Below, piece by piece: positions 1 through 64,000 of a DNA stretch of 64,000 bases. How positions within the stretch are numbered: the stretch's first letter is position 1; each line of letters begins with the position of its first letter. Origin of the DNA: Fusobacterium ulcerans ATCC 49185 (lineage in GTDB: Bacteria; Fusobacteriota; Fusobacteriia; Fusobacteriales; Fusobacteriaceae); the NCBI RefSeq assembly GCF_900683735.1, contig NZ_LR215979.1, positions 1,364,001-1,428,000 on the forward strand, read 5' to 3'. A model generated the notes under the pieces. It was not told the DNA's origin, did not search any database, and saw only the letters and a program-made list of their open reading frames with translations. Position numbers and translations under genes: made by a program.

Positions 1-505
1 CTTTAAATTGAATAAGAGGAGCTTTTATTGCTTCATTTAATTTATCATTATTAAAAAAATATTTTATTTCATAATCATCAAAAATTTGAGTAATAACTTC
101 TTTAAATGTCATTTCTATATTTTGAAAAGCTCTATATTTTTTTACTCTATCCATCAATTCACTTAGTGAATATGCCTCTATTTTGAGAAAGTATCGTTCT
201 CTCCCTATCCTAGTTAGAGATGAATTAATAATTTTCCCAGTAAAAAATATTATTTCTTCTTTTTTATCTTCTATTTGTGTTTTCATAGCCACAATAATAT
301 CTGAGTCAACACTTCTATTTATTTGAATATATTTATTTCTCTCTGAAATTAATATTTCAATTTCCATATTTAACATAGTATGCTTATTTACAGAAGAAAA
401 AATTTCAAAATTTTTCAAATCATATTCACTTTGAGAAAGTTCATTTCCCATTATATTTATTACCAAATCTTTCAATTCATAATTTTGATATTCTAAATTT
501 TTCAT
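1..505 (-). CDS. VgrG/phage gpD-like hub protein, N-terminal part (cut by window edge)
   Basis: The reading frame is open from an ATG at 505 to the window edge (about 168 residues). The start is eight bases downstream (on this strand) of the end of the next gene and follows a GGAGGAGAG ribosome site. The stretch near residues 125-150 (RVKKYRAFQN, then a T-F-K-E-V-I segment and DDYEIKY) resembles the segment of VgrG and phage late-control gene D proteins where the hub domain carries an R-x-FQ...y.di...il..y pattern. VgrG proteins form the trimeric spike base of contractile injection systems. Its position after tube, sheath and baseplate-like genes fits this role. The family call is from motif and context only; the rest of the protein lies outside the window. 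Confidence 0.55.
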   Translation of the reverse strand, partial: MKNLEYQNYELKDLVINIMGNELSQSEYDLKNFEIFSSVNKHTMLNMEIEILISERNKYIQINRSVDSDIIVAMKTQIEDKKEEIIFFTGKIINSSLTRIGRERYFLKIEAYSLSELMDRVKKYRAFQNIEMTFKEVITQIFDDYEIKYFFNNDKLNEAIKAPLIQFK

Positions 506-513
506 CTCTCCTC

Positions 514-1062
514 CTATTCCTCAGCAATATATGCGGCTTCTATATTTTTATCAAAATCTAATTTTTGATATAATGTTAGTTCAAATTTACCTATTCCTTC
601 CTCAACAGATACAAAAAAATTCAATTTTTTTACAAAGACAAGTGGAATAGTCAATAGAAGTGGTGCTTCTTCTTCAGCAATAGTTTCTATTATAATTTTT
701 TGATAACATTTACTTAGATTAGATTTACTCCATTCAATTATTTGTTTAATGTTATATCTGTTATGTTCGTATATTTTTTCTTCCATATTTTTTTCTATAT
801 TCATTATTTCAAATTCAGAAAAACTTTCTTTCAAAATCTCTTTTGTTAATTCATTCATAATTTCATTATTTTTTATTTTAGAAGCCATCATTACTGTATC
901 AGAATCTTCTATCTCTTTCTCTGTCATTCCATTTAATATTTTTCCAGTTATTTTAAAACTTCTATGATGTTTATTTCTTCCTATATATCTTTTTTCTATT
1001 TTTATGATTTCGTCACTAGATAGTGCTATTGCAAATCCAGCTACATACAATCTTACTTTCAT
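514..1062 (-). CDS. Small baseplate/tube-fold-like protein (unrecognised)
   Basis: A 182-residue protein starts at an ATG behind a strong AAGGAGGAA site. I do not recognise a named family. It contains an ITGKIL segment near residue 38, also seen in the next upstream protein, and ends in a beta-rich stretch with GIGKFELTLYQ. Proteins of the Hcp/tube fold and the short adaptors between tube and spike often end this way. Together with the 202-residue neighbour it may be a pair of tube-initiator or hub adaptors. It lies eight bases before the VgrG-like gene in the same operon. The structural role is inference. Confidence 0.45.
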   Translation of the reverse strand: MKVRLYVAGFAIALSSDEIIKIEKRYIGRNKHHRSFKITGKILNGMTEKEIEDSDTVMMASKIKNNEIMNELTKEILKESFSEFEIMNIEKNMEEKIYEHNRYNIKQIIEWSKSNLSKCYQKIIIETIAEEEAPLLLTIPLVFVKKLNFFVSVEEGIGKFELTLYQKLDFDKNIEAAYIAEE

Positions 1063-1076
1063 TTATTCCTCCTTTT

Positions 1077-1685
1077 TTATAGATATTCAATGTTTTCTTT
1101 TATTATAGGATTCTTTCTTAGGGTAAGCTTATATATACCATTTCCTCTTTCTATGTCTATTTCTTCTTTATATTCATAGATATACATATTTTCAAGGAAA
1201 ATTATTATTGGATTGTCTTCTAATGGCAGTATTTCAATTATAATATCTCTATAATCTTTTTCATTGATATATTCTTGAGTGTACTGCCAGCTAGATATTT
1301 CAAAGACATTTTCTTTATTTAATTTTAAAAAATCACTATTAAGAAGATCTTCTTTTCTTTTTAAATCTAATTTTTTTCCAAACTTATTTTCTATATATTC
1401 CTTTGTTTTTCTATCTAAAAACTCTTCTTCTGGGTCTAGCTGTATATTTTTACTATAAAAATTTAATATTTTTCCTGTAATAATTACTTCTGGTTCGCTT
1501 TCATATTTAAATTTATTTTCTTTTTTTTCATTATAATATTCATTAAATAATTCTATTATTGGTTCTTTATTTAATAAATCATATGAAAATATATTGATAT
1601 TAATATCAATTATTTCTTTACTGGATAAAAGAATATGATCACTTTTATCAGGATTTTCAGTTCTAATTATTATTTTACTTTTCAT
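1077..1685 (-). CDS. Baseplate-like protein related to its downstream neighbour (unrecognised)
   Basis: This is a 202-residue protein. I chose the ATG at 1685 (MKSKIIIRT) because it follows a GGAGGGACAGT site; the longer open frame would overlap the previous gene by 70 bases and has no good site. It shares with the next protein a VIITGKIL segment and a C-terminal GIYKLTLRKN strand, so the two look like distant paralogues. That suggests related tube-fold adaptors of an injection machine. No catalytic motif is visible. The function is inferred only from operon position. Confidence 0.45.
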   Translation of the reverse strand: MKSKIIIRTENPDKSDHILLSSKEIIDININIFSYDLLNKEPIIELFNEYYNEKKENKFKYESEPEVIITGKILNFYSKNIQLDPEEEFLDRKTKEYIENKFGKKLDLKRKEDLLNSDFLKLNKENVFEISSWQYTQEYINEKDYRDIIIEILPLEDNPIIIFLENMYIYEYKEEIDIERGNGIYKLTLRKNPIIKENIEYL

Positions 1686-1711
1686 TACTGTCCCTCCTAG
1701 AATATACTTAA

Positions 1712-2431
1712 TTAAAATACTGCTATTTCCCCTATTTGCATAGTTATATCTACTCCTAATACACCAAAGTGCTTTTCCCAAAACAAGTCTATCTCTATTC
1801 CTAAAGGAAGGAACATTTCTTTTATAAATTTAATTTTTGTTTGATTTTCTATATTTTTGGGATAGTTTAAATATACAACTATATTTGTATCAGAAGTAAG
1901 TTTGTCATATATTAAAGAATCTTTGAATATTTGTTTTACAGCTTTTTTGAAAGAGTCAATCATTCCAAGATAGTTATACATACAATGCAGTATATCTGCA
2001 ATTATTGTCTTTTCATATTCTTTAAATGATTCAAAATCTTTTCTTACCTCTTCTCCTAAAACTCCATTTTTTATATTTTTTACTATCTCTTTTACTATGA
2101 TGTCTTTTTTATTCTGCCCTAAATATAAATCCAATTCTCCTAAAAAATGAGTTAATATATTTAGCAAAGAATCCCTTAAATTTTTATCTAGAGCATATTC
2201 ATTAGGATTTAATAAAATATAAAATATATCACTGAATCTATAGAAAGGATTAATATCAATTATATGTTCTTTTTTTTGCTCTATCCCACTTTCTATTTTA
2301 TTTATTGTTTCTAAGTTTAGTTCCATATAGGGGGATATTTTTTCAGATAGTTCATATCTAAAACTATTATTTTCTAATTCTATAAAATTAGTAAGAGGAT
2401 ACCATATGAAATTATAATTTTTATCTTTCAT
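1712..2431 (-). CDS. Baseplate-like protein of injection-system operon (unrecognised)
   Basis: The start at 2431 is preferred over a more upstream ATG at 2452 because it sits behind GAGGAG with a six-base spacer; it overlaps the previous gene by 11 bases. The protein is about 239 residues. Its C-terminal third has a predicted beta/alpha stretch (VVYLNYPKN, then FLPLGIEIDLFWEKHFGVLG) that looks like the wedge-type proteins of contractile phage and T6SS baseplates, but I cannot assign it to TssG, TssE or another named family. The tight overlap suggests it is made together with the 422-residue protein. Confidence 0.45.
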   Translation of the reverse strand: MKDKNYNFIWYPLTNFIELENNSFRYELSEKISPYMELNLETINKIESGIEQKKEHIIDINPFYRFSDIFYILLNPNEYALDKNLRDSLLNILTHFLGELDLYLGQNKKDIIVKEIVKNIKNGVLGEEVRKDFESFKEYEKTIIADILHCMYNYLGMIDSFKKAVKQIFKDSLIYDKLTSDTNIVVYLNYPKNIENQTKIKFIKEMFLPLGIEIDLFWEKHFGVLGVDITMQIGEIAVF

Positions 2432-3689
2432 TAAGTACTCCTCTACACTCATATTCAGGAAAATATAATTGCATATCTGATATAATAAAACTCAATATAT
2501 CTTCAGTAAAAGAGTCTTTTATTAAAGCTTCAAACAAAAAATACATTCTTGTATTTCTTCCTTTCAGTTTAAATTCATCAATAATAAATTCATTTATTTC
2601 ATATGTTTCCTCATGTTCTATACTATTCTCTGATATAATTACATCTAAAAATTTAAAGTACCTTTTTACATCTTTATAACTATTAAGTATTCTTCTTATT
2701 TCATTTTTATTTCTAAGTCTTATATCATTTTCTAGTTTTAATTGATTTATAAAATGATCATTTATCTTATTATCAAAAGGTGGATATTTTAATTTGCTAT
2801 AATTCTTATCTTCTAGATATGATATAGTCCAAAATTTCCATTTTACCTGTCTAACTTCATTAGTTACTATCTTTATAGTATTTTCTTTTGTTTTGGCTAC
2901 AAGATAAATATCAACTTCTTCATCAGGACAAAGATAAATTCTTCTTACATCATCAAATACTACAGTATGTTCAAAATGTATTTTATTAACTGTTGGTTTA
3001 ATTAGTCCATCACTCATTGTGGCTTCTTCTTTTATATTCCAGAGAACTATATGATCTTCTACCCAATATTCTTTTAAATCATTGTTATTTATTACAAGGT
3101 ATTCCTCTCCTGTTAAATTCTCAATCATTTCAGGATCATATTCTTCTGCTGTTAATTTAAATATTTTTCTTAAATATGGAATATTATATGTTTTCCATTT
3201 AATATTATTTAAAGATGAAACAGCATACAATTTTTTCATTTTCTCTAAATATTTGCTGTCCAATTCTAATCTTAATTTTATTGGATATTCTATACTGTTC
3301 CCTATTATTTTTCCATTCAATATAGTTCCATTTATATTTTCTAAACTTCTTTTATCTAAATTAATAAAAACTTTTTTTAATATTTTTTCTTCCTTTTTTG
3401 ATAAAACTTCCTTTATATTAATCTCTTCTTTATCTTCAGGTAATATTGGCTCATAGTTTACTTCATATAAATACAAATCTTTTTTAGGAATCATCAAGCT
3501 TCCAATATGTATATCTTCATTATCTTGTCCAATGGTTTCTAAAATATTTTTTTCAAAATTGTTCATTCTTTTTTCTACATTACTTATTAATTTATCAAAA
3601 GTTGTTAATGATGTTATTCTAAATAAATTTCTTTCATTTACTTCAAGATCTTTCAACTCGTTTTCAATTATTTTTTTTAATCTTTCCAT
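2421..3689 (-). CDS. Large baseplate-like protein (unrecognised, possible TssF-like wedge)
   Basis: A 422-residue soluble protein with an ATG start behind AAGGATGAT. The first 60 residues are strongly helical; the middle is beta-rich (residues about 120-290) and the last 80 residues are mixed, with a YFPEYECRG motif just before the end. Size and place, beside a 239-residue partner and upstream of the hub gene, match a TssF/TssG-like wedge pair, but no diagnostic motif is readable, so this is only a proposal. It has no signal peptide or membrane segment. It follows the Hsp70-like gene by 24 bases, in the same operon. Confidence 0.45.
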   Translation of the reverse strand: MERLKKIIENELKDLEVNERNLFRITSLTTFDKLISNVEKRMNNFEKNILETIGQDNEDIHIGSLMIPKKDLYLYEVNYEPILPEDKEEINIKEVLSKKEEKILKKVFINLDKRSLENINGTILNGKIIGNSIEYPIKLRLELDSKYLEKMKKLYAVSSLNNIKWKTYNIPYLRKIFKLTAEEYDPEMIENLTGEEYLVINNNDLKEYWVEDHIVLWNIKEEATMSDGLIKPTVNKIHFEHTVVFDDVRRIYLCPDEEVDIYLVAKTKENTIKIVTNEVRQVKWKFWTISYLEDKNYSKLKYPPFDNKINDHFINQLKLENDIRLRNKNEIRRILNSYKDVKRYFKFLDVIISENSIEHEETYEINEFIIDEFKLKGRNTRMYFLFEALIKDSFTEDILSFIISDMQLYFPEYECRGVLNER

Positions 3690-3713
3690 ATGTTTATCAT
3701 CCTTAGTTTAATT

Positions 3714-6302
3714 TTAATGTCTTCCATCAAAGAAACTTATAGTAGTTATATCCTCCTCAAAAGAAAAATATTTTCTCTTTCCTATATATGTTTGATTATT
3801 CTCTCTCTTTACTCCTGTTACATAGAATCCCCAGAAATTAGCATCTGTATAGGCAAAAAACTTAGTTTCTCCGTTTAGTATGCTGTCCAGCTCATCTTGT
3901 TCAAAATGTCCATCAAGCATTTCAAGAACTTCCTGCTCATCTATTTCTTTATAATCTTCTGGTTTATTTATATATGTGAAATATTTTTTTATCTCCTGCT
4001 CCTTATTCTTCAGATGCAGAGGAAGTATTTCAGTGGAAGATATCTTTTTGATATATCCAGAACTCGATCCTGCCTGCTCCCCTGTTCTCAGTATTTCTAT
4101 CTCTTCTCCTGTATACTTTGTTCCATGAAGTGAATATGGTACTATTGGAATATCATTCTTTACAGATACTTTTATATTTCCTATCTTGCTTGAATTAAGA
4201 TATCTTATAGCTCCATCTAGACAGCTTATCTTCAGCTGCTGTTCATCTTCCTCCATATTTCTTCTAAAGTCTATCATCTTACCAGGAACAAATTCTTTCA
4301 ATATGTCATTGAAAAGATTTACCTTGCAAGTCTGCCCACTCAATTTAATCAATGAATAATCAAATATTATTCCAGTTTCATAATATGATGTGAGGAATCT
4401 TCTGAATATTTCATATATATCTCCTTTTATCAATTTAACTATTTCACTTTTATTAATTATGATATTAGGGAATGTGGTTATATTTCTGATATAGTCTCCA
4501 TCATATACATTTAGATTCCAGCTTGGAAGATATGTAGAAGCTAAATCACTATTTTCATATCTTACACTGTCAAATTTTGTTCTTATTATAGTACTCTTTT
4601 TAAAAAGCTCTCTTTTGAGAAGTTCTGCTATTTCCCACATAAAGAAAAAGTTATTTTTTACTTTTGAATATACATCACTGGCTTTATTTTCAAACTCACC
4701 GAATTTTGTAGGTATAATTCTCTCAGCTTTCTCATATTCCTCTTCCAGTACTTCATATATTTTTTTAACACCTTTCTCATCTACATCTCTATAGATAAGT
4801 TCACTGATATTAGTGATAAGGTCATTTATTCCCACAGTGTTCTTCTTGTTAGTATAATATTGAGAAAGAAGTATTTTCAGATACTGCATTATTCTGTAAG
4901 TTATATTATTTCCACCAAAACTTTCTTCACTGTTTTCAAAAGTTGTTTTAATGTCTATATCATAGTTTATCTCTTCAGAATTTATTTTAAATACACATGA
5001 AGCAAGGTCAGTAGTTCCTCCACCACAATCTATTATGAGGGCTTTATATTCCTCGTTGTCCTCAAATCTTCCCTTTCCTATTATTCTTTCGATTGAATTA
5101 TATAGTACAGCCACTCCTTCATCTAGAGCATTCTTTTCAATTATCTTATAATCAGGAAGTATCTCCTTAAACATATTCAAAAACTCACTTTTCAATTTCA
5201 CTGGTGTAGTTATATGAATATTTCTAAATCTGCATTTAAAAAGAGATTCTGCTCTGTCTACAACATAGTCTATATATGCCTTGATGATTTTCTTTCTCTC
5301 TATATATCTTATATCTCCATTTTCATCAACTATTCTTTCTTTTTCATCTATAGATTTTACCCAGTTTTTTATTCCATAAAATACACTTCCTTTAAGATTA
5401 TAGTTGCTGTTTTTCAGTTTCTCTTCAACTTCATATCCAAAAGCATATCTTATATTCTCCTCATCAAAGCAGTTCTTTACATATACTACTGTTGGGATGA
5501 CATTTGCATATTCTTCCTCATTTTTAGGAAATTTTACATAGTTTATTTTATCCAAAAACATGTGCCCACTGAGAATTTTATGCTGTGGAAGATTCTTGAT
5601 GTAGTACTTATCAAGATATACTCCAGCTGTTGTATTAGCTGTTCCAAAGTCTATACATAATGGTGTGTCTGTAACTTCTAAATCTAAAAAATGGAAACTA
5701 TCCAGCGGTATCTGATAGTAATTTAAAGACATAGGCATACTGCCCTCATTTTTTTCTTTATAGTAAGCATTGAATAAAAATTTCTCATCACTTCTATTGA
5801 AAAAAATTAGAGAGTAGTTTTGATTCTTTAAGTTTTCTAATCTTAATAGTTTTTCATCACTTCTTATAAAGAAAGAGTTTCTTTCACTCTTGTTTCTTGA
5901 AAGTTGAAAAATTCCGCATAAATAACTGTTCCCATTCATCAAAAAAATATTATTATCTGAAATATGTTCTGGAATAGTGATTTTATAGTCATCCTCATCA
6001 GTAAGAGGCATATCTTTATATATCACTACTTTGTGTGGTATCTTAATACTGTTTGAATCATTGAGCTTAAATCCCAGCCTTGTATCAAAAAGCTCTTGAA
6101 GTCTTTCTATTCCATTTTCCTTATATGAATCTATCCCATAGACTTTCTCTCTGCTTCTGTATTTAAGGATTATGTTTATAAGCTCACTTCTGTTTAGATT
6201 CTCTCTGAATCCTTCTATTAATTTTTCATCTACACATATTTTATGCAGATCATAATATGTCTTTCTTTTCAATTCGTCATATATATAGTACTGTTTCATC
6301 AT
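3714..6302 (-). CDS. Hsp70/actin-superfamily ATPase with long N-terminal extension
   Basis: An 862-residue protein. The actin-fold nucleotide site is clear: phosphate-1 loop IDFGTANTT at residues 217-225, phosphate-2 loop DCGGGTTDLA at 425-434, and an LSGQ adenosine-type motif near 660. Canonical DnaK begins directly with the phosphate-1 loop; here about 215 residues precede it, including a helical segment at roughly 15-55 that resembles a SAP/HeH fold. A standard beta substrate-binding domain is not obvious. Its start overlaps the stop of the kinase gene by four bases (ATGA), so translation is probably coupled. With the DnaJ protein of the same operon it may form a dedicated chaperone pair for machine assembly or effector handling; that role is inference. 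Confidence 0.75.
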   Translation of the reverse strand: MMKQYYIYDELKRKTYYDLHKICVDEKLIEGFRENLNRSELINIILKYRSREKVYGIDSYKENGIERLQELFDTRLGFKLNDSNSIKIPHKVVIYKDMPLTDEDDYKITIPEHISDNNIFLMNGNSYLCGIFQLSRNKSERNSFFIRSDEKLLRLENLKNQNYSLIFFNRSDEKFLFNAYYKEKNEGSMPMSLNYYQIPLDSFHFLDLEVTDTPLCIDFGTANTTAGVYLDKYYIKNLPQHKILSGHMFLDKINYVKFPKNEEEYANVIPTVVYVKNCFDEENIRYAFGYEVEEKLKNSNYNLKGSVFYGIKNWVKSIDEKERIVDENGDIRYIERKKIIKAYIDYVVDRAESLFKCRFRNIHITTPVKLKSEFLNMFKEILPDYKIIEKNALDEGVAVLYNSIERIIGKGRFEDNEEYKALIIDCGGGTTDLASCVFKINSEEINYDIDIKTTFENSEESFGGNNITYRIMQYLKILLSQYYTNKKNTVGINDLITNISELIYRDVDEKGVKKIYEVLEEEYEKAERIIPTKFGEFENKASDVYSKVKNNFFFMWEIAELLKRELFKKSTIIRTKFDSVRYENSDLASTYLPSWNLNVYDGDYIRNITTFPNIIINKSEIVKLIKGDIYEIFRRFLTSYYETGIIFDYSLIKLSGQTCKVNLFNDILKEFVPGKMIDFRRNMEEDEQQLKISCLDGAIRYLNSSKIGNIKVSVKNDIPIVPYSLHGTKYTGEEIEILRTGEQAGSSSGYIKKISSTEILPLHLKNKEQEIKKYFTYINKPEDYKEIDEQEVLEMLDGHFEQDELDSILNGETKFFAYTDANFWGFYVTGVKRENNQTYIGKRKYFSFEEDITTISFFDGRH

Positions 6303-7006
6303 TCTCTCCTGATTTTTTTAATAGCACTTATCAATTCATTTGTGCTTTTGAATCTCTTTTCCCTCTTATCAGCTAGTCCGATTCTAAATATTTCATTATC
6401 TTTTATATTATTGATATATCCTTTTTCACTGAGCAGCCAATGATAGATTGCTGCTATACTATAAGTGTCATCCTCAATATCTCTTTTTATTCCCCTTATA
6501 TATATTTCAGGAGCAGAGAACCCATTGCTCCCCTGTATATATATGCTCTCTTCTCCTTGAAATGTTCCTGAACCGAAATCTATGAGGGATATCTTCTCTC
6601 CATCATAGATTATATTTTCAGGCTTTATATCACAATGTATTACTCTGCAACTGTGGAGTTTTTTTACTATTTCCCCAAGACTGCATATTATATTTTCTAT
6701 CTCATCTAAAGTTAATTCCTTTGTCTTTACATATTTCTTCAGATTTTCACCAGAGATATAAGACAAGTGGAGAAAATTTTCTCCACCATCTATATATTTA
6801 GGTATCCCTTCTATTTTTAGAAGATTTAATAATTGTTTTTCAAATTGAAACTGCTCTTTTACTTTCTCATATCTCTCATCATATTTTAAATATTCAGGAT
6901 TTACAAGTTTTAATATGCTCTTTTCTCCCTTTTTATCTGTAATAAGATAAGTGATAAACTGTTCTCCTTCTCTTAGAAGAACGGAATCCAGTTGCTTTCT
7001 TTCCAA
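6299..7006 (-). CDS. Hanks-type Ser/Thr protein kinase
   Basis: A 235-residue kinase domain without a membrane segment. Visible elements are the ATP-anchoring lysine K33 (ILKLVN), a candidate alpha-C glutamate E56, the catalytic loop HCDIKPEN (residues 124-131, with D126, K128 and N131), DFG at 143-145 and APE at 165-167. All catalytic residues are present. The glycine loop is weak (LLREGEQFITY). It starts with TTG at 7006, overlapping the phosphatase gene by 34 bases, with a GGAGAAG site upstream. In T6SS, PpkA kinase, PppA phosphatase and an FHA protein form a post-translational switch (established); the same trio here suggests an equivalent switch. Confidence 0.85.
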   Translation of the reverse strand: MERKQLDSVLLREGEQFITYLITDKKGEKSILKLVNPEYLKYDERYEKVKEQFQFEKQLLNLLKIEGIPKYIDGGENFLHLSYISGENLKKYVKTKELTLDEIENIICSLGEIVKKLHSCRVIHCDIKPENIIYDGEKISLIDFGSGTFQGEESIYIQGSNGFSAPEIYIRGIKRDIEDDTYSIAAIYHWLLSEKGYINNIKDNEIFRIGLADKREKRFKSTNELISAIKKIRRE

Positions 7007-9237
7007 GCTGCCTTCTCCTTTTTTGTAACTTCTTCCATAAGTTTGTCATAGTTTTCTTTCTCAAAGTATTTATTTCCTTCAAGAGGTTTATATTTTTCTA
7101 TAACTTCCTTATATACTTTTCTAGCTTCTTTATATTTTTTATTACTGAAAAGTGTATCTCCATTAGTTTCTAATTTTTTAGTTTCAAGCATATTCTTCAT
7201 AGTATCTATTTTACCTTTTAAATACTCTTGCTGTACTGCATTATTTGTATCAGCTGCTATTCCATAAGCTTCTTGATATTTCTCATATGCTAATTGATAT
7301 TTTTCATTTTTGAAGAAAAGATCTGCTTCTGTCTGCATAGCATCAGCCATCTTTTGATTATCTTTCAGCTGTACTGAAATATCCTGAGATTTTTTGATTA
7401 TAGATAATGCTCTCTCATACTCTCCACTGTCTGCATAAGCTTTTGCCTCATTTAAGTATGCTCTGCTTTCCTGTGCCAATGTTTTCCTCATTTCATCTAA
7501 TCTCAATATCTTCTCAGTAGTTTCTATTCTTCTTGCTTCATCTCTCAACTCGCTGTATATCCCTTTAGCCATCTCCAGATACACTATTGCTCCATTTATA
7601 TCTGTTGCTTCCATTTCATAAGCTCTTTTCTCATACATAAGTGCTGTATCATATTTTCTATTTCTCACCTTTGCCAAACGTTCAGCTTTTTCAGTTACTT
7701 CTGCCAGAAGATCTATTTTGCTGTATTTCAAGAATATGATTTTAGCTTCCAGATAATTCCTTATTGCTCCCTCTACATCATTATCCTGTACCATCATATC
7801 TGCTTCAGTTTTCATATCATATGCCACAGCCAGAGCTTTGCTGGCCATTATAGAGTCATCAAGTTTTTTAGATATGTCATCTATCTTATTGTATTTCAAA
7901 TCTTTCAGCTGAGGTATCTTTGCTTTTCCTTCTTTATATTTTTCCTCTGCTTCAAGGAAGTTATTGCTATTGTAGAGTTTATCTCCCTCATTTAAATCTT
8001 CAAGTATACCTTGAAGGAATCCTATCTGCTCGATTTTCTTATCTACCAGCAGTATTTGTTTTCCAAGATTTATATTTGTTATCTTAGGAGAGAAAATTGT
8101 TCTATAGACAATATTTGCATCTTTAGGGCTTATTTCAAGGGCATTATATTCATTTTTACTTAGTTCAAAAGAAGTCAATGCTTGTTCAAAATCTCCTTCT
8201 GCTACTGCTTTCAATCCCTCTTCCTCATAAGTATATGCTCTCTCATATGTTATATCTCTTGTTCTCTTCAAGCTGTATCCTCTGTATAATAGGAATCCTA
8301 TAATAAGAATGATAAGAAGAATAATGAGATATTTCACATAATTAAATTTGAATTTTTTCTTTCCAGATGGAGAAACTTCATTAATAAATATTCCTGCCAA
8401 TGTGTAGTTAGGAACATTATTACTGCTGTTTTCCTTTATTCTTTCCTCTAAAGATCCTATCCACTTTCCAACACTGTCAGTTTTTGAAAGTTCAACTTCT
8501 ATTTCAGATTCATCTAAATTTTCCCATGCCCCATGTGACATAAGAAGTATTCTATCTCCATCATAAAGCTGAATCTTCTTTGATATTTCTGGACTGATTC
8601 CATCTGGTTCACCCATATTTTGAGTCAGTTTATTTCTTTGACTGTGAAATCTTATCTCTTTATAGTCCAGTTGATTTGCTTCATATACCAGATGTGCTAT
8701 AGAGTCATCTCTTGATTTTTCTCTGACTATATCATCTCTTATGAGATACAGCCTTGCATTTCCCACAGCTCCATATATCATAGAGGTGTAATCAGTAAGA
8801 AAAATTACTATTGAAGCACTCATAGCTCTCTTTTCTCTGCTTCTCTCTCTTATTTCCTCTAATTTTTTATGAGCCTTTGTAATAAGCTTTTTTAAATATC
8901 TTCTTGAAAATTTTGGCTTAGAAAGGAATTGGGCTATTATATCTTCTGATATTATTCTAGCTGCTTCCTCTCCCCCTCTTTCCTCATCAAATCCATCTGC
9001 CACTATCCAGCAGCCGAAATCATTCAGTTCTGAATATGCAAAGTAGTCACAGTTTACTGGTTGTTTCCCTATTCTAGAAACAAAAGAAGTTATAAATTTA
9101 CTTTCAGCTTTTCTTCCACTGATTGCAATTTCAGGACTTTTTTCCTCGCTGTCTTTTCCTTTTCCTACTGGGACAAGAGATTTAGCTCTATTTACATTGG
9201 TTTTTACCCTTTTTGCATCTCTTAGAATATTATTCAT
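6973..9237 (-). CDS. PP2C-family phosphatase domain, membrane segment and TPR-like repeats
   Basis: A 754-residue protein. A PP2C-like domain covers about residues 45-285, a single membrane segment 302-319, and the rest is helical repeats of TPR type (for example SFELSKNEYNAL, then A-EG/YEKA units to residue 745). The N-terminal metal motifs are kept (NCD with D64; ADG with D81). Two later family motifs are altered: the usual S-D-G reads SHG (234-236) and the usual D-N reads PN (276-277). These aspartates bind metal in known PP2C enzymes, so activity may be reduced or lost. The repeats should face the opposite side of the membrane from the enzyme domain. It is probably the kinase's counterpart or a sensor. 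Confidence 0.8.
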   Translation of the reverse strand: MNNILRDAKRVKTNVNRAKSLVPVGKGKDSEEKSPEIAISGRKAESKFITSFVSRIGKQPVNCDYFAYSELNDFGCWIVADGFDEERGGEEAARIISEDIIAQFLSKPKFSRRYLKKLITKAHKKLEEIRERSREKRAMSASIVIFLTDYTSMIYGAVGNARLYLIRDDIVREKSRDDSIAHLVYEANQLDYKEIRFHSQRNKLTQNMGEPDGISPEISKKIQLYDGDRILLMSHGAWENLDESEIEVELSKTDSVGKWIGSLEERIKENSSNNVPNYTLAGIFINEVSPSGKKKFKFNYVKYLIILLIILIIGFLLYRGYSLKRTRDITYERAYTYEEEGLKAVAEGDFEQALTSFELSKNEYNALEISPKDANIVYRTIFSPKITNINLGKQILLVDKKIEQIGFLQGILEDLNEGDKLYNSNNFLEAEEKYKEGKAKIPQLKDLKYNKIDDISKKLDDSIMASKALAVAYDMKTEADMMVQDNDVEGAIRNYLEAKIIFLKYSKIDLLAEVTEKAERLAKVRNRKYDTALMYEKRAYEMEATDINGAIVYLEMAKGIYSELRDEARRIETTEKILRLDEMRKTLAQESRAYLNEAKAYADSGEYERALSIIKKSQDISVQLKDNQKMADAMQTEADLFFKNEKYQLAYEKYQEAYGIAADTNNAVQQEYLKGKIDTMKNMLETKKLETNGDTLFSNKKYKEARKVYKEVIEKYKPLEGNKYFEKENYDKLMEEVTKKEKAAWKESNWIPFF

Positions 9238-9246
9238 ATTTTTCCC

Positions 9247-9777
9247 CTACTCTTTATCTATTTTCCAATCAAATTCTTCTCCACATAATGCAACAAATAC
9301 AAATTTAGAAGTTCCCATTTCTATTACATCAAATGAAGAAAGTTTCATTGGTGCATATACTGCCTCTCCCTGTACATAAACGATTCCATTTCCATCTCCA
9401 GGAGTTATTACAAATTCTCTATTCTTAGGATTGTATGCTATTATTGCGTGGTTTTTTCTTGATATATTGTTATCTCCCTCTAGGCATATATCCATTTCAG
9501 GAGCTCTTCCTATAAAGTTCTTCTCTGATTTCAGTTTAAAATCTTTTCCTTTTTCATAACCATTAAAACATACCAGCCACCCTACAACTGGGTCTACAGC
9601 TAATTCATTTGCCCAATATGCAACAGTTTTATCATCTTCAATATCTACCTGATCCATTGGTATTTCTTCTCTTACTGCTATATCTTCCAGTCTGTCAGTA
9701 TTATTGCAGTATGGGCATTCCTTATATCTTGCAGCATTATACACATGTCCGTTTTCACATCTTTCCAGTTTCATCAT
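9247..9777 (-). CDS. Zinc-ribbon plus FHA-domain protein
   Basis: A 176-residue soluble protein. The N-terminus carries a C-E-N-G-H ... C-P-Y-C zinc-ribbon-like pair (residues 7-24). The FHA domain spans roughly 80-160, with the conserved glycine-arginine (IGRAP, near residue 88) and an ISRKNHA motif, the signature for phosphothreonine binding. It starts at the first of two ATG codons, behind GGAGGAAAG. FHA proteins in T6SS (Fha/TagH) bind phosphorylated threonines placed by the PpkA-type kinase. Here it precedes the PP2C gene by nine bases, which supports a role as reader of the kinase signal. Confidence 0.85.
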   Translation of the reverse strand: MMKLERCENGHVYNAARYKECPYCNNTDRLEDIAVREEIPMDQVDIEDDKTVAYWANELAVDPVVGWLVCFNGYEKGKDFKLKSEKNFIGRAPEMDICLEGDNNISRKNHAIIAYNPKNREFVITPGDGNGIVYVQGEAVYAPMKLSSFDVIEMGTSKFVFVALCGEEFDWKIDKE

Positions 9778-9847
9778 GATTTCTTTCCTCCAATTTTTAT
9801 TATATTATTGTTTTTTATTCTGATTAATTTTTTTTAAATTCTTTAGG

Positions 9848-10510
9848 TTATTTGACTAGCAAAGCTACTGTTGATATATATATAATATCTCCACTTTGTA
9901 TTTTAACTGGTGCATTTCCTATTTTTATTTTTCTGTTGTCTGCATATCTCTGTATTCCTGTACCATTTACTGATCCTAAATCTTCCACAAACCACCCATT
10001 ATCTGTTTTGTTCAATATTGCATGTCTTTTACTTATCAATGAAGAATATGCTGTTTCTCCAAGATTTATATCTACCCTCATTCTTGCACTTTTACCAATT
10101 ATTAAAGAGTTTGCTTTTCCCACTGGCCATGTTTTTATATCATACCCCTCTTCATTTTTAAGTATTACATGAGTTATATTATTTCTTGACTGTTCTCTTT
10201 TATCCTCTATACTCTTTACTATTCTAGAATCTCTTACAAACTGTGATTTCTCATACATAATCAAATCTCTTTTTAATTTCCAGCTGTAGTAAAAAAGATC
10301 AGCTATGACAAATCCCATTATCATCATTGATATTATTATTAGTATCTCTTTTGAGAAATGAAAATAATAAACCAGTGCAAATGAAGCTATCAATACTATT
10401 CCCCAGAAGATGTAATTTACTTTTCTTTCCTTTATCTCGCTTTTTCTCATCTCTTTTTTTTGATATTTTTTGATTTCTCTTCTCAGCTTCCAATTTTTTA
10501 AAAATCTCAT
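9848..10510 (-). CDS. Membrane-anchored FHA-domain protein
   Basis: A 220-residue protein with a very basic N-terminus, two adjacent membrane segments (about 32-48 and 51-71) and a C-terminal FHA domain (about 130-215). The domain has the SLISKRHA phosphothreonine-binding motif and a following GSVNGTG turn. Both ends should face the cytoplasm. It overlaps the DnaJ gene by four bases. A membrane-bound and a soluble FHA protein in one operon could bring phosphorylated machine parts to the membrane base; this is inference from the domains. Confidence 0.85.
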
Positions 10511-10953
10511 TTTTTCTTCCTCCCATTAAATGAAAAAAAAGATTCAAACATATTGTTTGTCTGTTCCTTCATTTTGCTATCCCCTTTTTCTGATGATTTT
10601 TTCTCTGGATCAAAAAATTTACCAAACATACTATTCATACCTTCTTTAGTAAACTTTTCATAAATATCTCCATAATCTTCTTTTTCATTTTTTGATCTGC
10701 TTTTCTTATTTTTTCCATATCCATTTTTTGACTCTGCCATTTTGTCATATTCATTTCTTTTTTCATCATCACTGAGAATAGTATAAGCATCATTTATTTC
10801 TCTAAACTTTTTTTCAGCTTCTGCTTTTTCTTTTTCTGATGCATTTATCATTCTGTCTGGATGATACTTTTTAGCTAGATCTCTGTATTTCTTTTTTATC
10901 TCATCTTTTCCAGAATCACTATTCACCCCAAGTATTTCATACAAGCTTTTCAT
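10507..10953 (-). CDS. J-domain protein (DnaJ-like co-chaperone)
   Basis: A 148-residue protein with an N-terminal J domain (residues 1-70) containing the HPD tripeptide (about 32-34) and the helix IV region ending in DDEKRNEYD. There is no zinc-finger domain, and the C-terminal half is short, charged and low in complexity, so this is a type III J protein. J domains stimulate ATP hydrolysis by Hsp70 (established). The only Hsp70-like gene nearby is the 862-residue ATPase of the same operon, so these are likely partners. It starts five bases after the preceding gene. Confidence 0.9.
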
Positions 10954-10957
10954 TTCA

Positions 10958-11737
10958 TCACTCCACCATCATTAGATTTTTCTTTTTAACATTGCTTCCT
11001 CTTACAAATCTATTCCCTTTCATACTGTTATATATTTGTTTAAGATACTCATATACCTTTTGATTATCTGCTTGATGGCATTCTTCTCTTATTCTTCTCT
11101 TTATGTATGAGTTCAGCAAATCTCTCGATACTGAACCATTCAAGGCTGCACTGCAAAAAACTTCATCTAAGCTTTCCATTTCTTTTTCATCAAATATTCT
11201 TCCTGCATATATTTTTAAAAGTCTACTTGGAAAAGAAATTCCAGAAGCTGTACTTTTAAATTTATGTATTTCATTTATAATATTATATTCTTTATCTATT
11301 CCTATGAAAGCTGAAGGATTCCTTATTTCTGCTCCCTCTCTCCTTTTGATTCTCACCAGCTCCATTTCATTATTCTGACATTTGCCCTCAGCAGAAAAAA
11401 ATATTTCCATAGAGTATTTTTCATATTTCCCTTTCTCCACCTCTACTGGGGAAAGAAATTTTACCTTTAGAATATAGTCTCCATCTTCTATTGGTATCTC
11501 TATTTTTAATTTTTCCTTTATCTTATAATAAAAATTATTATATTTTACAATTCCTGGTGTGATATAGAGAAATTCATCTTCTGCATAAGTTTCAATACCA
11601 CAAATAACCCCATTAGAATACTCATTATATGATAATGAATAGTATTCATATGGAGTTTCCTTCATATTATCTAAAACTTCCTTGTCAAGTATGTTGCCTC
11701 GTCTGAATATAGGAATTCTATTGTCTATTGTTACCAA
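10958..11737 (-). CDS. Unrecognised protein between tube gene and chaperone/signalling genes
   Basis: A 259-residue protein beginning with TTG at 11737, placed seven bases after an AAGGGGGAA site; there is no better ATG. The first 110 residues look beta-rich, with an [13 protein letters not shown] stretch and [10 protein letters not shown], and the C-terminal part is helical. I do not recognise the family. Its place directly after sheath and tube suggests a structural or assembly protein. It is separated from the tube gene by two strong hairpins, so its expression may be lower than that of the tube. Confidence 0.45.
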
Positions 11738-11762
11738 GATTCTTCCCCCTTGATTTCATGTT

Positions 11763-11835
11763 CTCTTTATTCTTCCAATTAATTCTCATTAATTGAAAGA
11801 ATAAAGAGTTGGAGAAAAATAATTTTCCTCCAACT
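11763..11835 (-). promoter_or_regulatory. Two strong hairpins between tube gene and downstream operon genes
   Basis: The first hairpin is 11763-11808: CTCTTTATTCTT and CAATTAAT pair with ATTAATTG and AAGAATAAAGAG around a four-base loop, with one mismatch. The second, 11811-11831, pairs GGAG-AAAAT with ATTTT-CCTCC. Neither is followed by a long U-run on the transcribed strand, so they look like RNA stabilisers or a leaky terminator, not a full stop. Such a site would allow more sheath and tube than regulatory protein to be made. Confidence 0.55.
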
Positions 11836-11850
11836 GCAATATGGCTGATA

Positions 11851-12285
11851 TTATTCTTCAGCTGCGTAACCACCCTCGATAGTTACAGTTTCTATTTTTT
11901 CTTTCTTTTGTTTAAAGATAGCTTTAAATTCTCCTACTCCACCTTTGTCATTATAGTCCTCAGTATAGTCAAGGATAAATGCATTAGGAAGATCTATCTT
12001 TCTAACTACAACACTTCCAGAGATAACTTCCAATGTAAGTTCTCTGTAAGCATCTGAGCTTTCAGCAGGGATTAATGACCATTTAGCCATTTTTTTAGTA
12101 TCATCTGCTTCTTCTCCATTTACAGGAGTTATTATTTTTCCATTTACTTCTAATACAACTCCTAAATCACTAGCTCTTGCATTTGAATCGTCTGGAGTAT
12201 CAGAAATGTATTTCACTGTAGTGATATTATCCATTCCTAAAGTAATCTCCTCATTTTTCCCTTTGATTTTTAGATTGAATCCCAT
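11851..12285 (-). CDS. Hcp-like tube protein
   Basis: A 144-residue acidic, beta-rich protein, close in size to Hcp and phage tail-tube proteins (about 140-170). It lacks a signal peptide. It shows a strand-rich pattern with LEVNGKIITPV, a central helix region (DTKKMAKWSL) and a final GVGEFKAIFKQKK strand, as in tube-fold proteins. It lies 37 bases after the sheath-like gene, the usual sheath-then-tube order of contractile systems. It is followed at once by stable hairpins. The fold assignment rests on length, composition and position; no search was run. Confidence 0.55.
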   Translation of the reverse strand: MGFNLKIKGKNEEITLGMDNITTVKYISDTPDDSNARASDLGVVLEVNGKIITPVNGEEADDTKKMAKWSLIPAESSDAYRELTLEVISGSVVVRKIDLPNAFILDYTEDYNDKGGVGEFKAIFKQKKEKIETVTIEGGYAAEE

Positions 12286-12322
12286 ATAAAATCATCTCCT
12301 TTTTATTTTAGATTAGGTTCCC

Positions 12323-14473
12323 CTAATTTTTAGTTATTTCAAGTGTAAGATTTTTTACATCTCCATTAAAATTAATATGAAGGTGACAGTTATCTCCCTC
12401 TATATTTACAGATATATCATCCCCTGGCTGCAGTATAGAGTTTACACAGTCCTGATTAGAAAGCCATTTATTTTTTTGGCTTGTTGGTTTATTGCTAAAG
12501 AAATCTTTTATCTTATCCTCTTTGAAATCTGTTGTGATAAATCTCAAAACTCTTTCTATATATGTAGTTGCCACTGTTTTATACATAGGTTCAAATACCC
12601 CGTCTTCATTAGTAGCCAAAGTTCTTGCTTTATATACTGTTATGTTGTTTATAAGCTTTCCTCCATGCTGAACATTATCAGAAGAGAATATAAATCCAAA
12701 GTTGTTTCTGTTAATGCTGTCTTTAGTTGCAATAGTGTACCCAGTTATCTCTTTAGACATACTTGTTACTATTTTGAAACTATTGTCTTTTTCTTCTATG
12801 TTGATTCTTACTCCTGGCTCTTTCAAGTCTGTTTTCTTAAATCTCTTTCTCAGATATTCAGGACATTGCTGAGCCGCTGTTATTCCTGCTGCCACATAAG
12901 AACTTTCTATATATACTCCCTCTATCCAGAACTTAACTAATTCATTTTTATCAAATTCGGCTAGATTTGATTCTTCTGTCTTTAGTTTATAATCTAATAT
13001 AACACTTGATTTTTCCTTTGGTATTATAGTGAAATTAGGTACACATGGGATAAGGAATTGTGAGAAATCTCTGTACTGAAGGTTTTTAGTTTTTTCCACA
13101 TACTTACCTATTCCAGTAGTTGCCAGATTATTGAATGTAGTTTCATCGCTTCCTATTACACTGAAGAAACTTGCAACTTTATATTTAGCAAGGATGGACA
13201 TAAGCACTTGAAGATTTTCATTTGTATTAACGCTCTTTTTCTGTACTTTAGTTGTTCCTTTAAATCTTTGTCTAATATTTTTAGCATTATCCACTTCATC
13301 AAGATTTATGCTTGGAATAATTCCATACCAGATAGTATTTTCAAAATCATTTTTCTGATTTACAGTATTTAAGTATAACTCTAATGCCTGTTTATTCTCC
13401 CCTTTTAAAAGCATTTCAAGTTTGTTGTTTACTACTAGTAAAGATGGTTTCATTCCATTAAGGTCTTTATCATACTGTTCAAAGAATACTTTTACTCCTA
13501 GAAGTTTTTCCATAAGAGGTTTTATAGTCTTTATAAAATCTTCCTGTGCTTCTTTGTAGAAAGTTAAATATTGATTGTAGTTTTTAACTTCTCTTTCCAC
13601 ATCTATTTCTTCTATTACTGTTGGAAGAGGAACAAAAGTTCTTACTACTAGATTTTTTACATAATCATTTGGCTCTTCATTTACTTCTTCAAAGTCATCT
13701 TCAAAGTATTGTGCCAAAAGTTGATTATGCTGATTAGAGGCTACTGTAAGAGCTGTGCTTTTTTTCGATTTTTCCTCAATGATTTTAAGCTCTCCATGCT
13801 CATCCATTGTAAGCATTCCTATTTTTATCTCTTCTGCTTTTCCACCATTTTCACTTTGTCCAATCAATACCCTTGTTTTTATGTCTTCTATTGCAAGAGG
13901 CAACATTCCAAGAATATTGTTATAGCTTTCCCCTGCTTTTGAAAAGGCAATATTTAATTTATCTGCATATTCAAGCTTTGTAGGATCTTCTTCTTCTAAA
14001 GATTCATACTTGTCATGAAGATAAGCTATCTCTTTTCTCAATTGTTTAATATCATCCATTACCTTTTTAGGAGAAAGCATATTTAAAATTTCTTTAAAAT
14101 TAAAATCTACATTCTTGCTTCCATTAACTTTTTTACTGTCCAATAATGTTATTAACATTTTAAAAAATGTATTTTCCATATTTATTGGAATTTCAGTTAT
14201 ACAGTTATCAGGAATCCCATTAGGTTTTTCCAGACTGTATTTTACCTTTTGAGTAGCAGCATTGAAGAAGCTGTATACTTTAGGCTCAAATTTTGTTAGA
14301 AACTCATTAAAGTTTCTTATTAGAAGATGTTCATGGATTTCCCTTATTTTTTCATCATCTAAACTTGTTACATTGTTGCTGCTTCCCACAAGAGTCAATA
14401 AATCCAGTTTTTCACTGTTGATCTCCTCAAACAGAATTGTTCTGTTTGTTTGTTCAAAAATACTTTTAGACAT
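12323..14473 (-). CDS. Large sheath-like protein (possible TssB-TssC-type fusion)
   Basis: A 716-residue soluble protein, first gene of the operon, starting at ATG behind AGAGGTGG. The last third looks like the conserved core of contractile sheath proteins: SFWIEG-like text near residue 525 (KFWIEGVYIESSYVAAG), then TYIERVLRFITTDF near 648, which sits where TssC has its R-F-x-H-Y-L-K helix, then a beta-strand pair at the C-terminus (DDISVNIEG ... LTLEITKN). The N-terminal 250 residues are helical and could be a TssB-like part or an insertion. Canonical TssC is about 490 residues, so this is large. The call depends on the neighbouring tube-like and hub-like genes. Confidence 0.5.
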   Translation of the reverse strand: MSKSIFEQTNRTILFEEINSEKLDLLTLVGSSNNVTSLDDEKIREIHEHLLIRNFNEFLTKFEPKVYSFFNAATQKVKYSLEKPNGIPDNCITEIPINMENTFFKMLITLLDSKKVNGSKNVDFNFKEILNMLSPKKVMDDIKQLRKEIAYLHDKYESLEEEDPTKLEYADKLNIAFSKAGESYNNILGMLPLAIEDIKTRVLIGQSENGGKAEEIKIGMLTMDEHGELKIIEEKSKKSTALTVASNQHNQLLAQYFEDDFEEVNEEPNDYVKNLVVRTFVPLPTVIEEIDVEREVKNYNQYLTFYKEAQEDFIKTIKPLMEKLLGVKVFFEQYDKDLNGMKPSLLVVNNKLEMLLKGENKQALELYLNTVNQKNDFENTIWYGIIPSINLDEVDNAKNIRQRFKGTTKVQKKSVNTNENLQVLMSILAKYKVASFFSVIGSDETTFNNLATTGIGKYVEKTKNLQYRDFSQFLIPCVPNFTIIPKEKSSVILDYKLKTEESNLAEFDKNELVKFWIEGVYIESSYVAAGITAAQQCPEYLRKRFKKTDLKEPGVRINIEEKDNSFKIVTSMSKEITGYTIATKDSINRNNFGFIFSSDNVQHGGKLINNITVYKARTLATNEDGVFEPMYKTVATTYIERVLRFITTDFKEDKIKDFFSNKPTSQKNKWLSNQDCVNSILQPGDDISVNIEGDNCHLHINFNGDVKNLTLEITKN

Positions 14474-14533
14474 ATTCCACCTCTTTTTGTTTTATTTTAA
14501 ATGTTTTATATTTTTAAATTCTATTTAGTTTTT

Positions 14534-14563
14534 ATTATACCAATAATATATCATACCAGTCAA
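14534..14563 (-). promoter_or_regulatory. Sigma-70-type promoter of the injection-system operon
   Basis: On the minus strand TTGACT is followed by an 18-base spacer and TATAAT, about 60 bases upstream of the sheath-like gene. No other convincing promoter is seen before the 14 genes that follow, so one transcript may cover the whole cluster. The rest of 14564-14915 is very AT-rich and shows no gene. Confidence 0.65.
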
Positions 14564-14915
14564 ATATCATGTTTTATTTAAAGAAGTTATAATTTTCTAA
14601 TTACGTTTTTAATCTTTTATCGGCACTTTTTAGATAGTTTGTTTGTTTTAAATTTGTCTTTTTAATCGAAAAAAATTTTTTTTAGTTATTTTATTATTAA
14701 TTCATTATCTTTGTTTAAATCGAATATAAAATGAACTGTTATCAACCATACCACTTTACATATATTTTTTTATAAAAATCATATATTTTTTAAACTATAC
14801 TTATTAAAAGTACAATTGTATTTATTTTTAAATCCTTTCATATAAAAACACTACTCTCTTCTTTGATTCAAATTATATAACTTTACTTTTATTAAATATT
14901 TTTAAAATTTCAGTA

Positions 14916-14953
14916 ATAAAAAAAGAGTGACTAATTTTTTATTAAGTCACTCT
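14916..14953 (-). terminator. Terminator of nrdDG
   Basis: AGAGTGACT pairs with AGTCACTCT around an AT loop (14924-14953). On the minus strand it is followed by a run of seven U residues, the classic intrinsic terminator. It lies nine bases after the nrdG stop codon. Confidence 0.85.
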
Positions 14954-14962
14954 CAGTTTTAT

Positions 14963-15421
14963 TTAAATATTCATAAGTATCCCATTGTGAAATACTCTTT
15001 GATTTGATGAGCCTCTTAGTTTTAATCTCAAATCTTTTTTTTCTATTTCAAATTTTCCATCTATAAGATAATCTATAAGAGAAGTATCTATCCATTTTTC
15101 CACTTCTTCCTTCAAATATCCTGTCCATAGATAAACATTTTTATCAGTATTTTCTTTTATAAAGTGTATAAGTTTTATTACTTCATTTCTGTTTTCATAA
15201 TATAGAGGATCTCCTCCTAAAAATGTAACATTTTTCCATCTTGATTTTAATATAATATCTTTTATTTCATCCATTGAATATTCTTTTCCTGCATTGTAAT
15301 CCCATGTATTCCTTGAAAAACACCCAGGACATTTATGAGAACATCCAGCAAAATAAAGAGTCATTGTATATCCAGTCATGCTGTTTATAGGATCATTATT
15401 TACTATTGATATTATCCTCAT
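14963..15421 (-). CDS. nrdG: Anaerobic ribonucleotide reductase activating enzyme
   Basis: A 152-residue radical SAM enzyme that installs the glycyl radical on NrdD. The iron-sulfur motif CSHKCPGC (C-x3-C-x2-C) is at residues 27-34, followed by a GGDPL motif near residue 70 that contributes to SAM binding. Size matches the NrdG family. It begins one base after the nrdD stop codon and ends before a strong terminator, so nrdD and nrdG form one operon. All expected features are intact. Confidence 0.95.
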   Translation of the reverse strand: MRIISIVNNDPINSMTGYTMTLYFAGCSHKCPGCFSRNTWDYNAGKEYSMDEIKDIILKSRWKNVTFLGGDPLYYENRNEVIKLIHFIKENTDKNVYLWTGYLKEEVEKWIDTSLIDYLIDGKFEIEKKDLRLKLRGSSNQRVFHNGILMNI

Positions 15422-15422
15422 A

Positions 15423-17669
15423 TTACTTCACATGTATAGCTCTGTTTTTGATTTCTTTCATTCTTCCTTCCAGAGCATGAGTTATATTATAGTTTGATAT
15501 ATATCCACAGCAACGTCTTTGTATTTTCATTTTCATTCCATCTTCATTTCCACAATGAGGACATTTATAGCTGGCTGTTTTTTCATTATATGATATTTCT
15601 CCTGTATATCCACATTCATAACATACATCTGAAATAGTATTTACTGCAAAATATTCTATTCCTGCATCATGAGCATATTGAATAAGTTCTATTATAGCTT
15701 CGTTATTATATGTTTTTCCACCATTTTCTACATACATAATATTTCCACCATTGCAATATTTAATAAATGGTGCTTCTACATCTATTTTATCAAAAGAATC
15801 TATTGGCAGTTCTGATGAGAAATGGAATGAATTTGTATAATATTCTCTTTCTCTAAGCCACTCAGGCATTATATCTCCATAGTTTTCTACATCTTTGCTG
15901 AAAAATGTAGCTATAGAACTTTCTGCAGGAGTACCATATACAGATACAGGAAGTCCAGTTTCAATTTTTATATCATCAGCTTGTTTTCTAATAGCTTCCA
16001 TTATAGCAATACCCATTTCATGCCCTTTTTCTGTAGATATGTTTTCCTTATCATCAGATAATATTCTTACAGCATCATCTAATCCAAGGAATCCATAAGA
16101 TACAGAAGCTCTGTCAGTTTTCAATAATTCTTCTACAGTGTCATCTGGTTCTAATCTTGCTATTCCCCCATATTGGAATAAAATAGGAGCTTTTTTAGCT
16201 TGAAGATGTCTTACATTTTCAAATCTTGTTTGAATAGCTTTTTTCATAAGTTCTTTTCTTTTTTCAAGAATATTAAGGAATCTTTCTAATCTGTTCCCCT
16301 CTGCTCCTCCATAACGTTCATCCCTCAATACATCTAAAGCAATTTGAGGTACATTTAATGTTGCTACTCCATAGTTAAATCTTCCATAGTGCTGATACTC
16401 TCCAGCAACTTGATATTCATGATTTACTCTGCTACGACATCCCATTCTAGCATAATATTTTCCTGCATCATAATCATCTTTAGAATAGAATAAGATATCT
16501 GGATAATAAGTATTTGCTATACATTTAGATACTTCCTCTGTAATATAGAAATATTTATCTCCCTTTTTAAAGTTATATCCATCTACTACCATATAAGAAA
16601 GTTTTGGGAAAATAGCTGGTATATGTTTTTCTCCAAGTCCTGTTTGCCTTACTTTTAAATATGATAATATTATATGCTCAGATTCCCAAGATGTAGGAAT
16701 ATTAAAAGTAATTGTACTAAATGGAGTCTGACTTGCACTTCCTAATATGCTGTTAGTCTGATATTCAAATAATTGACATGCATCATAAATATCTTTTGCT
16801 GTTCTTTCCTTAGCTATTTGGAATTCAACAGATTTTTCAGAAGCAAGTTTTTTATTTCCTGAACTTATCTCTCCAAATTCTTTTTCTATATCTTCTTCTG
16901 TCATTCTTGAAATATTTGCTTCTGTAGATAATTTATCATTATAAGCTCTCATAAAATTTTTCTTAAAGTTTTTCTTTGCATATTCAGCAAATACTTCATT
17001 AAAGTTTGGCAGAGAAACTCCACCATATTGACTGGCAGAAATACTTGCCATTATCTGCATAGCAATATTCATAGCTGTACCTACAGAGTTTGGCTGGCAA
17101 ACATCAGCATTAGTTATTCTAGTTCCATTTCTAAGCATATCTTCTATATTAAACAGACAACAGTTTGTAAGTTTAGTATCTACATCTGAATCATGCCAAT
17201 GTATAGTTTTTTTTCTGTGAGCTGCCCATAATTCTTTATCTATATTTTTTTCAAGTATATATCTGAAATATTCTCCAGCAATCAAATCTCTTTGTACTGA
17301 AGGAAGCATAGAATTTTTATTGCTGTTTTCTCTGTCTCCTACATCTACTATATCAGTCATATGTCTAAATACACTATTAGCTTCTTTTAATCTTTGTTCA
17401 GCTCTTTGTGTCCTATATGTTTGGAAAGCTTTAGCCTGTTCAAATAATCCATTACTACATAAAGTATAAAAAACTATATCTTGTATAGCCTCCACTGACA
17501 TTCTTGTATGTCCATTAATCTTTATTACTATGTCATCCATCATATGTTTAATGGTAACTTTATCTGTAAAATTTACTTCCTTATCTATTTTTTCTAAAAC
17601 CTTTTCTATTTTTTCTTTATTAAAAGTCACAATAGAGCCATTTCTCTTAATTACTTCTATCTTATGCAT
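15423..17669 (-). CDS. nrdD: Anaerobic ribonucleoside-triphosphate reductase
   Basis: A 748-residue class III ribonucleotide reductase that makes deoxynucleotides without oxygen. The start at 17669 (MHKIEVIK) follows GGGAGG; a longer frame from 17705 lacks such a site. An ATP-cone regulatory domain occupies about residues 1-95. The C-terminus has the zinc ribbon C-Y-E-C-G ... C-P-H-C-G and the glycyl-radical loop RRCCGYIS, with the radical glycine near residue 722. Two NrdR-like boxes lie just upstream, so repression by NrdR is likely. The gene is complete. Confidence 0.95.
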   Translation of the reverse strand: MHKIEVIKRNGSIVTFNKEKIEKVLEKIDKEVNFTDKVTIKHMMDDIVIKINGHTRMSVEAIQDIVFYTLCSNGLFEQAKAFQTYRTQRAEQRLKEANSVFRHMTDIVDVGDRENSNKNSMLPSVQRDLIAGEYFRYILEKNIDKELWAAHRKKTIHWHDSDVDTKLTNCCLFNIEDMLRNGTRITNADVCQPNSVGTAMNIAMQIMASISASQYGGVSLPNFNEVFAEYAKKNFKKNFMRAYNDKLSTEANISRMTEEDIEKEFGEISSGNKKLASEKSVEFQIAKERTAKDIYDACQLFEYQTNSILGSASQTPFSTITFNIPTSWESEHIILSYLKVRQTGLGEKHIPAIFPKLSYMVVDGYNFKKGDKYFYITEEVSKCIANTYYPDILFYSKDDYDAGKYYARMGCRSRVNHEYQVAGEYQHYGRFNYGVATLNVPQIALDVLRDERYGGAEGNRLERFLNILEKRKELMKKAIQTRFENVRHLQAKKAPILFQYGGIARLEPDDTVEELLKTDRASVSYGFLGLDDAVRILSDDKENISTEKGHEMGIAIMEAIRKQADDIKIETGLPVSVYGTPAESSIATFFSKDVENYGDIMPEWLREREYYTNSFHFSSELPIDSFDKIDVEAPFIKYCNGGNIMYVENGGKTYNNEAIIELIQYAHDAGIEYFAVNTISDVCYECGYTGEISYNEKTASYKCPHCGNEDGMKMKIQRRCCGYISNYNITHALEGRMKEIKNRAIHVK

Positions 17670-17710
17670 TGTGTCTTTCCTCCCATATTTGTAATTGTTC
17701 CTCATCCATT

Positions 17711-17757
17711 ATACTATATCTTGTGTTTTTTTCAAATATTTTCAATATATATTGTTC
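17711..17757 (-). promoter_or_regulatory. Pair of NrdR-like boxes upstream of nrdD
   Basis: Box 1 (17711-17726, ATACTATATCTTGTGT) agrees with the palindromic NrdR consensus at 14 of 16 positions as I recall it; box 2 (17742-17757, TCAATATATATTGTTC) agrees at about 11. Their starts are 31 bases apart, the spacing known for paired NrdR sites. They sit 42-88 bases before the nrdD start. Confidence 0.65.
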
Positions 17758-17813
17758 TTTGATAATATGTATATCATTTATCCACCTTGATTTTACTAAC
17801 TTATCAGCATGTC

Positions 17814-17855
17814 AAAAAAAAAGAACTTGATTTTTTACTTCAAGTTCTTTCTTTA
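17814..17855. terminator. Bidirectional hairpin terminator upstream of nrdD
   Basis: AAGAACTTGA (17821-17830) pairs perfectly with TCAAGTTCTT (17840-17849). A-rich sequence precedes it and T-rich sequence follows, so it can end transcripts from either side and would insulate nrdD from the radical SAM gene. The 330 bases from 17856 to 18188 are AT-rich and I see nothing else in them. Confidence 0.7.
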
Positions 17856-18188
17856 TTTACCTGTTTTATATATTTTAACATATATTTTAATTATACATAT
17901 TTTTTTCTAAATATCTTAAATAAATAATTATTTCCTACAAGAAAAAGTATATTTAAAAAGTCTAATTAAATTTTAGAAATTCAGAAATTAGAAAAATTTA
18001 TGTAATTAATGAAATAAATAAAATATAAAAAACATTATATTTAAGTTTTAATAATTAAACATTGTTATTTACTGTAATTATTGAGATACAGCACCAATCA
18101 TTCATTTTATTTTTATTTTATAAATAAAATTAATAATAAATATTTCTACTGGAAAATTCTGAAGTTATATTTTAGTTTCTATAATTAT

Positions 18189-19076
18189 TTAAAGTTCTCT
18201 ATATCTTCTTTCTATTATAGTACCTCTTTGTAAAACACTTTTTATTTCTGAAAGAAGTCTTTCCTTATCCTGAGGAAATGTACCTCCCAAGCTCAGATAG
18301 TTAGAAGCATGATTTGTTCTAAAGACAACAGGTGCTTTTACATTTATATTTTCTATTATTTTTTCTGTTTCTTTTAATATTTCTATTCCATCAGCTTTTT
18401 GAAATTCTCCTCTGAGGTATTCATTATGCAATTCTGTTCCTTCTTTTACTCTAAGAGTAAGAAGCCCTACAAAATCTGGTTCTATTTCACTTATTAATTC
18501 CCCAGTCTTAATGGCATGATCTGTCCAGTCTTTTTTTCCTAGAACTCCAACTATGAAAGTAACTGAAAGTAAGAAGCCTGCTTTTTTTGCTTTCCTGCAT
18601 AGAGCAGCATGTTCAGCTGCAGTTACTCCTTTGTTAATCTTTTCCAGAACTTTATCATCTCCACTTTCCAGTCCTATATATAGTAATGAGATTCCACTTT
18701 CTCTTATTTTTTTAAGTTCCTCATCTGTTTTCAATTGTATAGACTTATGTGTAGCATAAGAAGATATTCTTTTACATTCAGGAAATATTTCTTTTATATA
18801 TGCTAATATTTCTAAAAGCTTTTCTGTAGGTATTATCATTGCATCTCCATCAGCAAGGAATATCCTGTCAGCATATTTTACTTCTTTTCTGAAATATTCT
18901 ATTTCTCTTTTTATCTGTTCTATAGGCTTTATAGAAAACTTTTTACTTTTATACATATCGCAAAAAGTACATTTATTGTGAGAACACCCAACTGTTACTT
19001 GAAGAATAAGGCTATAAGCTTCACTAGGAGGACGATACATATCCCCAATCCATACTTCACTTAAATTTTTTATCAT
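18189..19076 (-). CDS. Radical SAM protein with C-x4-C-x2-C cluster motif
   Basis: A 295-residue radical SAM protein of the Elp3/MiaB-NifB-like fold. I chose the ATG at 19076 because GAGGTG lies eight bases before it; the open frame extends three codons further to a GTG. The cluster motif is CSHNKCTFC (residues about 31-39), with four residues between the first two cysteines in place of the usual three, a known variation in this uncharacterised clade. DGDAM and GLESGDD motifs follow for SAM binding. The substrate is unknown. There is no neighbouring gene that suggests a pathway. Confidence 0.8.
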   Translation of the reverse strand: MIKNLSEVWIGDMYRPPSEAYSLILQVTVGCSHNKCTFCDMYKSKKFSIKPIEQIKREIEYFRKEVKYADRIFLADGDAMIIPTEKLLEILAYIKEIFPECKRISSYATHKSIQLKTDEELKKIRESGISLLYIGLESGDDKVLEKINKGVTAAEHAALCRKAKKAGFLLSVTFIVGVLGKKDWTDHAIKTGELISEIEPDFVGLLTLRVKEGTELHNEYLRGEFQKADGIEILKETEKIIENINVKAPVVFRTNHASNYLSLGGTFPQDKERLLSEIKSVLQRGTIIERRYREL

Positions 19077-19122
19077 AAGAATCACACCTCTTTTATTAGT
19101 TTTTTCTTTAAAATTGTTTCAG

Positions 19123-19314
19123 TTAATTTTTTTCAAATAATTTATATATTTCTATAATAGCATATTTTCCTAAATAGCAAACAGGTAATACTGTAAAGGC
19201 AAATAATAAATTTCCTCTAAACATATTTAAAGATATATCTAGTATAGGGATTAATCTTAGTATATAACCATAAAATAAATATCCTGGCAAAATTTTTCTA
19301 AAGTTAAATTTCAT
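19123..19314 (-). CDS. Small hydrophobic protein, hypothetical
   Basis: A 63-residue frame with an ATG behind GGAAAGATA. One or two hydrophobic stretches (GYLFYGYILRLIPIL and LLFAFTVLPVCYLG) suggest a small membrane protein. It lies between the sigma-54 regulator and the radical SAM gene on the same strand. No family is recognised and it could be a chance frame. Confidence 0.35.
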   Translation of the reverse strand: MKFNFRKILPGYLFYGYILRLIPILDISLNMFRGNLLFAFTVLPVCYLGKYAIIEIYKLFEKN

Positions 19315-19445
19315 TTATCTTTCCAGCATTATATTTTTATAAAAATAAATTTTATTTTCCTTTAATAAAATTTTTTACTAAACAATAAGTCAATTTTAAC
19401 TTATAATTTAAAATCAACTCAACAACAAGTTAAGAATAACTTATT

Positions 19446-20846
19446 CTAAAGATTATACTTTTTCTTCTTTCTTGCAATCATTGTTTGACTTGTTTTTAAA
19501 AATTCAGCTGCCTTATAAGTACTGCCATATTTTTTTAAAGCATATTTAATATATCTCTTTTCACATTCTTCTAAATATTCATTTAGAGATTGATCTTTAA
19601 TTTCTGTTTCTTCATGAAAAACAATTTCACCCTCTTCATCATTTAAAGCTAAAGATGGTTTCTGCTCTATAAATAAAAGTGGAGCTATATTTGAAAGTTC
19701 AATAATTTCCCCTGTAATCATAATAAAGCTTCTTTCTACAAAATTTCTAAGTTCTCTAATATTTCCAGGCCAGTTATAGTTCAAGATGGCTTTAAGAGTT
19801 TTTTGAGAAAATATTTTAGTCTTATTATAGCTATTACAATAGTATTCTCTAAAATGTTCCACTAAAGGTAAAATATCTTCTTTTCTTTCACACAAAGGTG
19901 GGAGATAGATTGGAACAATATTTAACCTATAATATAAGTCTTCTCTGAATCTTTTTTCATGTACCATCTTCAGCAAATCTTCATTTGCAGCAGTAATCAA
20001 TCTAAAATTAACTTTCCTAGTAACAGTAGAACCAATTCTGCTTATTGTTTTTGTTTCTATAGCTCTTAATATTTTTCCCTGCAATGCTAATGGCAAAGAA
20101 TTTATTTCATCAAGAAAAAGTGTACTGTCATTAGCTGCTTCAAACAACCCTTTTTTCCCTTGTGAAGAAGCACCTGTAAATGCTCCTTTTTCGTAGCCAA
20201 ATAATTCAGACTCCAGAAGGCTCTCAGGAAGAGAAGCACAGTTTATAATAATCATTTCTTTTGAAGCTCTTTGGCTTTTTTCATGAATATATTTGGCTAA
20301 AACCTCTTTTCCAGTTCCAGATTCCCCTAAAATTATTACAGTTGTATCAAGAGGAGCTAAAGTATCAGCCAGATTCATAATATTTTTCATAACAGGACTT
20401 TCAGCAATTATATTTTTTAATTTCTGATTCTCAATAGCAGGCAATTTTATAAAGGATCTTACTTCATTATGAATAGCTTCCTGATAAAGATAATTTATAT
20501 TTTCAACAGGAATACAAAGTGCAATCACACATGCTATATTTCCATTCATATCTAAAATAGGGCTGGAAGCTACAATTTGTTTATAATGTTCATGTCCCTT
20601 TATTTCTACATCTTGAAACATCACTATTCTTTTTTTCAGTTTACAGACTTTTTCTGTAATGCAGATATTAATCTCCTTATTTTTCTTTAGACTATATACA
20701 TTATATGCTAACAGCTTTTCTTTTGGTATTTTTACCATATTTACATAAACAGTATTGGCAAAAACATAGTTTCCAAGAGAATCAACAATATAGATTCCAT
20801 AAGGAAGATTATCCAGAGCATTTTCTAAAAGTTCTCTTTGTATCAT
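19446..20846 (-). CDS. Sigma-54-dependent transcriptional activator (PAS, AAA+, HTH)
   Basis: A 466-residue enhancer-binding protein. An N-terminal PAS-like sensor spans about residues 1-120. The AAA+ domain has Walker A GESGTGKE (174-181), the sigma-54 contact loop GAFTGA (221-226) and Walker B LFLDEI (243-248). A Fis-type helix-turn-helix lies at the C-terminus (GSTYKAAEFLKTSQTMIARK). It is divergent from the catabolic operon starting at 20967, which carries a -24/-12 promoter, so it most likely activates that operon in response to a small ligand sensed by the PAS domain. A short palindrome (19433-19447) overlaps its stop codon. Confidence 0.9.
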   Translation of the reverse strand: MIQRELLENALDNLPYGIYIVDSLGNYVFANTVYVNMVKIPKEKLLAYNVYSLKKNKEINICITEKVCKLKKRIVMFQDVEIKGHEHYKQIVASSPILDMNGNIACVIALCIPVENINYLYQEAIHNEVRSFIKLPAIENQKLKNIIAESPVMKNIMNLADTLAPLDTTVIILGESGTGKEVLAKYIHEKSQRASKEMIIINCASLPESLLESELFGYEKGAFTGASSQGKKGLFEAANDSTLFLDEINSLPLALQGKILRAIETKTISRIGSTVTRKVNFRLITAANEDLLKMVHEKRFREDLYYRLNIVPIYLPPLCERKEDILPLVEHFREYYCNSYNKTKIFSQKTLKAILNYNWPGNIRELRNFVERSFIMITGEIIELSNIAPLLFIEQKPSLALNDEEGEIVFHEETEIKDQSLNEYLEECEKRYIKYALKKYGSTYKAAEFLKTSQTMIARKKKKYNL

Positions 20847-20913
20847 TGCACACCTCCCTCTCAGCTCTCTTAAAATTATAACACAAAAAGATTAAAAACT
20901 TAATTATAATATT

Positions 20914-20929
20914 TGGCATAGATATTGCT
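20914..20929 (+). promoter_or_regulatory. Sigma-54 (-24/-12) promoter of the BKACE operon
   Basis: TGGCAT, five bases, TTGCT: GG and GC elements are 12 bases apart, as sigma-54 RNA polymerase requires (consensus TGGCAC-N5-TTGCW). Transcription would begin near 20940, about 27 bases before the first start codon. The divergent gene encodes a sigma-54 activator, which strongly supports the call. Confidence 0.85.
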
Positions 20930-20966
20930 TATTATTAGGGCAAGGAAATAAATAAGGAGGTCAAGT

Positions 20967-22016
20967 ATGAAAATAGCAATTTTGGGATGTGGAGCAATGG
21001 GAACTGTTATGGGGGCCTATATGACAAAGAATGGTTTAGATGTAGAAATGATTGACAACTACAAAGAACATGTGGATATGCTGAATAAAAATGGTGCTCA
21101 TATTATTGGAAGTGTGGATATGCTGATACCTGTGAAAGCAATTACTCCAGAGGAAATGAAAGGAATATATGATATAGTCTTTCTTTTCACAAAGCAAACA
21201 GCAAATGATGTGGTTTTAAAAAATCTTCTTCCTCATTTAAATGAGAAAAGTACAGTGTGTACATTACAGAATGGGGTACCAGAACATTTTGTAGCAGAAT
21301 ATGTAGGAGAAAAAAGAACAGTAGGAGGAACAGTTCTGTGGGGAGCAACTTTTGTAGAGCCAGGAGTATCAGAGCTGACACAAGATATAACAAAAAATGA
21401 TCATCTTTTTGAAATAGGGGAGATAGATGGTACTATAGGAGAAAGAATAAATAGGATAGCACAAGTATTGGGATATATGGGAAAGGCAAAAATTACTGAC
21501 AGTTTAATGGCATCAAGATGGGGAAAGCTGATAAATAATGCTTGTATGAGTGGAATGTCTGCTGCATGTGGAGCAACATTTGGGGAGATTTTGAAGAATG
21601 AAAAATCAAGGGCCTGTCTGAGTTATCTAGCAAGAGAGGTAAAAAAATGCTGTGAAGCAGAAGGATATGAACTTCCAATTCTTTTAAATGAACAGGAACC
21701 TTTTTCATGCGACATAAAGGATCAAGAAATGTTTAATATTAATCAAAGAATGTTTTTAGAAATGTATAAGGATATGCACACAGCTAAAGCTAGTATGTTA
21801 CAGGACCTAGAAAAAGGAAAGAAAACAGAAGTTCTCATGATAAATGGGTATGTAAGTTCAACAGGAGATAAACACAATATTCATACACCATTCAACGATA
21901 CTGTTGTTGAAATAGTTAGTAAAATAGAGGATAAAATTCTTCCTCTTTCAATGGATAATTTAAAATATTTTAATGATGACCTATTCAACTATGAATATTA
22001 CAAAGAAGAAAAATAG
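20967..22016 (+). CDS. Ketopantoate reductase-family (ApbA/PanE-like) dehydrogenase
   Basis: A 349-residue NAD(P)-dependent enzyme of the 2-dehydropantoate 2-reductase superfamily. The Rossmann motif GCGAMGTVMG is at residues 7-16, and the region SRWGKLINNACMSG (about 183-196) corresponds to the family's catalytic lysine/asparagine helix. It is longer than typical PanE (about 300). As first gene of a sigma-54 operon with a permease, BKACE and MaoC protein, it probably oxidises a hydroxy acid to a keto acid, or the reverse, in a catabolic route; vitamin B5 synthesis is less likely. The start follows AAGGAGG. The substrate is unknown. Confidence 0.8.
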   Translation: MKIAILGCGAMGTVMGAYMTKNGLDVEMIDNYKEHVDMLNKNGAHIIGSVDMLIPVKAITPEEMKGIYDIVFLFTKQTANDVVLKNLLPHLNEKSTVCTLQNGVPEHFVAEYVGEKRTVGGTVLWGATFVEPGVSELTQDITKNDHLFEIGEIDGTIGERINRIAQVLGYMGKAKITDSLMASRWGKLINNACMSGMSAACGATFGEILKNEKSRACLSYLAREVKKCCEAEGYELPILLNEQEPFSCDIKDQEMFNINQRMFLEMYKDMHTAKASMLQDLEKGKKTEVLMINGYVSSTGDKHNIHTPFNDTVVEIVSKIEDKILPLSMDNLKYFNDDLFNYEYYKEEK

Positions 22017-22036
22017 AATTAAAATTAGGAGGAAAG

Positions 22037-23359
22037 ATGGATATATTATCTGTAATAGGTTTGATATTAGCAGTTGTAGTTTTAGTCATAGGAGCTTACA
22101 AAGGACTTGGAGCTCTTCCTTTGACACTTCTTGCTTCACTGGTTGTTATATTGTCAAGTAAAATTCCTATCTGGACTGGATTTTCTCAGTACTATATGAA
22201 TGGATATACAAGTGCATATTTCAGTTATTTTTTACTATTCTGTAGTTCAGCACTATATGCAAAGCTGATGGATATTTCAGGATGTGCAACTTCTATAGGA
22301 TATCAATTTATCGACTGGTTTGGAAAGAAAAGAGTGCTTTTAGTTTCAACTTTGATTATAAGTGTATTGACATATGGTGGTGTAAGCCTGTTTGTTGTTG
22401 TTTATGCAGTTGCACCTATTATGTTCTTATTATTTAAAGAGGCTAATCTTCCAAGACATTTGACAATGGCGTGTCTAATAACAGGATCAGCAACTTATAC
22501 AATGACTTCCCTTCCAGGAACTACAGCTTTAACAAATGTTATCCCAACTCAATATTTGGGAACAACACTGACTGCTGCTCCTGTATTTGGGATTCTTGCT
22601 ACTATAGCAATGTTTACAATGGCAATACTGTATATGGGATATGCAGAAAAACTGGCTAGAAAAAGAGGAGAAGTATGGAGTTATCCTGAAAATGCCGACC
22701 CTCTGCTTTATGAAATAAAAGACAGAAGCCAGCTTCCTTCAGTAACAATATCTTTTACACCACTTGTATCTCTTGTACTTATAATTATTATAGGAAGCAG
22801 ATTTGTAGCAAACTCAACTATGCTGGCAGTACTTGGAATGCTTGTAGGAGCACTTTTAACATATGTTTTGAACATTGCAAGATTTAAAGATAAAAATATG
22901 AAAAATATTTTTACAACAGGTTTGGAAGGTGGAATAACAAGTATAGGTGGACTGGCAGGAGTTGTGGGGTTTGGAACAGTGGTTTCTAATTCAATAGCTT
23001 TTAAACATATAGTAAGCTGGGTACTAGGACTACAGCTAAATCCTTATGTTCAAGCAATTGTAGCTACAATGGTAGTATGTGCAGTTACAGGTTCTTCATC
23101 TGGTGGATTGAAAATTATGTATGATTCATTAGGAAAAACTTTCCTGTCATCAACTGCAAATCTTCCAGTTCTTCATAGGCTGTCATCAATTTCAGCTTCA
23201 GCATTGGATACACTTCCCCACTCACCAGGATTGTTTCTAATGTTTGCAGTATTGGGACTGAATCATAAAACTGCCTATAAGCATGTATTCGTATGCAGTA
23301 TTGTGATTCCATCTATTGTAACAATAGTTTCTACAGTGATAATAGTAATATTCTTATAA
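22037..23359 (+). CDS. GntP-type organic acid permease
   Basis: A 440-residue membrane protein with about 12 hydrophobic segments. The segment GSATYTMTSLPGTTALTNVIPT (about 155-176) and the later GSSSGGLKIM motif are typical of the gluconate/GntP and related carboxylate permease superfamily. It starts 20 bases after the reductase gene with an AGGAGG site. It likely imports the compound degraded by this operon. Candidate substrates are hydroxy or keto acids; the sequence does not decide. Confidence 0.8.
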   Translation: MDILSVIGLILAVVVLVIGAYKGLGALPLTLLASLVVILSSKIPIWTGFSQYYMNGYTSAYFSYFLLFCSSALYAKLMDISGCATSIGYQFIDWFGKKRVLLVSTLIISVLTYGGVSLFVVVYAVAPIMFLLFKEANLPRHLTMACLITGSATYTMTSLPGTTALTNVIPTQYLGTTLTAAPVFGILATIAMFTMAILYMGYAEKLARKRGEVWSYPENADPLLYEIKDRSQLPSVTISFTPLVSLVLIIIIGSRFVANSTMLAVLGMLVGALLTYVLNIARFKDKNMKNIFTTGLEGGITSIGGLAGVVGFGTVVSNSIAFKHIVSWVLGLQLNPYVQAIVATMVVCAVTGSSSGGLKIMYDSLGKTFLSSTANLPVLHRLSSISASALDTLPHSPGLFLMFAVLGLNHKTAYKHVFVCSIVIPSIVTIVSTVIIVIFL

Positions 23360-23379
23360 AAATTAAGGAGGAATAATTT

Positions 23380-24228
23380 ATGTCAGATTTAAAAAATAAA
23401 AGAGTAATAACAGCAGCAATAACAGGATCATGGCCTACAAGGGAACAGAATCCTAATTTATCTATAACACCTGAAGAGATAGCAAAAGATGTATATGAAT
23501 GCTGGAAAGCTGGAGCTGCAATAGCTCATATCCACGTAAGAAATGATGATGGAACTCCATCAACTGACTTTGAAAAATATAAAGAAACAATTGAAAGAAT
23601 AAGAGCCTATAAGGACTGTGATATCTGTCTTAATATAACAAGTTCAGGAAGTGTAGGATTCGGAGATGAGGAAAGAATATATCCTCTTCAAAAATTACTT
23701 CCAGAGATGGCCTCATATGATGCTGGAACTCTTAACTGGCAGCATCGTACAATTTTTGAAAATCATCCTCGTTTTTTAGAGAAATTAGGAAATGCTTTAA
23801 TAGAAAGCAATATAAAACCAGAGATAGAAATTTTTGATGCAGGTATGATATATAATGCAATCTACTATATGAAAAAAGGAGTCTTAAAAGCTCCCTGTCA
23901 TTTCCAGATAGTTTTAGGATGTCCTGGTGGAATGACAAGTACAGTTGAAAATCTTGTATTTCTTAAAAGTTTAATACCAGCAGGTTCAACATGGGCAGCT
24001 TGTGGAATAGGGTCAGGTCATATGCCTATCATGATGGCTGCAATAGCAATGGGGGCACATATCCGTATAGGTATGGAAGACAATGTAATGTGGCAGAAGG
24101 GAGTTCCTGCTGAATCAAATGCTCAGTTTGTAAAAAGAGCAAAAGAACTGTTAGAAATAAATGGATTGGAAGCAGCTACTCCTGATGAAGCTCGTCAGAT
24201 ATATGGGCTTACTAGAAAAGTTTTTTAA
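23380..24228 (+). CDS. BKACE-family beta-keto acid cleavage enzyme (DUF849)
   Basis: A 282-residue enzyme. The family splits a beta-keto acid using acetyl-CoA, giving acetoacetate and a new CoA ester (established, for example Kce in lysine fermentation). The zinc-site HIHVR motif is at about residues 47-51, and the C-terminal GSGHMPIMMAAIAMGAHI stretch followed by a conserved RIGMEDN is present. Neighbours differ from the lysine-fermentation cluster, so the substrate is probably another beta-keto acid produced by the reductase-like enzyme. An AGGAGG site precedes the start. The gene is intact. Confidence 0.9.
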   Translation: MSDLKNKRVITAAITGSWPTREQNPNLSITPEEIAKDVYECWKAGAAIAHIHVRNDDGTPSTDFEKYKETIERIRAYKDCDICLNITSSGSVGFGDEERIYPLQKLLPEMASYDAGTLNWQHRTIFENHPRFLEKLGNALIESNIKPEIEIFDAGMIYNAIYYMKKGVLKAPCHFQIVLGCPGGMTSTVENLVFLKSLIPAGSTWAACGIGSGHMPIMMAAIAMGAHIRIGMEDNVMWQKGVPAESNAQFVKRAKELLEINGLEAATPDEARQIYGLTRKVF

Positions 24229-24240
24229 GGGGATGTTTCT

Positions 24241-24642
24241 ATGGAATTTGAAAGTTTAAAAATTGGAATGAAGGAAAGTATCACTAAAACAATTACAGAA
24301 ACAGATATCATTTTGTATTCTGGTATTAGTCTGGATTGCAACCCTGTGCATCTGAATAAAATATATGCTGAAACTTCAAGATTTAAAAAGAGAATAGCTC
24401 ATGGAATGCTTACAGCAGGATTGATATCCGCTGTATTGGGAACAAAACTTCCTGGAGAGGGAACAATTTATCTGGAACAGAATCTGAAATTTAAACAGCC
24501 AGTCTATTTAGAGGATACAATTACTGCCACTTGTGAAATTATAGATATTATAGAAGAACAAAGAAAAATAATTCTTTCAACAACTTGTATTAATCAAGAT
24601 GGAAAAATTATTTTAACAGGTGAAGCAAAAGTCATGAAATAA
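24241..24642 (+). CDS. MaoC-like (R)-specific enoyl-CoA hydratase
   Basis: A 133-residue hot-dog-fold protein. The hydratase-2 motif is visible: a catalytic aspartate and histidine in LDCNPVHLN (about residues 34-42), followed by FKKRIAHGML. Size matches PhaJ-type single-domain hydratases. It is the last gene of the sigma-54 operon and could add water to, or remove it from, the CoA ester formed by the BKACE enzyme. A strong terminator follows. The exact acyl group is unknown. Confidence 0.85.
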   Translation: MEFESLKIGMKESITKTITETDIILYSGISLDCNPVHLNKIYAETSRFKKRIAHGMLTAGLISAVLGTKLPGEGTIYLEQNLKFKQPVYLEDTITATCEIIDIIEEQRKIILSTTCINQDGKIILTGEAKVMK

Positions 24643-24700
24643 ATCTTTGTATAGAAGAAAGATAGTTTTTTCAGCAAATAATTTGGATGATATAAATTTT

Positions 24701-24753
24701 AAACAGCCAAAGCTCTAAACTTAATGAGCTGAGGCTGTTTAATTTATTTTTTT
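24701..24753 (+). terminator. Terminator of the BKACE operon
   Basis: AAACAGCC and AGCTC pair with GAGCT and GGCTGTTT, leaving a small internal loop, and the hairpin is followed by a T-rich tail (24741-24753). It ends the sigma-54 operon. Confidence 0.8.
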
Positions 24754-24819
24754 ATAAGAATGCTTTACTCTCTATTATATCCTTTTTTCCATATTAAAAA
24801 TTCTTATTTTTCCTCTTCT

Positions 24820-25164
24820 TTATTTATCTAGTATTTCAGAAAGTGTATTTTTGAATATTATTTTTAAGACACTTGCTGGTATAGCCTGATTACAATAAAT
24901 TTGCAGCATACCTTTAGGAGTGACTTTAAATTCTTGCAATTTATTTTTATTTTCTATAATAGCTGCTGCTTCAATATTTATATGATCTTTAAATGGAATA
25001 AGACGAATAAACCTCTTTCCAATATAATAACTGGGAATTCCTGCCCATAATTTCTCTTCAATATCATATGAAGCACTTTGAAGAATAAGTATCCTTAATT
25101 CATAAAAAAGTTTTTGTATCTCATTACTATATTTCATAATATAATTTTGAATATCTTTATTCAT
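24820..25164 (-). CDS. DUF1801-family protein
   Basis: A 114-residue protein of the YdhG/DUF1801 family, known by the pattern of a helix LFYELRILILQSA, then EEKLWAGIPSYYIGKRFIRL. Members are small alpha/beta proteins, some described as frataxin-like. The active role here is unknown. It is a single gene facing the terminator of the BKACE operon, with its own ATG; the ribosome site is weak (GGGGGAAAAGC). Confidence 0.7.
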   Translation of the reverse strand: MNKDIQNYIMKYSNEIQKLFYELRILILQSASYDIEEKLWAGIPSYYIGKRFIRLIPFKDHINIEAAAIIENKNKLQEFKVTPKGMLQIYCNQAIPASVLKIIFKNTLSEILDK

Positions 25165-25530
25165 GCTTTTCCCCCTAAATTAACTATAATAAATTTTATT
25201 ATATAAATTTTCCCTTTAATTAAAATTGTATTTCTAAATATTTTTTACTCTGTATCTTTTCTTACATAATTTTAACATATATTATATCATACTTTCTATT
25301 TATAAAAATTTTTGCAGAGTTTATATTATAATATTTTTTCTGATATTTTTCTCAATCATTCAAATAAAATAGCATTTATGAAAAAATATATTTTTATTTG
25401 ATTTTTTTTAATAAATAAAAAATAATCATTCTTTTGATTTTTTTGGTTTTTATGATACACTATAAATAGTATATTCAATATACAGCATGTAAAGATTAAA
25501 ATATTTTAATAAAAAGGGGGTGTATTATTA

Positions 25531-25812
25531 TTGAATCAATATTCTTGTTTTGTTATGGATGACGGCTATTCTAGTATAAATATTAAGGGTTATACTAAAA
25601 AAGTTGGGTTGCAGGTTGAAAAAAACAATAAAAATGAATATAAAATTTTAAATGAAGAGTTATTATTCACTGTTGTCAATCCTCACCTTATTCCAGAACA
25701 TAAAGTAGAAGATAAAATCTTTTTAATGTATGATGAAGAACTTTGTAATATAAAATATACAGTTACATATGATGTTTCATCAGATAAAACTACTTTAGAG
25801 TTCTTCTTATAA
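25531..25812 (+). CDS. Hypothetical 93-residue protein with TTG start
   Basis: The frame starts at TTG 25531, behind AAAAAGGGGGTG. It encodes a small acidic beta-rich protein without membrane segments or known motifs. A terminator-like hairpin follows at 25881, which supports a real transcription unit. The 366 bases before it (25165-25530) are AT-rich; a TATGAT/TATAAA-rich stretch at 25450-25470 could hold its promoter, and nothing else is seen there. Confidence 0.5.
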   Translation: MNQYSCFVMDDGYSSINIKGYTKKVGLQVEKNNKNEYKILNEELLFTVVNPHLIPEHKVEDKIFLMYDEELCNIKYTVTYDVSSDKTTLEFFL

Positions 25813-25880
25813 TTTATTTATTATTAAAAACCAATAGTTCTATAAGTTTTTTACTTCAAAATAATAAAAAAGTAAAACTT

Positions 25881-25912
25881 AAAACACTGTATTTATTCAG
25901 TGCTTTTTTATT
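25881..25912 (+). terminator. Terminator after the 93-residue gene
   Basis: CACTG pairs with CAGTG around an eight-base loop, with A-rich and T-rich flanks (seven T residues after the stem). It is weak but placed 70 bases after the stop codon. Confidence 0.5.
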
Positions 25913-25957
25913 TGCTTTATATTATTTAAAATTTTCAACTTATCTTAACAAAATAAT

Positions 25958-25992
25958 AAAAGGAGAATTCAAGTTAATGAATTTCTCCTTTT
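25958..25992 (-). terminator. Terminator of the SnoaL-like gene
   Basis: AAAAGGAGAA pairs with TTCTCCTTTT across a loop of about 15 bases. On the minus strand a T-rich tail follows. It lies 38 bases beyond the stop codon of the gene at 26031. Confidence 0.7.
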
Positions 25993-26030
25993 ATTATATA
26001 TAAAACTTTAAAATAGGCTTTAATTTGAAA

Positions 26031-26408
26031 CTATACTTTTATTTTTCTTCCTATTTTCATTTCTTTTCTCCATTGAGGAATTTCTCCATCTTCTCCCCAA
26101 TATTCATCTAGTTTCTTTATTTTTCCATTTTCAAAATCAAAAAATGAAGTTGCATGAAATGAAATTTTTTCTTTTTCTAGAGATACCTTTACAACTGATA
26201 TAACCAAATTATTTATTTCTTCTATTCTCTCTATTTTTATTTTCCAGTTTCCTGGATAAAATTCATTTATTTTTACAAATTCATCTGGTGTAAATGATTC
26301 ATTTGTATCATGCCAGTTTATTTCTGCTCCTATTGAAAAATATTTACTTAATTCATTCCAATTTTGTTTATCCATCTCATTCCAAAATTCAACAATTATA
26401 TTTTTCAT
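26031..26408 (-). CDS. SnoaL/NTF2-like protein
   Basis: A 125-residue protein of the NTF2-like superfamily: an N-terminal helix FWNEMDKQNWNEL, a W-H-D strand near residue 33, and the closing ISFHATSFFDFENGKIKKLDEYW, typical of SnoaL-like polyketide cyclase relatives of unknown role. I moved the start to ATG 26408, behind AGGAGG. It is a single-gene unit with its own terminator. Confidence 0.75.
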   Translation of the reverse strand: MKNIIVEFWNEMDKQNWNELSKYFSIGAEINWHDTNESFTPDEFVKINEFYPGNWKIKIERIEEINNLVISVVKVSLEKEKISFHATSFFDFENGKIKKLDEYWGEDGEIPQWRKEMKIGRKIKV

Positions 26409-26508
26409 AAAAAAACAACCTCCTATTATCATATATCATTCAATAATCAAAATTTTATATTAAAGTAAAATTCTCTAAAAATTTATTTTTTAAATTTAAT
26501 ATAAATTT

Positions 26509-27171
26509 TTATTTATAGAGAGATTTATTAGATCTATTATATAATTCTATTTCTGCAAAAATATCCTTAGCATCTTTTAATATCATCAACATAAGAGTAT
26601 CTTTATTTTTATACTCTTCTTTTTTTGCAATAACTTCTTCTTTTGTATTTAATGCCCTTATCATTTCAATTTTTTTATCTGCTGATTTTTCATTGAAGTA
26701 TTCAACAGTTAATTCATGAAAAGTTTTTCCAGATAGAATATTATTAATTAAAATTTCTTCCTGAATCCTTTTATATTCTTCTTCTTTCTTTTTTATTTCT
26801 TCTATTTTTATTCTTCTTTCTTCTGCTTTTTCTCTAAGCCCCTCTTTCATATTGGCTATAACAGCTGTTCCAGTTCCAGAAAGAAGAAGCATTCTTACAT
26901 ATCCTCCTGAGATTTCTGAATAACTAATCCTAAATCCTATTATTGCATCAGCACCTAAGGATTTTGCTTTTTTTTCTAATCTTTTATTTAATAACTTTTC
27001 TGCTCTCATCAGAGTTTCACAATATACAGATGATTCTCCTCCAACATCAAAATTTGGTATTAAAAGTACATTTCTAAAACCATCTACTCCAAAAGTTACA
27101 GTTTCAGAAATATATCCTAGATATTCTTCTATGTCATAGCCTATTAAGTTTTCTGTTGTTGTTATAAGCAA
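26509..27171 (-). CDS. YbjQ-family (DUF74) protein with charged C-terminal extension
   Basis: Residues 1-105 form a YbjQ-like domain, recognised from LITTTENLIGYDIEEYLG at the start and AKSLGADAIIGFRISYSE later. The family forms pentamers and has no settled function. A charged helical extension follows, with a coiled-coil-like run of Glu, Lys and Ile near residue 120. The start is probably TTG 27171, five bases after the GGGGG part of a GGGGGAG site; the frame continues five codons further upstream to another TTG. Confidence 0.75.
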   Translation of the reverse strand: MLITTTENLIGYDIEEYLGYISETVTFGVDGFRNVLLIPNFDVGGESSVYCETLMRAEKLLNKRLEKKAKSLGADAIIGFRISYSEISGGYVRMLLLSGTGTAVIANMKEGLREKAEERRIKIEEIKKKEEEYKRIQEEILINNILSGKTFHELTVEYFNEKSADKKIEMIRALNTKEEVIAKKEEYKNKDTLMLMILKDAKDIFAEIELYNRSNKSLYK

Positions 27172-27310
27172 TTTCTCCCCCTGCAAAAATTTAATGTCAC
27201 TTGTTTTATTATAGCATAAATTTATTAATAAAAAGAATTAAAATACTAAGAAAAATTATGAAAAATATGATATATTATATAGACTGATACACAATAAAAG
27301 GAGTTAAATA

Positions 27311-27757
27311 ATGAAGATTTTAATAGATGCAGATGCCTGCCCTGTAGTAGAATTAACTATAGAAACAGGTAAAAAATTTGGTGTAAAAACCATTATATTT
27401 TGTGATGAAGCTCATAAAATAGATAAATCTGGAGCTGAAACTGTCTATGTTTCTCAAGGAAATGATTCAGTGGATTTTGTTCTTTTAAGAAATACAGAAG
27501 CAAATGACATAGTTGTCACTCAGGATTTTGGGTTAGCTTCAATGGTACTTGCTAAAAAAGCTGCTGCCCTCAATCAAAATGGATTAATCTACAATCAATT
27601 TAATATTGATCAACTGCTGTTTACCAGACACATATCAAAGAAAATAAGGAATAATGGGGGAAGGACAAAAGGTCCTAAAAAAAGAGAAAAAAGTGATGAT
27701 GAGAATTTTGAAAAAAATCTTATAACTCTTTTAAAAAAATCGGAGGGGATTAGATGA
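27311..27757 (+). CDS. YaiI/YqxD-family (DUF188) protein
   Basis: A 148-residue protein with the family's PIN-like N-terminal motif IDADACPV and the central IVVTQDFGLASM stretch, ending in NNGGRTKGPKKR. Acidic residues in these motifs resemble those of PIN nucleases, but activity is not established for the family. It overlaps the MATE gene by four bases (ATGA), so the two are translationally coupled. Confidence 0.85.
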   Translation: MKILIDADACPVVELTIETGKKFGVKTIIFCDEAHKIDKSGAETVYVSQGNDSVDFVLLRNTEANDIVVTQDFGLASMVLAKKAAALNQNGLIYNQFNIDQLLFTRHISKKIRNNGGRTKGPKKREKSDDENFEKNLITLLKKSEGIR

Positions 27758-29118
27758 CACATCAGGAAAAAGAATTCAGAGATGGAAATATATTATCTCT
27801 GCTCATTCGTTTTTCTATACCTGCAACTTTTGCTATACTTATAGGAATAATATACAATGTGACAGACAGATATTATATAGGTCAAGCTGTAGGAAGAAAT
27901 GGAATTTCTGCTCTTGCTGTTACTTTTCCTATATTACTCGTCCTGAGTGCCACAGGAGTTCTCTTTAGTATAGGTGGATGTGCCCTTGCTGGTATAAAAA
28001 TGGGAGAAGAGAAGATTGAAGACGCAAGAAAAGTTCTTGGTACATGCTTCTTTGCATTAATTACTATTGGAGCAGTATATACTATATTTGGCATGCTTTT
28101 TCTTGAAGAAATAGTTTCTTTTATGGGAGCTACAGAAAATAGTTTTGCCTATGCTGTTGAATATAATAAATACCTGTTTCCAGTTACTATATTCCAATTG
28201 ATTTATATCACTTACTGTTCATTTGTAAGATTGGAAGGAAGACCTATGGAATCTATGATTATCAATCTTGCCAGTGCCATAGTTAATATAGTTCTGGATT
28301 ATATCCTTATTATGAGATATGGTATGGGAATGAAGGGAGCTGCGATAGCTACTGCCATTGCTAATGTTGTTCCTGGAATTATCCTCATATATCATTTCCT
28401 GGAAAGTGACATACTTACTTTAAAAATGAAATATATAAGATATAATCATGACCTTCTGAAAAAAGTTTTCTACATAGGAAATTCAGGATTTCTTAATCAA
28501 TTCCTAAATGGAGCTTATGTATATGTATTGAATATACAGCTTGCAAAGTATGGTGGAGATATTGCACTAGCTGGAATGGGAATACTTTCATTGCTGAGAA
28601 CTTGTATAAACACTGGATATATGGGATTAAATCAAGGAAGACAACCTCTTCTCTCATATAACTGGGGAGCCAAAAACTATGAAAGGGTGAAAAAGATATT
28701 CTATTCATCAATAACACTAACTGCAATAATTTCAATTTTCCTTTTATTTGCAGTAATAGTAAATGCCCATACTGTTGTCAATTTCTTTGTAAAAAATGAT
28801 CTTGAGCTTACAGAGTATACTATAAGAGGAACATATATACATCTTGGCTTGATGATAAGTACTGCAATCTATCTTTCATGTACAAATTATTTTCAGGCTG
28901 TGGGAAAAGGTATGATAACTACAAGATTCATCATATTGAGATTAGCTGTTTTATCTATTCCTCTTACTTATATTCTCCCTATCTTCTGGGGAGCAGATGG
29001 AGTATTGATGAGTTTTCCAGCAGCAGATACTATCTGCTGCATAGGAGCAGCTTATGTTATGTGGAAAGAACTAAAACTTCTAACTAAAAAAGCTGAAAAG
29101 CAAAAGCGTTATAATTAG
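27754..29118 (+). CDS. MATE-family efflux transporter
   Basis: A 454-residue membrane protein with about 12 hydrophobic segments and two related halves. The opening LLIRFSIPATFAILIGIIYNVTDRYYIGQAVG and the paired GLNQGRQPLLSYNWGA segment are typical of MATE multidrug and toxic-compound exporters, which exchange substrates for sodium or protons. It is co-transcribed with the YaiI-type gene and followed by a hairpin. The substrate is unknown. Confidence 0.9.
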   Translation: MTHQEKEFRDGNILSLLIRFSIPATFAILIGIIYNVTDRYYIGQAVGRNGISALAVTFPILLVLSATGVLFSIGGCALAGIKMGEEKIEDARKVLGTCFFALITIGAVYTIFGMLFLEEIVSFMGATENSFAYAVEYNKYLFPVTIFQLIYITYCSFVRLEGRPMESMIINLASAIVNIVLDYILIMRYGMGMKGAAIATAIANVVPGIILIYHFLESDILTLKMKYIRYNHDLLKKVFYIGNSGFLNQFLNGAYVYVLNIQLAKYGGDIALAGMGILSLLRTCINTGYMGLNQGRQPLLSYNWGAKNYERVKKIFYSSITLTAIISIFLLFAVIVNAHTVVNFFVKNDLELTEYTIRGTYIHLGLMISTAIYLSCTNYFQAVGKGMITTRFIILRLAVLSIPLTYILPIFWGADGVLMSFPAADTICCIGAAYVMWKELKLLTKKAEKQKRYN

Positions 29119-29119
29119 T

Positions 29120-29147
29120 AGAAAAGCTGTCTTTTGACAGTTTTTCT
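29120..29147 (+). terminator. Hairpin terminator after the MATE gene
   Basis: AGAAAAGCTGTC pairs with GACAGTTTTTCT around a TTTT loop with one G-T pair. The U-rich side of the stem substitutes for a separate U-run. Confidence 0.6.
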
Positions 29148-29229
29148 GCTGTTAAATAATAAGTGAAAATAAGACAGAAAAAGAAATTGAAAAAGGATTA
29201 GGGAAGAATAGTGATAAAATTTTATTTTA

Positions 29230-29292
29230 TATGGTAGCCAATCATATTCAGAAACTACATTATATTCATACTAAACCAAGATAGCTACCATA
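29230..29292. repeat. Inverted repeat with 45-base loop downstream of HU genes
   Basis: TATGGTAGC (29230-29238) pairs with GCTACCATA (29284-29292). On the minus strand it lies just beyond the HU operon and is followed by an AT-rich stretch, so it may act as a terminator or protect the 3' end. Confidence 0.4.
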
Positions 29293-29316
29293 GTATATAA
29301 TAATTGTTAAGATTTT

Positions 29317-29589
29317 TTAATTAATATTTACATGCTTAGAAACTCTCAATCTTATATTTTTTTTAGGATAAATTTCTATTATTTCTTTTGTTTGAGGATT
29401 TGCTATTTTTTTAGGTTTCTTTTCTACTATTTCAAATACTCCTTTTTCCATCAGTTTAACCTGTCCATCTATTAATAAGGCTTTTTCTAATATTCTTAAA
29501 AAAACCTCAATATTTTTTGTTGCAGTTTCCAAAGTAATATCCTCTTTACAGAGTTCCTTATAAAGTTTTACAAACTTTCTTTTATCCAT
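29317..29589 (-). CDS. HU/IHF-family DNA-binding protein (copy 2)
   Basis: A 90-residue histone-like protein. The start at 29589 (MDKRKFVKLY) follows GGAGG with a five-base spacer and overlaps the previous gene. The family's DNA-binding arm is recognisable from GVFEIVEKKPKKIANPQTKEIIEIYPKKN. The arm carries the N-P pair where HU proteins have the conserved R-N-P; the arginine is replaced by alanine. It is quite different from the adjacent copy. Confidence 0.85.
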   Translation of the reverse strand: MDKRKFVKLYKELCKEDITLETATKNIEVFLRILEKALLIDGQVKLMEKGVFEIVEKKPKKIANPQTKEIIEIYPKKNIRLRVSKHVNIN

Positions 29590-29878
29590 TATTTCCTCCT
29601 TCATTGTTTATTCTCGCTCTCAGAGCGTTTCCACATTTAAAAGCCATAACTTTTTTAGGTAATGTATAAAATATTCCCTCTTTAGCTGGAGTTTTAACCT
29701 TTCTTGATTTTACTTCTTTTACTTCAAACTTACCCCAATCTTTAAACATAACTTTTCCATCCTGTTTTAAAGCTTCTATCAGCACAGACCAAAAAAAATC
29801 TATTTCTCTTTTTGCCTCTTCATAATTTTTTAAATTTTTTTCCTTTTTATATAGTTTAATGAAATTTTTCTCTTTCAT
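29582..29878 (-). CDS. HU/IHF-family DNA-binding protein (copy 1)
   Basis: A 98-residue protein. The start at 29878 (MKEKNFIKLY) follows AAAGGGGGAA. The HU-like core is seen in VMFKDWGKFEVKEVKSRKVKTPAKEGIFYTLPKK, where the arm tip reads KTPAKEG in place of R-N-P-x-T-G. The two genes overlap by eight bases and share one promoter. As divergent family members they may form a heterodimer. Confidence 0.85.
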   Translation of the reverse strand: MKEKNFIKLYKKEKNLKNYEEAKREIDFFWSVLIEALKQDGKVMFKDWGKFEVKEVKSRKVKTPAKEGIFYTLPKKVMAFKCGNALRARINNEGGNNG

Positions 29879-30017
29879 AAATTTTCCCCCTTTAAATTTA
29901 AAAACTATTTTTACTCTTCTTGAATGTTCTATTTTCAAACACATTATTACAAGTAATTAAAATACTTATTTTTTATTCTTTAAATCTATTTTTTAGATTA
30001 AGCACACTTTTTTTATC

Positions 30018-30047
30018 ATCATATAATATCAATAATTATTTTGTCAA
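30018..30047 (-). promoter_or_regulatory. Sigma-70-type promoter of the HU operon
   Basis: On the minus strand TTGACA, an 18-base spacer and TATGAT. The transcript would have a leader of about 130 bases. The remaining stretch 30048-30655, over 600 bases of extremely AT-rich sequence, contains no gene or other feature that I can support. Confidence 0.7.
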
Positions 30048-30660
30048 TACTTTTTTTGATAAAATACATATATAACTATTTTACTTAAATTATAAAAGTA
30101 TTTTTATTATATTATTTTGATATATTTTTTTATTTATTTTTTTTGTATATAAATTTATATAATCAAATTACTTATCAAGTAATTATTTTTTTAATTTGTA
30201 TCATAATTAAAATATTATTTAAATATATATAGATTTTAAAATTATGTTTTGATGCTAAAAATTCAAAGTAATATTTTTCTTTTCTTTAAGTAAAATTTTT
30301 AAAAAGCTAACATAGCATAAAATTAAAACCTTATTAATAGAAATAAAAAAATCTTTAAAAATATTGCTAAATATAATAAAAAGTTCTCTATGGAAAATTC
30401 AAAGAATATTATAAAATTTATTCTTTACAATAAAAATAATTCTAATATTACTTTTTATCTTCTTTAAGAATAAACATTTTTTCTAATTTTTTAAATTTCC
30501 AAATTTCTTTTAAAACTTTTATGTTCATTAATCTTTTTAATATTATAGAAAATGTGAATTTTCAGAAATATTTTCAAGAATTTTCTTATTTCAAAAAGAT
30601 AAATAAATTTTTTCTATGATAATTTACTCTAAAAAAATTTCTGTTTCTAAGCAATTAAAA

Positions 30661-30688
30661 AGAGGCTGTTTTAATTTACAGCCCCTCT
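30661..30688 (-). terminator. Terminator of the ferredoxin-like gene
   Basis: AGAGG and CTGT pair with ACAG and CCTCT with a two-base bulge. On the minus strand TTTTTAATT follows. It lies nine bases beyond the stop codon. Confidence 0.75.
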
Positions 30689-30697
30689 AATTATATA

Positions 30698-31420
30698 TTA
30701 ATCTTCTATTATTTCTCCATTTGTAGATATTGTTACAATATTCCAAGGTATCAGTTTACCACTTTGAAGCAATGCTTTCTTTACTGCATTTACTATTCCA
30801 CCACAACATGGAACCTGCATACGCACCACAGTAAGTGATTTTATATCATTATTCTCAAGAATTGCAGTTAATTTATCTGCATAGTCCCCTTCATCTAATT
30901 TAGGGCACCCTATCAAAGTTATTCTATTTTTTATAAACTTATTATGGAAATCTCCATAAGCATATGCTGTACAATCTGCAGCTATCAATAAGTTAGCATT
31001 ATTAAAATATGCTGCATTTATTGGAACAAGCTTTATCTGTACTGGCCATTGATTCAATTGAGATTCAATTTCCCTTGATTCTCTAATTTCATGAGATTCA
31101 TGTTTTTCAGTTTTTCTCTCAATAGTTTTAGAGTGCATTCCTGGACATCCAAAGTGAACAGAAGGAGCTGGCTCAGCTTTTTTAGCAGCCATATTAGCTT
31201 TTACTGCTGCTTCATCATATTCAGCTGCTTCTCTTTCTTCAAAGCTAATTGCATTTACTGGACACCCTGGAAGACAATCTCCCAAACCATCACAATAGTC
31301 ATCTCTCATCAGTTTAGCTTTCCCATTTACCATTCCAATTGCCCCTTCGTGGCAAGCTGAAACACATATTCCACATCCATTGCATTTTTCCTCATCAATT
31401 TTTATTATTTTTCTTATCAT
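30698..31420 (-). CDS. Two-[4Fe-4S] ferredoxin-domain protein
   Basis: A 240-residue protein. The N-terminus has two iron-sulfur motifs, CNGCGICVSACHEGA (residues 13-27) and a second with C-D-G-L-G-D-C-L-P-G-C-P (43-54). The second has a six-residue gap pattern unlike a plain ferredoxin. A histidine- and glutamate-rich linker follows (about 100-125), then a C-terminal domain with three further cysteines (AADCTAYAYG, IGCPKLDEGD, VPCCGGIV). This architecture is common in strict anaerobes and probably transfers electrons to or from an unknown partner. It is a single-gene unit. Confidence 0.8.
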   Translation of the reverse strand: MIRKIIKIDEEKCNGCGICVSACHEGAIGMVNGKAKLMRDDYCDGLGDCLPGCPVNAISFEEREAAEYDEAAVKANMAAKKAEPAPSVHFGCPGMHSKTIERKTEKHESHEIRESREIESQLNQWPVQIKLVPINAAYFNNANLLIAADCTAYAYGDFHNKFIKNRITLIGCPKLDEGDYADKLTAILENNDIKSLTVVRMQVPCCGGIVNAVKKALLQSGKLIPWNIVTISTNGEIIED

Positions 31421-31504
31421 CTATATGTCACCTCTCCATTTATTACATCTTTATACAAATATATTACTATATGAAGAAAATAAATTCGGTAACATATGAT
31501 ACAC

Positions 31505-31840
31505 TTAAAATATTTTTTGGACAAGATACATATAGAATGCTGTTCCTCCTAAAATACTTATCAAACTATTTCTTCTCCATACATGAAGCAGTACCACAAC
31601 TGCTACTGCCAGTATTTCAGGAACTCCATGTGGAGCTTTCAGTACATTGGTATCTTTCAGACAAAATATAATAAGTATTCCAATTACTGCTGGTGGTAAA
31701 ACTTTTCCTAAATACATCATATACTTTTCCACTGCTTTATTTTTTTTATTCAATACAAGAAATGGGAAAGCTCTTAAAAAATATGAAGTCGCTCCTACTG
31801 CTACTATTATAGAAACAGAATATAAAAATCCTGCTCTCAT
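31505..31840 (-). CDS. azlD: AzlD-family branched-chain amino acid exporter subunit
   Basis: A 111-residue membrane protein with four hydrophobic segments, typical of AzlD: TSYFLRAFPFLVLNKK near the start and YLGKVLPPAVIGILIIFCL in the middle. AzlD is the small partner of AzlC in exporters of branched-chain amino acids. It begins two bases after the azlC stop codon. The specificity is inferred from the family. Confidence 0.85.
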   Translation of the reverse strand: MRAGFLYSVSIIVAVGATSYFLRAFPFLVLNKKNKAVEKYMMYLGKVLPPAVIGILIIFCLKDTNVLKAPHGVPEILAVAVVVLLHVWRRNSLISILGGTAFYMYLVQKIF

Positions 31841-31842
31841 AA

Positions 31843-32553
31843 TTATCTCACTCCCCTTTTCTTTGCCATTTCTATCTTTTTTTCCAACCTTGATTTAAAA
31901 ACTATTAAAAAAACTATTATAATTGCTATAGAAGGAATCAGCATATTTTTTGAGCCTAAAAATATCAGACATACAAATCCACTTAATACTCCCAAGACAC
32001 TAGGTGTTCTAGTTGGAAAAGTAAGAAACTGATCTACAAATATAACTATAAACAAAGCAGTCATTGCAAAATCTATTCCTTTACTGTTAAACTGTACAGC
32101 AGATCCCAATATTGCTCCTAAGACTCCACCTAATACCCAATAAAAGTGGCTTAATCCTGCTATTGCCAAAAATAACTGTTTTCTATTAACTCCCAGTGGA
32201 ACTTTTGCTGAACACATAATTGCATATACTTCATCTGTAAGTGTATGTATCATATATGGTCTGACTTTTTTCATTTTTTTAAATAAATCAGTAAATGATA
32301 TTCCATAAAGAGCATATCTTGCATTCACTATTAAAGTGGTGATAATCGCTTCTAGTATTCCTGCCCCACCTGTTAAAAGATTCAAAAGTACAAACTGCAT
32401 AGAGCCTGAATATACTCCAAGTCCAATAAATAATGCCCAGATAAAATTATATCCATTTCTCTGACACAGCAGTCCAAAGGCCATTCCTACAAAAATGTAC
32501 CCGAAAAAAACCGGCATTGTTGCTTTGAATGCCGCTTTTAATGCTTTTTTCAT
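31843..32553 (-). CDS. azlC: AzlC-family branched-chain amino acid exporter subunit
   Basis: A 236-residue membrane protein. The start at 32553 (MKKALKAAFK) follows GAGGGGAAAT; the frame extends four codons upstream to a GTG. Family features are PVFFGYIFVGMAFGLL, GVYSGSMQFVLLNLL and NARYALYG. With AzlD it forms a two-part exporter. No regulator (AzlB) is adjacent. Confidence 0.85.
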   Translation of the reverse strand: MKKALKAAFKATMPVFFGYIFVGMAFGLLCQRNGYNFIWALFIGLGVYSGSMQFVLLNLLTGGAGILEAIITTLIVNARYALYGISFTDLFKKMKKVRPYMIHTLTDEVYAIMCSAKVPLGVNRKQLFLAIAGLSHFYWVLGGVLGAILGSAVQFNSKGIDFAMTALFIVIFVDQFLTFPTRTPSVLGVLSGFVCLIFLGSKNMLIPSIAIIIVFLIVFKSRLEKKIEMAKKRGVR

Positions 32554-32606
32554 ATTTCCCCTCACTTTTTATTAATTATATTACTATTGTTTACCCTAAT
32601 TAATTA

Positions 32607-33407
32607 TTATAGAAAAACTTTCTTTAAATATTCAGCCACTCCATTTTCATCATTTCTTCCAATTACCCTATTATTAGGAAGAAGTTCCTTCAATCTTGGA
32701 TTACAGTTTCCCATAAGAAGCCCTTCCCCCACTACATCAAGCATCTCATAGTCATTTAATCCATCACCAAATGATATAACTTCTTCAGTTTTTATCCCAA
32801 ATTTTGGAAGAAGTATATCTGTTATTGCACTTCCTTTAGAAATTCCCTTATTCATTATCTCCAGACATATTGGAAGGGAAAGAGTAAGATTTATTCTATC
32901 TCCAAATTTTTCATTAATTTCATTTTCAAGATTTCTTATGAGTTTTTCATTTTCATTAATATAGAAAAACTTTATCACTTCACTATTCTTTAACTCAGAA
33001 AATTTTCTTACATTATATGTAAAGCCAGATTCTTTGTGATATTCATGAGCCTCATTTAATGGCTTTTCTGAATACCAGAAATCTCCTTTATATATATTTT
33101 TATGAATCTCTTCATTCACATTTAAGTCAAATATCTCATTGCTTAATTCTTTTGGAATATCCCCTTTAAATATAATGTCATTATTTTCATCATGTATCCT
33201 TGCTCCATTTGAACTGATTAGATAAGAATCAAGTCCAAGCATTTCTTTAAATTTTAAAGCATCCATATGATGTCTTCCAGTAGCAATAAAAAATTTTACC
33301 CCAAGACTGGTTACATCTTTTATCACATCTCTAGTATATTTAGATATTGTATGTTCAGAGTTCAATAGTGTTCCATCTAAATCACACACAATGGCCTTAT
33401 ATTTCAT
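32607..33407 (-). CDS. Cof-type HAD-superfamily phosphatase
   Basis: A 266-residue hydrolase. Motif I is DLDGTLLNS (residues 9-17, nucleophile D9), motif II is the threonine in FFIATGRH, and motifs III/IV are K190-region KGSAITDI and FGDGLNDYEML. The C2B-type cap lies between. These enzymes dephosphorylate sugar phosphates or cofactors such as FMN; the substrate is unknown. It starts at ATG behind an AGGAGG site. It is separated by 54 bases from azlC and may be co-transcribed with it. Confidence 0.9.
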   Translation of the reverse strand: MKYKAIVCDLDGTLLNSEHTISKYTRDVIKDVTSLGVKFFIATGRHHMDALKFKEMLGLDSYLISSNGARIHDENNDIIFKGDIPKELSNEIFDLNVNEEIHKNIYKGDFWYSEKPLNEAHEYHKESGFTYNVRKFSELKNSEVIKFFYINENEKLIRNLENEINEKFGDRINLTLSLPICLEIMNKGISKGSAITDILLPKFGIKTEEVISFGDGLNDYEMLDVVGEGLLMGNCNPRLKELLPNNRVIGRNDENGVAEYLKKVFL

Positions 33408-33535
33408 TCATTCCTCCTGCTATTTCCTATTTTTTTAGTATAAGCCTTTCTAATTATACCATTTTCCGAAAAAAAAACAAGTAAAAATATCAAATTTTTG
33501 TTCAATTATTTTCTAAAATTTTATGAAGAATTTTA

Positions 33536-33567
33536 TTGACACAAAGCATATTTTATGATATTATAAT
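33536..33567 (+). promoter_or_regulatory. Promoter of the tRNA-Pro/tRNA-Gln operon
   Basis: TTGACA (33536-33541), a 17-base spacer and TATTAT (33559-33564), overlapping a perfect TATAAT at 33562-33567. It lies 17 bases before the first tRNA. Confidence 0.7.
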
Positions 33568-33583
33568 CTTTGTCAACGAAAGT

Positions 33584-33660
33584 CGGAATATAGCGCAGTC
33601 CGGTAGCGCACCTGCCTTGGGAGCAGGGGGCCGCAAGTTCGAATCTTGCTATTCCGACCA
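33584..33660 (+). tRNA. tRNA-Pro (anticodon UGG)
   Basis: A complete 77-base cloverleaf: acceptor CGGAATA/TATTCCG, D arm GCGC/GCGC, anticodon stem CCTGC/GCAGG with loop CTTGGGA (anticodon TGG), T arm GCAAG-TTCGAAT-CTTGC, discriminator A and encoded CCA. A C at position 1 is typical of tRNA-Pro. Confidence 0.97.
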
Positions 33661-33665
33661 TTGAT

Positions 33666-33740
33666 TGGGCTGTCGCCAAGCGGTAAGGCAACGGACTTTG
33701 ACTCCGTCATGCGCTGGTTCGAATCCAGCCAGCCCAGCCA
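33666..33740 (+). tRNA. tRNA-Gln (anticodon UUG)
   Basis: A complete 75-base cloverleaf: acceptor TGGGCTG/CAGCCCA, anticodon stem ACGGA/TCCGT with TTG anticodon, T arm GCTGG-TTCGAAT-CCAGC, discriminator G and encoded CCA. It follows tRNA-Pro by five bases, in one transcript. Confidence 0.97.
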
Positions 33741-33755
33741 TTTTATTAATAATTG

Positions 33756-33797
33756 CCTCTTATATGAAAATTTAAGAGGTTTTTTATTTTTTTGAAT
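33756..33797 (+). terminator. Terminator of the tRNA operon
   Basis: CCTCTTA pairs with TAAGAGG, followed by a long T-run (TTTTTTATTTTTTT). Confidence 0.85.
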
Positions 33798-33883
33798 ATT
33801 ATTTCATAAAATAGAAATCAGGAAGAAAATTCTCCCTGACTTTGTTTAAAATTTGTTATGTATAACTCAAAATAAATTACAGT

Positions 33884-35251
33884 TTATTTCTCTAATTTTT
33901 GAAGATACCTTTTTCTGCCCATTATATCTTTTTCATTTTCAGCCTGATAATTATAAAATTTCTCTTTATCTTTGTACATATTTATTTCAGCCATCTTTAT
34001 TGATTTATTTATATTATCAGTACTTGATATCCAGTTAGCACCTACTGCTGCTATATTTCCATTTCCACTTTGTAAATTTGTTTTCAGTTCAACAACTTTC
34101 TTTGCAAAAACCTCTTCAGTTTCATTTCTGCAGAATATAATAAACTCATCCCCACCAGTTCTATACTTTAAACCATTTTTAAATACTTTTTTTATTTTAT
34201 TAAAAGTGTTGATAATAAGCTCATCTCCAGCCATATGTCCAAAATTATCATTTACTTCTTTCAATCCATTTACATCTACAAATACTACTCCTAGTTGTTT
34301 AGCAATTCTCTGTGGTTTTTCAATATCTCTTATGAAAGCATTTCTGTTCAAAGCACCAGTTAGTGTATCAAAATAGCTTAATTTCTGTAGTTTCTCCATT
34401 AACTTCCTACGTTGAAGTATCTCTAAAAAGAAGTATGATAGAATATTTAAAATATTAGTTATATTTTGTATTCTCTCAGCAGGAGGATTATCCACTCCAA
34501 AAAATCCATAAAAAACTCCATTTTCCATTATAGGTATAACTACTAGAGAATGTATATTTTGCGAATAAAGAGTCATATATTCTTTTTCATCAATTTCCTT
34601 GAGTTCATCTACATTCTCTATTATTATATTTGAACCTCTATTAAAAACACTTATCCATCTAGCCAAATCTTCAACAGGTACATCCTGCAGCATTTCTTTT
34701 TCTGCCTCTACTCCCTCAGCACACCATTCATATGTATTATTTAAAGTATTATTATCAGTCAGCTCAAATATATATGTACGCTCACCATTCAAATATTTTC
34801 CCATTACTTTAAGGGTATTAAAAATAGAAACATCAATATCAACTGATGAATGCATCATCTTTATACAATTTGATACTATTCTTTCATTATCTAATGTTTG
34901 TTCTAATCTATCTCTTTCACTTTGCTTCTGTGTAATATCTACAGCTATTACTAAATGAGTATTTTTGCCATTCCATTCTAATAGTTTTTCCTTAACGATG
35001 AAATATTTATTTAATAAAGGATTTTTACATTCCCATTCATAATATTCTTCCAATGTCAGACGACTTGCATTGCAAAATGAGCATGGAGAATCTGCTTTAT
35101 AAAAAACTTCATAACATGTCTGTTTTTTTATCTCATTAAATTTCTCATATCCAAAAAGTCTTAAGGTAAATGTATTTAAATAGAGTAGTTCATAACTTTC
35201 CAAATCAACAACATATATAACCTCATTTAATTCATTTAATAGTTCTTCCAT
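33884..35251 (-). CDS. Diguanylate cyclase with PAS and GAF sensor domains
   Basis: A 455-residue cytoplasmic protein. A PAS-like domain covers about residues 1-115, with a C-SF-C pair near 58-61 (SPCSFCNAS). A GAF domain lies at about 135-285 and a GGDEF domain at about 295-440. The catalytic motif reads GGDEF (RTGGDEFIIF), so synthesis of cyclic di-GMP is likely. The usual inhibitory R-x-x-D site five residues before it is missing (KNGL there), so product feedback is probably absent. The two cysteines could bind a metal or sense redox. It is a single-gene unit divergent from the TraT-like gene. Confidence 0.9.
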   Translation of the reverse strand: MEELLNELNEVIYVVDLESYELLYLNTFTLRLFGYEKFNEIKKQTCYEVFYKADSPCSFCNASRLTLEEYYEWECKNPLLNKYFIVKEKLLEWNGKNTHLVIAVDITQKQSERDRLEQTLDNERIVSNCIKMMHSSVDIDVSIFNTLKVMGKYLNGERTYIFELTDNNTLNNTYEWCAEGVEAEKEMLQDVPVEDLARWISVFNRGSNIIIENVDELKEIDEKEYMTLYSQNIHSLVVIPIMENGVFYGFFGVDNPPAERIQNITNILNILSYFFLEILQRRKLMEKLQKLSYFDTLTGALNRNAFIRDIEKPQRIAKQLGVVFVDVNGLKEVNDNFGHMAGDELIINTFNKIKKVFKNGLKYRTGGDEFIIFCRNETEEVFAKKVVELKTNLQSGNGNIAAVGANWISSTDNINKSIKMAEINMYKDKEKFYNYQAENEKDIMGRKRYLQKLEK

Positions 35252-35490
35252 ATACTTTCTCCCAAATTATTTATATAATTTTATCCTAATTATTCATTGT
35301 ATACAGCGATTCTTAAACCTTTTATATTAGTTTATAATAGCATTTTATTTAATATAAATCAATAGGAAAAACCCCTTATAAAAAACGAAATAAAGAATAT
35401 ATTTGATCTTATCATCCAATTTTTATACTATTTTCATTCAAATATTTTTTATTCATACAAAAAATATTTTTTTCTTAAAATTTAATTTGT

Positions 35491-35519
35491 TTGGGTTTAC
35501 TAAAAAATTATTTTATGCT
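35491..35519 (+). promoter_or_regulatory. Candidate promoter of the TraT-like gene
   Basis: TTGGGT, a 17-base spacer and TATGCT, about 44 bases before the start codon. The rest of 35252-35562 is AT-rich, without other features. Confidence 0.45.
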
Positions 35520-35562
35520 AGTATTACTTATATGAGTTTTTTATTTTGCGGGAGGGATAACA

Positions 35563-36276
35563 ATGAAAAAATATTTTTTATTAACTATGGTTCTTATTAT
35601 ATTACTATTATCTGGATGCAGTTCTTTAGAAACTGCTATCAAAAAAAGAAATTTAGCCACTGAAACAAAACTTTCTGAAACAATATGGCTAAACCCAGAA
35701 AACATAACAGACAAAACAGTCTTTATACAAGTGAAAAACACTTCAACAAGCAATTTGGATATAGAAAGCGAAATTAAAAATACCTTAATAGGAAAAGGAT
35801 ATAAAATAGTTTCAGCTCCTAAAAATGCTAATTACTGGTTGCAGGTTAATATATTGCAGCTTAGCAAAATGGATTTAAAAGAATCTCAAGCTGCTTTAAG
35901 TGGTGTAGCTGGTGCAGGAATAGGTGCTGCTATTGGTGGATATAATACTGGTTCAGTTAATACTGCTATTGGCTGGGGGCTTGTGGGAGGAGCTATTGGA
36001 ATTCTTTCAGATGCTCTTGTGGAAGATGCTTATTATACAATGATAACTGATATTTTAATCAGTGAGAAATCTGGTACTAAAGTAAATAATCTTTCTATAA
36101 ATGCAACTACTCAAGGAACACAAGGAAGAAATATATATGCTACTGAAGGTACTGGAAACATGAATAAATATCAAACTAGAGTTGTGAGTACAGCTAATAA
36201 AGTAAATCTTGAACTGCCAGATGCTGAACCACAATTAAAAAATGAACTTATAAAAACAATAAGCAATATATTTTAA
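35563..36276 (+). CDS. TraT-like outer-membrane lipoprotein
   Basis: A 237-residue lipoprotein. The signal peptide ends in the lipobox LSGC (cysteine near residue 19). The TraT family is recognised by VFIQVKNTSTSNLDIESEI, the hydrophobic glycine/alanine stretch VAGAGIGAAIGGYNTGS (about 110-126) and the AYYTMITDILISEK region. In plasmid-bearing enterobacteria TraT gives surface exclusion and serum resistance (established). Here it is chromosome-like, without transfer genes nearby, so the role may be serum resistance or envelope maintenance. A GGGAGGG site precedes the start. Confidence 0.9.
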   Translation: MKKYFLLTMVLIILLLSGCSSLETAIKKRNLATETKLSETIWLNPENITDKTVFIQVKNTSTSNLDIESEIKNTLIGKGYKIVSAPKNANYWLQVNILQLSKMDLKESQAALSGVAGAGIGAAIGGYNTGSVNTAIGWGLVGGAIGILSDALVEDAYYTMITDILISEKSGTKVNNLSINATTQGTQGRNIYATEGTGNMNKYQTRVVSTANKVNLELPDAEPQLKNELIKTISNIF

Positions 36277-36284
36277 AAACTTTT

Positions 36285-36316
36285 AAGAGGATGAAAGAAA
36301 CTTCATCCTCTTTTTT
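36285..36316 (+). terminator. Terminator of the TraT-like gene
   Basis: AAGAGGATGAA pairs with TTCATCCTCTT around a six-base loop and is followed by T residues. The bases from 36317 to 36560 are AT-rich with no other feature seen. Confidence 0.85.
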
Positions 36317-36576
36317 ATATGTTAGGAAATTGTAAAAATAAAGTGCATAAAAAAATTAAAAGAAGTGAAAAAAAATTTTATGAAGATAAGTATATAAGAT
36401 TAGAAATCATAGAGATATTTGAATAAAAAATTATTAAATTTGATTTTAGAAAACTATTGATCATTTTTAAAATATATATAAAAATTATTTATCACAATAT
36501 AACAATCAATAATTTTATTTTATTTAATTTTTATGATATGATAACTTGGAAATAAAAAATTATATATGGAGGTAAT

Positions 36577-37521
36577 ATGAAAAAAGTGATTCACAAATTT
36601 AGGGATCTGCCTGTAGCACTTACTGGACTTGCACTTGGGATCTCAGGTATATCTGGTGCACTTGGCACGTTTCTTGGAGATATTCCTATTTATATAGGAG
36701 ATTTGATATCTTTTTTTCTTGTAATAATTATTTTTGTCAAAGACTGTCTGCATTTTGATCAACTGAAAAATGAATTAAGTCATCCTACACTGGGAAGTTT
36801 TATTCCTACTATGGATATGACTTTGATGGTATTGGCAGGATTTATTGTTAATTATTATCTGATTTTAGGGAGAGTTTTGTGGTTAATTGCAATAACAGTT
36901 CATATAGCATTCTGTTTTATATTCTTCTATCACAGAGCAAAGAATTTTGACTTGAATCATCTTATTCCTAGTTGGTTTATTCCCCCAGTTGGAATAGTTG
37001 TAGCTTGTGTTTCAGGAGCTAATATGAATTTTCCAAATCTTAACCATGTGATTTTCTATATTGGCTTTATCTTATATTTAATTATGCTCCCTATAATGAT
37101 GTACAGAATAATTTTTATAGAGCCAATAGATGATGGAAGACTTCCAACTTTTGCAATTATGGCAGCTCCACCTAGTCTATGTCTAGCTGGATACCTTACA
37201 GTATTCAATAATCCTTCTGAAATTATAATATATATACTTTTACCCCTTGCAATATTTATGACTATTCTTGTATATGTATCTTTTTTCAGAATATTAAAGA
37301 TTTCATTTAATCCAAGCTATGCTTCATTTACATTTCCACTGGCAATAGGAGCAACTGCTGTATTAAAATATTCAAATTATCTTTATGCTTTAAACAGTAA
37401 AAATTATACTCTGTGGCATAACATTGGATTATTTTTATCTATAGCTGCTTCTGTAATAATTGCCATTGTATTTATTAAAATGATTCACTATATTAAAAAG
37501 TTTATAATCTATGCAGCATAA
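36577..37521 (+). CDS. TDT-family (TehA/SLAC1-like) transporter
   Basis: A 314-residue membrane protein with about ten hydrophobic segments. The family is read from DLPVALTGLALGISGISGALG at the N-terminus and SWFIPPVGIVVACVSGANM in the middle. Relatives include tellurite-resistance TehA, malate permeases and SLAC1 anion channels. An AGGAGG-like site (TGGAGGTAAT) precedes the start. The substrate cannot be read from the sequence. A folded RNA-like element follows directly. Confidence 0.85.
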   Translation: MKKVIHKFRDLPVALTGLALGISGISGALGTFLGDIPIYIGDLISFFLVIIIFVKDCLHFDQLKNELSHPTLGSFIPTMDMTLMVLAGFIVNYYLILGRVLWLIAITVHIAFCFIFFYHRAKNFDLNHLIPSWFIPPVGIVVACVSGANMNFPNLNHVIFYIGFILYLIMLPIMMYRIIFIEPIDDGRLPTFAIMAAPPSLCLAGYLTVFNNPSEIIIYILLPLAIFMTILVYVSFFRILKISFNPSYASFTFPLAIGATAVLKYSNYLYALNSKNYTLWHNIGLFLSIAASVIIAIVFIKMIHYIKKFIIYAA

Positions 37522-37530
37522 AATAAATTT

Positions 37531-37640
37531 AAAGGATAACTTAAGAGTAAGAATAGAAGCAGTTGGCAATTTTAACTGCTGCAATTGGAAGGATACAACA
37601 ATGTAACTGTTCTAACTCCAGGTATTATCCTTTTTTTATT
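37531..37640 (+). ncRNA. Structured RNA-like element ending in a U-run
   Basis: An element of about 103 bases with nested pairing. P1 AAAGGATAA (37531-37539) pairs with TTATCCTTT (37625-37633). P2 AGAATAG (37550-37556) pairs with CTGTTCT (37607-37613). Hairpin P3 AGCAGTT (37558-37564) pairs with AACTGCT (37574-37580). A T-run follows P1. Unpaired purine-rich stretches remain between P1 and P2, and AACTCCAGGT on the 3' side. It could be a small RNA, a riboswitch for the downstream aminopeptidase gene, or an elaborate terminator for the transporter gene. I do not recognise a known class. Confidence 0.5.
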
Positions 37641-37749
37641 TTTTGATATTATATATTTTTTATTATTTAAAGAGAGTCAATGTTGTATTCTTCTTGTATA
37701 TATAGTATAATTTATACGAAGAATTTAAATTACTTATGAGGTGAATAAT

Positions 37750-38865
37750 GTGGATCAAAGAATTGAAAAACTAGCAAAAAATCTTGTCAGCCATTCTTGC
37801 AGAATAGAAAAGGGTGAGAAAGTTTTGATAGAATCTTTTGGAGAATCTTCTAAAAATCTGGTAAAGGCTCTAATAAAGGAAACTTATGCAGCTGGAGGAT
37901 ATCCATTTGTAACAAATAAAGATCAAACTATATTGAGAGAATTATTAAAGGGATGCAGTAAAGAACAAATAGAGATGATGGCTAAGTATGAGCTTGAAAG
38001 AATGAAGGATATGGACGCTTACATTGCTATCAGAGGAACAGACAACTCTACTGAATTATCAGATGTAGCTGCTGATAAAATGAAAATATATTCAGAATAT
38101 TTTACTAACCCTGTTCATTTAAAAGAAAGAGTTAATAACACTAAATGGGTAGTTCTTAGATATCCAAATAATTCTATGGCTCAGCTTGCAAGCACATCAC
38201 TTGAGGCATTTGAAGATTTCTATTTTGATGTATGCTGTCTTGATTATTCTAAAATGGAAAGAGCTATGGAATCTTTATCAATACTTTTAAATAAGACTGA
38301 TAAAGTAAGAATAAAAGGAAATGGTACTGATATATCCTTTTCTATCGAAAATATTCCAAATGTAAAATGTTATGGACTTAGAAACATTCCTGATGGAGAA
38401 GTATATACTGCCCCTATTAAAGATAGTGTAAATGGAATTATTTCATATAATACTCCATCTAATTATCAAGGATTTACTTTTGAAAATGTAACTTTTGAAT
38501 TCAAAGATGGGAAAATCATAAAAGCTACAAGCAATGACAATGAAAAAATCAATCAGATTTTAGATACTGATGAAGGTGCAAGATATATTGGAGAATTTGC
38601 TATTGGAGTTAATCCATATGTTTTAAAACCTATGAAAGATACTCTTTTTGATGAAAAAATAGCTGGAAGTATCCACTTCACACCTGGACAGGCATATAAA
38701 GCTGCTGATAACGGTAATAAATCAAGCATTCACTGGGATCTTGTTTTAATTCAAAGAGAAGAATGGGGTGGAGGAGAAATCTGGTTTGATGATGTTCTTA
38801 TAAGAAAAGATGGTATCTTCGTTATTGATGAATTAAAAGTATTAAACCCAGAAAACTTAAAATAA
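37750..38865 (+). CDS. M29-family (thermophilic type) aminopeptidase
   Basis: A protein of about 371 residues related to the AmpS/PepS aminopeptidases, which use two metal ions. Family landmarks are GEKVLIESFGE near the start, IRGTDN in the first half and the C-terminal SIHWDLVLIQRE with the metal-binding histidine. I prefer the GTG at 37750, which has GAGGTG six bases before it; an in-frame GTG also occurs at 37741. The glycosyltransferase fusion gene starts 16 bases after its stop, so the genes through the MipA-like porin may be one operon. Confidence 0.9.
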   Translation: MDQRIEKLAKNLVSHSCRIEKGEKVLIESFGESSKNLVKALIKETYAAGGYPFVTNKDQTILRELLKGCSKEQIEMMAKYELERMKDMDAYIAIRGTDNSTELSDVAADKMKIYSEYFTNPVHLKERVNNTKWVVLRYPNNSMAQLASTSLEAFEDFYFDVCCLDYSKMERAMESLSILLNKTDKVRIKGNGTDISFSIENIPNVKCYGLRNIPDGEVYTAPIKDSVNGIISYNTPSNYQGFTFENVTFEFKDGKIIKATSNDNEKINQILDTDEGARYIGEFAIGVNPYVLKPMKDTLFDEKIAGSIHFTPGQAYKAADNGNKSSIHWDLVLIQREEWGGGEIWFDDVLIRKDGIFVIDELKVLNPENLK

Positions 38866-38881
38866 TCTGCTAGGAGGGATA

Positions 38882-40684
38882 ATGAATATTCTTATGGCAC
38901 TTTCTCAGCTAGAGGTAACTGGAGCAGAGGTTTATGGAGTTACTCTTAGTGATGAACTTATCAAAAGAGGAAACAATGTAATTATAGTTTCAGATACTCT
39001 CACAAAAGAAAGTAAAGCTAAATATATAAAATTAGAATTTAATAAAAGAGGAATTGGAGAACGTATAAACCAAGTTAAAACTCTTTTGAAAATAATAAAA
39101 GAAAATGATATCCATGTAGTTCATGCCCACTCAAGAGCTTCTTCATGGAGTTCAGAAATAGCATGTAAAATTGCTGGAATACCTCTTATTACATCTACAC
39201 ATGGAAGACAGCCAGTACATTTGAGCAGAAAAATATTTAAAGCATTTGGAGATTTAACTATCCCTGTATGTGAAAACATTGAAAGGCATTTGATAAATGA
39301 ACTAGGAATTTCTCCTGAAAAAGCTGTGGTACTGAGAAATCCTATTAATACTGCTGAATATCCTTTTATTCCTCAAAAGAATGTTGGAGATAAAAAAATT
39401 CTTTCTATAATTGGAAGGCTTTCTGGGCCTAAGGGAGAAGTGGCTTACAAATTACTGGAAATACTTTCTCATGTTAATAATTTAGAGATAAGATTAATTG
39501 GAGGGAAAGATATTCCTGAAAAATTTCAAAAATTCTTTGATTATGAAAATATAAAATTCATGGGATATGTAAATGATGTTCCTAAAAAAATAAAAGAATC
39601 TGATATTGTTGTAGGAGCAGGAAGAGTTGCTGTTGAAGGAATACTCTCTGGAAAACCTGTAATAGCCATTGGCGAAGCAAAATATATTGGTCTTGTCACT
39701 AAAGATAATCTCACTGAAGCTCTTGCTTCAAATTTTGGTGACATAGAATTTAATAATTCTGAAAATTTTAATTGGAATCGGGTAAAAGAAGATATTCATT
39801 CTGCCATTAATCTTAATGAAGAGGAGTTACTTGAACTGAGAAAAAATATAGCAGATGAATTTGATCTCAATATAATTACTGATAAAATCGAAAAAATATA
39901 TGCCAAAGCATATGTTCTTAAAAGAAAGTACGATATTCCTGTGATAATGTATCATAAAGTCGTCAATGATGAAAGCGAGGGAGGAGTTCATGGAACTTAT
40001 ATCACTGCTGAAAAATTTGACAAACATATGAAATATCTTAAAGAAAATAATTATGAACCTATAACTTTTAAAGAACTTTTAAAGCTAAACTATAGAAATA
40101 GATTCAATAATGGTAAAAAATATATAATACTTACTTTTGATGATGGGTATGAAGATAATTATAAAATTGCATTTCCTATCTTGAAAAAATATCAATTTAA
40201 GTGTATTATATACTTAGTATCACACTTGAATTATAATAAATGGGATGTAGAAGTTCCTGAAAACCCTGAAAAAGAGTTCGCTCTTATGAGTTGGGATATG
40301 ATAAAGGAAATGCAGGAGTATGGAATAGAATTTGGAGGGCATACTATGACCCACCAGAAACTTGCTCATATACCATTTGAGCAGGCAAAAGAGGAGATAA
40401 CTAAATCTACTGAGTTCTTAGAAGAAAAATTAGGAGAAAAACTTGTATGTTTTGCTTATCCTTATGGAGATCTTAATGAAGAAGTTAAAGAATTCGTCAG
40501 AGAATGTGGATACTCCTTTGCTGTAGCAACTGATTCAGGGGATTTATCTTTTTCAGAAGATCTGTTTCAGATTAGAAGAATTGGTATATTCCCAACGAAC
40601 AATATGCTTAGTTTCAAGAGAAAGGTACATGGAAATTATAATTTTATTAAACTTAGAAGAGAACAGAAATCATCTAAGTCGTAA
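38882..40684 (+). CDS. Glycosyltransferase (GT4-like) fused to polysaccharide deacetylase (NodB-like)
   Basis: A 600-residue two-domain protein. Residues 1-345 look like a GT-B glycosyltransferase: LSQLEVTGAEVYGVTLS at the N-terminus, VVHAHSRASSWSS and the AVEGILSGKPVIAIGEA region, where sugar nucleotide binds. Residues about 355-595 are a NodB deacetylase: TFDDGYEDNY (about 417), HTMTH (about 487) and FAYPYGD (about 521), with the metal ligands D, H and H present. It may transfer and deacetylate an amino sugar of a surface glycan. It has no signal peptide, so it should act in the cytoplasm; most NodB enzymes act outside it, which is unusual. Confidence 0.85.
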   Translation: MNILMALSQLEVTGAEVYGVTLSDELIKRGNNVIIVSDTLTKESKAKYIKLEFNKRGIGERINQVKTLLKIIKENDIHVVHAHSRASSWSSEIACKIAGIPLITSTHGRQPVHLSRKIFKAFGDLTIPVCENIERHLINELGISPEKAVVLRNPINTAEYPFIPQKNVGDKKILSIIGRLSGPKGEVAYKLLEILSHVNNLEIRLIGGKDIPEKFQKFFDYENIKFMGYVNDVPKKIKESDIVVGAGRVAVEGILSGKPVIAIGEAKYIGLVTKDNLTEALASNFGDIEFNNSENFNWNRVKEDIHSAINLNEEELLELRKNIADEFDLNIITDKIEKIYAKAYVLKRKYDIPVIMYHKVVNDESEGGVHGTYITAEKFDKHMKYLKENNYEPITFKELLKLNYRNRFNNGKKYIILTFDDGYEDNYKIAFPILKKYQFKCIIYLVSHLNYNKWDVEVPENPEKEFALMSWDMIKEMQEYGIEFGGHTMTHQKLAHIPFEQAKEEITKSTEFLEEKLGEKLVCFAYPYGDLNEEVKEFVRECGYSFAVATDSGDLSFSEDLFQIRRIGIFPTNNMLSFKRKVHGNYNFIKLRREQKSSKS

Positions 40685-40705
40685 TTTTACTGGGGAGGTT
40701 TTTTA

Positions 40706-41476
40706 ATGAAGAAAATGATTATATTACTGTCGACTTTTATTTTATGTTCATCTCTAAGCTTAGCTCAAAGTGATCTTCAAGTTAAAGCTTTAGTACATGA
40801 TAAAAATAAATTTCAAATTGGTGGTGTTGTAGGTGTTACCAACCACTTTTTTAAAGGAGATTCTCTCACTTATCCCATTCCTGTTTTTGATGTCAGATAT
40901 GATGATTTTTATATAGCTGGAATAACTATGGGATATGATATGTATAGTGAAGATGATTTTACTCTGTCATTATTTGTAAATCCTTTTGATGGTTTTCCTA
41001 TAAAAGGAAGTAAATTGGATCATGGATATAGATCTATTGATGACAGAAAGCCACAAGTAGCACTTGGAATGTTGTTATCATATAATCTAAATTTTTATGA
41101 TATGACTGCTGTAGTTGCATTTTCTGGTGGTGAAAGAGGATTAAAAGGAGGAGCTCGTCTGATAAAACCATATAGAGTTACTGATAATTTTGTTTTAATC
41201 CCATCATTTGGTGCAAGTATTTATTCATCTAATTATGTTGATTATTACTTTGGAATAGACAGCAATGAAGTAAAAGATAAGATTACTGATACTTATTCAC
41301 CAGATACTGCTTATTCTCTTGGGCTTAGCTTAGCTGCTGAATATTATTTGAATGATAAGATCACTCTTTTAGCTTTCTTATCTGCTGACAGATTCTCATC
41401 AGATATTGGAGATTCTCCTATTGTTGACAGCAACAAGCTTATAATGGTTGGAGCTGGAGTAAAATATTCATTCTAA
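40706..41476 (+). CDS. MipA/OmpV-family outer-membrane protein
   Basis: A 256-residue protein with a signal peptide (cleavage likely after SLSLA, residue 20). It has a beta-barrel pattern of alternating strands ending in the C-terminal aromatic VKYSF. The family's PIPVFDVRYDDFYI and GMLLSYNLNF motifs are readable. Relatives are small barrels, one of which interacts with murein enzymes in E. coli. It begins 21 bases after the fusion gene, with a GGGGAGG site. Confidence 0.85.
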   Translation: MKKMIILLSTFILCSSLSLAQSDLQVKALVHDKNKFQIGGVVGVTNHFFKGDSLTYPIPVFDVRYDDFYIAGITMGYDMYSEDDFTLSLFVNPFDGFPIKGSKLDHGYRSIDDRKPQVALGMLLSYNLNFYDMTAVVAFSGGERGLKGGARLIKPYRVTDNFVLIPSFGASIYSSNYVDYYFGIDSNEVKDKITDTYSPDTAYSLGLSLAAEYYLNDKITLLAFLSADRFSSDIGDSPIVDSNKLIMVGAGVKYSF

Positions 41477-41511
41477 TTAAAAAATTAAAGGGGCTGTTCC
41501 AAATTAGTGAT

Positions 41512-41685
41512 TTATAACCTAATTTGTGCAACCTCTCTTATTTTACATAAAAAATAGAAATCCAATCCCTCCAATATTGAGCTAAGTTTTCTTACAGGAT
41601 AATTATCAGAAATTTCATATTGCAAAAAATTAAAAGTTTGGGTTGATTTAATTGAAAAAATGTTACCATTAATTGCTTTTTGCAT
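41512..41685 (-). pseudogene. Remnant of an IS1182-type transposase
   Basis: On the minus strand a 57-residue frame reads with FLQYEISDNYPVRKLSSILE and then GLDFYFL. This resembles the N-terminal part of IS1182-family transposases (a 'H/YPVR-l-ilE-LD' pattern). It stops early and no catalytic part follows. Just beyond it, GGGGCTGTTCCAAATTAG (41490-41507) looks like an insertion-sequence end, but I find no matching opposite end. The rest of 41477-41809 has nothing else. Confidence 0.5.
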
Positions 41686-41809
41686 AGGTATATTATATTA
41701 GAAATTTGAAAAAATTTTTAGTATTTTATACCTTTTTTTATTTTAAAAGAAAAAGCTGAATATTTTATAGAATCATCTTTTATAATTTCTATTTTATTTT
41801 GAGATTTTT

Positions 41810-43033
41810 TTATCTTGATTTCCAATAATTAACTCCTTTTAAATTTAAATTTTTATCTATAGATTTTATAATTCCATTTTCTACCTCTATCAAATAAACT
41901 TCATCTACTCCTCCAATAACTGTACTTTCATTTATAGTTCCAGTATGAATTTCTCCTGGAAAAGGAAAACTAGGAGCTAAACCTATAGAGAATTTTATAC
42001 CACTTTTTTCATTCTCATTTAGATTAGGGTTATACACATCTAATCCATAATAACTAACTCCTCCACCTATTACACTAGATTTTCCCTCTATATCTTTTGA
42101 TGATACTGCTTTTGGAAAAATAACCAAACCTACAGATCCGCTAAATGTTGGAGTACCTATATTAATACTTTTATCTAATGTTGTAAAAAATTTAAATTTT
42201 CTATTTTCAGAATCATAAGTTGTATAAAGAGTTATCCCAACTCCTGCAGAAGCTCCAAAGGTATTAGTTATTGAAAATGAAAGTCCTCCACCTATTTTCT
42301 CTTTATTTTCTTCAGGAATACCATCTATTATTTTCTGTGCTTCATTTCCACTTATATCTTTTCCTTCATACATATTTTTGAAATATGCTTCATAATCTGC
42401 TGTAGATTCTTTTTTGCTTACTGCTCCTGATACTGCATTTTCTACTCTTAAAGCTGTACTTTCTGTTCCACTATCATAACCATTAAAGTGTCCCAGTTCA
42501 TGAGCTAATATACTCAATATTTTGTTAGAATCTGCTGAAGTCAATATGTTTCTATCTATTGCTATTGTATTATTTTCTTGTGATGCAAAAGCTTCTACTC
42601 CTGGTGGAAGATCTCCTATAAGTATTCTTGGAGTTTCTCCTTCATATTTTAGATCAGCTGCAAATGAATCTACTAACGCTTGAACTCTATTAGCTTTTTC
42701 ATTTAAATCTTTTTCTATTATTTCTCCATTCTCATCTATAGTTTTTTCTTCTAGTTTTATATAATGATGACTTTCTTGCCCTTTTTCTTTTAATAACTTT
42801 CCATAAACTTTTTCCTTTATAGTATTTCCTTTTCCTCCCACTCCAGGATCTGTTATTCCATCATAGACAGCTTCTAAATACTTTCCAGCTTTTACTATCT
42901 TGTCTCTTTCAGATTGGTTTAATAGATCTGTATGAAGTTCTGCATCTAATACTTTATCTTCATCTTTGGTTATAACTTGGGCTTTGTCTAAGTCTGTGTT
43001 AAATCCTAGCTCTTCAGCAGTTTTATTAATGCT
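41810..43033 (-). pseudogene. Orphan toxin C-terminal module G (no start, no immunity gene after it)
   Basis: A frame of 407 codons without its own start codon; it opens after a stop inside palindrome 1. It begins with the pre-toxin region shared by other modules (KTAEELGFNTDLDKAQ, then LDAELHTDLLNQSERDK), followed by a metalloprotease-like ILAHELGHFNGYD and a variable glycine-rich C-terminus ending NYWKSR. It is therefore a displaced 3' end of a CdiA/FHA-type gene, silent unless recombined onto a full-length gene. It is the last cassette of the array, and no immunity-like frame follows. Confidence 0.75.
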
Positions 43034-43076
43034 TTAATGAGCAGACCAAAGAATTGGACTGCCTTTAAAGTGTTAA
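43026..43076 (-). repeat. Cassette-end palindrome 1
   Basis: Outer arms are ATTAACACTTTAA and TTAAAGCATTAA; inner arms are GCAGTCCAA and TTGGTCTGC (minus strand), with one T-T mismatch in the inner stem and two in the outer stem. It starts ten bases after the stop codon of the CPBP protease gene. Confidence 0.75.
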
Positions 43077-43086
43077 TTATTTACAA

Positions 43087-43932
43087 TCATTTTATCTCTT
43101 CTTTTTTCCACAACTTCCATACTATAATTAAAAATATTATATTTACTACTATTGCTGGTAGAGATGATTCTATTCCAAAAGTTCCTCCTGTTAGTAAAAC
43201 TGAATCAGAATTAAAAGTATAATTATATCTACTGTATAGTGGTCTTACTCCTCCTATACTAACTATTTGACCCATAATTATTATATTCCATACCATATGT
43301 ATAATTACACTTGACCATATACTTTCTGTTATAAATGTGACTATTGCTAAGATTGCTCCAATCAAGCCTGCTGATAATGTCATGAGAAGAAAATCTCTTA
43401 TCCCCATTCTCTGCCCAATAAGATGCCCCGCTCCGAACAAAAGTGAAGAAAACAATATTGCTATTCCTTTATTCCACTTTTTTTCAAAAACTGTAAGCAT
43501 CATTCCTCTAAATATCATTTCTTCAACTATAGGTGCTGATATACCAAAGAACATCAATGTAAATGATAGGGTAGTTATTGTATCTGATAGGCTAAACTCT
43601 ATATTTAACCATTTCCCAGGAAAGCATAATAATATACCACTTACAAGCAAAGGCATAACAAATGCAATAACTATCCATAAAGTTTTTATTTTTATTGGTA
43701 ATATTCGACAATCTCTAAAGTTAATTTTTAATAACCCTTCACAAATAACTAATAATCCACATATAGCAAAACTTATATACAATATACCCATAAATATATT
43801 TCTTACTTCCATTGGATATATCACAAGAGGTTTGCTATCTCTTATTACAACAGATAAAATAAGTGCACCAAATAACAACCCCTCCCCCAATAATGCAATC
43901 AATATATCTTTTATTCCCCATTCTTTTCCCAT
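43087..43932 (-). CDS. CPBP-family intramembrane protease inside the toxin array
   Basis: A 281-residue membrane protein with about eight hydrophobic segments. The CPBP (Abi) glutamate protease motifs are all visible: EEMIFRG (E-E-x3-R, about residue 140), the FGAGHLIG histidine, and IIHMVWNII (H-x3-N). Members include CAAX-type proteases and bacteriocin self-immunity proteins. It sits after an immunity-like gene and ends at palindrome 1, so it is part of cassette F and may protect against a toxin or process one. It has a GGAG ribosome site, so it may be expressed. Confidence 0.9.
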   Translation of the reverse strand: MGKEWGIKDILIALLGEGLLFGALILSVVIRDSKPLVIYPMEVRNIFMGILYISFAICGLLVICEGLLKINFRDCRILPIKIKTLWIVIAFVMPLLVSGILLCFPGKWLNIEFSLSDTITTLSFTLMFFGISAPIVEEMIFRGMMLTVFEKKWNKGIAILFSSLLFGAGHLIGQRMGIRDFLLMTLSAGLIGAILAIVTFITESIWSSVIIHMVWNIIIMGQIVSIGGVRPLYSRYNYTFNSDSVLLTGGTFGIESSLPAIVVNIIFLIIVWKLWKKEEIK

Positions 43933-44005
43933 TTTACTTTCTCCATTCTTATTTTTTTATTTTTATCTGGTTTTTTAAATAACATAAAACTTTTTCATAC
44001 ATAAA

Positions 44006-44548
44006 TTATACTTTGGTTTTTATAAAATCATTTAAAGTATTTATAATTTTTTCTATATCACTATTGTCTTCTATTCCCATTCCCCAAGAGACTATTCTGT
44101 CTCTTGTTTCTATTTTTATAGGCATAAATTCTTCATCAGAAACGCCTCTTTTTAATCTAACAAAAAGCTCATTTCTCACTTTTTTATAAATTTTTTTTAT
44201 ATCTTTTATGTCTATCTCAATTTTATCTTTTATAGATTCTTTATTTTTAAATAAAAGAATCATTTTTTCTTTATTTACATAGATATATTCATTAAAAAAT
44301 CTTGAAATATAATAGAAATAACTCCCCAAAACTGGGAAAATTAACATTATTTGATAAAATGAAATTATAGCTATATTTTCAAATATCAAGAGTTCTGGAA
44401 TTTTTATATCTTTCCAAAAAGAATATTCTATAATTATGCTTAGAAAAATATATAAATATATATGTATTCTTTGACATTTTCTATACCCTTTTGGATTAGT
44501 CTTTTTTATTTCTAATATATTATTTTTTATTTCTATTGAAACTACCAT
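44006..44548 (-). CDS. Predicted membrane immunity protein F
   Basis: A 180-residue protein with two membrane segments (about 28-44 and 62-82) and a C-terminal domain ending RIVSWGMGI...IIN-LNDFI. It is similar in layout and in this ending to immunity protein A. Its start overlaps the end of toxin module F by seven bases, the usual layout of toxin and immunity genes. A GGGAGAAATAA site precedes it. The immunity function is inferred from position and pairing with module F. Confidence 0.65.
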   Translation of the reverse strand: MVVSIEIKNNILEIKKTNPKGYRKCQRIHIYLYIFLSIIIEYSFWKDIKIPELLIFENIAIISFYQIMLIFPVLGSYFYYISRFFNEYIYVNKEKMILLFKNKESIKDKIEIDIKDIKKIYKKVRNELFVRLKRGVSDEEFMPIKIETRDRIVSWGMGIEDNSDIEKIINTLNDFIKTKV

Positions 44549-45498
44549 TTATTTCTCCCACCCCTTGGCTTTACTTTTTTATAATATTCAGAAATTGTAT
44601 ACTCTTGTCTTTTTATTATTTTAGCCCCACTTGTAAATCCTCCATGAGCATCATGTGATAGTACAGAAGGACCTATAGAAAATTTAGCTCCTATCCATTT
44701 TCCTTCTACAGTATAAATTAAGTCAACCCCTACTCCTAACTCTTCAAATCTAGGAATTGGGAATCCTACACCGATATTTTGTGCTCGTCCTTCTAATACA
44801 TTTGGGTCTGTCACATTTGGATAAATAGAAAATCCCATACTTATTCCTGAATTAGGAGTAGTGAACTCTAATGACCCATCAGCAGTAGAAAAAACAGTTA
44901 CTTTATTATTCTTATAATCAATTGTTGTATAATAAGATCCTCCTAACCCAATTTTTGCTAAAAGTCCAGCTCCAACTCCTACATTAAAACCATATGTTGA
45001 GTTTTCCTTATTTTTCTCAGGAATACCATCTATTACCTTTTGAGCTTCACTTCCACTTATATCTCTTCCTGCATATTTTTCTTGGAATTCTTTTTCTAGT
45101 TTTTCTGTGTATTTACCTTTGTTTTTTGTTCCTTGAATTGCATCTTCCACTCTTTTAGCTGTGCTTTCTGTTTTTGCATCATAACTATTAAAATGTCCAA
45201 GTTCATGCCCTACCAAAGTCAGAACTTTATTTGCATCTGCTAACGCCAGCACTTTTCTATCTATTGCTATTGTATTATTCTCAGGTGATGCAAAAGCTTC
45301 TACTCCTGGTGGAAGATCTCCTATAAGTATTCTTGGAGTTTCTCCTTCATATTTTAGATCAGCTGCAAATGAGTCTACTAATGCTTGAACTCTATTAGCT
45401 TTTTCATTTAAATCTTTTTCTATTATATTTCCATTTTCATCTACAGTTTTTTCTTCTAGTTTTATATTATGTATTTCAATAATTCTTCTTAAACCTTT
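44542..45498 (-). pseudogene. Orphan toxin C-terminal module F
   Basis: A frame of 318 codons opening after a stop codon, with no ribosome site for an in-frame start. It enters the shared pre-toxin region late (IKLEEKTVDENGN), carries VGHELGHFNSYD and ends in a variable domain with FSTADGSLEFTTP and VKPRGGRNKW. The C-terminus is similar to that of module A (YHPRGGKNGY), and the two immunity proteins are similar as well. It is complete enough to become a toxin after recombination. Confidence 0.75.
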
Positions 45499-45538
45499 TC
45501 ATTTTTTTGTCTACTTTATTGATAGTGAGCCAATTTTA

Positions 45539-45592
45539 TTAATACCTTAATCAGTAGCCTAAAAAAATTTTAGGCTACCTATAAAGTATTAA
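45539..45592 (-). repeat. Cassette-end palindrome 2
   Basis: Outer arms are TTAATACTTTA and TAAGGTATTAA; the 11-bp inner stem is GTAGCCTAAAA with TTTTAGGCTAC. The outer arms differ from those of palindrome 3 at paired positions (ATACTT against ATATTT), a compensated change. It overlaps the stop codon of the decayed immunity gene E. Confidence 0.85.
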
Positions 45593-46121
45593 ATTTCCTT
45601 ATTTTTCTCTCTTTGTTCTAATATTAAATTTTTTATTTCTTCAAACTCTTTAAATGTTAGTGCAAAACCATAACTATACTCTTTATTTTCATAACTAAAC
45701 TTCATTCTTCTAAGTTTTTTTGACCATCCAGTTGTTCTTGGAGTAAATATTGTATATATTGATGTTTTTAGAGAGTCATCATACACAATTTTGATATTAT
45801 TGTTATTTTGATATTATTGTTATTAGGTAACTCATATTTTTTAAAAACTATACCAAATACTCCAAGTTTTAAAATAATTTTATCTTTAGCTATTTCTAAA
45901 TTTTCATCTGCTGTAAAAGTTAGTTTGTTAATTACTAAAGCTAAAATCCCCAATTTAATGAAAAATGGGAAATAAAACAATGCTCTTTCAAATCCTACAA
46001 AAATAAAAGAAAATATAAGTAAGATTATTATCTGAAAAATCCAAAGAAGTGCTTCTTTCAGCAGAATTTTGTTATTTGTTTTTTTAACGAGTATTATATT
46101 TTCCTTTTTTTCGATTTTCAA
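45589..46121 (-). pseudogene. Immunity gene E, broken by a 17-bp tandem duplication
   Basis: Two frames join into one protein related to immunity B. The first part (46121 down to about 45820) has two membrane segments and KLTFTADENLEIA. The second part has RRMKFSYENKEYSYGFAL and NLILEQRE. The frame breaks at 45789-45822, where a 17-bp unit is repeated exactly. Removing one unit restores NNNNIKIVYDDSLK, matching gene B. The start is TTG 46121, behind GGAGG and inside the end of toxin module E. Confidence 0.85.
45789..45822. repeat. Exact 17-bp tandem duplication in immunity gene E
   Basis: TTTTGATATTATTGTTA occurs at 45789-45805 and again at 45806-45822. The 17-bp gain shifts the reading frame. 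Confidence 0.95.
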
Positions 46122-47196
46122 CTTTTTCTTTCCCTCCGTTTTCTAGATAAATTTCATACCTCAATTTTAGAGTTTTCCCTGTGATTTTTATTAGATTCTT
46201 TTTAGTTGCTTCTGGAGTTTGGCTTAGTTGCTCAAGTTCTTTTGTAGTTTCAATTATTCTCTTATTTATGTTTATTGTTTTTTCTTGAATAAAGACTGTA
46301 TTATCAATACTTGTATGTACTTCCCACTCTTTAGGAGTACCTACAGAAATACCAAAGATATATTTTATTCCTGAAAAATTTCCTTTCATATCTGTCAAAT
46401 TTTCCATACCATAGTATTTATATCCCACCCCTTGAAGTGCTAATCCTGTTCCGATAAGATCTTCTTTTGAGTTAACTTTTGGTAATATTGTTGTACTAAT
46501 ACTGGCACCTAAATTTAAAAGACCAGCCCCTATTCCAAAATCAAATGTTTCTATAAGATAGCCCTCTTCCTTTTCTGTATTTATAATATAATAAGAGCTT
46601 TTTCCAAAATTTGGTCTTACCATAAATGCCCCTGCAATATTAAATGATTCTGTGGAAAAACCATATTTTTCTCTGTTTTCCTCAGAAATACCATCTATTA
46701 CCTTTTGTGCTTCACTTCCACTTATATCTCTTCCTGCATATTTTTCTTGGAATTCTTTTTCTAGTTTTTCTGTGTATTTACCTTTGTTTTTTGTTCCTTG
46801 AATTGCATCTTCCACTCTTTTAGCTGTGCTTTCTGTTTTTGCATCATAACTATTAAAATGTCCAAGTTCATGCCCTACCAAAGTCAGAACTTTATTTGCA
46901 TCTGCTAATGCCAGTACTTTTCTATCTATTGCTATTGTATTATTCTCAGGTGATGCAAAAGCTTCTACTCCTGTTGGAAGATCTCCTATAAGTATTTTTG
47001 GAGTTTCTCCTTTATATTTTAGATCAGCTGCAAATGAGTCTACTAATGCTTGAACTCTATTAGCTTTTTCATTTAAATCTTTTTCTATTATATTTCCATT
47101 TTCATCTACAGTTTTTTCTTCTAGTTTTATATAATGATGACTTGCCTGCCCTTTTTCTTTAAATAGCTTTCCATAAACTTTTTCCTCCAACTCCAA
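46084..47196 (-). pseudogene. Orphan toxin C-terminal module E
   Basis: A frame of 370 codons; the first codon is an internal TTG without a convincing ribosome site. A junction at about 47190 joins non-homologous sequence to the shared EKVYGKLFKEKG region. HELGH is at residues 109-113. The C-terminal domain (FGKSSYYIINTEKEEGY to VENRKKGKYNTR) is nearly the same family as that of module B. The 3' end overlaps immunity gene E by 38 bases. Confidence 0.75.
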
Positions 47197-47241
47197 GAAT
47201 AGTACTAATTTCTATTTTTTACTCATTTTCTTAAGTTCTTT

Positions 47242-47293
47242 TTAATATTTTAATGAGCAGTCCAAATTAATTGGACTGCCCTTAAAATATTAA
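47242..47293 (-). repeat. Cassette-end palindrome 3
   Basis: The most perfect copy: outer arms TTAATATTTTAA and TTAAAATATTAA, inner arms GCAGTCCAA and TTGGACTGC. It lies three bases after the stop codon of immunity gene D. Confidence 0.9.
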
Positions 47294-47296
47294 TTA

Positions 47297-47866
47297 TCAT
47301 TCTTTCAGAGATTCTAAACCTTTTAAATCAATGCTAGAAAGTATATCCTGCATAAAAAAAGAAGAAGATTTGTACAAATTTGTTATTTCAAATATATCAC
47401 TTTTCCATTTTGGATAATTTTCCTTATACTTTTTCATAAATTCATTTGTAGATGCTAAAATTCCATAAAAATCTTGTGTTAATAATAAAACCCAATTTTT
47501 TTTTGATGAAAATAGAATATTTTCTAAAAATATAAAATTATCTTCTATATAATCTTTATAATCTTCATAGTTTGTCTTTATATCTATTAGAAAATATTCA
47601 TCTTTTTTATTGCATTCATTATTTTTTTTTCCTTCTGTTATCAAGCCATAAAAATAATCTTCTTCAAAAAAGAACATAGTTTTAATCAAAGCAATATAAC
47701 TATCATAGAGTAAAATTCCAGATGGAGTATCTGAAGCAACTTGTGATAAAAGAATTTGCTTTTTGAATTTTGAAAAAAAAATATGCTTTTCTGATAAACA
47801 AGGACTTATAATTAAATCTTCATATACCATTTTCATTTCATTAAAATCAAAGTCATTTTTTATCAT
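47297..47866 (-). CDS. Predicted soluble immunity protein D
   Basis: A protein of 189 residues without membrane segments, acidic and rich in aromatic residues. The start at ATG 47866 has GGAG seven bases before it. It differs from the membrane-type immunity proteins of the array, so its toxin was of another type. The toxin part of its cassette ends just before it (LEEKN and stop), so the cognate toxin domain has been lost. No family is recognised; the immunity role is inferred from position between orphan module and palindrome. Confidence 0.5.
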   Translation of the reverse strand: MIKNDFDFNEMKMVYEDLIISPCLSEKHIFFSKFKKQILLSQVASDTPSGILLYDSYIALIKTMFFFEEDYFYGLITEGKKNNECNKKDEYFLIDIKTNYEDYKDYIEDNFIFLENILFSSKKNWVLLLTQDFYGILASTNEFMKKYKENYPKWKSDIFEITNLYKSSSFFMQDILSSIDLKGLESLKE

Positions 47867-47890
47867 TTTCAAACTCCTTCATTAACAAAT

Positions 47891-48289
47891 TTAATTTTTC
47901 TCTTCTAGTTTTATATAATGGTGACTTTCCTGCCCTTTTTCTTTAAATAGCTTTCCATAAACTTTTTCCTTTATAGTATTTCCTTTTCCTCCCACTCCTG
48001 GATCTGTTATTCCATCATAAACTGCTTCTAAATACTCTCCTGCTTTTACAATCTTATCTCTTTCAGATTGATTCAATAAATCTGTATGAAGTTCTGCATC
48101 TAATACTTTATCTTCATCTTTTGTTATAACTTGGGCTTTGTCTAAGTCTGTATTAAATCCTAGCTCTTCAGCAGTTTTATTATCTCCTTTTACTATAAAA
48201 TCTGTATTTACTGCTGTTGCATTTGTATCCTGTCTCTTATCCTGTCCTCCTGTTACTTCTATTACTGGTAAAAAAATATTTTTAATCTC
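47891..48289 (-). pseudogene. Orphan module D, pre-toxin part only
   Basis: A 132-codon frame without a start codon. It begins in the exoprotein body (VIEVTGGQDKRQDTNATAVN), passes through the shared DFIVKGDNKTAEELG region and stops at KLEEKN, before the protease-like motif and the variable domain. It is a truncated cassette joined directly to immunity gene D. Confidence 0.75.
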
Positions 48290-48334
48290 TTAACGAGTAG
48301 CCTAAAATTAATTAGGCTACCTATAAAACATTAA
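48282..48334 (-). repeat. Cassette-end palindrome 4
   Basis: Outer arms TTAATGTTTTA and TTAAGAGATTAA with one mismatch and one G-U pair; inner arms GTAGCCTAA and TTAGGCTAC. It lies six bases after the decayed immunity gene C. Confidence 0.85.
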
Positions 48335-48340
48335 AGTTTT

Positions 48341-48880
48341 TTACCTTGTTTCTCTTTGTTCCAATATTAAGTTTTTTATTGTATTGTAATTATTCTCTGA
48401 TAAATCATATCCAAAGCTGTAAGTTTTATTTTCATAAGTTAACTTCATTAATCTATATTTATTAGGATTTAAAATTGAAAATAGAAACTTTGTAGGCATT
48501 TTTAAAGTTATATACATTCCTAAGCTTGTTTCAAATAAAGTACTGTATGACACATCGAGAAAGTCATCATTGACTATTTTTATCTTTTTTAATGGAATTT
48601 TTCCAAAATAAAAATTTATAAATATTTGATCTTTTTTATAATCATTTCTTCATCAGCAAGATATGAAAGTCTATATGGAATAATACTTAACAAATGTAAT
48701 CCTACTCCAAATAATAAAAAAATATATCATTATTTTATAGCTAAAAAAAGGTAAACTCAGTAATGATACAAATAAAAGTATTATAAATTGTATAATCAAA
48801 GGAATCTTTAAATATTTTCCATTATATTTTTTTATAATTACTTCATTTTCTAATTTTAAGATTTTTATTTTTGCCTCCAC
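48341..48880 (-). pseudogene. Immunity gene C, broken by two homopolymer frameshifts
   Basis: Three pieces read as one relative of immunity B and E: a first part with EVIIKKYNGKYLKIP and membrane segments, a middle LADEEMIIKKDQIF and a last part MKLTYENKTYSFGYDL ending NLILEQRE. Frames change in a run of seven T (about 48720) and in a run of six A (about 48630). No toxin module precedes it; 48881-49056 holds only degenerate sequence (a YGTNKYTLEYINNI fragment). Loss of the toxin would remove selection for the immunity gene. Confidence 0.75.
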
Positions 48881-49056
48881 TTAGATTTATTTTTTTAAGA
48901 TTAATATAAAAAGGAGATTATAAGAATTAGTTAATAAATAATTAATTTAGAACACTCTTCTTCAAAATATTAATTCTTATATATTTTTAAGTTTTCTGAA
49001 AACCCTATCCATTATTTTTATATGTTATTTATATACTCTAATGTATATTTATTCGT

Positions 49057-49108
49057 TCCATATTTTATTAAGTGACTCAAATTAATTGAGCCACCTGTAA
49101 AATATTAA
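49057..49108 (-). repeat. Cassette-end palindrome 5
   Basis: Inner arms are GTGGCTCAA and TTGAGTCAC, fully paired as RNA on the minus strand through one G-U pair; the outer arm TATTTTA pairs with TAAAATA. It lies three bases after immunity gene B. Confidence 0.8.
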
Positions 49109-49111
49109 TTT

Positions 49112-49612
49112 TTATTTTCTTTGACTTAAGATTAGACTTTTTATTTCATCATACTCTTTAGGAGTCAGTGCAAAACCATAGGCATATATTTTATTTTCAT
49201 AAATGAATTTCATTCTTCGTAACTTTCCTGGGCGCCAAAGTGTACTTGGAACAAATATTGTGTTTATAACAGTTTTCAAAGAATCATCATATTCAATTCT
49301 TACATTACTGTCATTTGGCAACTCATATTTTTTTAAAATTAAACCAAATGCTCCAAACTTCAAAACAATTTTATCTTCAGCTATTTCTAAATTTTCATCT
49401 GCTGTAAAAGTTAGTTTACTAGTTAACAATGAGAAGAGTACTAACTTTAATGAAAAGTTTAAAATAAATAAAGCATTTTCATTCCCCATAAAAGAATAAG
49501 AAAATAAAAATAGAATCAATATTGCTATAAAATAAATTATACTATTCTTTATTATTCTTTTATTATTTGTCCTTTTAACGAGTATTATATTTTCCTTTTT
49601 TACGATTTTCAA
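49112..49612 (-). CDS. Predicted membrane immunity protein B
   Basis: A protein of 166 residues with two adjacent membrane segments (about 20-60) and a C-terminal domain with KLTFTADENLEIAEDKIVL, RRMKFIYENKIYAYGFAL and a final IKSLILSQRK. I place the start at TTG 49612 because the same TTG, 11 bases after GGAGG, begins the aligned gene E; an ATG at 49630 is the alternative. It overlaps the end of toxin module B in another frame by 38 bases. It is the only intact member of the B/C/E family here. Confidence 0.65.
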   Translation of the reverse strand: MKIVKKENIILVKRTNNKRIIKNSIIYFIAILILFLFSYSFMGNENALFILNFSLKLVLFSLLTSKLTFTADENLEIAEDKIVLKFGAFGLILKKYELPNDSNVRIEYDDSLKTVINTIFVPSTLWRPGKLRRMKFIYENKIYAYGFALTPKEYDEIKSLILSQRK

Positions 49613-50123
49613 CTTTCTCTTTTCCTCCATTTTCTAGGTATATTTCATATCTTAATTTTAAGGTCAGTCCAGTTATTTTTAATAAATTTTTTTTAGTTTC
49701 TTCTGAAGTCTGACTTAATTGCTCAAGTTCTTTTGCAGTTTCAACTATTCTTTTATTTATATTTACTTTTTCTTCCTTAATAAAAACTGTATTATCAATA
49801 CTTCCATGTACTTCTAGCTTTTCAGGAAACATGTTTTCGGAAAATCCTAAAATTAATTTAACTCCTGAAAATTTTCCATTCATATCAGTTAAATATTCAG
49901 TTCCATAATTTTTATATGACCCTCCTACAGTTAAAGAAGTTCCTGTAAGTTCTTCTTTTGAATTAACTTTTGGTAAAATTGTCATACTAATAGCTCCACC
50001 TATACTAGGAGTTCCAGCCCCTATTCCAAAATCAAATGTATTAACTAAATATCCTTCCTCCTTTTCTGTATTAATAATATAATAAGAGCTTTTTCCAAAA
50101 TTTGCTTTTACCATAATAGTCAC
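49575..50123 (-). pseudogene. Orphan toxin module B, variable domain only
   Basis: A 182-codon frame that starts only 14 bases from palindrome 6 and has no pre-toxin or protease-like part. It begins at the point VKANFGKSSYYIINTEKE, where modules of this family become variable, and ends VENRKKGKYNTR like module E. An ATG or TTG exists near the start but no good ribosome site. It is therefore a tail-only cassette, joined directly at the palindrome. Confidence 0.7.
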
Positions 50124-50137
50124 TCTACATATTCTAA

Positions 50138-50189
50138 TTAATATCTTAATAGATAGCTCAAATAAATTGAGCTACCTATAAAACATTAA
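50138..50189 (-). repeat. Cassette-end palindrome 6
   Basis: Outer arms TTAATGTTTTA and TAAGATATTAA pair completely as minus-strand RNA with two G-U pairs; the plus strand would have A-C mismatches. Inner arms are GTAGCTCAA and TTGAGCTAT. It overlaps the stop codon of immunity gene A. Confidence 0.9.
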
Positions 50190-50725
50190 CTTTTATTTAT
50201 AATATTATTTAATATACTTACCACTTTTTTAGCTTCTTCTATCTGAAGGTCATAGCCCCAACAATAAACTTTTTCCTTTGTTTCTATTTTTACTATTTTA
50301 TAATCTTCTTCTTTATAGCTACGATCGTATTTAAAAATTTCTTCTCTTTTTTTTATATAGATTTTTGTTATATCTTTAATCAGAAATTCTGATTTACTTT
50401 TTAAATACTCTCCATCTTTTGATTGTAGAGTAATCTTTAAACCATCAATAATAATAAACTCATCCCAATACTTTATGAGTTCTACATTATAACCTAAAAA
50501 AATTGGAAAACTCAATAATACTTGTATAAATAATTGTAATGGTGTACTCTCAAATGTAAAAAGTGGTATTTTTTTAACTTTTAAAGTTTTTAATATACTA
50601 TATTGTACAAAAATAGTTATAAGGAAGTATATACATATCCATATTTTTACATGCTTCTTTTTTTCTTTCTTAGCTGTTTTTAAAATAATAGTTTCAATAT
50701 TATTTTTTTTTATATTAATATCCAT
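50186..50725 (-). CDS. Predicted membrane immunity protein A
   Basis: A protein of 179 residues. The start at 50725 (MDINIKKNN) follows GAGGAGG and overlaps the end of toxin module A by 11 bases. Two membrane segments (about 27-45 and 60-80) are followed by a cytoplasmic domain ending VYCWGYDLQIEEAKKVVSILNNII, similar to protein F. The match of similar toxin tails with similar immunity proteins (A with F) supports the role. Confidence 0.65.
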   Translation of the reverse strand: MDINIKKNNIETIILKTAKKEKKKHVKIWICIYFLITIFVQYSILKTLKVKKIPLFTFESTPLQLFIQVLLSFPIFLGYNVELIKYWDEFIIIDGLKITLQSKDGEYLKSKSEFLIKDITKIYIKKREEIFKYDRSYKEEDYKIVKIETKEKVYCWGYDLQIEEAKKVVSILNNIINKS

Positions 50726-52109
50726 TTTTACCTCCTCTTGGATGGTATTTTTTGTTATACTCATAAAATGTAAGTTCCTCTTTCTTTATTATAGTTGCAC
50801 CATCTGCTATACTTGCACGAACTCCAAAAGGATAGAAACTTTTTCCAATAGAAAACTTTACTCCTAACCATTCATTATTTGTATTATAAATAATATCAAA
50901 TCCTCCTCCTACAACTTCTAAGTAAGGAATTTTAAAACTTACTCCTATACTATGTGCTCTTCCTTCTAGAATTGTTGGATCATTTACAAAAGGAAAGAAT
51001 GAAAATTCCAAAGAAGTATCCAAATCTGGATTTGTTATTTGAAGAGCACCATCTAATGTATGAAATACTGTGACTTTATCATTTTTGTAATCTCTAGTTA
51101 CATATCTTGAAATTCCTGCTCCTACTCTTCCACCAAAACTTGCCCCTACATTTACATTATATCCTGTAGTTGAATTTTCTTTATTTTCTTCTGGTATACC
51201 ATCTATTATTTTCTGTGCTTCTTTTCCACTTATATCTTTTCCTTCATACATATTTTTGAAATATGCTTCATAATCTCCTGTAACTTCTTTTTTGCTTACT
51301 GCTCCTAATACTGTATTTTCTATTCTTGAAGCTGTACTTTCTGTTCCACTATCATAACCATTAAAGTGTCCCAGTTCATGAGCTAATATACTCAATATTT
51401 TGTTAGAATCTGCTGAAGCCAATATATTTCTATCTATTGCTATTGTATTATCCAAAGTTGAGGCAAATGCTTCTTCTCCAACAGGAAGATCTCCTATCAA
51501 AATTCTTGGTATTTCACCTTCATAACCAACACTTGATGCAAAATATTTCAATAGATCTTGTACTCTATTTCCCTTTTCATTTAACTTATCAGTTAATATT
51601 TCTCCATTTTCATCTATTACTTTTTCATCAAATTTTACAAATCCAGGATAATTTTCTGCTGCTTTTTTCAACATATCTCCATATATTTGTTCCTTGATTG
51701 TATTAATCTTTCCTCCCACTCCAGGATCTGTTATTCCATCATAGACAGCTTCTAAATACTCTCCAGCTTTTACTATCTTGTCTCTTTCAGATTTATTTAA
51801 TAGATCTGTATGAAGTTCGGCATCTAATACTTTATCTTCATCTTTTGTTATAACTTGGGCTTTGTCTAAGTCTGTATTAAATCCTAGTTCTTCAGCAGTT
51901 TTATTATCTCCTTTTACTATAAAGTCTGTATTCACTGCTGTTGCATTTGTTTCCTGCCTCTTATCTTGACCTCCTGTTATTACTGATAAGTTTGGAGCTC
52001 CTACTCCACTTATCTCTATTCCTCCACCACTTACTTTATTTGTATCTTTATCTTTTAAATGTTCTACTGTTATATTTTCAGCCTTTACTATCAGTTTAAA
52101 AGCTATATT
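50715..52109 (-). pseudogene. Orphan toxin C-terminal module A (longest)
   Basis: A 464-codon frame that opens after a stop in the flank of palindrome 7 and has no start. It has the end of an exoprotein body (VKAENITVEHLKDKD, then GGGIEISGVG), the shared pre-toxin DFIVKGDNKTAEELG, the metalloprotease-like AHELGHFNGYD and the variable tail ending YHPRGGKNGY. It shows the order of parts in the missing parent gene. The parent differs from the intact exoprotein of this window, whose last 300 residues are unrelated. Confidence 0.75.
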
Positions 52110-52112
52110 TTA

Positions 52113-52164
52113 TTAATATCTTAATGAGTAGTCCAAGTTAATTGGACTACTTTTAAAATATTAA
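52113..52164 (-). repeat. Cassette-end palindrome 7
   Basis: Outer arms TTAATATTTTA and TAAGATATTAA with one G-U pair; inner arms GTAGTCCAA and TTGGACTAC. It lies three bases after the stop codon of the lipoprotein gene, at the boundary between the intact gene set and the orphan array. Confidence 0.9.
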
Positions 52165-52167
52165 TTT

Positions 52168-52803
52168 TTATTTTTTTAACATTTGTCTTAAATCTTCAGG
52201 AAAATCTTCTGCCCATCCTCTATACAGAGTTTCTCTATCAGTCATTTTTATATTATTATATTTAATAGTTACATAAATTTTTTTTAACAAAATTGTAGGT
52301 ATCTTTGTTTTAGATTTTACTGTTTTTCCATCTTTATCTAATATTTCTATTTCTCCTATATCTATTATTAATTCATTATTTTTTGTATGTTGTATATCTA
52401 CTGGTGGTTCAAAATAATATTTAGGGCCATTCTTTGAATCAAGTATCTTTGAATCTAATATATTCTCTCTTATCTGATTTTTTGGAATAATATATTCCTT
52501 TCCATTTATTATTAATTTCATATCATTATAAAATTTAATATGATGATTTTTGAATCTATCTTCATCAATAGGACTTTCAAATCCATAATGTTGATTAAAT
52601 CTAATTCCATATAATACATAAATTCTTTCCTCCATTTGAGAAATATTATCTCTGGGAATTCCCATTCTATTTACTTTCCCATTTTCTATTGTTCCATATA
52701 TGCAATAATAAGTATAAGTTCTAATTGTTGATTTTGCCTCTAATTTTATACAGCTGTAAAATAATAAAAGCAGTAATATTAAAATTAAATTTTTATTTTT
52801 CAT
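52168..52803 (-). CDS. Predicted lipoprotein immunity protein of the large exoprotein
   Basis: A 211-residue protein with a signal peptide ending in a lipobox-like LFYSC (cysteine near residue 18), so it should be lipid-anchored and exposed to the periplasm or outer surface. The rest is beta-rich with no known family. It overlaps the 3' end of the exoprotein gene by 11 bases, as immunity genes do. A lipoprotein is the usual type of immunity for lipase effectors that act in the periplasm (known for T6SS Tle/Tli pairs), which fits the hydrolase-like C-terminus of the exoprotein. Confidence 0.65.
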   Translation of the reverse strand: MKNKNLILILLLLLFYSCIKLEAKSTIRTYTYYCIYGTIENGKVNRMGIPRDNISQMEERIYVLYGIRFNQHYGFESPIDEDRFKNHHIKFYNDMKLIINGKEYIIPKNQIRENILDSKILDSKNGPKYYFEPPVDIQHTKNNELIIDIGEIEILDKDGKTVKSKTKIPTILLKKIYVTIKYNNIKMTDRETLYRGWAEDFPEDLRQMLKK

Positions 52804-55800
52804 TTTTACCCTCTCTTTTAAAATAGTTATTCACATTCATTTTTTGCATTATTTTATCTAATACATTCTTTCCTTTTTGAAATGATGTTTTTTCAGGAGG
52901 AGTTATAGTTTCTTGTCCCTTTGTATATCCACTATGATAATCCATAAAATTTTTATTTTCCAATTCTAAAATAGCCTCATCTGTTTTTACATTTCCAGGA
53001 TTTCCTCCAACCAATGTTCCTACTAAGTCATTTATATCAACTCTTTGATCTATATCAGCCATATTTCCATTTTCTTTCATATAGTTTTTAAAATCTTCAA
53101 CTGGTAATGCTGATCCACTCAATATAATAGTATTAGTTTTTATTTCTGAAAGACTATTTTCTCCATATGTTTCTTTAATATAATGCATTGCTGCTCCATA
53201 TATCAATGTTCCTTGACTAAATGCAGTTACTTCATCGACTCTATCTTTGTTTAACCACAGTATTTCTCCAAGCTGTTTTGCAGCTTCAGTATATGTATTT
53301 TTTCCTCCTTTAGTTCCATATCTATCTATTGCAGACTCATACAAATCTGCCCAAAATCCATTTGTTTCATTATGAATTAGTATGAATTCTAATTTTGTTC
53401 CAGTTTTAATATTTTTTAATTCCTCATCAGTTTCTAAACCATTTTTTAATTTTTGCCTGACTAATTCATCTACTGCTTGATCAAAATCAGTATTCATCCC
53501 ATTAACATGAAGACTTGTATTCTCTTCAAATTTTTCATTTGGATCAATTGAGATTGGCTTATGTTCTATTAAATTTCCATTTTCATCTTTTTCTATTATT
53601 ACTTTATATGGTGTTATTTTAGAATTGATTATATCAAATGTTTCATTCAATGCAATCACAGGATCAATAAAACCATTTTTTATATGATTACTCATTATTG
53701 ATTCTAATTCACCTACTGCCCATTCACGAGCTTGTGAATTATATTTTGCATTTACAGTATCTACATTAATATCTTTTACGATTTCCTGTGCTTTACTCTC
53801 ATCCCTGTTAAGTCCTTCAGGATTCTCTTCCTTGCCATTAATAATTATTGTTCCATTTCCTATAGTTGCATGTGTAATTTGTTCTTTATCTACAGCACTA
53901 TAGCTTCCTTCAATTACTTTCTTATCACTTAAACTTTCCTGTTTTGAACTTTGATATATATCTCCACCTATTCCAATTGTTGTCCCTTTTTCACTATCTT
54001 TTATATCATTAAATGTTAAACTTCCTGTTTCAAGTATTGTATTTTTTCCTCCTAAAAGCCCACCCTCTAAATGAGTATTTCCGCTAACTTTTATTTCTGA
54101 TTCTTCTTTACCTATTATACTGCTCTGATTTGTTACCCATTCTTTATTATAATCACTTAAATCAAGTCCTGCTCCAGTTGAAGTTCCATTACTGTTGTCT
54201 GAGCTTCCATGGATATTTATTCCAGTATTTTTAGAGTTACTTTTATCCTGTAAACTTTCAACTACTAAATTGTCCACTTCAACCTTTACTTTATCTCCTA
54301 CTATATTTCCACCTTTTATAACAAGATCTTTTCCTGATACATTTATTTCATTTTTGGCTATGAATTCAGCATTAGAATTTATTTTTTCATTATTTGATCC
54401 TTTAGAAACTTCTACTCCACCTGAAATTTGACCTGTAGCTAAATTTATCTTTCCATCAATTTTTTCAGATGAAGATTCTCCCTTTCCTGTACTTTGGGCA
54501 CTGTTCATATTTATATTTTTTCCTGAATCAATTTTTATATCATTTCCAGCTATAACCTTTGTACCTTCAAAATTCATATCTCCTTTATCAGTTTTTAAAT
54601 CAATATCATTTTTTGATGTAATAGTAGTCACAACTTTATTAGTATTTGTTTGTGTATTTTTATCTTTAGATAATTCTATTCCAGCATATATCCCTGCACT
54701 TACTCCTCCATCAGATGGTCCATTAAGCAAATTATTTAATGCATTTATCGAATCTTCTTTTCCTGCAAGAGATTCATTTATCCCTTTTCCACTTATTAAA
54801 TCACTACCAACTCCTATTACCCCTGGAAGATCTTTTATTCCTACTACAGTATCCTTTACTGAATCAATAGTATCTTTTATTCCACTTAGATTTATTCCAG
54901 CAGTTAATTTTATTTCCCCTTTTTCATTTTTTATAGTATTACTATGAATTTCATCTCTTGCTGTTATATTAAGTTCATTTCCAGCATATATAGATGTATT
55001 ATTTCCTGATATATTACTAGCTTCTATATTTGTATTATTTTTACTTACAATTTTTATATCTCCATCACTTTCTATACTACTTCCAATAACTTTTGTGTCG
55101 TAAGTTACTTTTTTATTTTTTTCAATACTTGTACTTAATCCTATTTCAAAATTTAAATTATCTGCACTTCCAAAGAACTTAGTTTTACTCTTTGATTTTT
55201 GACTTTCTTTCTTAGTTATATCATCAGCTGCCAAGATATTTACATTATTCCCTGCTTCTATTGTTATATTTTTTCCACTTTCTAAATTTGAAGCTAAAAT
55301 ATTTGTATTTCCTTTTTCTGATTTTATATCTATATTTCCTACTGCTCCAATATTTGAAGAAACATTTGTATAGTTTACTTCTACTTCTTTTTTAAAGCTT
55401 CCACTTAAACCTAAAAAGCCTGTTTTTTTACTTTGATGGTGATCTACATTTCCTTTTAATGCTGATACAATATTTGTATTTTCTCCTGCTCCAATTGATA
55501 AATCATTACCACTTAATATATCACTTCCTACAATATTAACATTCTTTCCAGAAGTGATCTTGGTATTATTCCCTGATAGAATATTGCTTTCATTGATACT
55601 TTCATTATACTTTATATCTAAACTTGATTTTCCTCTTCCAAAACTCTTCTTTTTTGTTTTTTGTTGCTCAAAATATTCAGAATCAACAGAAGCAATTATA
55701 TTTATGTTTTCTTTAGCTTCTATATCTATATTTTTATCAGCAACTACATCTGACCCTTTTATATTGATATTTTTATCTGCTGAAATAGAAATATTTTCTC

Positions 55801-58800
55801 CAGTTATTGTACTTCCTGCATTTGTATAACTTTCTGTTATTGTATAATTCTTATTTCCACCTTGTTTTTCATAATCATGCATTTCTATTGTGTCTACTAC
55901 TACTTCTTTTGCTGTTATTCCAATATTTCCTTTACCTTCAACTAATGCGGCTGTATTAATATAGTTTTCTCCAGCTTTTATACTTATATCAGCACCTGAT
56001 ATTTTAGCTGTATTTTCTATATCTGAATCTATTTTATATGTAAGATCATTTACTCTAGCAGTACTTTTATTCCATATGCTTCCTTTTATAGATTCCAAAG
56101 ATATATTATTATCTGCTGATATTTCAGCTCCTATATTCTTTATATCATTTACAGAAACTATTTCTATATCATTTCCTGCAATTAGTGCTTTGAAGTCACC
56201 TAATACAGATTTATTCAAAAATTCCTCTGCGTTTATATTAATGCTTCCACCAGATTTTATGCTTCCTGTATTATTAACTTCAACAGCTGATATATTTATT
56301 CCATTCCCTGCCATCATTCCAGTCTGGTTATTACCAAGTGATGCAAGAGTTTCCTTAGATAGATATACTTTAGGTACAAGAACATTTACTCCATTAACCT
56401 CTTCTTCAACATACCATATGATATCACTTTTAAGATTATTTATCTGTTCTTTTGTAAGCGCTGTTCCAATAGACAGATTAAAATCTTCCATAGCAGTTAT
56501 GGAATTATCTAATAATATCTGCATCTGTTCCTTTTCATTTGCTGCTCCATTTAGATATCTCTTTCCTGTACTTTCAAGAATAGCTCTGTTTACCACTCTT
56601 GATTCATAAAAAGCATCTCCAAGAAGTCTTATATTTTTCTCAGGATTAAAACCTATTTTTCCAAAGAAGTAGTCAGAACCCATATAGTATCCCATATCTG
56701 TAAATTTAACATTTGATTCTATCAAATATGAAAAACCTGGAGTTTTATTATTTGAAACTAAATTGTTATTAAATATCAGCTCTCCATTCCCTATAGTTAT
56801 TTTATCTTTTTCTGTTACAGATACTCCAGCTGAATTCACTAAATCTTTGTTTACAACAAACAATCCTTTATCCCCTTCAGGAATTGTAATAAAGCTTTCT
56901 GTATTAATAGTTCCAGTTTTTCCAACATTACTGCTGTTTAATATCACCTGTCCTACATTAATATTTTTAGAGTTCACTGCATTTGGATCACTTGATAATG
57001 CTCCATTTCCTACTTTAACAGCTGATATATTTATATTATTTCCTGCTGATATTTTTGTAGCTTTATCAGTTCCCACTTTTTGAATTATTTTATCATTTAC
57101 TACTACATAACCTTTATCTCTGTTATGATTGTACACTTTTCCATCCATCAAGTATGCATCATAAGGAAGAGTATACATAGCACTTCCATGAAGTTCATAA
57201 TCTCTTCTCCATTCACTGTTAACTTCTACATCTATTGTATAATTTTCATTTTTTAAATTAACAGCTGATATATTTATATCTTTATCTGCTAAAATATTCC
57301 CTTCTCTGTTTATTACATCTCCAATAGCTTTCAAAGTAATATTTTTTCCAGAGGAAATATATGCCATGACACTTGTATAATTGCTTTCAACTTTATCAAT
57401 TTCATGAAGATATACACCTAAATCACTTGAATGTTCATGAAACCATGTCCAGCTTCCTACTCCTCCAATATAATCTGTGAATAACTCCTGCATTATCAGA
57501 TTGCTTTTATTATTTAGAATAGTTTTATCAATTGAGTCCATATCTACATTACTTGATATTCCAGGAATTTTTCCAGTAATGGAATGGCTTCCTGTTACTT
57601 CACCAAGATTTTCTATCTGTGCTGCTTCTATATAGATATCTCCTATAGCTTCTATTGTTGCTGCATTATTTTGTGCTTTTCCTAAAGCTTTTATTTCTGC
57701 ATTATTTCCAGAATATATGTCTCCTTTGTTATTTACAAGATCTTTTTTTGCTGTTATAAACATATCATTTTTAGAATACAAAAGAGCAAAATTATTATTT
57801 GTTATATTATTTGAATTTAGTGTAAGGATGTTTCCAGAAGCTATCTGTCCATTATTTATTAAATCTTTTGAATTTACAGTCAAACTATTCTGTGAAGTTA
57901 AAAAGCCGCTGTTATTTATATCTCCAGCAGTTGCTATTAGATTATTTCCACTTCCAAGAATTATACTGTCTAGATTATCCAATTTTCCTGAAAGATTAAT
58001 AGCAAAATTTCCTAAACTTCCTAATGTCTTATTATTTACTAAATCTTTTGCACTTATAGTTATATTCTTTCCACTGGCAAATTTATTATTGTTTAGAAAA
58101 TCTCCAGACAGATTAAGTACTATATCTCCACCATTTTCTAGATTAATATTTGAAGTCAAAGAATTGGCGGTTATTTTTAAAAGATTATTTCCTATATAGC
58201 TTCCTGTAAGAATTAAATTCCCAGCTATATTTAAATCAGCAGTTCCCTGAGCGTGAACTTCACCAGAATTATTATTGATATCAAGTGCTTTTATATATAG
58301 TATTGAATCATTATCAAAAACTTTTAACTTTCCTGACTGGTTATTAAAAATTCCTGTATTTACTATACTAATATTTTTCCCCTCAATAGTCCCACTGCTA
58401 TTGTCTAATTCTTTTAATACTATATTTTTATCTGAAACTACACTTCCAGCATTAGAAATATTTTTAGCTGTTATATCTCCCTTTACTGAAATGATTCCTT
58501 TATTTAAAAGCTCTTCTTCTAAAGTAAGATTTTCTCCCAAAATAGTTTTTCCAAGAAGAAAATTTGAAAGTTTACTGCTCTTAAGATTTTTTAAAGCTGA
58601 AACTATTCCATTATTTTTAATTTCTACAGCTTCAATCCCCTCTTTAGCAACAATTTTTCCACTATTATCCACTCCAGATATTTTTATATTATTTCCTTGG
58701 ATAAGATTAGAGTTAGTAAAAGAATTAACAGTACTAAATGTTAAATTTCCATCTCCAATTATTCTTCCAGTATTGTCTAAAGATACAGTTGTCAGAGAAA

Positions 58801-61090
58801 TGTTATTTCCTGCAAATAAATCATCTTTATTTTCTATATTTTGTGAATTTATATATAGATCCTTAGACCCTTGAATAAGTTTATTATTGATAAGATTATT
58901 TCCTGTAATAGAAAGAGTATTCTTTCCATAAAGAGTTCCATAATTTTCTATATCATCAATATTAAATATTCCTTTTTCTCCAGTTATCATTCCATTATTT
59001 ACAAGCTTAACTCCTGTTATAGAAAGATCTAAGGCTGATATTCTATCATTATTAACAATATTGCTGCTTAATAGAATAAGTTTATCTCCACTGTTTAAAT
59101 TCTTATTATTAATTATATCTCCAGATATTTTCATGTTTAAAAGCGCTAAAATATTTCCACTATTAGTTATATCCCCAATGATATCAGTGCTCTCACCATA
59201 GGTATATCCAGTATTTATTACATTTCCAGATATATTTAATACTTTTTCACTCTTTATATTTTGCCTATTGTCTATGTTTCCAATAATACTTACTAGATTT
59301 TTTCCTTGAACAGTTCCACTATTATTTAAATCAGAAGTAATCTGAAGAGTATTCTCTCCTGTTATGTTTCCTGTATTTTTAACTTTTGAACCTGTAAATA
59401 CTACTTTTTCCCCTAAAATATTTCCATCATTTTCAACATTACCACTTAAAGAAAGAATTTCGCCAGCAGTTATTCCAGAGTTTTTATTTATATATTTATC
59501 TGCTGTTATTGTTAAGTAGCTTTCTCCATATATACTAGATGTATTTACTACTTTATTAGCCTCTAAAGAAAAAGTTTTCCCTAATAAAGTTCCATTATTA
59601 TTAAGAGAATCTAGAATTTTTAAATTTAAGATTTCACCTTGAACAGTTTCTTTATTAACTAATGATTTTGAAGTAATATCTACTGAAGAAGCTATTATAT
59701 TCTTTTCATTTACAATATTATTTTGATTATTTATCTTTATTTCATCAGCACTGGTATCTCCTTTATTTGAAAGATTAGTACTCTCTATTTTCACTTTTTT
59801 ATTAGCTGCTATAGTTCCTGTATTTTCTATATTTTTTCCCTTGATATTTAAATTTTCAACAACTTTCATAGATTCTGTTTTTAAGTTGCCTGTTAAATCT
59901 ATATCAGCATTAACAGCTGTTAATTCTTTATTTGTCATATCATTAGAAGATATTTTTACATTGTCTGCTGATATTTTACCTGTATTTACTATTTTTTCCT
60001 TGTTAGCTATAGTTATGCTCTTAGAAGACATATTTCCCTTATTTTCTATATTAGAACTTTTTACAGTTATATTTTTATTTGCTGCTACAGCACCAGTATT
60101 TACTATATCCTTTGTATTAATATTGATATTGTTTTCTGCAATTGCTCTCTTTTGAATTTCAACATTTTCTGCTTTTATTTTTATATCATTTTTAGCCTGG
60201 GCATCATTAAGAATCAGCCTTCCATTAACATCTACTTCAAAATCTCCTGCTCCAGCAAGCATCTCCCCCTGACTGTTTACTCCAACACCTTTTTCTGTAC
60301 TTTGCAGATATATTCTTCCAGCATAAAGAGACCCCAGTGCTTTTGCATCTAGAGCTACCTTTGGCTTATCTCCTGCTTTATCAGCTTTTGGTGTTACTTT
60401 TTTTGTTTGGTGATCATAATCATTTCTCCCCAAGACAACATTTACTTCGTCTCCACCATACACTGCACCATTAAGCTGGGCTGTTCTTGAAATAATATCT
60501 ACCATTCTTACATTCTTTCCATCTATTCCCTGACTTCCTATTACTACTGTTCCATCATCTATAGAAAATCCTTTTAAATCTCCCAACTCATCTGTTATTG
60601 ATTTTCCAGTTGTAAGTGTTACTCTTGGAGTATTTATGAACCCTGCCCCATTTAGATATATCCCATTTGGATTTGCTAAAATATATTCAGCTGATTTTCC
60701 AACTATTTCAGTGTATCCTTCTATTCTACTTCTATTTACTCCTGTAACTTCTGTAAGGATTACATTTGCTTCTCTTCCATTGAGATTAGAATTCCCCTGA
60801 ATTATTCCACCTATTTGAGTTCTGTTAAATTCTTTAGCACTGTTATTAAGAAGAATTCCTTCTTTTTCAACATTGTATTCTTTAAAATAGTTATGAGATA
60901 CTCCATTATTATTTGGAGCATTGATATTTACTATTGGAACTCCATTAGGTGCTTTCTCTACATTCATCTGCTGATTCCTATTTTGATCTCTAACTACACC
61001 TGCTGCAAGAAGCGGCTGTGTAAAAATACTTAAAAAAATGTAGCTATAGATTATAAGTTTTTTTAATAAAATATTTTTTAATCCTTTCAT
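52793..61090 (-). CDS. CdiA/filamentous-haemagglutinin-type exoprotein (TpsA) with hydrolase-like C-terminus
   Basis: A 2765-residue secreted protein. A signal peptide (ending near TQPLLAAG, residue 31) is followed by a two-partner secretion domain (about 32-165; NGVPIVNINAPNNNGVSHN and AEYILANPNGIYLNGAGF). A long beta-helix of N-rich haemagglutinin repeats continues to about residue 2400. The C-terminal 250 residues are different: VTAFSQGTLIYGAA, a nucleophile-elbow-like motif, then candidate Asp (DINDLVG) and His (DYHSGY), as in alpha/beta hydrolases. Thus it is a contact-dependent toxin or an adhesin with lipase or esterase activity. It starts 21 bases after the transporter gene and is intact. 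Confidence 0.85.
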   Translation of the reverse strand: MKGLKNILLKKLIIYSYIFLSIFTQPLLAAGVVRDQNRNQQMNVEKAPNGVPIVNINAPNNNGVSHNYFKEYNVEKEGILLNNSAKEFNRTQIGGIIQGNSNLNGREANVILTEVTGVNRSRIEGYTEIVGKSAEYILANPNGIYLNGAGFINTPRVTLTTGKSITDELGDLKGFSIDDGTVVIGSQGIDGKNVRMVDIISRTAQLNGAVYGGDEVNVVLGRNDYDHQTKKVTPKADKAGDKPKVALDAKALGSLYAGRIYLQSTEKGVGVNSQGEMLAGAGDFEVDVNGRLILNDAQAKNDIKIKAENVEIQKRAIAENNININTKDIVNTGAVAANKNITVKSSNIENKGNMSSKSITIANKEKIVNTGKISADNVKISSNDMTNKELTAVNADIDLTGNLKTESMKVVENLNIKGKNIENTGTIAANKKVKIESTNLSNKGDTSADEIKINNQNNIVNEKNIIASSVDITSKSLVNKETVQGEILNLKILDSLNNNGTLLGKTFSLEANKVVNTSSIYGESYLTITADKYINKNSGITAGEILSLSGNVENDGNILGEKVVFTGSKVKNTGNITGENTLQITSDLNNSGTVQGKNLVSIIGNIDNRQNIKSEKVLNISGNVINTGYTYGESTDIIGDITNSGNILALLNMKISGDIINNKNLNSGDKLILLSSNIVNNDRISALDLSITGVKLVNNGMITGEKGIFNIDDIENYGTLYGKNTLSITGNNLINNKLIQGSKDLYINSQNIENKDDLFAGNNISLTTVSLDNTGRIIGDGNLTFSTVNSFTNSNLIQGNNIKISGVDNSGKIVAKEGIEAVEIKNNGIVSALKNLKSSKLSNFLLGKTILGENLTLEEELLNKGIISVKGDITAKNISNAGSVVSDKNIVLKELDNSSGTIEGKNISIVNTGIFNNQSGKLKVFDNDSILYIKALDINNNSGEVHAQGTADLNIAGNLILTGSYIGNNLLKITANSLTSNINLENGGDIVLNLSGDFLNNNKFASGKNITISAKDLVNNKTLGSLGNFAINLSGKLDNLDSIILGSGNNLIATAGDINNSGFLTSQNSLTVNSKDLINNGQIASGNILTLNSNNITNNNFALLYSKNDMFITAKKDLVNNKGDIYSGNNAEIKALGKAQNNAATIEAIGDIYIEAAQIENLGEVTGSHSITGKIPGISSNVDMDSIDKTILNNKSNLIMQELFTDYIGGVGSWTWFHEHSSDLGVYLHEIDKVESNYTSVMAYISSGKNITLKAIGDVINREGNILADKDINISAVNLKNENYTIDVEVNSEWRRDYELHGSAMYTLPYDAYLMDGKVYNHNRDKGYVVVNDKIIQKVGTDKATKISAGNNINISAVKVGNGALSSDPNAVNSKNINVGQVILNSSNVGKTGTINTESFITIPEGDKGLFVVNKDLVNSAGVSVTEKDKITIGNGELIFNNNLVSNNKTPGFSYLIESNVKFTDMGYYMGSDYFFGKIGFNPEKNIRLLGDAFYESRVVNRAILESTGKRYLNGAANEKEQMQILLDNSITAMEDFNLSIGTALTKEQINNLKSDIIWYVEEEVNGVNVLVPKVYLSKETLASLGNNQTGMMAGNGINISAVEVNNTGSIKSGGSININAEEFLNKSVLGDFKALIAGNDIEIVSVNDIKNIGAEISADNNISLESIKGSIWNKSTARVNDLTYKIDSDIENTAKISGADISIKAGENYINTAALVEGKGNIGITAKEVVVDTIEMHDYEKQGGNKNYTITESYTNAGSTITGENISISADKNINIKGSDVVADKNIDIEAKENINIIASVDSEYFEQQKTKKKSFGRGKSSLDIKYNESINESNILSGNNTKITSGKNVNIVGSDILSGNDLSIGAGENTNIVSALKGNVDHHQSKKTGFLGLSGSFKKEVEVNYTNVSSNIGAVGNIDIKSEKGNTNILASNLESGKNITIEAGNNVNILAADDITKKESQKSKSKTKFFGSADNLNFEIGLSTSIEKNKKVTYDTKVIGSSIESDGDIKIVSKNNTNIEASNISGNNTSIYAGNELNITARDEIHSNTIKNEKGEIKLTAGINLSGIKDTIDSVKDTVVGIKDLPGVIGVGSDLISGKGINESLAGKEDSINALNNLLNGPSDGGVSAGIYAGIELSKDKNTQTNTNKVVTTITSKNDIDLKTDKGDMNFEGTKVIAGNDIKIDSGKNINMNSAQSTGKGESSSEKIDGKINLATGQISGGVEVSKGSNNEKINSNAEFIAKNEINVSGKDLVIKGGNIVGDKVKVEVDNLVVESLQDKSNSKNTGINIHGSSDNSNGTSTGAGLDLSDYNKEWVTNQSSIIGKEESEIKVSGNTHLEGGLLGGKNTILETGSLTFNDIKDSEKGTTIGIGGDIYQSSKQESLSDKKVIEGSYSAVDKEQITHATIGNGTIIINGKEENPEGLNRDESKAQEIVKDINVDTVNAKYNSQAREWAVGELESIMSNHIKNGFIDPVIALNETFDIINSKITPYKVIIEKDENGNLIEHKPISIDPNEKFEENTSLHVNGMNTDFDQAVDELVRQKLKNGLETDEELKNIKTGTKLEFILIHNETNGFWADLYESAIDRYGTKGGKNTYTEAAKQLGEILWLNKDRVDEVTAFSQGTLIYGAAMHYIKETYGENSLSEIKTNTIILSGSALPVEDFKNYMKENGNMADIDQRVDINDLVGTLVGGNPGNVKTDEAILELENKNFMDYHSGYTKGQETITPPEKTSFQKGKNVLDKIMQKMNVNNYFKREGKNEK

Positions 61091-61111
61091 TTTTCTTTCT
61101 CCCTTAATATT

Positions 61112-62761
61112 TTAAAACTTAACACTCATAGTAAAATATATTTCATGTGTATTTTTTTTTATATATGATGGAGCTGTTAAAGGTTTTGAATATGTAAAAC
61201 TCATATCAAAATGATTAAAATACATTCTAAGACCTATTGAAGCACCACTCATCTCACTGCCATTTTTTTCATAATACTCATCTTTATATACATCTTTTAC
61301 TCTTCCATAATCATAAGCAATAAATGGTTCTAAAAACTTATAGTTATATCCAATTTCATTTCTCATATAGAAACCTTTATCACCCATTATTGAATTTTCT
61401 TTAAAACCTCTGACTGTAGTATCGTCACCTATTCCTAATTTCTCTGAAGAATAAAGGATATCATCTGAATATTGTCCACTTAAGGAAACTCTATATGAGA
61501 ATCTTTGCTCTCCTATATTAAATGGTCTATACCAGCTTATGTCTGCTGTATATTTTTGAAATTGCGCTTTTGGAGAATATTCTCCCTTTTCTCCATCACT
61601 TTCTGCACCAAATCTATCTAATCCTTCATGATAAGTCAGATTTCCATAAAATACCCCATTAAAGAGTCTCCTATTATGATTTATATCAACTTTTAATATT
61701 GATAATTTTCTTGAACTTGTTATTAACTTAATTCCATCAAAATAGTTTTTAGTTTCCTTATTTGTTAAAGTTGCTCCAACTGATGTTTTCCCATTACTGT
61801 TTCTATTGATTATTCTTCTTGCTGAATAATTAATATTCTTTGAAATTCCTGTAGATTCATAGGTATGAGCAAATGACTTTATTGTAGAAAGATACTCAGA
61901 TTGATCTTTAGATACAGAAAACTCCAAATACTTTATTGGAATTCTATAATAGAAAGAAAAGTTTTCATTATCTTTATATTTTGTACTTGTTCCAAGCTTC
62001 TTTTGATATGTTCCCATTAAAGAATCATTTAATCCAAGAACATCTTCAAAGATGAGTGAAGTCTTCAATCTGTCTCTTCCTGTAGATTTCTGTCCTAAAT
62101 CATTGTAGTTAATTGTACCAGATATTTTTTTGCTTCTCTGATTATCAATTTCGATTATACTGCCGCCAAGAGTTTCTCCTGCTAGAATATCAAGTTTAGC
62201 ATTATTAGAAGACACTGAATTCAAATTATCTATTCCTTGATCTAAATCATTAATATTTAGTATATCTCCTTTTGAAGTAGGAAAAGATGTAAAAATATTA
62301 ATTTTTCCTTTGCTGTTGTCTTTAAATCTTATCCCTTCAATATACCCTTCTAAAACTTTTAAAACTATTTTTCCCTCAGATATATCAGCTTTATCCATAT
62401 CCATTTTTACTCTTACTGCAATATACCCTTTAACTAAATATAGGTTTTCAAGCTCTTTCATAAGATTAAGAATATTTTTCCCACCTATTTTACCAGTATA
62501 TTTCTTTTTTAATTTTTTAATTTCTGAAGCCTTTAAAATGGTATTACCATTTATTTCAATACTTCTTATCTCATCCCCAACAGCTTCAATATTTTCTTCT
62601 AATTTATTTAATTGAATCTCATCTTTTACTTCTGCTTTTTCTAGCCTTCTTATTTCTTCTTCATGTATTCTTCTTTCTTCCCTGTTTAATTCCTGTTGAT
62701 TAGCATAACAACAATAACTAAATATAAAAAAAAGCCAAATCCATATTTTTCTAATTTGCAT
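61112..62761 (-). CDS. TpsB outer-membrane transporter (FhaC/ShlB/CdiB family)
   Basis: A 549-residue protein: signal peptide (about 1-20), a charged helix-rich stretch with a plug-type linker (about 25-60), POTRA domain (about 66-150; IRSIEINGNTILKASEI and GYIAVRVKMD) and a 16-strand barrel. The conserved VRGF motif (TTVRGFKEN) of the barrel loop is visible, and the C-terminus ends in F, as in barrel proteins. It exports the adjacent exoprotein across the outer membrane. It is the first gene of the exoprotein operon. Confidence 0.9.
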   Translation of the reverse strand: MQIRKIWIWLFFIFSYCCYANQQELNREERRIHEEEIRRLEKAEVKDEIQLNKLEENIEAVGDEIRSIEINGNTILKASEIKKLKKKYTGKIGGKNILNLMKELENLYLVKGYIAVRVKMDMDKADISEGKIVLKVLEGYIEGIRFKDNSKGKINIFTSFPTSKGDILNINDLDQGIDNLNSVSSNNAKLDILAGETLGGSIIEIDNQRSKKISGTINYNDLGQKSTGRDRLKTSLIFEDVLGLNDSLMGTYQKKLGTSTKYKDNENFSFYYRIPIKYLEFSVSKDQSEYLSTIKSFAHTYESTGISKNINYSARRIINRNSNGKTSVGATLTNKETKNYFDGIKLITSSRKLSILKVDINHNRRLFNGVFYGNLTYHEGLDRFGAESDGEKGEYSPKAQFQKYTADISWYRPFNIGEQRFSYRVSLSGQYSDDILYSSEKLGIGDDTTVRGFKENSIMGDKGFYMRNEIGYNYKFLEPFIAYDYGRVKDVYKDEYYEKNGSEMSGASIGLRMYFNHFDMSFTYSKPLTAPSYIKKNTHEIYFTMSVKF

Positions 62762-62841
62762 AAAATCTCTCCCAATAAAACTTTCAATATTTACAATTTA
62801 TTATTTAAGTTGTTCTGCCTTTAATCCTAAACAACATTAAA

Positions 62842-62862
62842 GTCTATACTTTAAGTATATAT
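62842..62862. promoter_or_regulatory. Palindrome in the leader of the TpsB operon
   Basis: TATACTTTAAGTATA (62845-62859) is a near-perfect 15-bp palindrome about 85 bases upstream of the transporter gene and could be an operator. AT-rich sequence makes chance likely. I cannot place a sure promoter; 62762-63111 otherwise shows nothing. Confidence 0.3.
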
Positions 62863-63115
62863 TTTAATATTATCATTTTTTTAGAATTTTATATACTAAA
62901 AAATACCTTTATTTTTGAAAAAATATACTTTATTATCTATAATACGTTTTTTTAGAATTTTATATAAATTTTAAATCATTTTAATTATGAAAATATATAC
63001 AAAAAAGCCTGAAAAACTCATATTTTACAAAGAAATGAAATAAGAATATTAAAGATGTAGAAGAGGAAAATTAAAAAAAGTATAATTATTTTTAATATAA
63101 ATATTTTAATTAAAA

Positions 63116-63146
63116 AAGCCTAGTCTACTTATAGCAGTACTAGGCC
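63116..63146 (-). terminator. Terminator of the 90-residue membrane protein gene
   Basis: GCCTAGT pairs with ACTAGGC around a loop of about 14 bases; a run of six T follows on the minus strand. Confidence 0.75.
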
Positions 63147-63201
63147 TTTATAAAATAAGATTATTTATAGATTAGTTAATAAAGAGTAAGTGAAAAAATC
63201 C

Positions 63202-63474
63202 TTATATTTGGGTTGCTGCAAATATTCCCAAAATTCCAAAGAACAAAATAATCCATAGCAAAAGAAATATTCCTATAAGAATTAAGCTTGCTATCAAATA
63301 ATTTTTTAAGTTTAAATTTGTCTTTTCGGAAACTAGCCAAACAATCCACATTACTATATTCACAATAGGAATCATAAATATTATAAGGACTTTTAACCAA
63401 TCTTTTATCCCCAGAACTTTTTCCTGTTCTCTTATTTTCCTAATATCTGTTTCAATGTGTTCTTCAGTATTCAT
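63202..63474 (-). CDS. Small two-segment membrane protein
   Basis: A 90-residue protein with a charged N-terminus (about 1-25) and two or three hydrophobic segments (LKVLIIFMIPIVNIVMWIVWL and the C-terminal LIASLILIGIFLLLWIILFFGIL). The start follows GAAAGGAGAA. This type of small membrane protein is common and its function is unknown. It lies between the exoprotein operon and a fragment of a second exoprotein, and has its own terminator. Confidence 0.7.
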   Translation of the reverse strand: MNTEEHIETDIRKIREQEKVLGIKDWLKVLIIFMIPIVNIVMWIVWLVSEKTNLNLKNYLIASLILIGIFLLLWIILFFGILGIFAATQI

Positions 63475-63493
63475 TTATATTCTCCTTTCATAT

Positions 63494-63571
63494 TTACATT
63501 TTTTTTATTAAATAAGTCTTTATTTCACCAATATTTACTTTTATTTTCTTGCTTACTATTTCTGACATCAT
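63494..63571 (-). CDS. Possible 25-residue peptide ahead of the small membrane protein
   Basis: A short frame begins at the double ATG (63571), preceded by TTTAGGAGAAATG, and ends 20 bases before the 90-residue gene. It encodes a basic peptide (MMSEIVSKKIKVNIGEIKTY). Its start overlaps the end of a hydrophobic frame upstream as ATGA. It could be a leader peptide, a small protein or chance. Confidence 0.35.
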   Translation of the reverse strand: MMSEIVSKKIKVNIGEIKTYLIKKM

Positions 63572-63708
63572 TTCATTTCTCCTAAAAATATCTTTATATA
63601 TTCTGCTTTAAGAAAAAGTTTGAAAAAAAGAATCAATATTCCTCCTATCAAATTAGATAAGCCTACTGTTTCCAATACTGTTAGTAAAGAAAGAAGTTGC
63701 TCTAACTT
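63568..63708 (-). pseudogene. Hydrophobic frame of 46 codons without a start codon
   Basis: The frame reads KLEQLLSLLTVLETVGLSN then a hydrophobic stretch LIGGILILFFKLFLKAEYIK. No ATG start is present and the 5' end meets a stop codon. It may be the 3' remnant of a membrane protein gene that was cut by the insertion of exoprotein sequence to its right. Confidence 0.35.
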
Positions 63709-63791
63709 CTAAACTACCAATTAATAAAAAGAAAAATTTAGTATTTTTATTAAGAATAGTATAAAAGATATCAACAGTTCATCTGCATTAT

Positions 63792-64000
63792 TTATACAGT
63801 ATCCACATTAATATCCTTTATGATTTCTTGTGCTTTACTTTCATCCCTGTTAAGTCCTTCAGGATTCTCTTCCTTACCATTAATAATTATTGTTCCATTT
63901 CCTATAGTTGCATGTGTAATTTGTTCTCTATCTACAGCACTATAGCTTCCTTCAACTACTTTCTTATCACTTAAACTTTCCTTAACTTCTTTTAAATTTT
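63792..64000 (-). pseudogene. Second copy of part of the exoprotein gene (runs off the window)
   Basis: The last 69 codons are nearly identical to an internal part of the large exoprotein (53760-53945): ESLSDKKVVEGSYSAVD then HATIGNGTIIINGKEENPEG. The frame then ends early at NVDTV and stop, where the large gene continues NAKYNSQAREW. So this is the end of a truncated or displaced exoprotein gene lying mainly beyond the window. No immunity gene follows it. Confidence 0.8.

What the first reader, a model, noticed from the sequence alone, without database searches (positions are those of the whole stretch)
1..14563. Divergent contractile-injection-like operon with a built-in kinase, phosphatase, FHA and Hsp70/DnaJ module
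Seen in sequence: one operon with a large sheath-sized protein, an Hcp-sized tube protein, several unrecognised structural-sized proteins and a VgrG/gpD-like start, wrapped around clear kinase, PP2C, two FHA, Hsp70-like and J-domain genes. Established: in T6SS, PpkA, PppA and Fha control firing by threonine phosphorylation. Inference: this is a T6SS-like or phage-tail-derived machine with its own phospho-switch and a dedicated chaperone pair. No TssJLM, TssK or ClpV is seen in the 14.5 kb, so it is not a standard T6SS.
Basis: partly seen in the sequence, partly recalled or inferred. Interest (0 to 1): 0.88.

Follow-up and report, generated by a model that had tools for sequence, protein, structure and literature searches.

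The report
Chaperone-linked contractile injection machine
A Fusobacterium-like bacterium carries genes for a spring-loaded molecular syringe that does not match the standard secretion type it resembles, packaged with its own signalling proteins and folding helpers, and much the same gene set recurs in Clostridium and its relatives.

Summary
The finding is real. The 716-aa protein models, at low confidence, as a single-chain contractile sheath: the 17 best entries are all contractile machines, 10 titled as sheaths. The 144-aa protein has the Hcp tube fold. The frame at 1-505 continues into a 523-aa VgrG-like spike with tube paralogues beside it and a large protein with a PAAR-like tip downstream. 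Near-full-length sheath genes occur in 32 of 98 Fusobacteriota and 9 of 391 Clostridia genomes; 0 of those 98 have TssK, TssM or an above-cut-off ClpV. Kinase-fold, FHA, PP2C-like, Hsp70-like and J genes ride along instead. Correction: the large PP2C-like protein lacks a metal-site Asp in 28 of 28 copies, so it is a membrane pseudophosphatase with a TPR tail; the 'switch' is only partly catalytic. Best reading: an envelope-anchored, T6SS-like contractile injection system for which I found no description, plausibly the 'unknown phage-like translocation system' guessed at for Gram-positives (PMC8651086, PMC5349215). That Hsp70/J replaces the ClpV recycler is inference.

The parts
12323..14473 (-). 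single-chain contractile sheath protein, 716 aa (TssB+TssC-like in one chain, the latter an inference)
   Evidence: AF2 on a 19-row alignment, pLDDT 57; VIA-align: 17 best entries are contractile machines, Z 12.0-8.9, then subtilisins 7.7; Foldseek best 5myu VipB, E 0.011 only
11851..12285 (-). Hcp-like inner tube protein, 144 aa
   Evidence: AF2 pLDDT 84; 23 Foldseek hits at E<=0.001, headed by CIS, Hcp and phage tail entries; Z 12.5 to Hcp1 8z7k; profile vs PDB 6bdc Hcp1 E 7.3e-4
10958..11737 (-). 259-aa protein of unknown fold that travels with sheath and tube; proposed adaptor
   Evidence: kept in the reduced operons; no Pfam or PDB relative
10507..10953 (-). J-domain protein, 148 aa
   Evidence: Pfam DnaJ 4.7e-24; HPD in 26 of 26 family members
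9848..10510 (-). membrane FHA protein, 220 aa, two predicted TM helices then FHA
   Evidence: Pfam FHA 3.5e-11; TM at 31-49 and 56-74 by hydropathy; Ser of the FHA site kept
9247..9777 (-). FHA protein without predicted TM, 176 aa
   Evidence: Pfam FHA 1.7e-8; GR and SRKNH site
6973..9237 (-). PP2C-like pseudophosphatase, one TM helix, TPR tail, 754 aa
   Evidence: NCBIfam Stp1 2.7e-27, under cut-off; TPR_2 5.4e-8; TM 300-318; third and fourth metal-site Asp replaced
6299..7006 (-). Ser/Thr kinase-fold protein, 235 aa, HCDIKPEN and DFG kept
   Evidence: Pfam Pkinase 9.7e-21; alignment
3714..6302 (-). divergent Hsp70/actin-fold ATPase, 862 aa
   Evidence: motifs; hhalign to DnaK, probability 42.8%, E 2.5e-4, 51 columns; no Pfam hit
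2421..3689 (-). 422-aa protein, proposed baseplate wedge (by position only)
   Evidence: beside the 239-aa protein in most loci that hold both, and near VgrG in several; no believable Pfam, PDB or PHROG relative
1712..2431 (-). 239-aa protein, proposed baseplate wedge partner (by position only)
   Evidence: no Pfam match over cut-off, no PDB hit
1077..1685 (-). tube paralogue, 202 aa
   Evidence: profile of the 144-aa tube rows only, E 4.3e-4
514..1062 (-). tube paralogue, 182 aa
   Evidence: profile of the 144-aa tube rows only, E 5.5e-8
1..505 (-). N-terminal part of a 523-aa VgrG/gpD-like spike; the rest lies left of the window (L001:17934-19505)
   Evidence: Pfam Phage_GPD 1.5e-4, below cut-off; family profile vs PDB: VgrG 8gra E 3.1e-22, Pvc8 6e-12, Afp8 6.4e-6
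14534..14563 (-). promoter-like site before the first gene
   Evidence: TTGACT-18-TATAAT, 11 of 12, consensus match only

Best explanation
This is one copy of a lineage of contractile injection system for which I found no description, built like a T6SS but partly on different parts. Shown by fold or profile: a single-chain sheath (low-confidence model), an Hcp-like tube, tube paralogues next to a VgrG-like spike, and a PAAR-like (DUF4280) end on a 1196-aa protein. Inferred: the 422- and 239-aa proteins form the baseplate wedges and the 259-aa protein an adaptor; the two membrane proteins of the sheath operon (FHA protein with TM helices, pseudophosphatase with TM and TPR tail) dock the machine at the envelope and sense the trigger; in this organism the kinase phosphorylates a partner that the FHA domains bind, starting assembly or firing; the Hsp70-like ATPase and J protein handle the sheath (assembly, or disassembly after firing) in place of ClpV. 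The likely use is delivery of lipid- and nucleic-acid-attacking proteins into competing bacteria.
For: Sheath. Tube. Spike. Tip: DUF4280 9.4e-17 on the 1196-aa protein, whose lipase match is weak (0.065); a 512-aa lipase over cut-off lies nearby. In relatives WHH nuclease on a VgrG-like protein and Ntox44 on DUF4280 (over cut-off), DUF4280 with CHAP (both under cut-off), and Imm11 nearby. Of 32 Fusobacteriota genomes with a near-full-length sheath, 31 have the VgrG family, 30 the 422-aa family, 29 the Hsp70 family, and a 30th, G094, has a divergent one in the operon; none of the other 66 genomes has the Hsp70 family. Reduced operons keep exactly sheath-tube-259-FHA-FHA-PP2C-family-kinase-Hsp70 (L047, L048, L051), with 422, 239 and VgrG elsewhere (L088-L090). 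Of 33 sheath loci counted, 29 hold the membrane FHA family, 24 also the large PP2C family. No TssK, TssM, or ClpV over cut-off in 98 genomes. TM segments.
Against: Sheath model confidence is low and Foldseek alone found no match at E<=0.001. 422, 239 and 259 have no detectable known relative. 9 of 33 loci show no intact large PP2C: L013-L015 and L052 are cut short by contigs and in L042 the gene is broken, but L002, L049, L050 and L053 have 10-17.8 kb beyond the sheath; L049 and L050 show no FHA there either, so the docking idea is not universal at the locus. Seven Clostridium loci have no kinase between sheath and Hsp70 genes and lost the FHA Ser; kinase is also missing there in L006, L012, L016, L017 and L019, some of which keep FHA Ser and an intact small PP2C, so the phospho parts do not vary in step. 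In L047, L048 and L051 the Hsp70 motifs are not found, the kinase lacks DFG and the J gene is absent. ClpB-like genes (under the ClpV cut-off) occur in 88 of 98 genomes, so a general disaggregase could recycle the sheath; in Francisella the ClpB-DnaK contact is dispensable for T6SS (PMC7182274, abstract). No expression or microscopy data.
Confidence: 0.68

Rival explanations
1. An extracellular or free cytoplasmic eCIS/tailocin-type particle, not an envelope-anchored machine.
For: Single-chain sheath as in eCIS and phages; best VIA matches include phage 812, P1, Anabaena CIS, PVC, pyocin and AFP entries; the VgrG profile also hits Pvc8 and Afp8; L049 and L050 show no membrane FHA or PP2C-like gene within 17 kb beyond the sheath.
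Against: Membrane FHA family in 29 of 33 sheath loci, with the large PP2C family in 24; nearest PDB relatives by profile are T6SS VgrG 8gra and Hcp1 6bdc; toxin-type domains on spike or tip with an immunity gene near; no phage lysis or capsid family was named among the locus proteins scanned, though not every protein was scanned.
Confidence: 0.18
2. A domesticated or decaying prophage tail.
For: Contractile systems are phage-related; some loci hold broken or split genes (L042, L064; VgrG in G093-G096).
Against: No relative in phage records at E 1e-5; in viral contigs 14 pattern matches, none confirmed (only two peptide patterns used); PHROGs gives two weak hits for ten proteins; similar operons over two phyla, with a sheath tree that separates them (support 81/81).
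Confidence: 0.04
3. The signalling-type proteins are structural only: FHA, PP2C-fold, kinase-fold and Hsp70-fold proteins form the docking and scaffold complex and no phosphorylation is needed.
For: Large PP2C lacks the third metal-site Asp in 28 of 28; the seven Clostridium loci lack an in-operon kinase, the FHA Ser in both FHA proteins and an intact small PP2C, yet keep the FHA and PP2C genes; the kinase and Hsp70 folds of L047, L048 and L051 lost motifs but stay in the operon.
Against: In the window kinase, both FHA sites, J HPD and Hsp70 motifs are kept; 7 of 16 small PP2Cs keep all four Asp. The seven Clostridium loci are one clade, hence one event.
Confidence: 0.35
4. Hsp70-like and J proteins are assembly or effector-loading chaperones, not sheath recyclers.
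For: T6SS-iv lacks ClpV and keeps a similar firing mechanism (PMC10433429, passage), so a recycler is not obligatory; the J gene is absent from the reduced operons.
Against: The Hsp70 family follows the sheath: 29 genomes, all with a sheath, while 3 genomes have VgrG but neither sheath nor Hsp70, which speaks for work on the sheath rather than on cargo but does not tell assembly from recycling.
Confidence: 0.5

Closest known systems
Type VI secretion system subtype iii (Bacteroidota)
   Same: Nearest PDB relatives by profile are F. johnsoniae Hcp1 6bdc and VgrG 8gra (that 8gra is from Bacteroides fragilis is recalled); both lack TssJLM-type genes (Bacteroidetes clusters lack them: PMC8632748, passage).
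   Different: Single-chain sheath; no TssK or ClpV over cut-off; FHA/pseudophosphatase/kinase/Hsp70/J set instead. T6SS-iii envelope genes were not searched.
T6SS subtype iv (Amoebophilus)
   Same: No TssJML and no ClpV (PMC10433429, passage).
   Different: Not compared by sequence here; no phospho/Hsp70 module in the passages seen.
T6SS subtype i with the PpkA/PppA/Fha threonine-phosphorylation path
   Same: Kinase, PP2C-fold and FHA genes beside a contractile machine (the path is recalled; only its reference was seen, in PMC10433429).
   Different: Here the PP2C-fold protein is a membrane pseudophosphatase with a TPR tail and there are two FHA proteins, one with TM helices; TssK, TssM and ClpV are not found.
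Extracellular contractile injection systems (PVC, AFP, Anabaena CIS)
   Same: Single-chain sheath fold; spike relatives.
   Different: Membrane proteins in most sheath operons; toxin-type domains on VgrG-like or DUF4280 proteins; no AAA+ ATPase recognised in the locus proteins scanned.
DUF4280 (PAAR_H2) next to Phage_GPD genes in Firmicutes, speculated 'unknown phage-like translocation system' (PMC8651086, passages)
   Same: The same pair of genes stands in our Clostridium loci.
   Different: The paper reports no conserved eCIS or T6SS genes around the pair; here sheath, tube and companions are identified beside it.

Membership tests
Contractile injection system (any) | contractile sheath protein | tested here: met
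   on a low-confidence model
Contractile injection system (any) | Hcp/gp19-like tube | tested here: met
Contractile injection system (any) | VgrG/gpD-like spike and PAAR-like tip | tested here: met
Contractile injection system (any) | baseplate wedge (gp25, gp6/TssF, gp7/TssG) | tested here: inconclusive
Canonical T6SS (subtype i) | two-protein sheath TssB + TssC | tested here: not met
   one 716-aa chain; VipB Pfam matches 0 of 1 genome, the own one
Canonical T6SS (subtype i) | TssK | tested here: not met
   PF05936 in 0 of 98 genomes; rings in 1 of 14 controls, E. coli
Canonical T6SS (subtype i) | TssM of the TssJLM complex | tested here: not met
   PF06744 in 0 of 98 genomes; rings in 1 of 14 controls, E. 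coli
Canonical T6SS (subtype i) | ClpV ATPase | tested here: not met
   TIGR03345 over cut-off in 0 of 98; matches under cut-off in 88 of 98
T6SS subtype iii | TssN/O/P/Q/R envelope proteins | not tested
   no models run
eCIS | single-chain sheath | tested here: met
eCIS | Afp15-like AAA+ ATPase and tail fibre | tested here: inconclusive
   none recognised among the locus proteins scanned; not searched genome-wide
Hsp70 | Hsp70 profile match | tested here: not met
   no PF00012 hit for the 862-aa protein; motifs and a weak hhalign only, so it is called Hsp70-like
PP2C phosphatase (catalytic) | four metal-binding Asp (role recalled; sites read off an alignment to the small PP2C of L046) | tested here: not met
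   third Asp absent in 28 of 28 large proteins, fourth in 26 of 28

The most novel reading that the evidence does not exclude
A separate class of cell-anchored contractile injection system in Fusobacteriota and Clostridia in which FHA, pseudophosphatase-TPR and kinase-fold proteins replace the TssJLM envelope complex, and a dedicated Hsp70-like/J pair replaces the AAA+ recycler; in Clostridium and in small-genome fusobacteria the signalling chemistry was lost while the proteins stayed as scaffold.
Probability: 0.37. Interest if true: 0.92.

Novelty: new variant of a known kind. Interest (0 to 1): 0.82.

Why it matters
Two papers noted PAAR-like tips, one of them with gpD-like spikes, in Gram-positive genomes and guessed at an unknown translocation system (PMC5349215, whole text; PMC8651086, passages). 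This locus family puts a sheath, a tube and companions beside such genes, in about a third of the Fusobacteriota genomes examined and in a small share of Clostridia. If it works as proposed it would be an envelope-anchored syringe that also occurs in one-membrane bacteria, make injection by Gram-positives directly testable, and offer a case where a pseudophosphatase and an Hsp70-like/J pair work on a contractile machine.

Tried and rejected
Plasmid and phage records hold no relative of the sheath at E 1e-5 (at E 10 in plasmids one 27% match of 18% coverage, taken as chance). Viral contigs: none confirmed. PDB profile searches for 422, 239, 259 and the Hsp70-like family gave nothing believable; the sheath profile's two PDB hits were NS1 stretches of 37-39 residues at E 0.0015-0.002, taken as chance. 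A TssK-like origin of p259 was considered from the look of its sequence and could not be tested. PADLOC hits of the kinase and PP2C-like proteins were read as generic domain matches. My first pattern for FHA sites was too strict and was replaced by an alignment. Weak Pfam hits under cut-off such as Peptidase_M29, DpnII-MboI or Nairovirus_GP38 were dropped. The metal-site count left out four rows: a broken gene in two pieces (L042), a 402-aa relative without the domain (L046) and a 166-aa piece (L060). Fisher tests ignore kinship and are not probabilities. Literature: the searches listed no description of this system; most subscription papers, and bioRxiv preprints, are not held. On rechecking, my earlier wording that the membrane proteins accompany the sheath in every complete locus was wrong (24 of 33); I lowered the best-explanation and novel-case odds slightly for that.
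Full report
What is in the sequence. The window lies at G000:C1:1364001-1428000 of a 3.84 Mb single-contig genome. Fourteen minus-strand frames run from 14473 to the left edge with short gaps or overlaps. Left of the window the same strand continues (L001): the spike frame completes to 523 aa, followed by 256- and 109-aa proteins, several similar lipoprotein-like proteins, a 1196-aa protein whose end matches DUF4280 (9.4e-17) with a weak lipase match (0.065), a second PP2C-like protein of 629 aa, and a 512-aa lipase (9e-7).

Sheath and tube. No Pfam, NCBIfam or PHROG model recognises either protein (the one weak Pfam hit of the sheath, Sec10_N at 0.13, is under cut-off). With 19 rows (48-73% identity) the 716-aa protein gave a poor AlphaFold model (pLDDT 57.4). 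Foldseek's best two matches were T6SS sheaths but not significant (E 0.011 and 0.052). The second look ranked 17 entries of contractile machines first, Z 12.0 to 8.9, ahead of subtilisins at 7.7; ten of the titles name a sheath, the other seven (phage tails, baseplates, pyocin, a T6SS) I take to be sheath chains. Matches to the phage and eCIS entries start at model residue 4-9, those to T6SS sheaths at 287-318, which fits a TssB-like and a TssC-like part in one chain (inference). The 144-aa tube model is good (pLDDT 84.2) and matches Hcp and phage tubes by both methods and by profile (6bdc Hcp1, E 7.3e-4). A profile of the 28 tube rows alone also finds the 182-aa (5.5e-8) and 202-aa (4.3e-4) proteins. 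A tube-like gene lies between the 239-aa gene and the spike gene in several Leptotrichiaceae-type loci.

Spike, tip, cargo. The 13-row spike family hits VgrG 8gra (3.1e-22), Pvc8 (6e-12) and Afp8 (6.4e-6) in the PDB; a Clostridia member scores over the Pfam cut-off for Phage_base_V (9.5e-6). A DUF4280 protein stands beside it there (9e-37). Toxin-type domains in relatives: WHH nuclease (2.5e-13) on a VgrG-like protein, Ntox44 (1.1e-8) with DUF4280, and under cut-off a CHAP with DUF4280; an Imm11 gene lies near (3.4e-6). This pattern points to delivery into bacteria (inference from the families).

Distribution. The sheath profile matches 34 of 98 Fusobacteriota genomes, of which 32 near full length (G049 and G075 hold fragments), and 9 of 391 sampled Clostridia including the centre G098. 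Eighteen loci came from titled records, among them Clostridium neonatale, C. beijerinckii, C. gasigenes, Defluviitalea, Lachnospiraceae and Cetobacterium. L004 is labelled an archaeal MAG but its sheath nests in Fusobacteriaceae, most likely a binning error; I count it with Fusobacteriota. Fusobacteriota (16 rows) and Clostridia (18 rows) fall on two sides of a branch (81/81; 78% of bootstrap trees), but one fusobacterial row, L050, sits next to the Clostridia with 100/100, so transfer between phyla is not excluded. Of the 32 full-sheath genomes 31 have the VgrG family, 30 the 422-aa family and 29 the Hsp70 family; of the remaining 66, 3, 2 and 0 do. The Hsp70 profile missed G094-G096; in G094 a divergent copy sits in the operon (L047), G095 and G096 were not read.

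Locus anatomy. Of 33 sheath loci counted (L093, read, is a further one with the full set), 32 hold a tube gene, 29 the membrane FHA family, 26 the second FHA family, 26 the J gene, 24 an intact large PP2C-like gene, 12 the kinase family and 25 at least part of an Hsp70-like gene; several stretches end early, so these are lower bounds. L002 has no PP2C-like, kinase or Hsp70 gene in the 10 kb beyond its sheath, and L049 and L050 no FHA or PP2C-like gene in 17 kb (in G068, the genome of L049, second-FHA and PP2C-like genes lie in L092). In L047, L048 and L051 the sheath operon is exactly sheath, tube, 259, FHA, FHA, PP2C-family, kinase-fold, Hsp70-like, without a J gene and flanked by unrelated genes. 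There the 422, 239, tube-like and VgrG genes sit together elsewhere (L088-L090; in L088 the tube-like member is assigned by position and alignment only); the same group is in L094, and in L095 other genes lie between 422 and the rest. So an engine cassette and a spike cassette can be separated. Tandem pairs of the 422-aa gene occur (L092, and L096 with a 239-aa gene), which recalls a two-plus-one wedge (inference).

Signalling and chaperone parts. The operon's FHA protein has predicted N-terminal TM segments, two in most loci and one in L015-L017, L019 and L051; the large PP2C-like protein has one central TM segment in most rows. Metal sites, read off an alignment: third Asp absent in 28 of 28 large PP2C-like proteins, fourth present in 2 of 28; the small PP2C gene keeps all four in 7 of 16. 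Both PP2C-like proteins of the window's locus are of the dead type. FHA sites: in the membrane FHA family Ser is kept in 14 of 14 Fusobacteriota rows and 0 of 7 Clostridium rows (L005, L007-L010, L018, L059); those seven have Ala at the site of the second FHA protein, no kinase between sheath and Hsp70 genes, and no third Asp in the small PP2C. They form one clade, hence one event. The pattern is not clean elsewhere: L006, L012, L016, L017 and L019 also lack an in-operon kinase, yet L006, L016 and L017 keep an intact small PP2C and several keep FHA Ser; and in the second FHA family the Fusobacteriota rows L003, L047, L048 and L051 lack the Ser. A kinase elsewhere in those genomes is not excluded. 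Kinase residues are intact in the window; L047, L048 and L051 lack DFG, though L047 still matches Pkinase (5.1e-12). The J motif HPD is present in 26 of 26. The Hsp70-like protein of the window has the motifs but no Hsp70 profile match; hhalign to DnaK covers only 51 columns; the copies of L047 and L048 match no Pfam family.

What is missing. VipB is absent from the own genome; TssK and TssM from 98 of 98 genomes; ClpV over cut-off from 98 of 98, while matches under the cut-off, which I take for ClpB and kin, occur in 88.

How it probably works. Shown: parts of a contractile syringe, cargo-type fusions in relatives and a recurring accessory set. Inferred: envelope docking by the FHA and TPR proteins, phospho-triggered assembly where kinase and FHA sites are intact, Hsp70/J action on the sheath. 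Against the recycling idea, the Francisella study reports that the ClpB-DnaK contact is dispensable for secretion (PMC7182274, abstract), and T6SS-iv is described without ClpV (PMC10433429, passage).

Known or new. PMC8651086 (passages) states that Phage_GPD homologues next to PAAR_H2 in Firmicutes lack conserved eCIS or T6SS neighbours and speculates on an unknown phage-like system; PMC5349215 (whole text) raises the same possibility for DUF4280. Passages of PMC12210884, PMC8632748, PMC9230969 and PMC3482391 showed nothing matching; PMC9230969 does mention an 814-aa sheath homologue on a Clostridium baratii plasmid, while our sheath has no match in the plasmid collection. The searches listed no description. 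I file it as a new variant of contractile injection system, not as a canonical T6SS, since four defining features of that type were tested and not met.

Noticed in passing
L001:5687-16753: Closely similar lipoprotein-like genes (three of 326-386 aa, two of 287-307 aa) flank the lipase-type genes, like sets of immunity paralogues.
   Followed up: partly
   Followed up: partly
L042 and L064 (G027): PP2C-like, Hsp70-like and PAAR-like genes are each broken into several frames in one close relative; decay or assembly errors.
   Followed up: no
G052, G067, G088: Spike family genes (and the 422-aa family in the last two) without any sheath match: orphan spike cassettes or missing contigs.
   Followed up: no
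L061 (G432): Two tandem sheath-tube pairs in one Clostridia genome, one on a long branch.
   Followed up: no
L050:9407-16621 (G062): Four short lipase-like genes alternate with five similar lipoprotein-like genes between the tube gene and a 1254-aa spike-family protein: an effector/immunity-like array.
   Followed up: no
L004: A contig binned as an archaeal Methanovirga MAG carries the fusobacterial operon; probable contamination.
   Followed up: partly
window:14963-17705: Genes that look like an anaerobic ribonucleotide reductase and its activase lie just upstream, read from sequence only.
   Followed up: no
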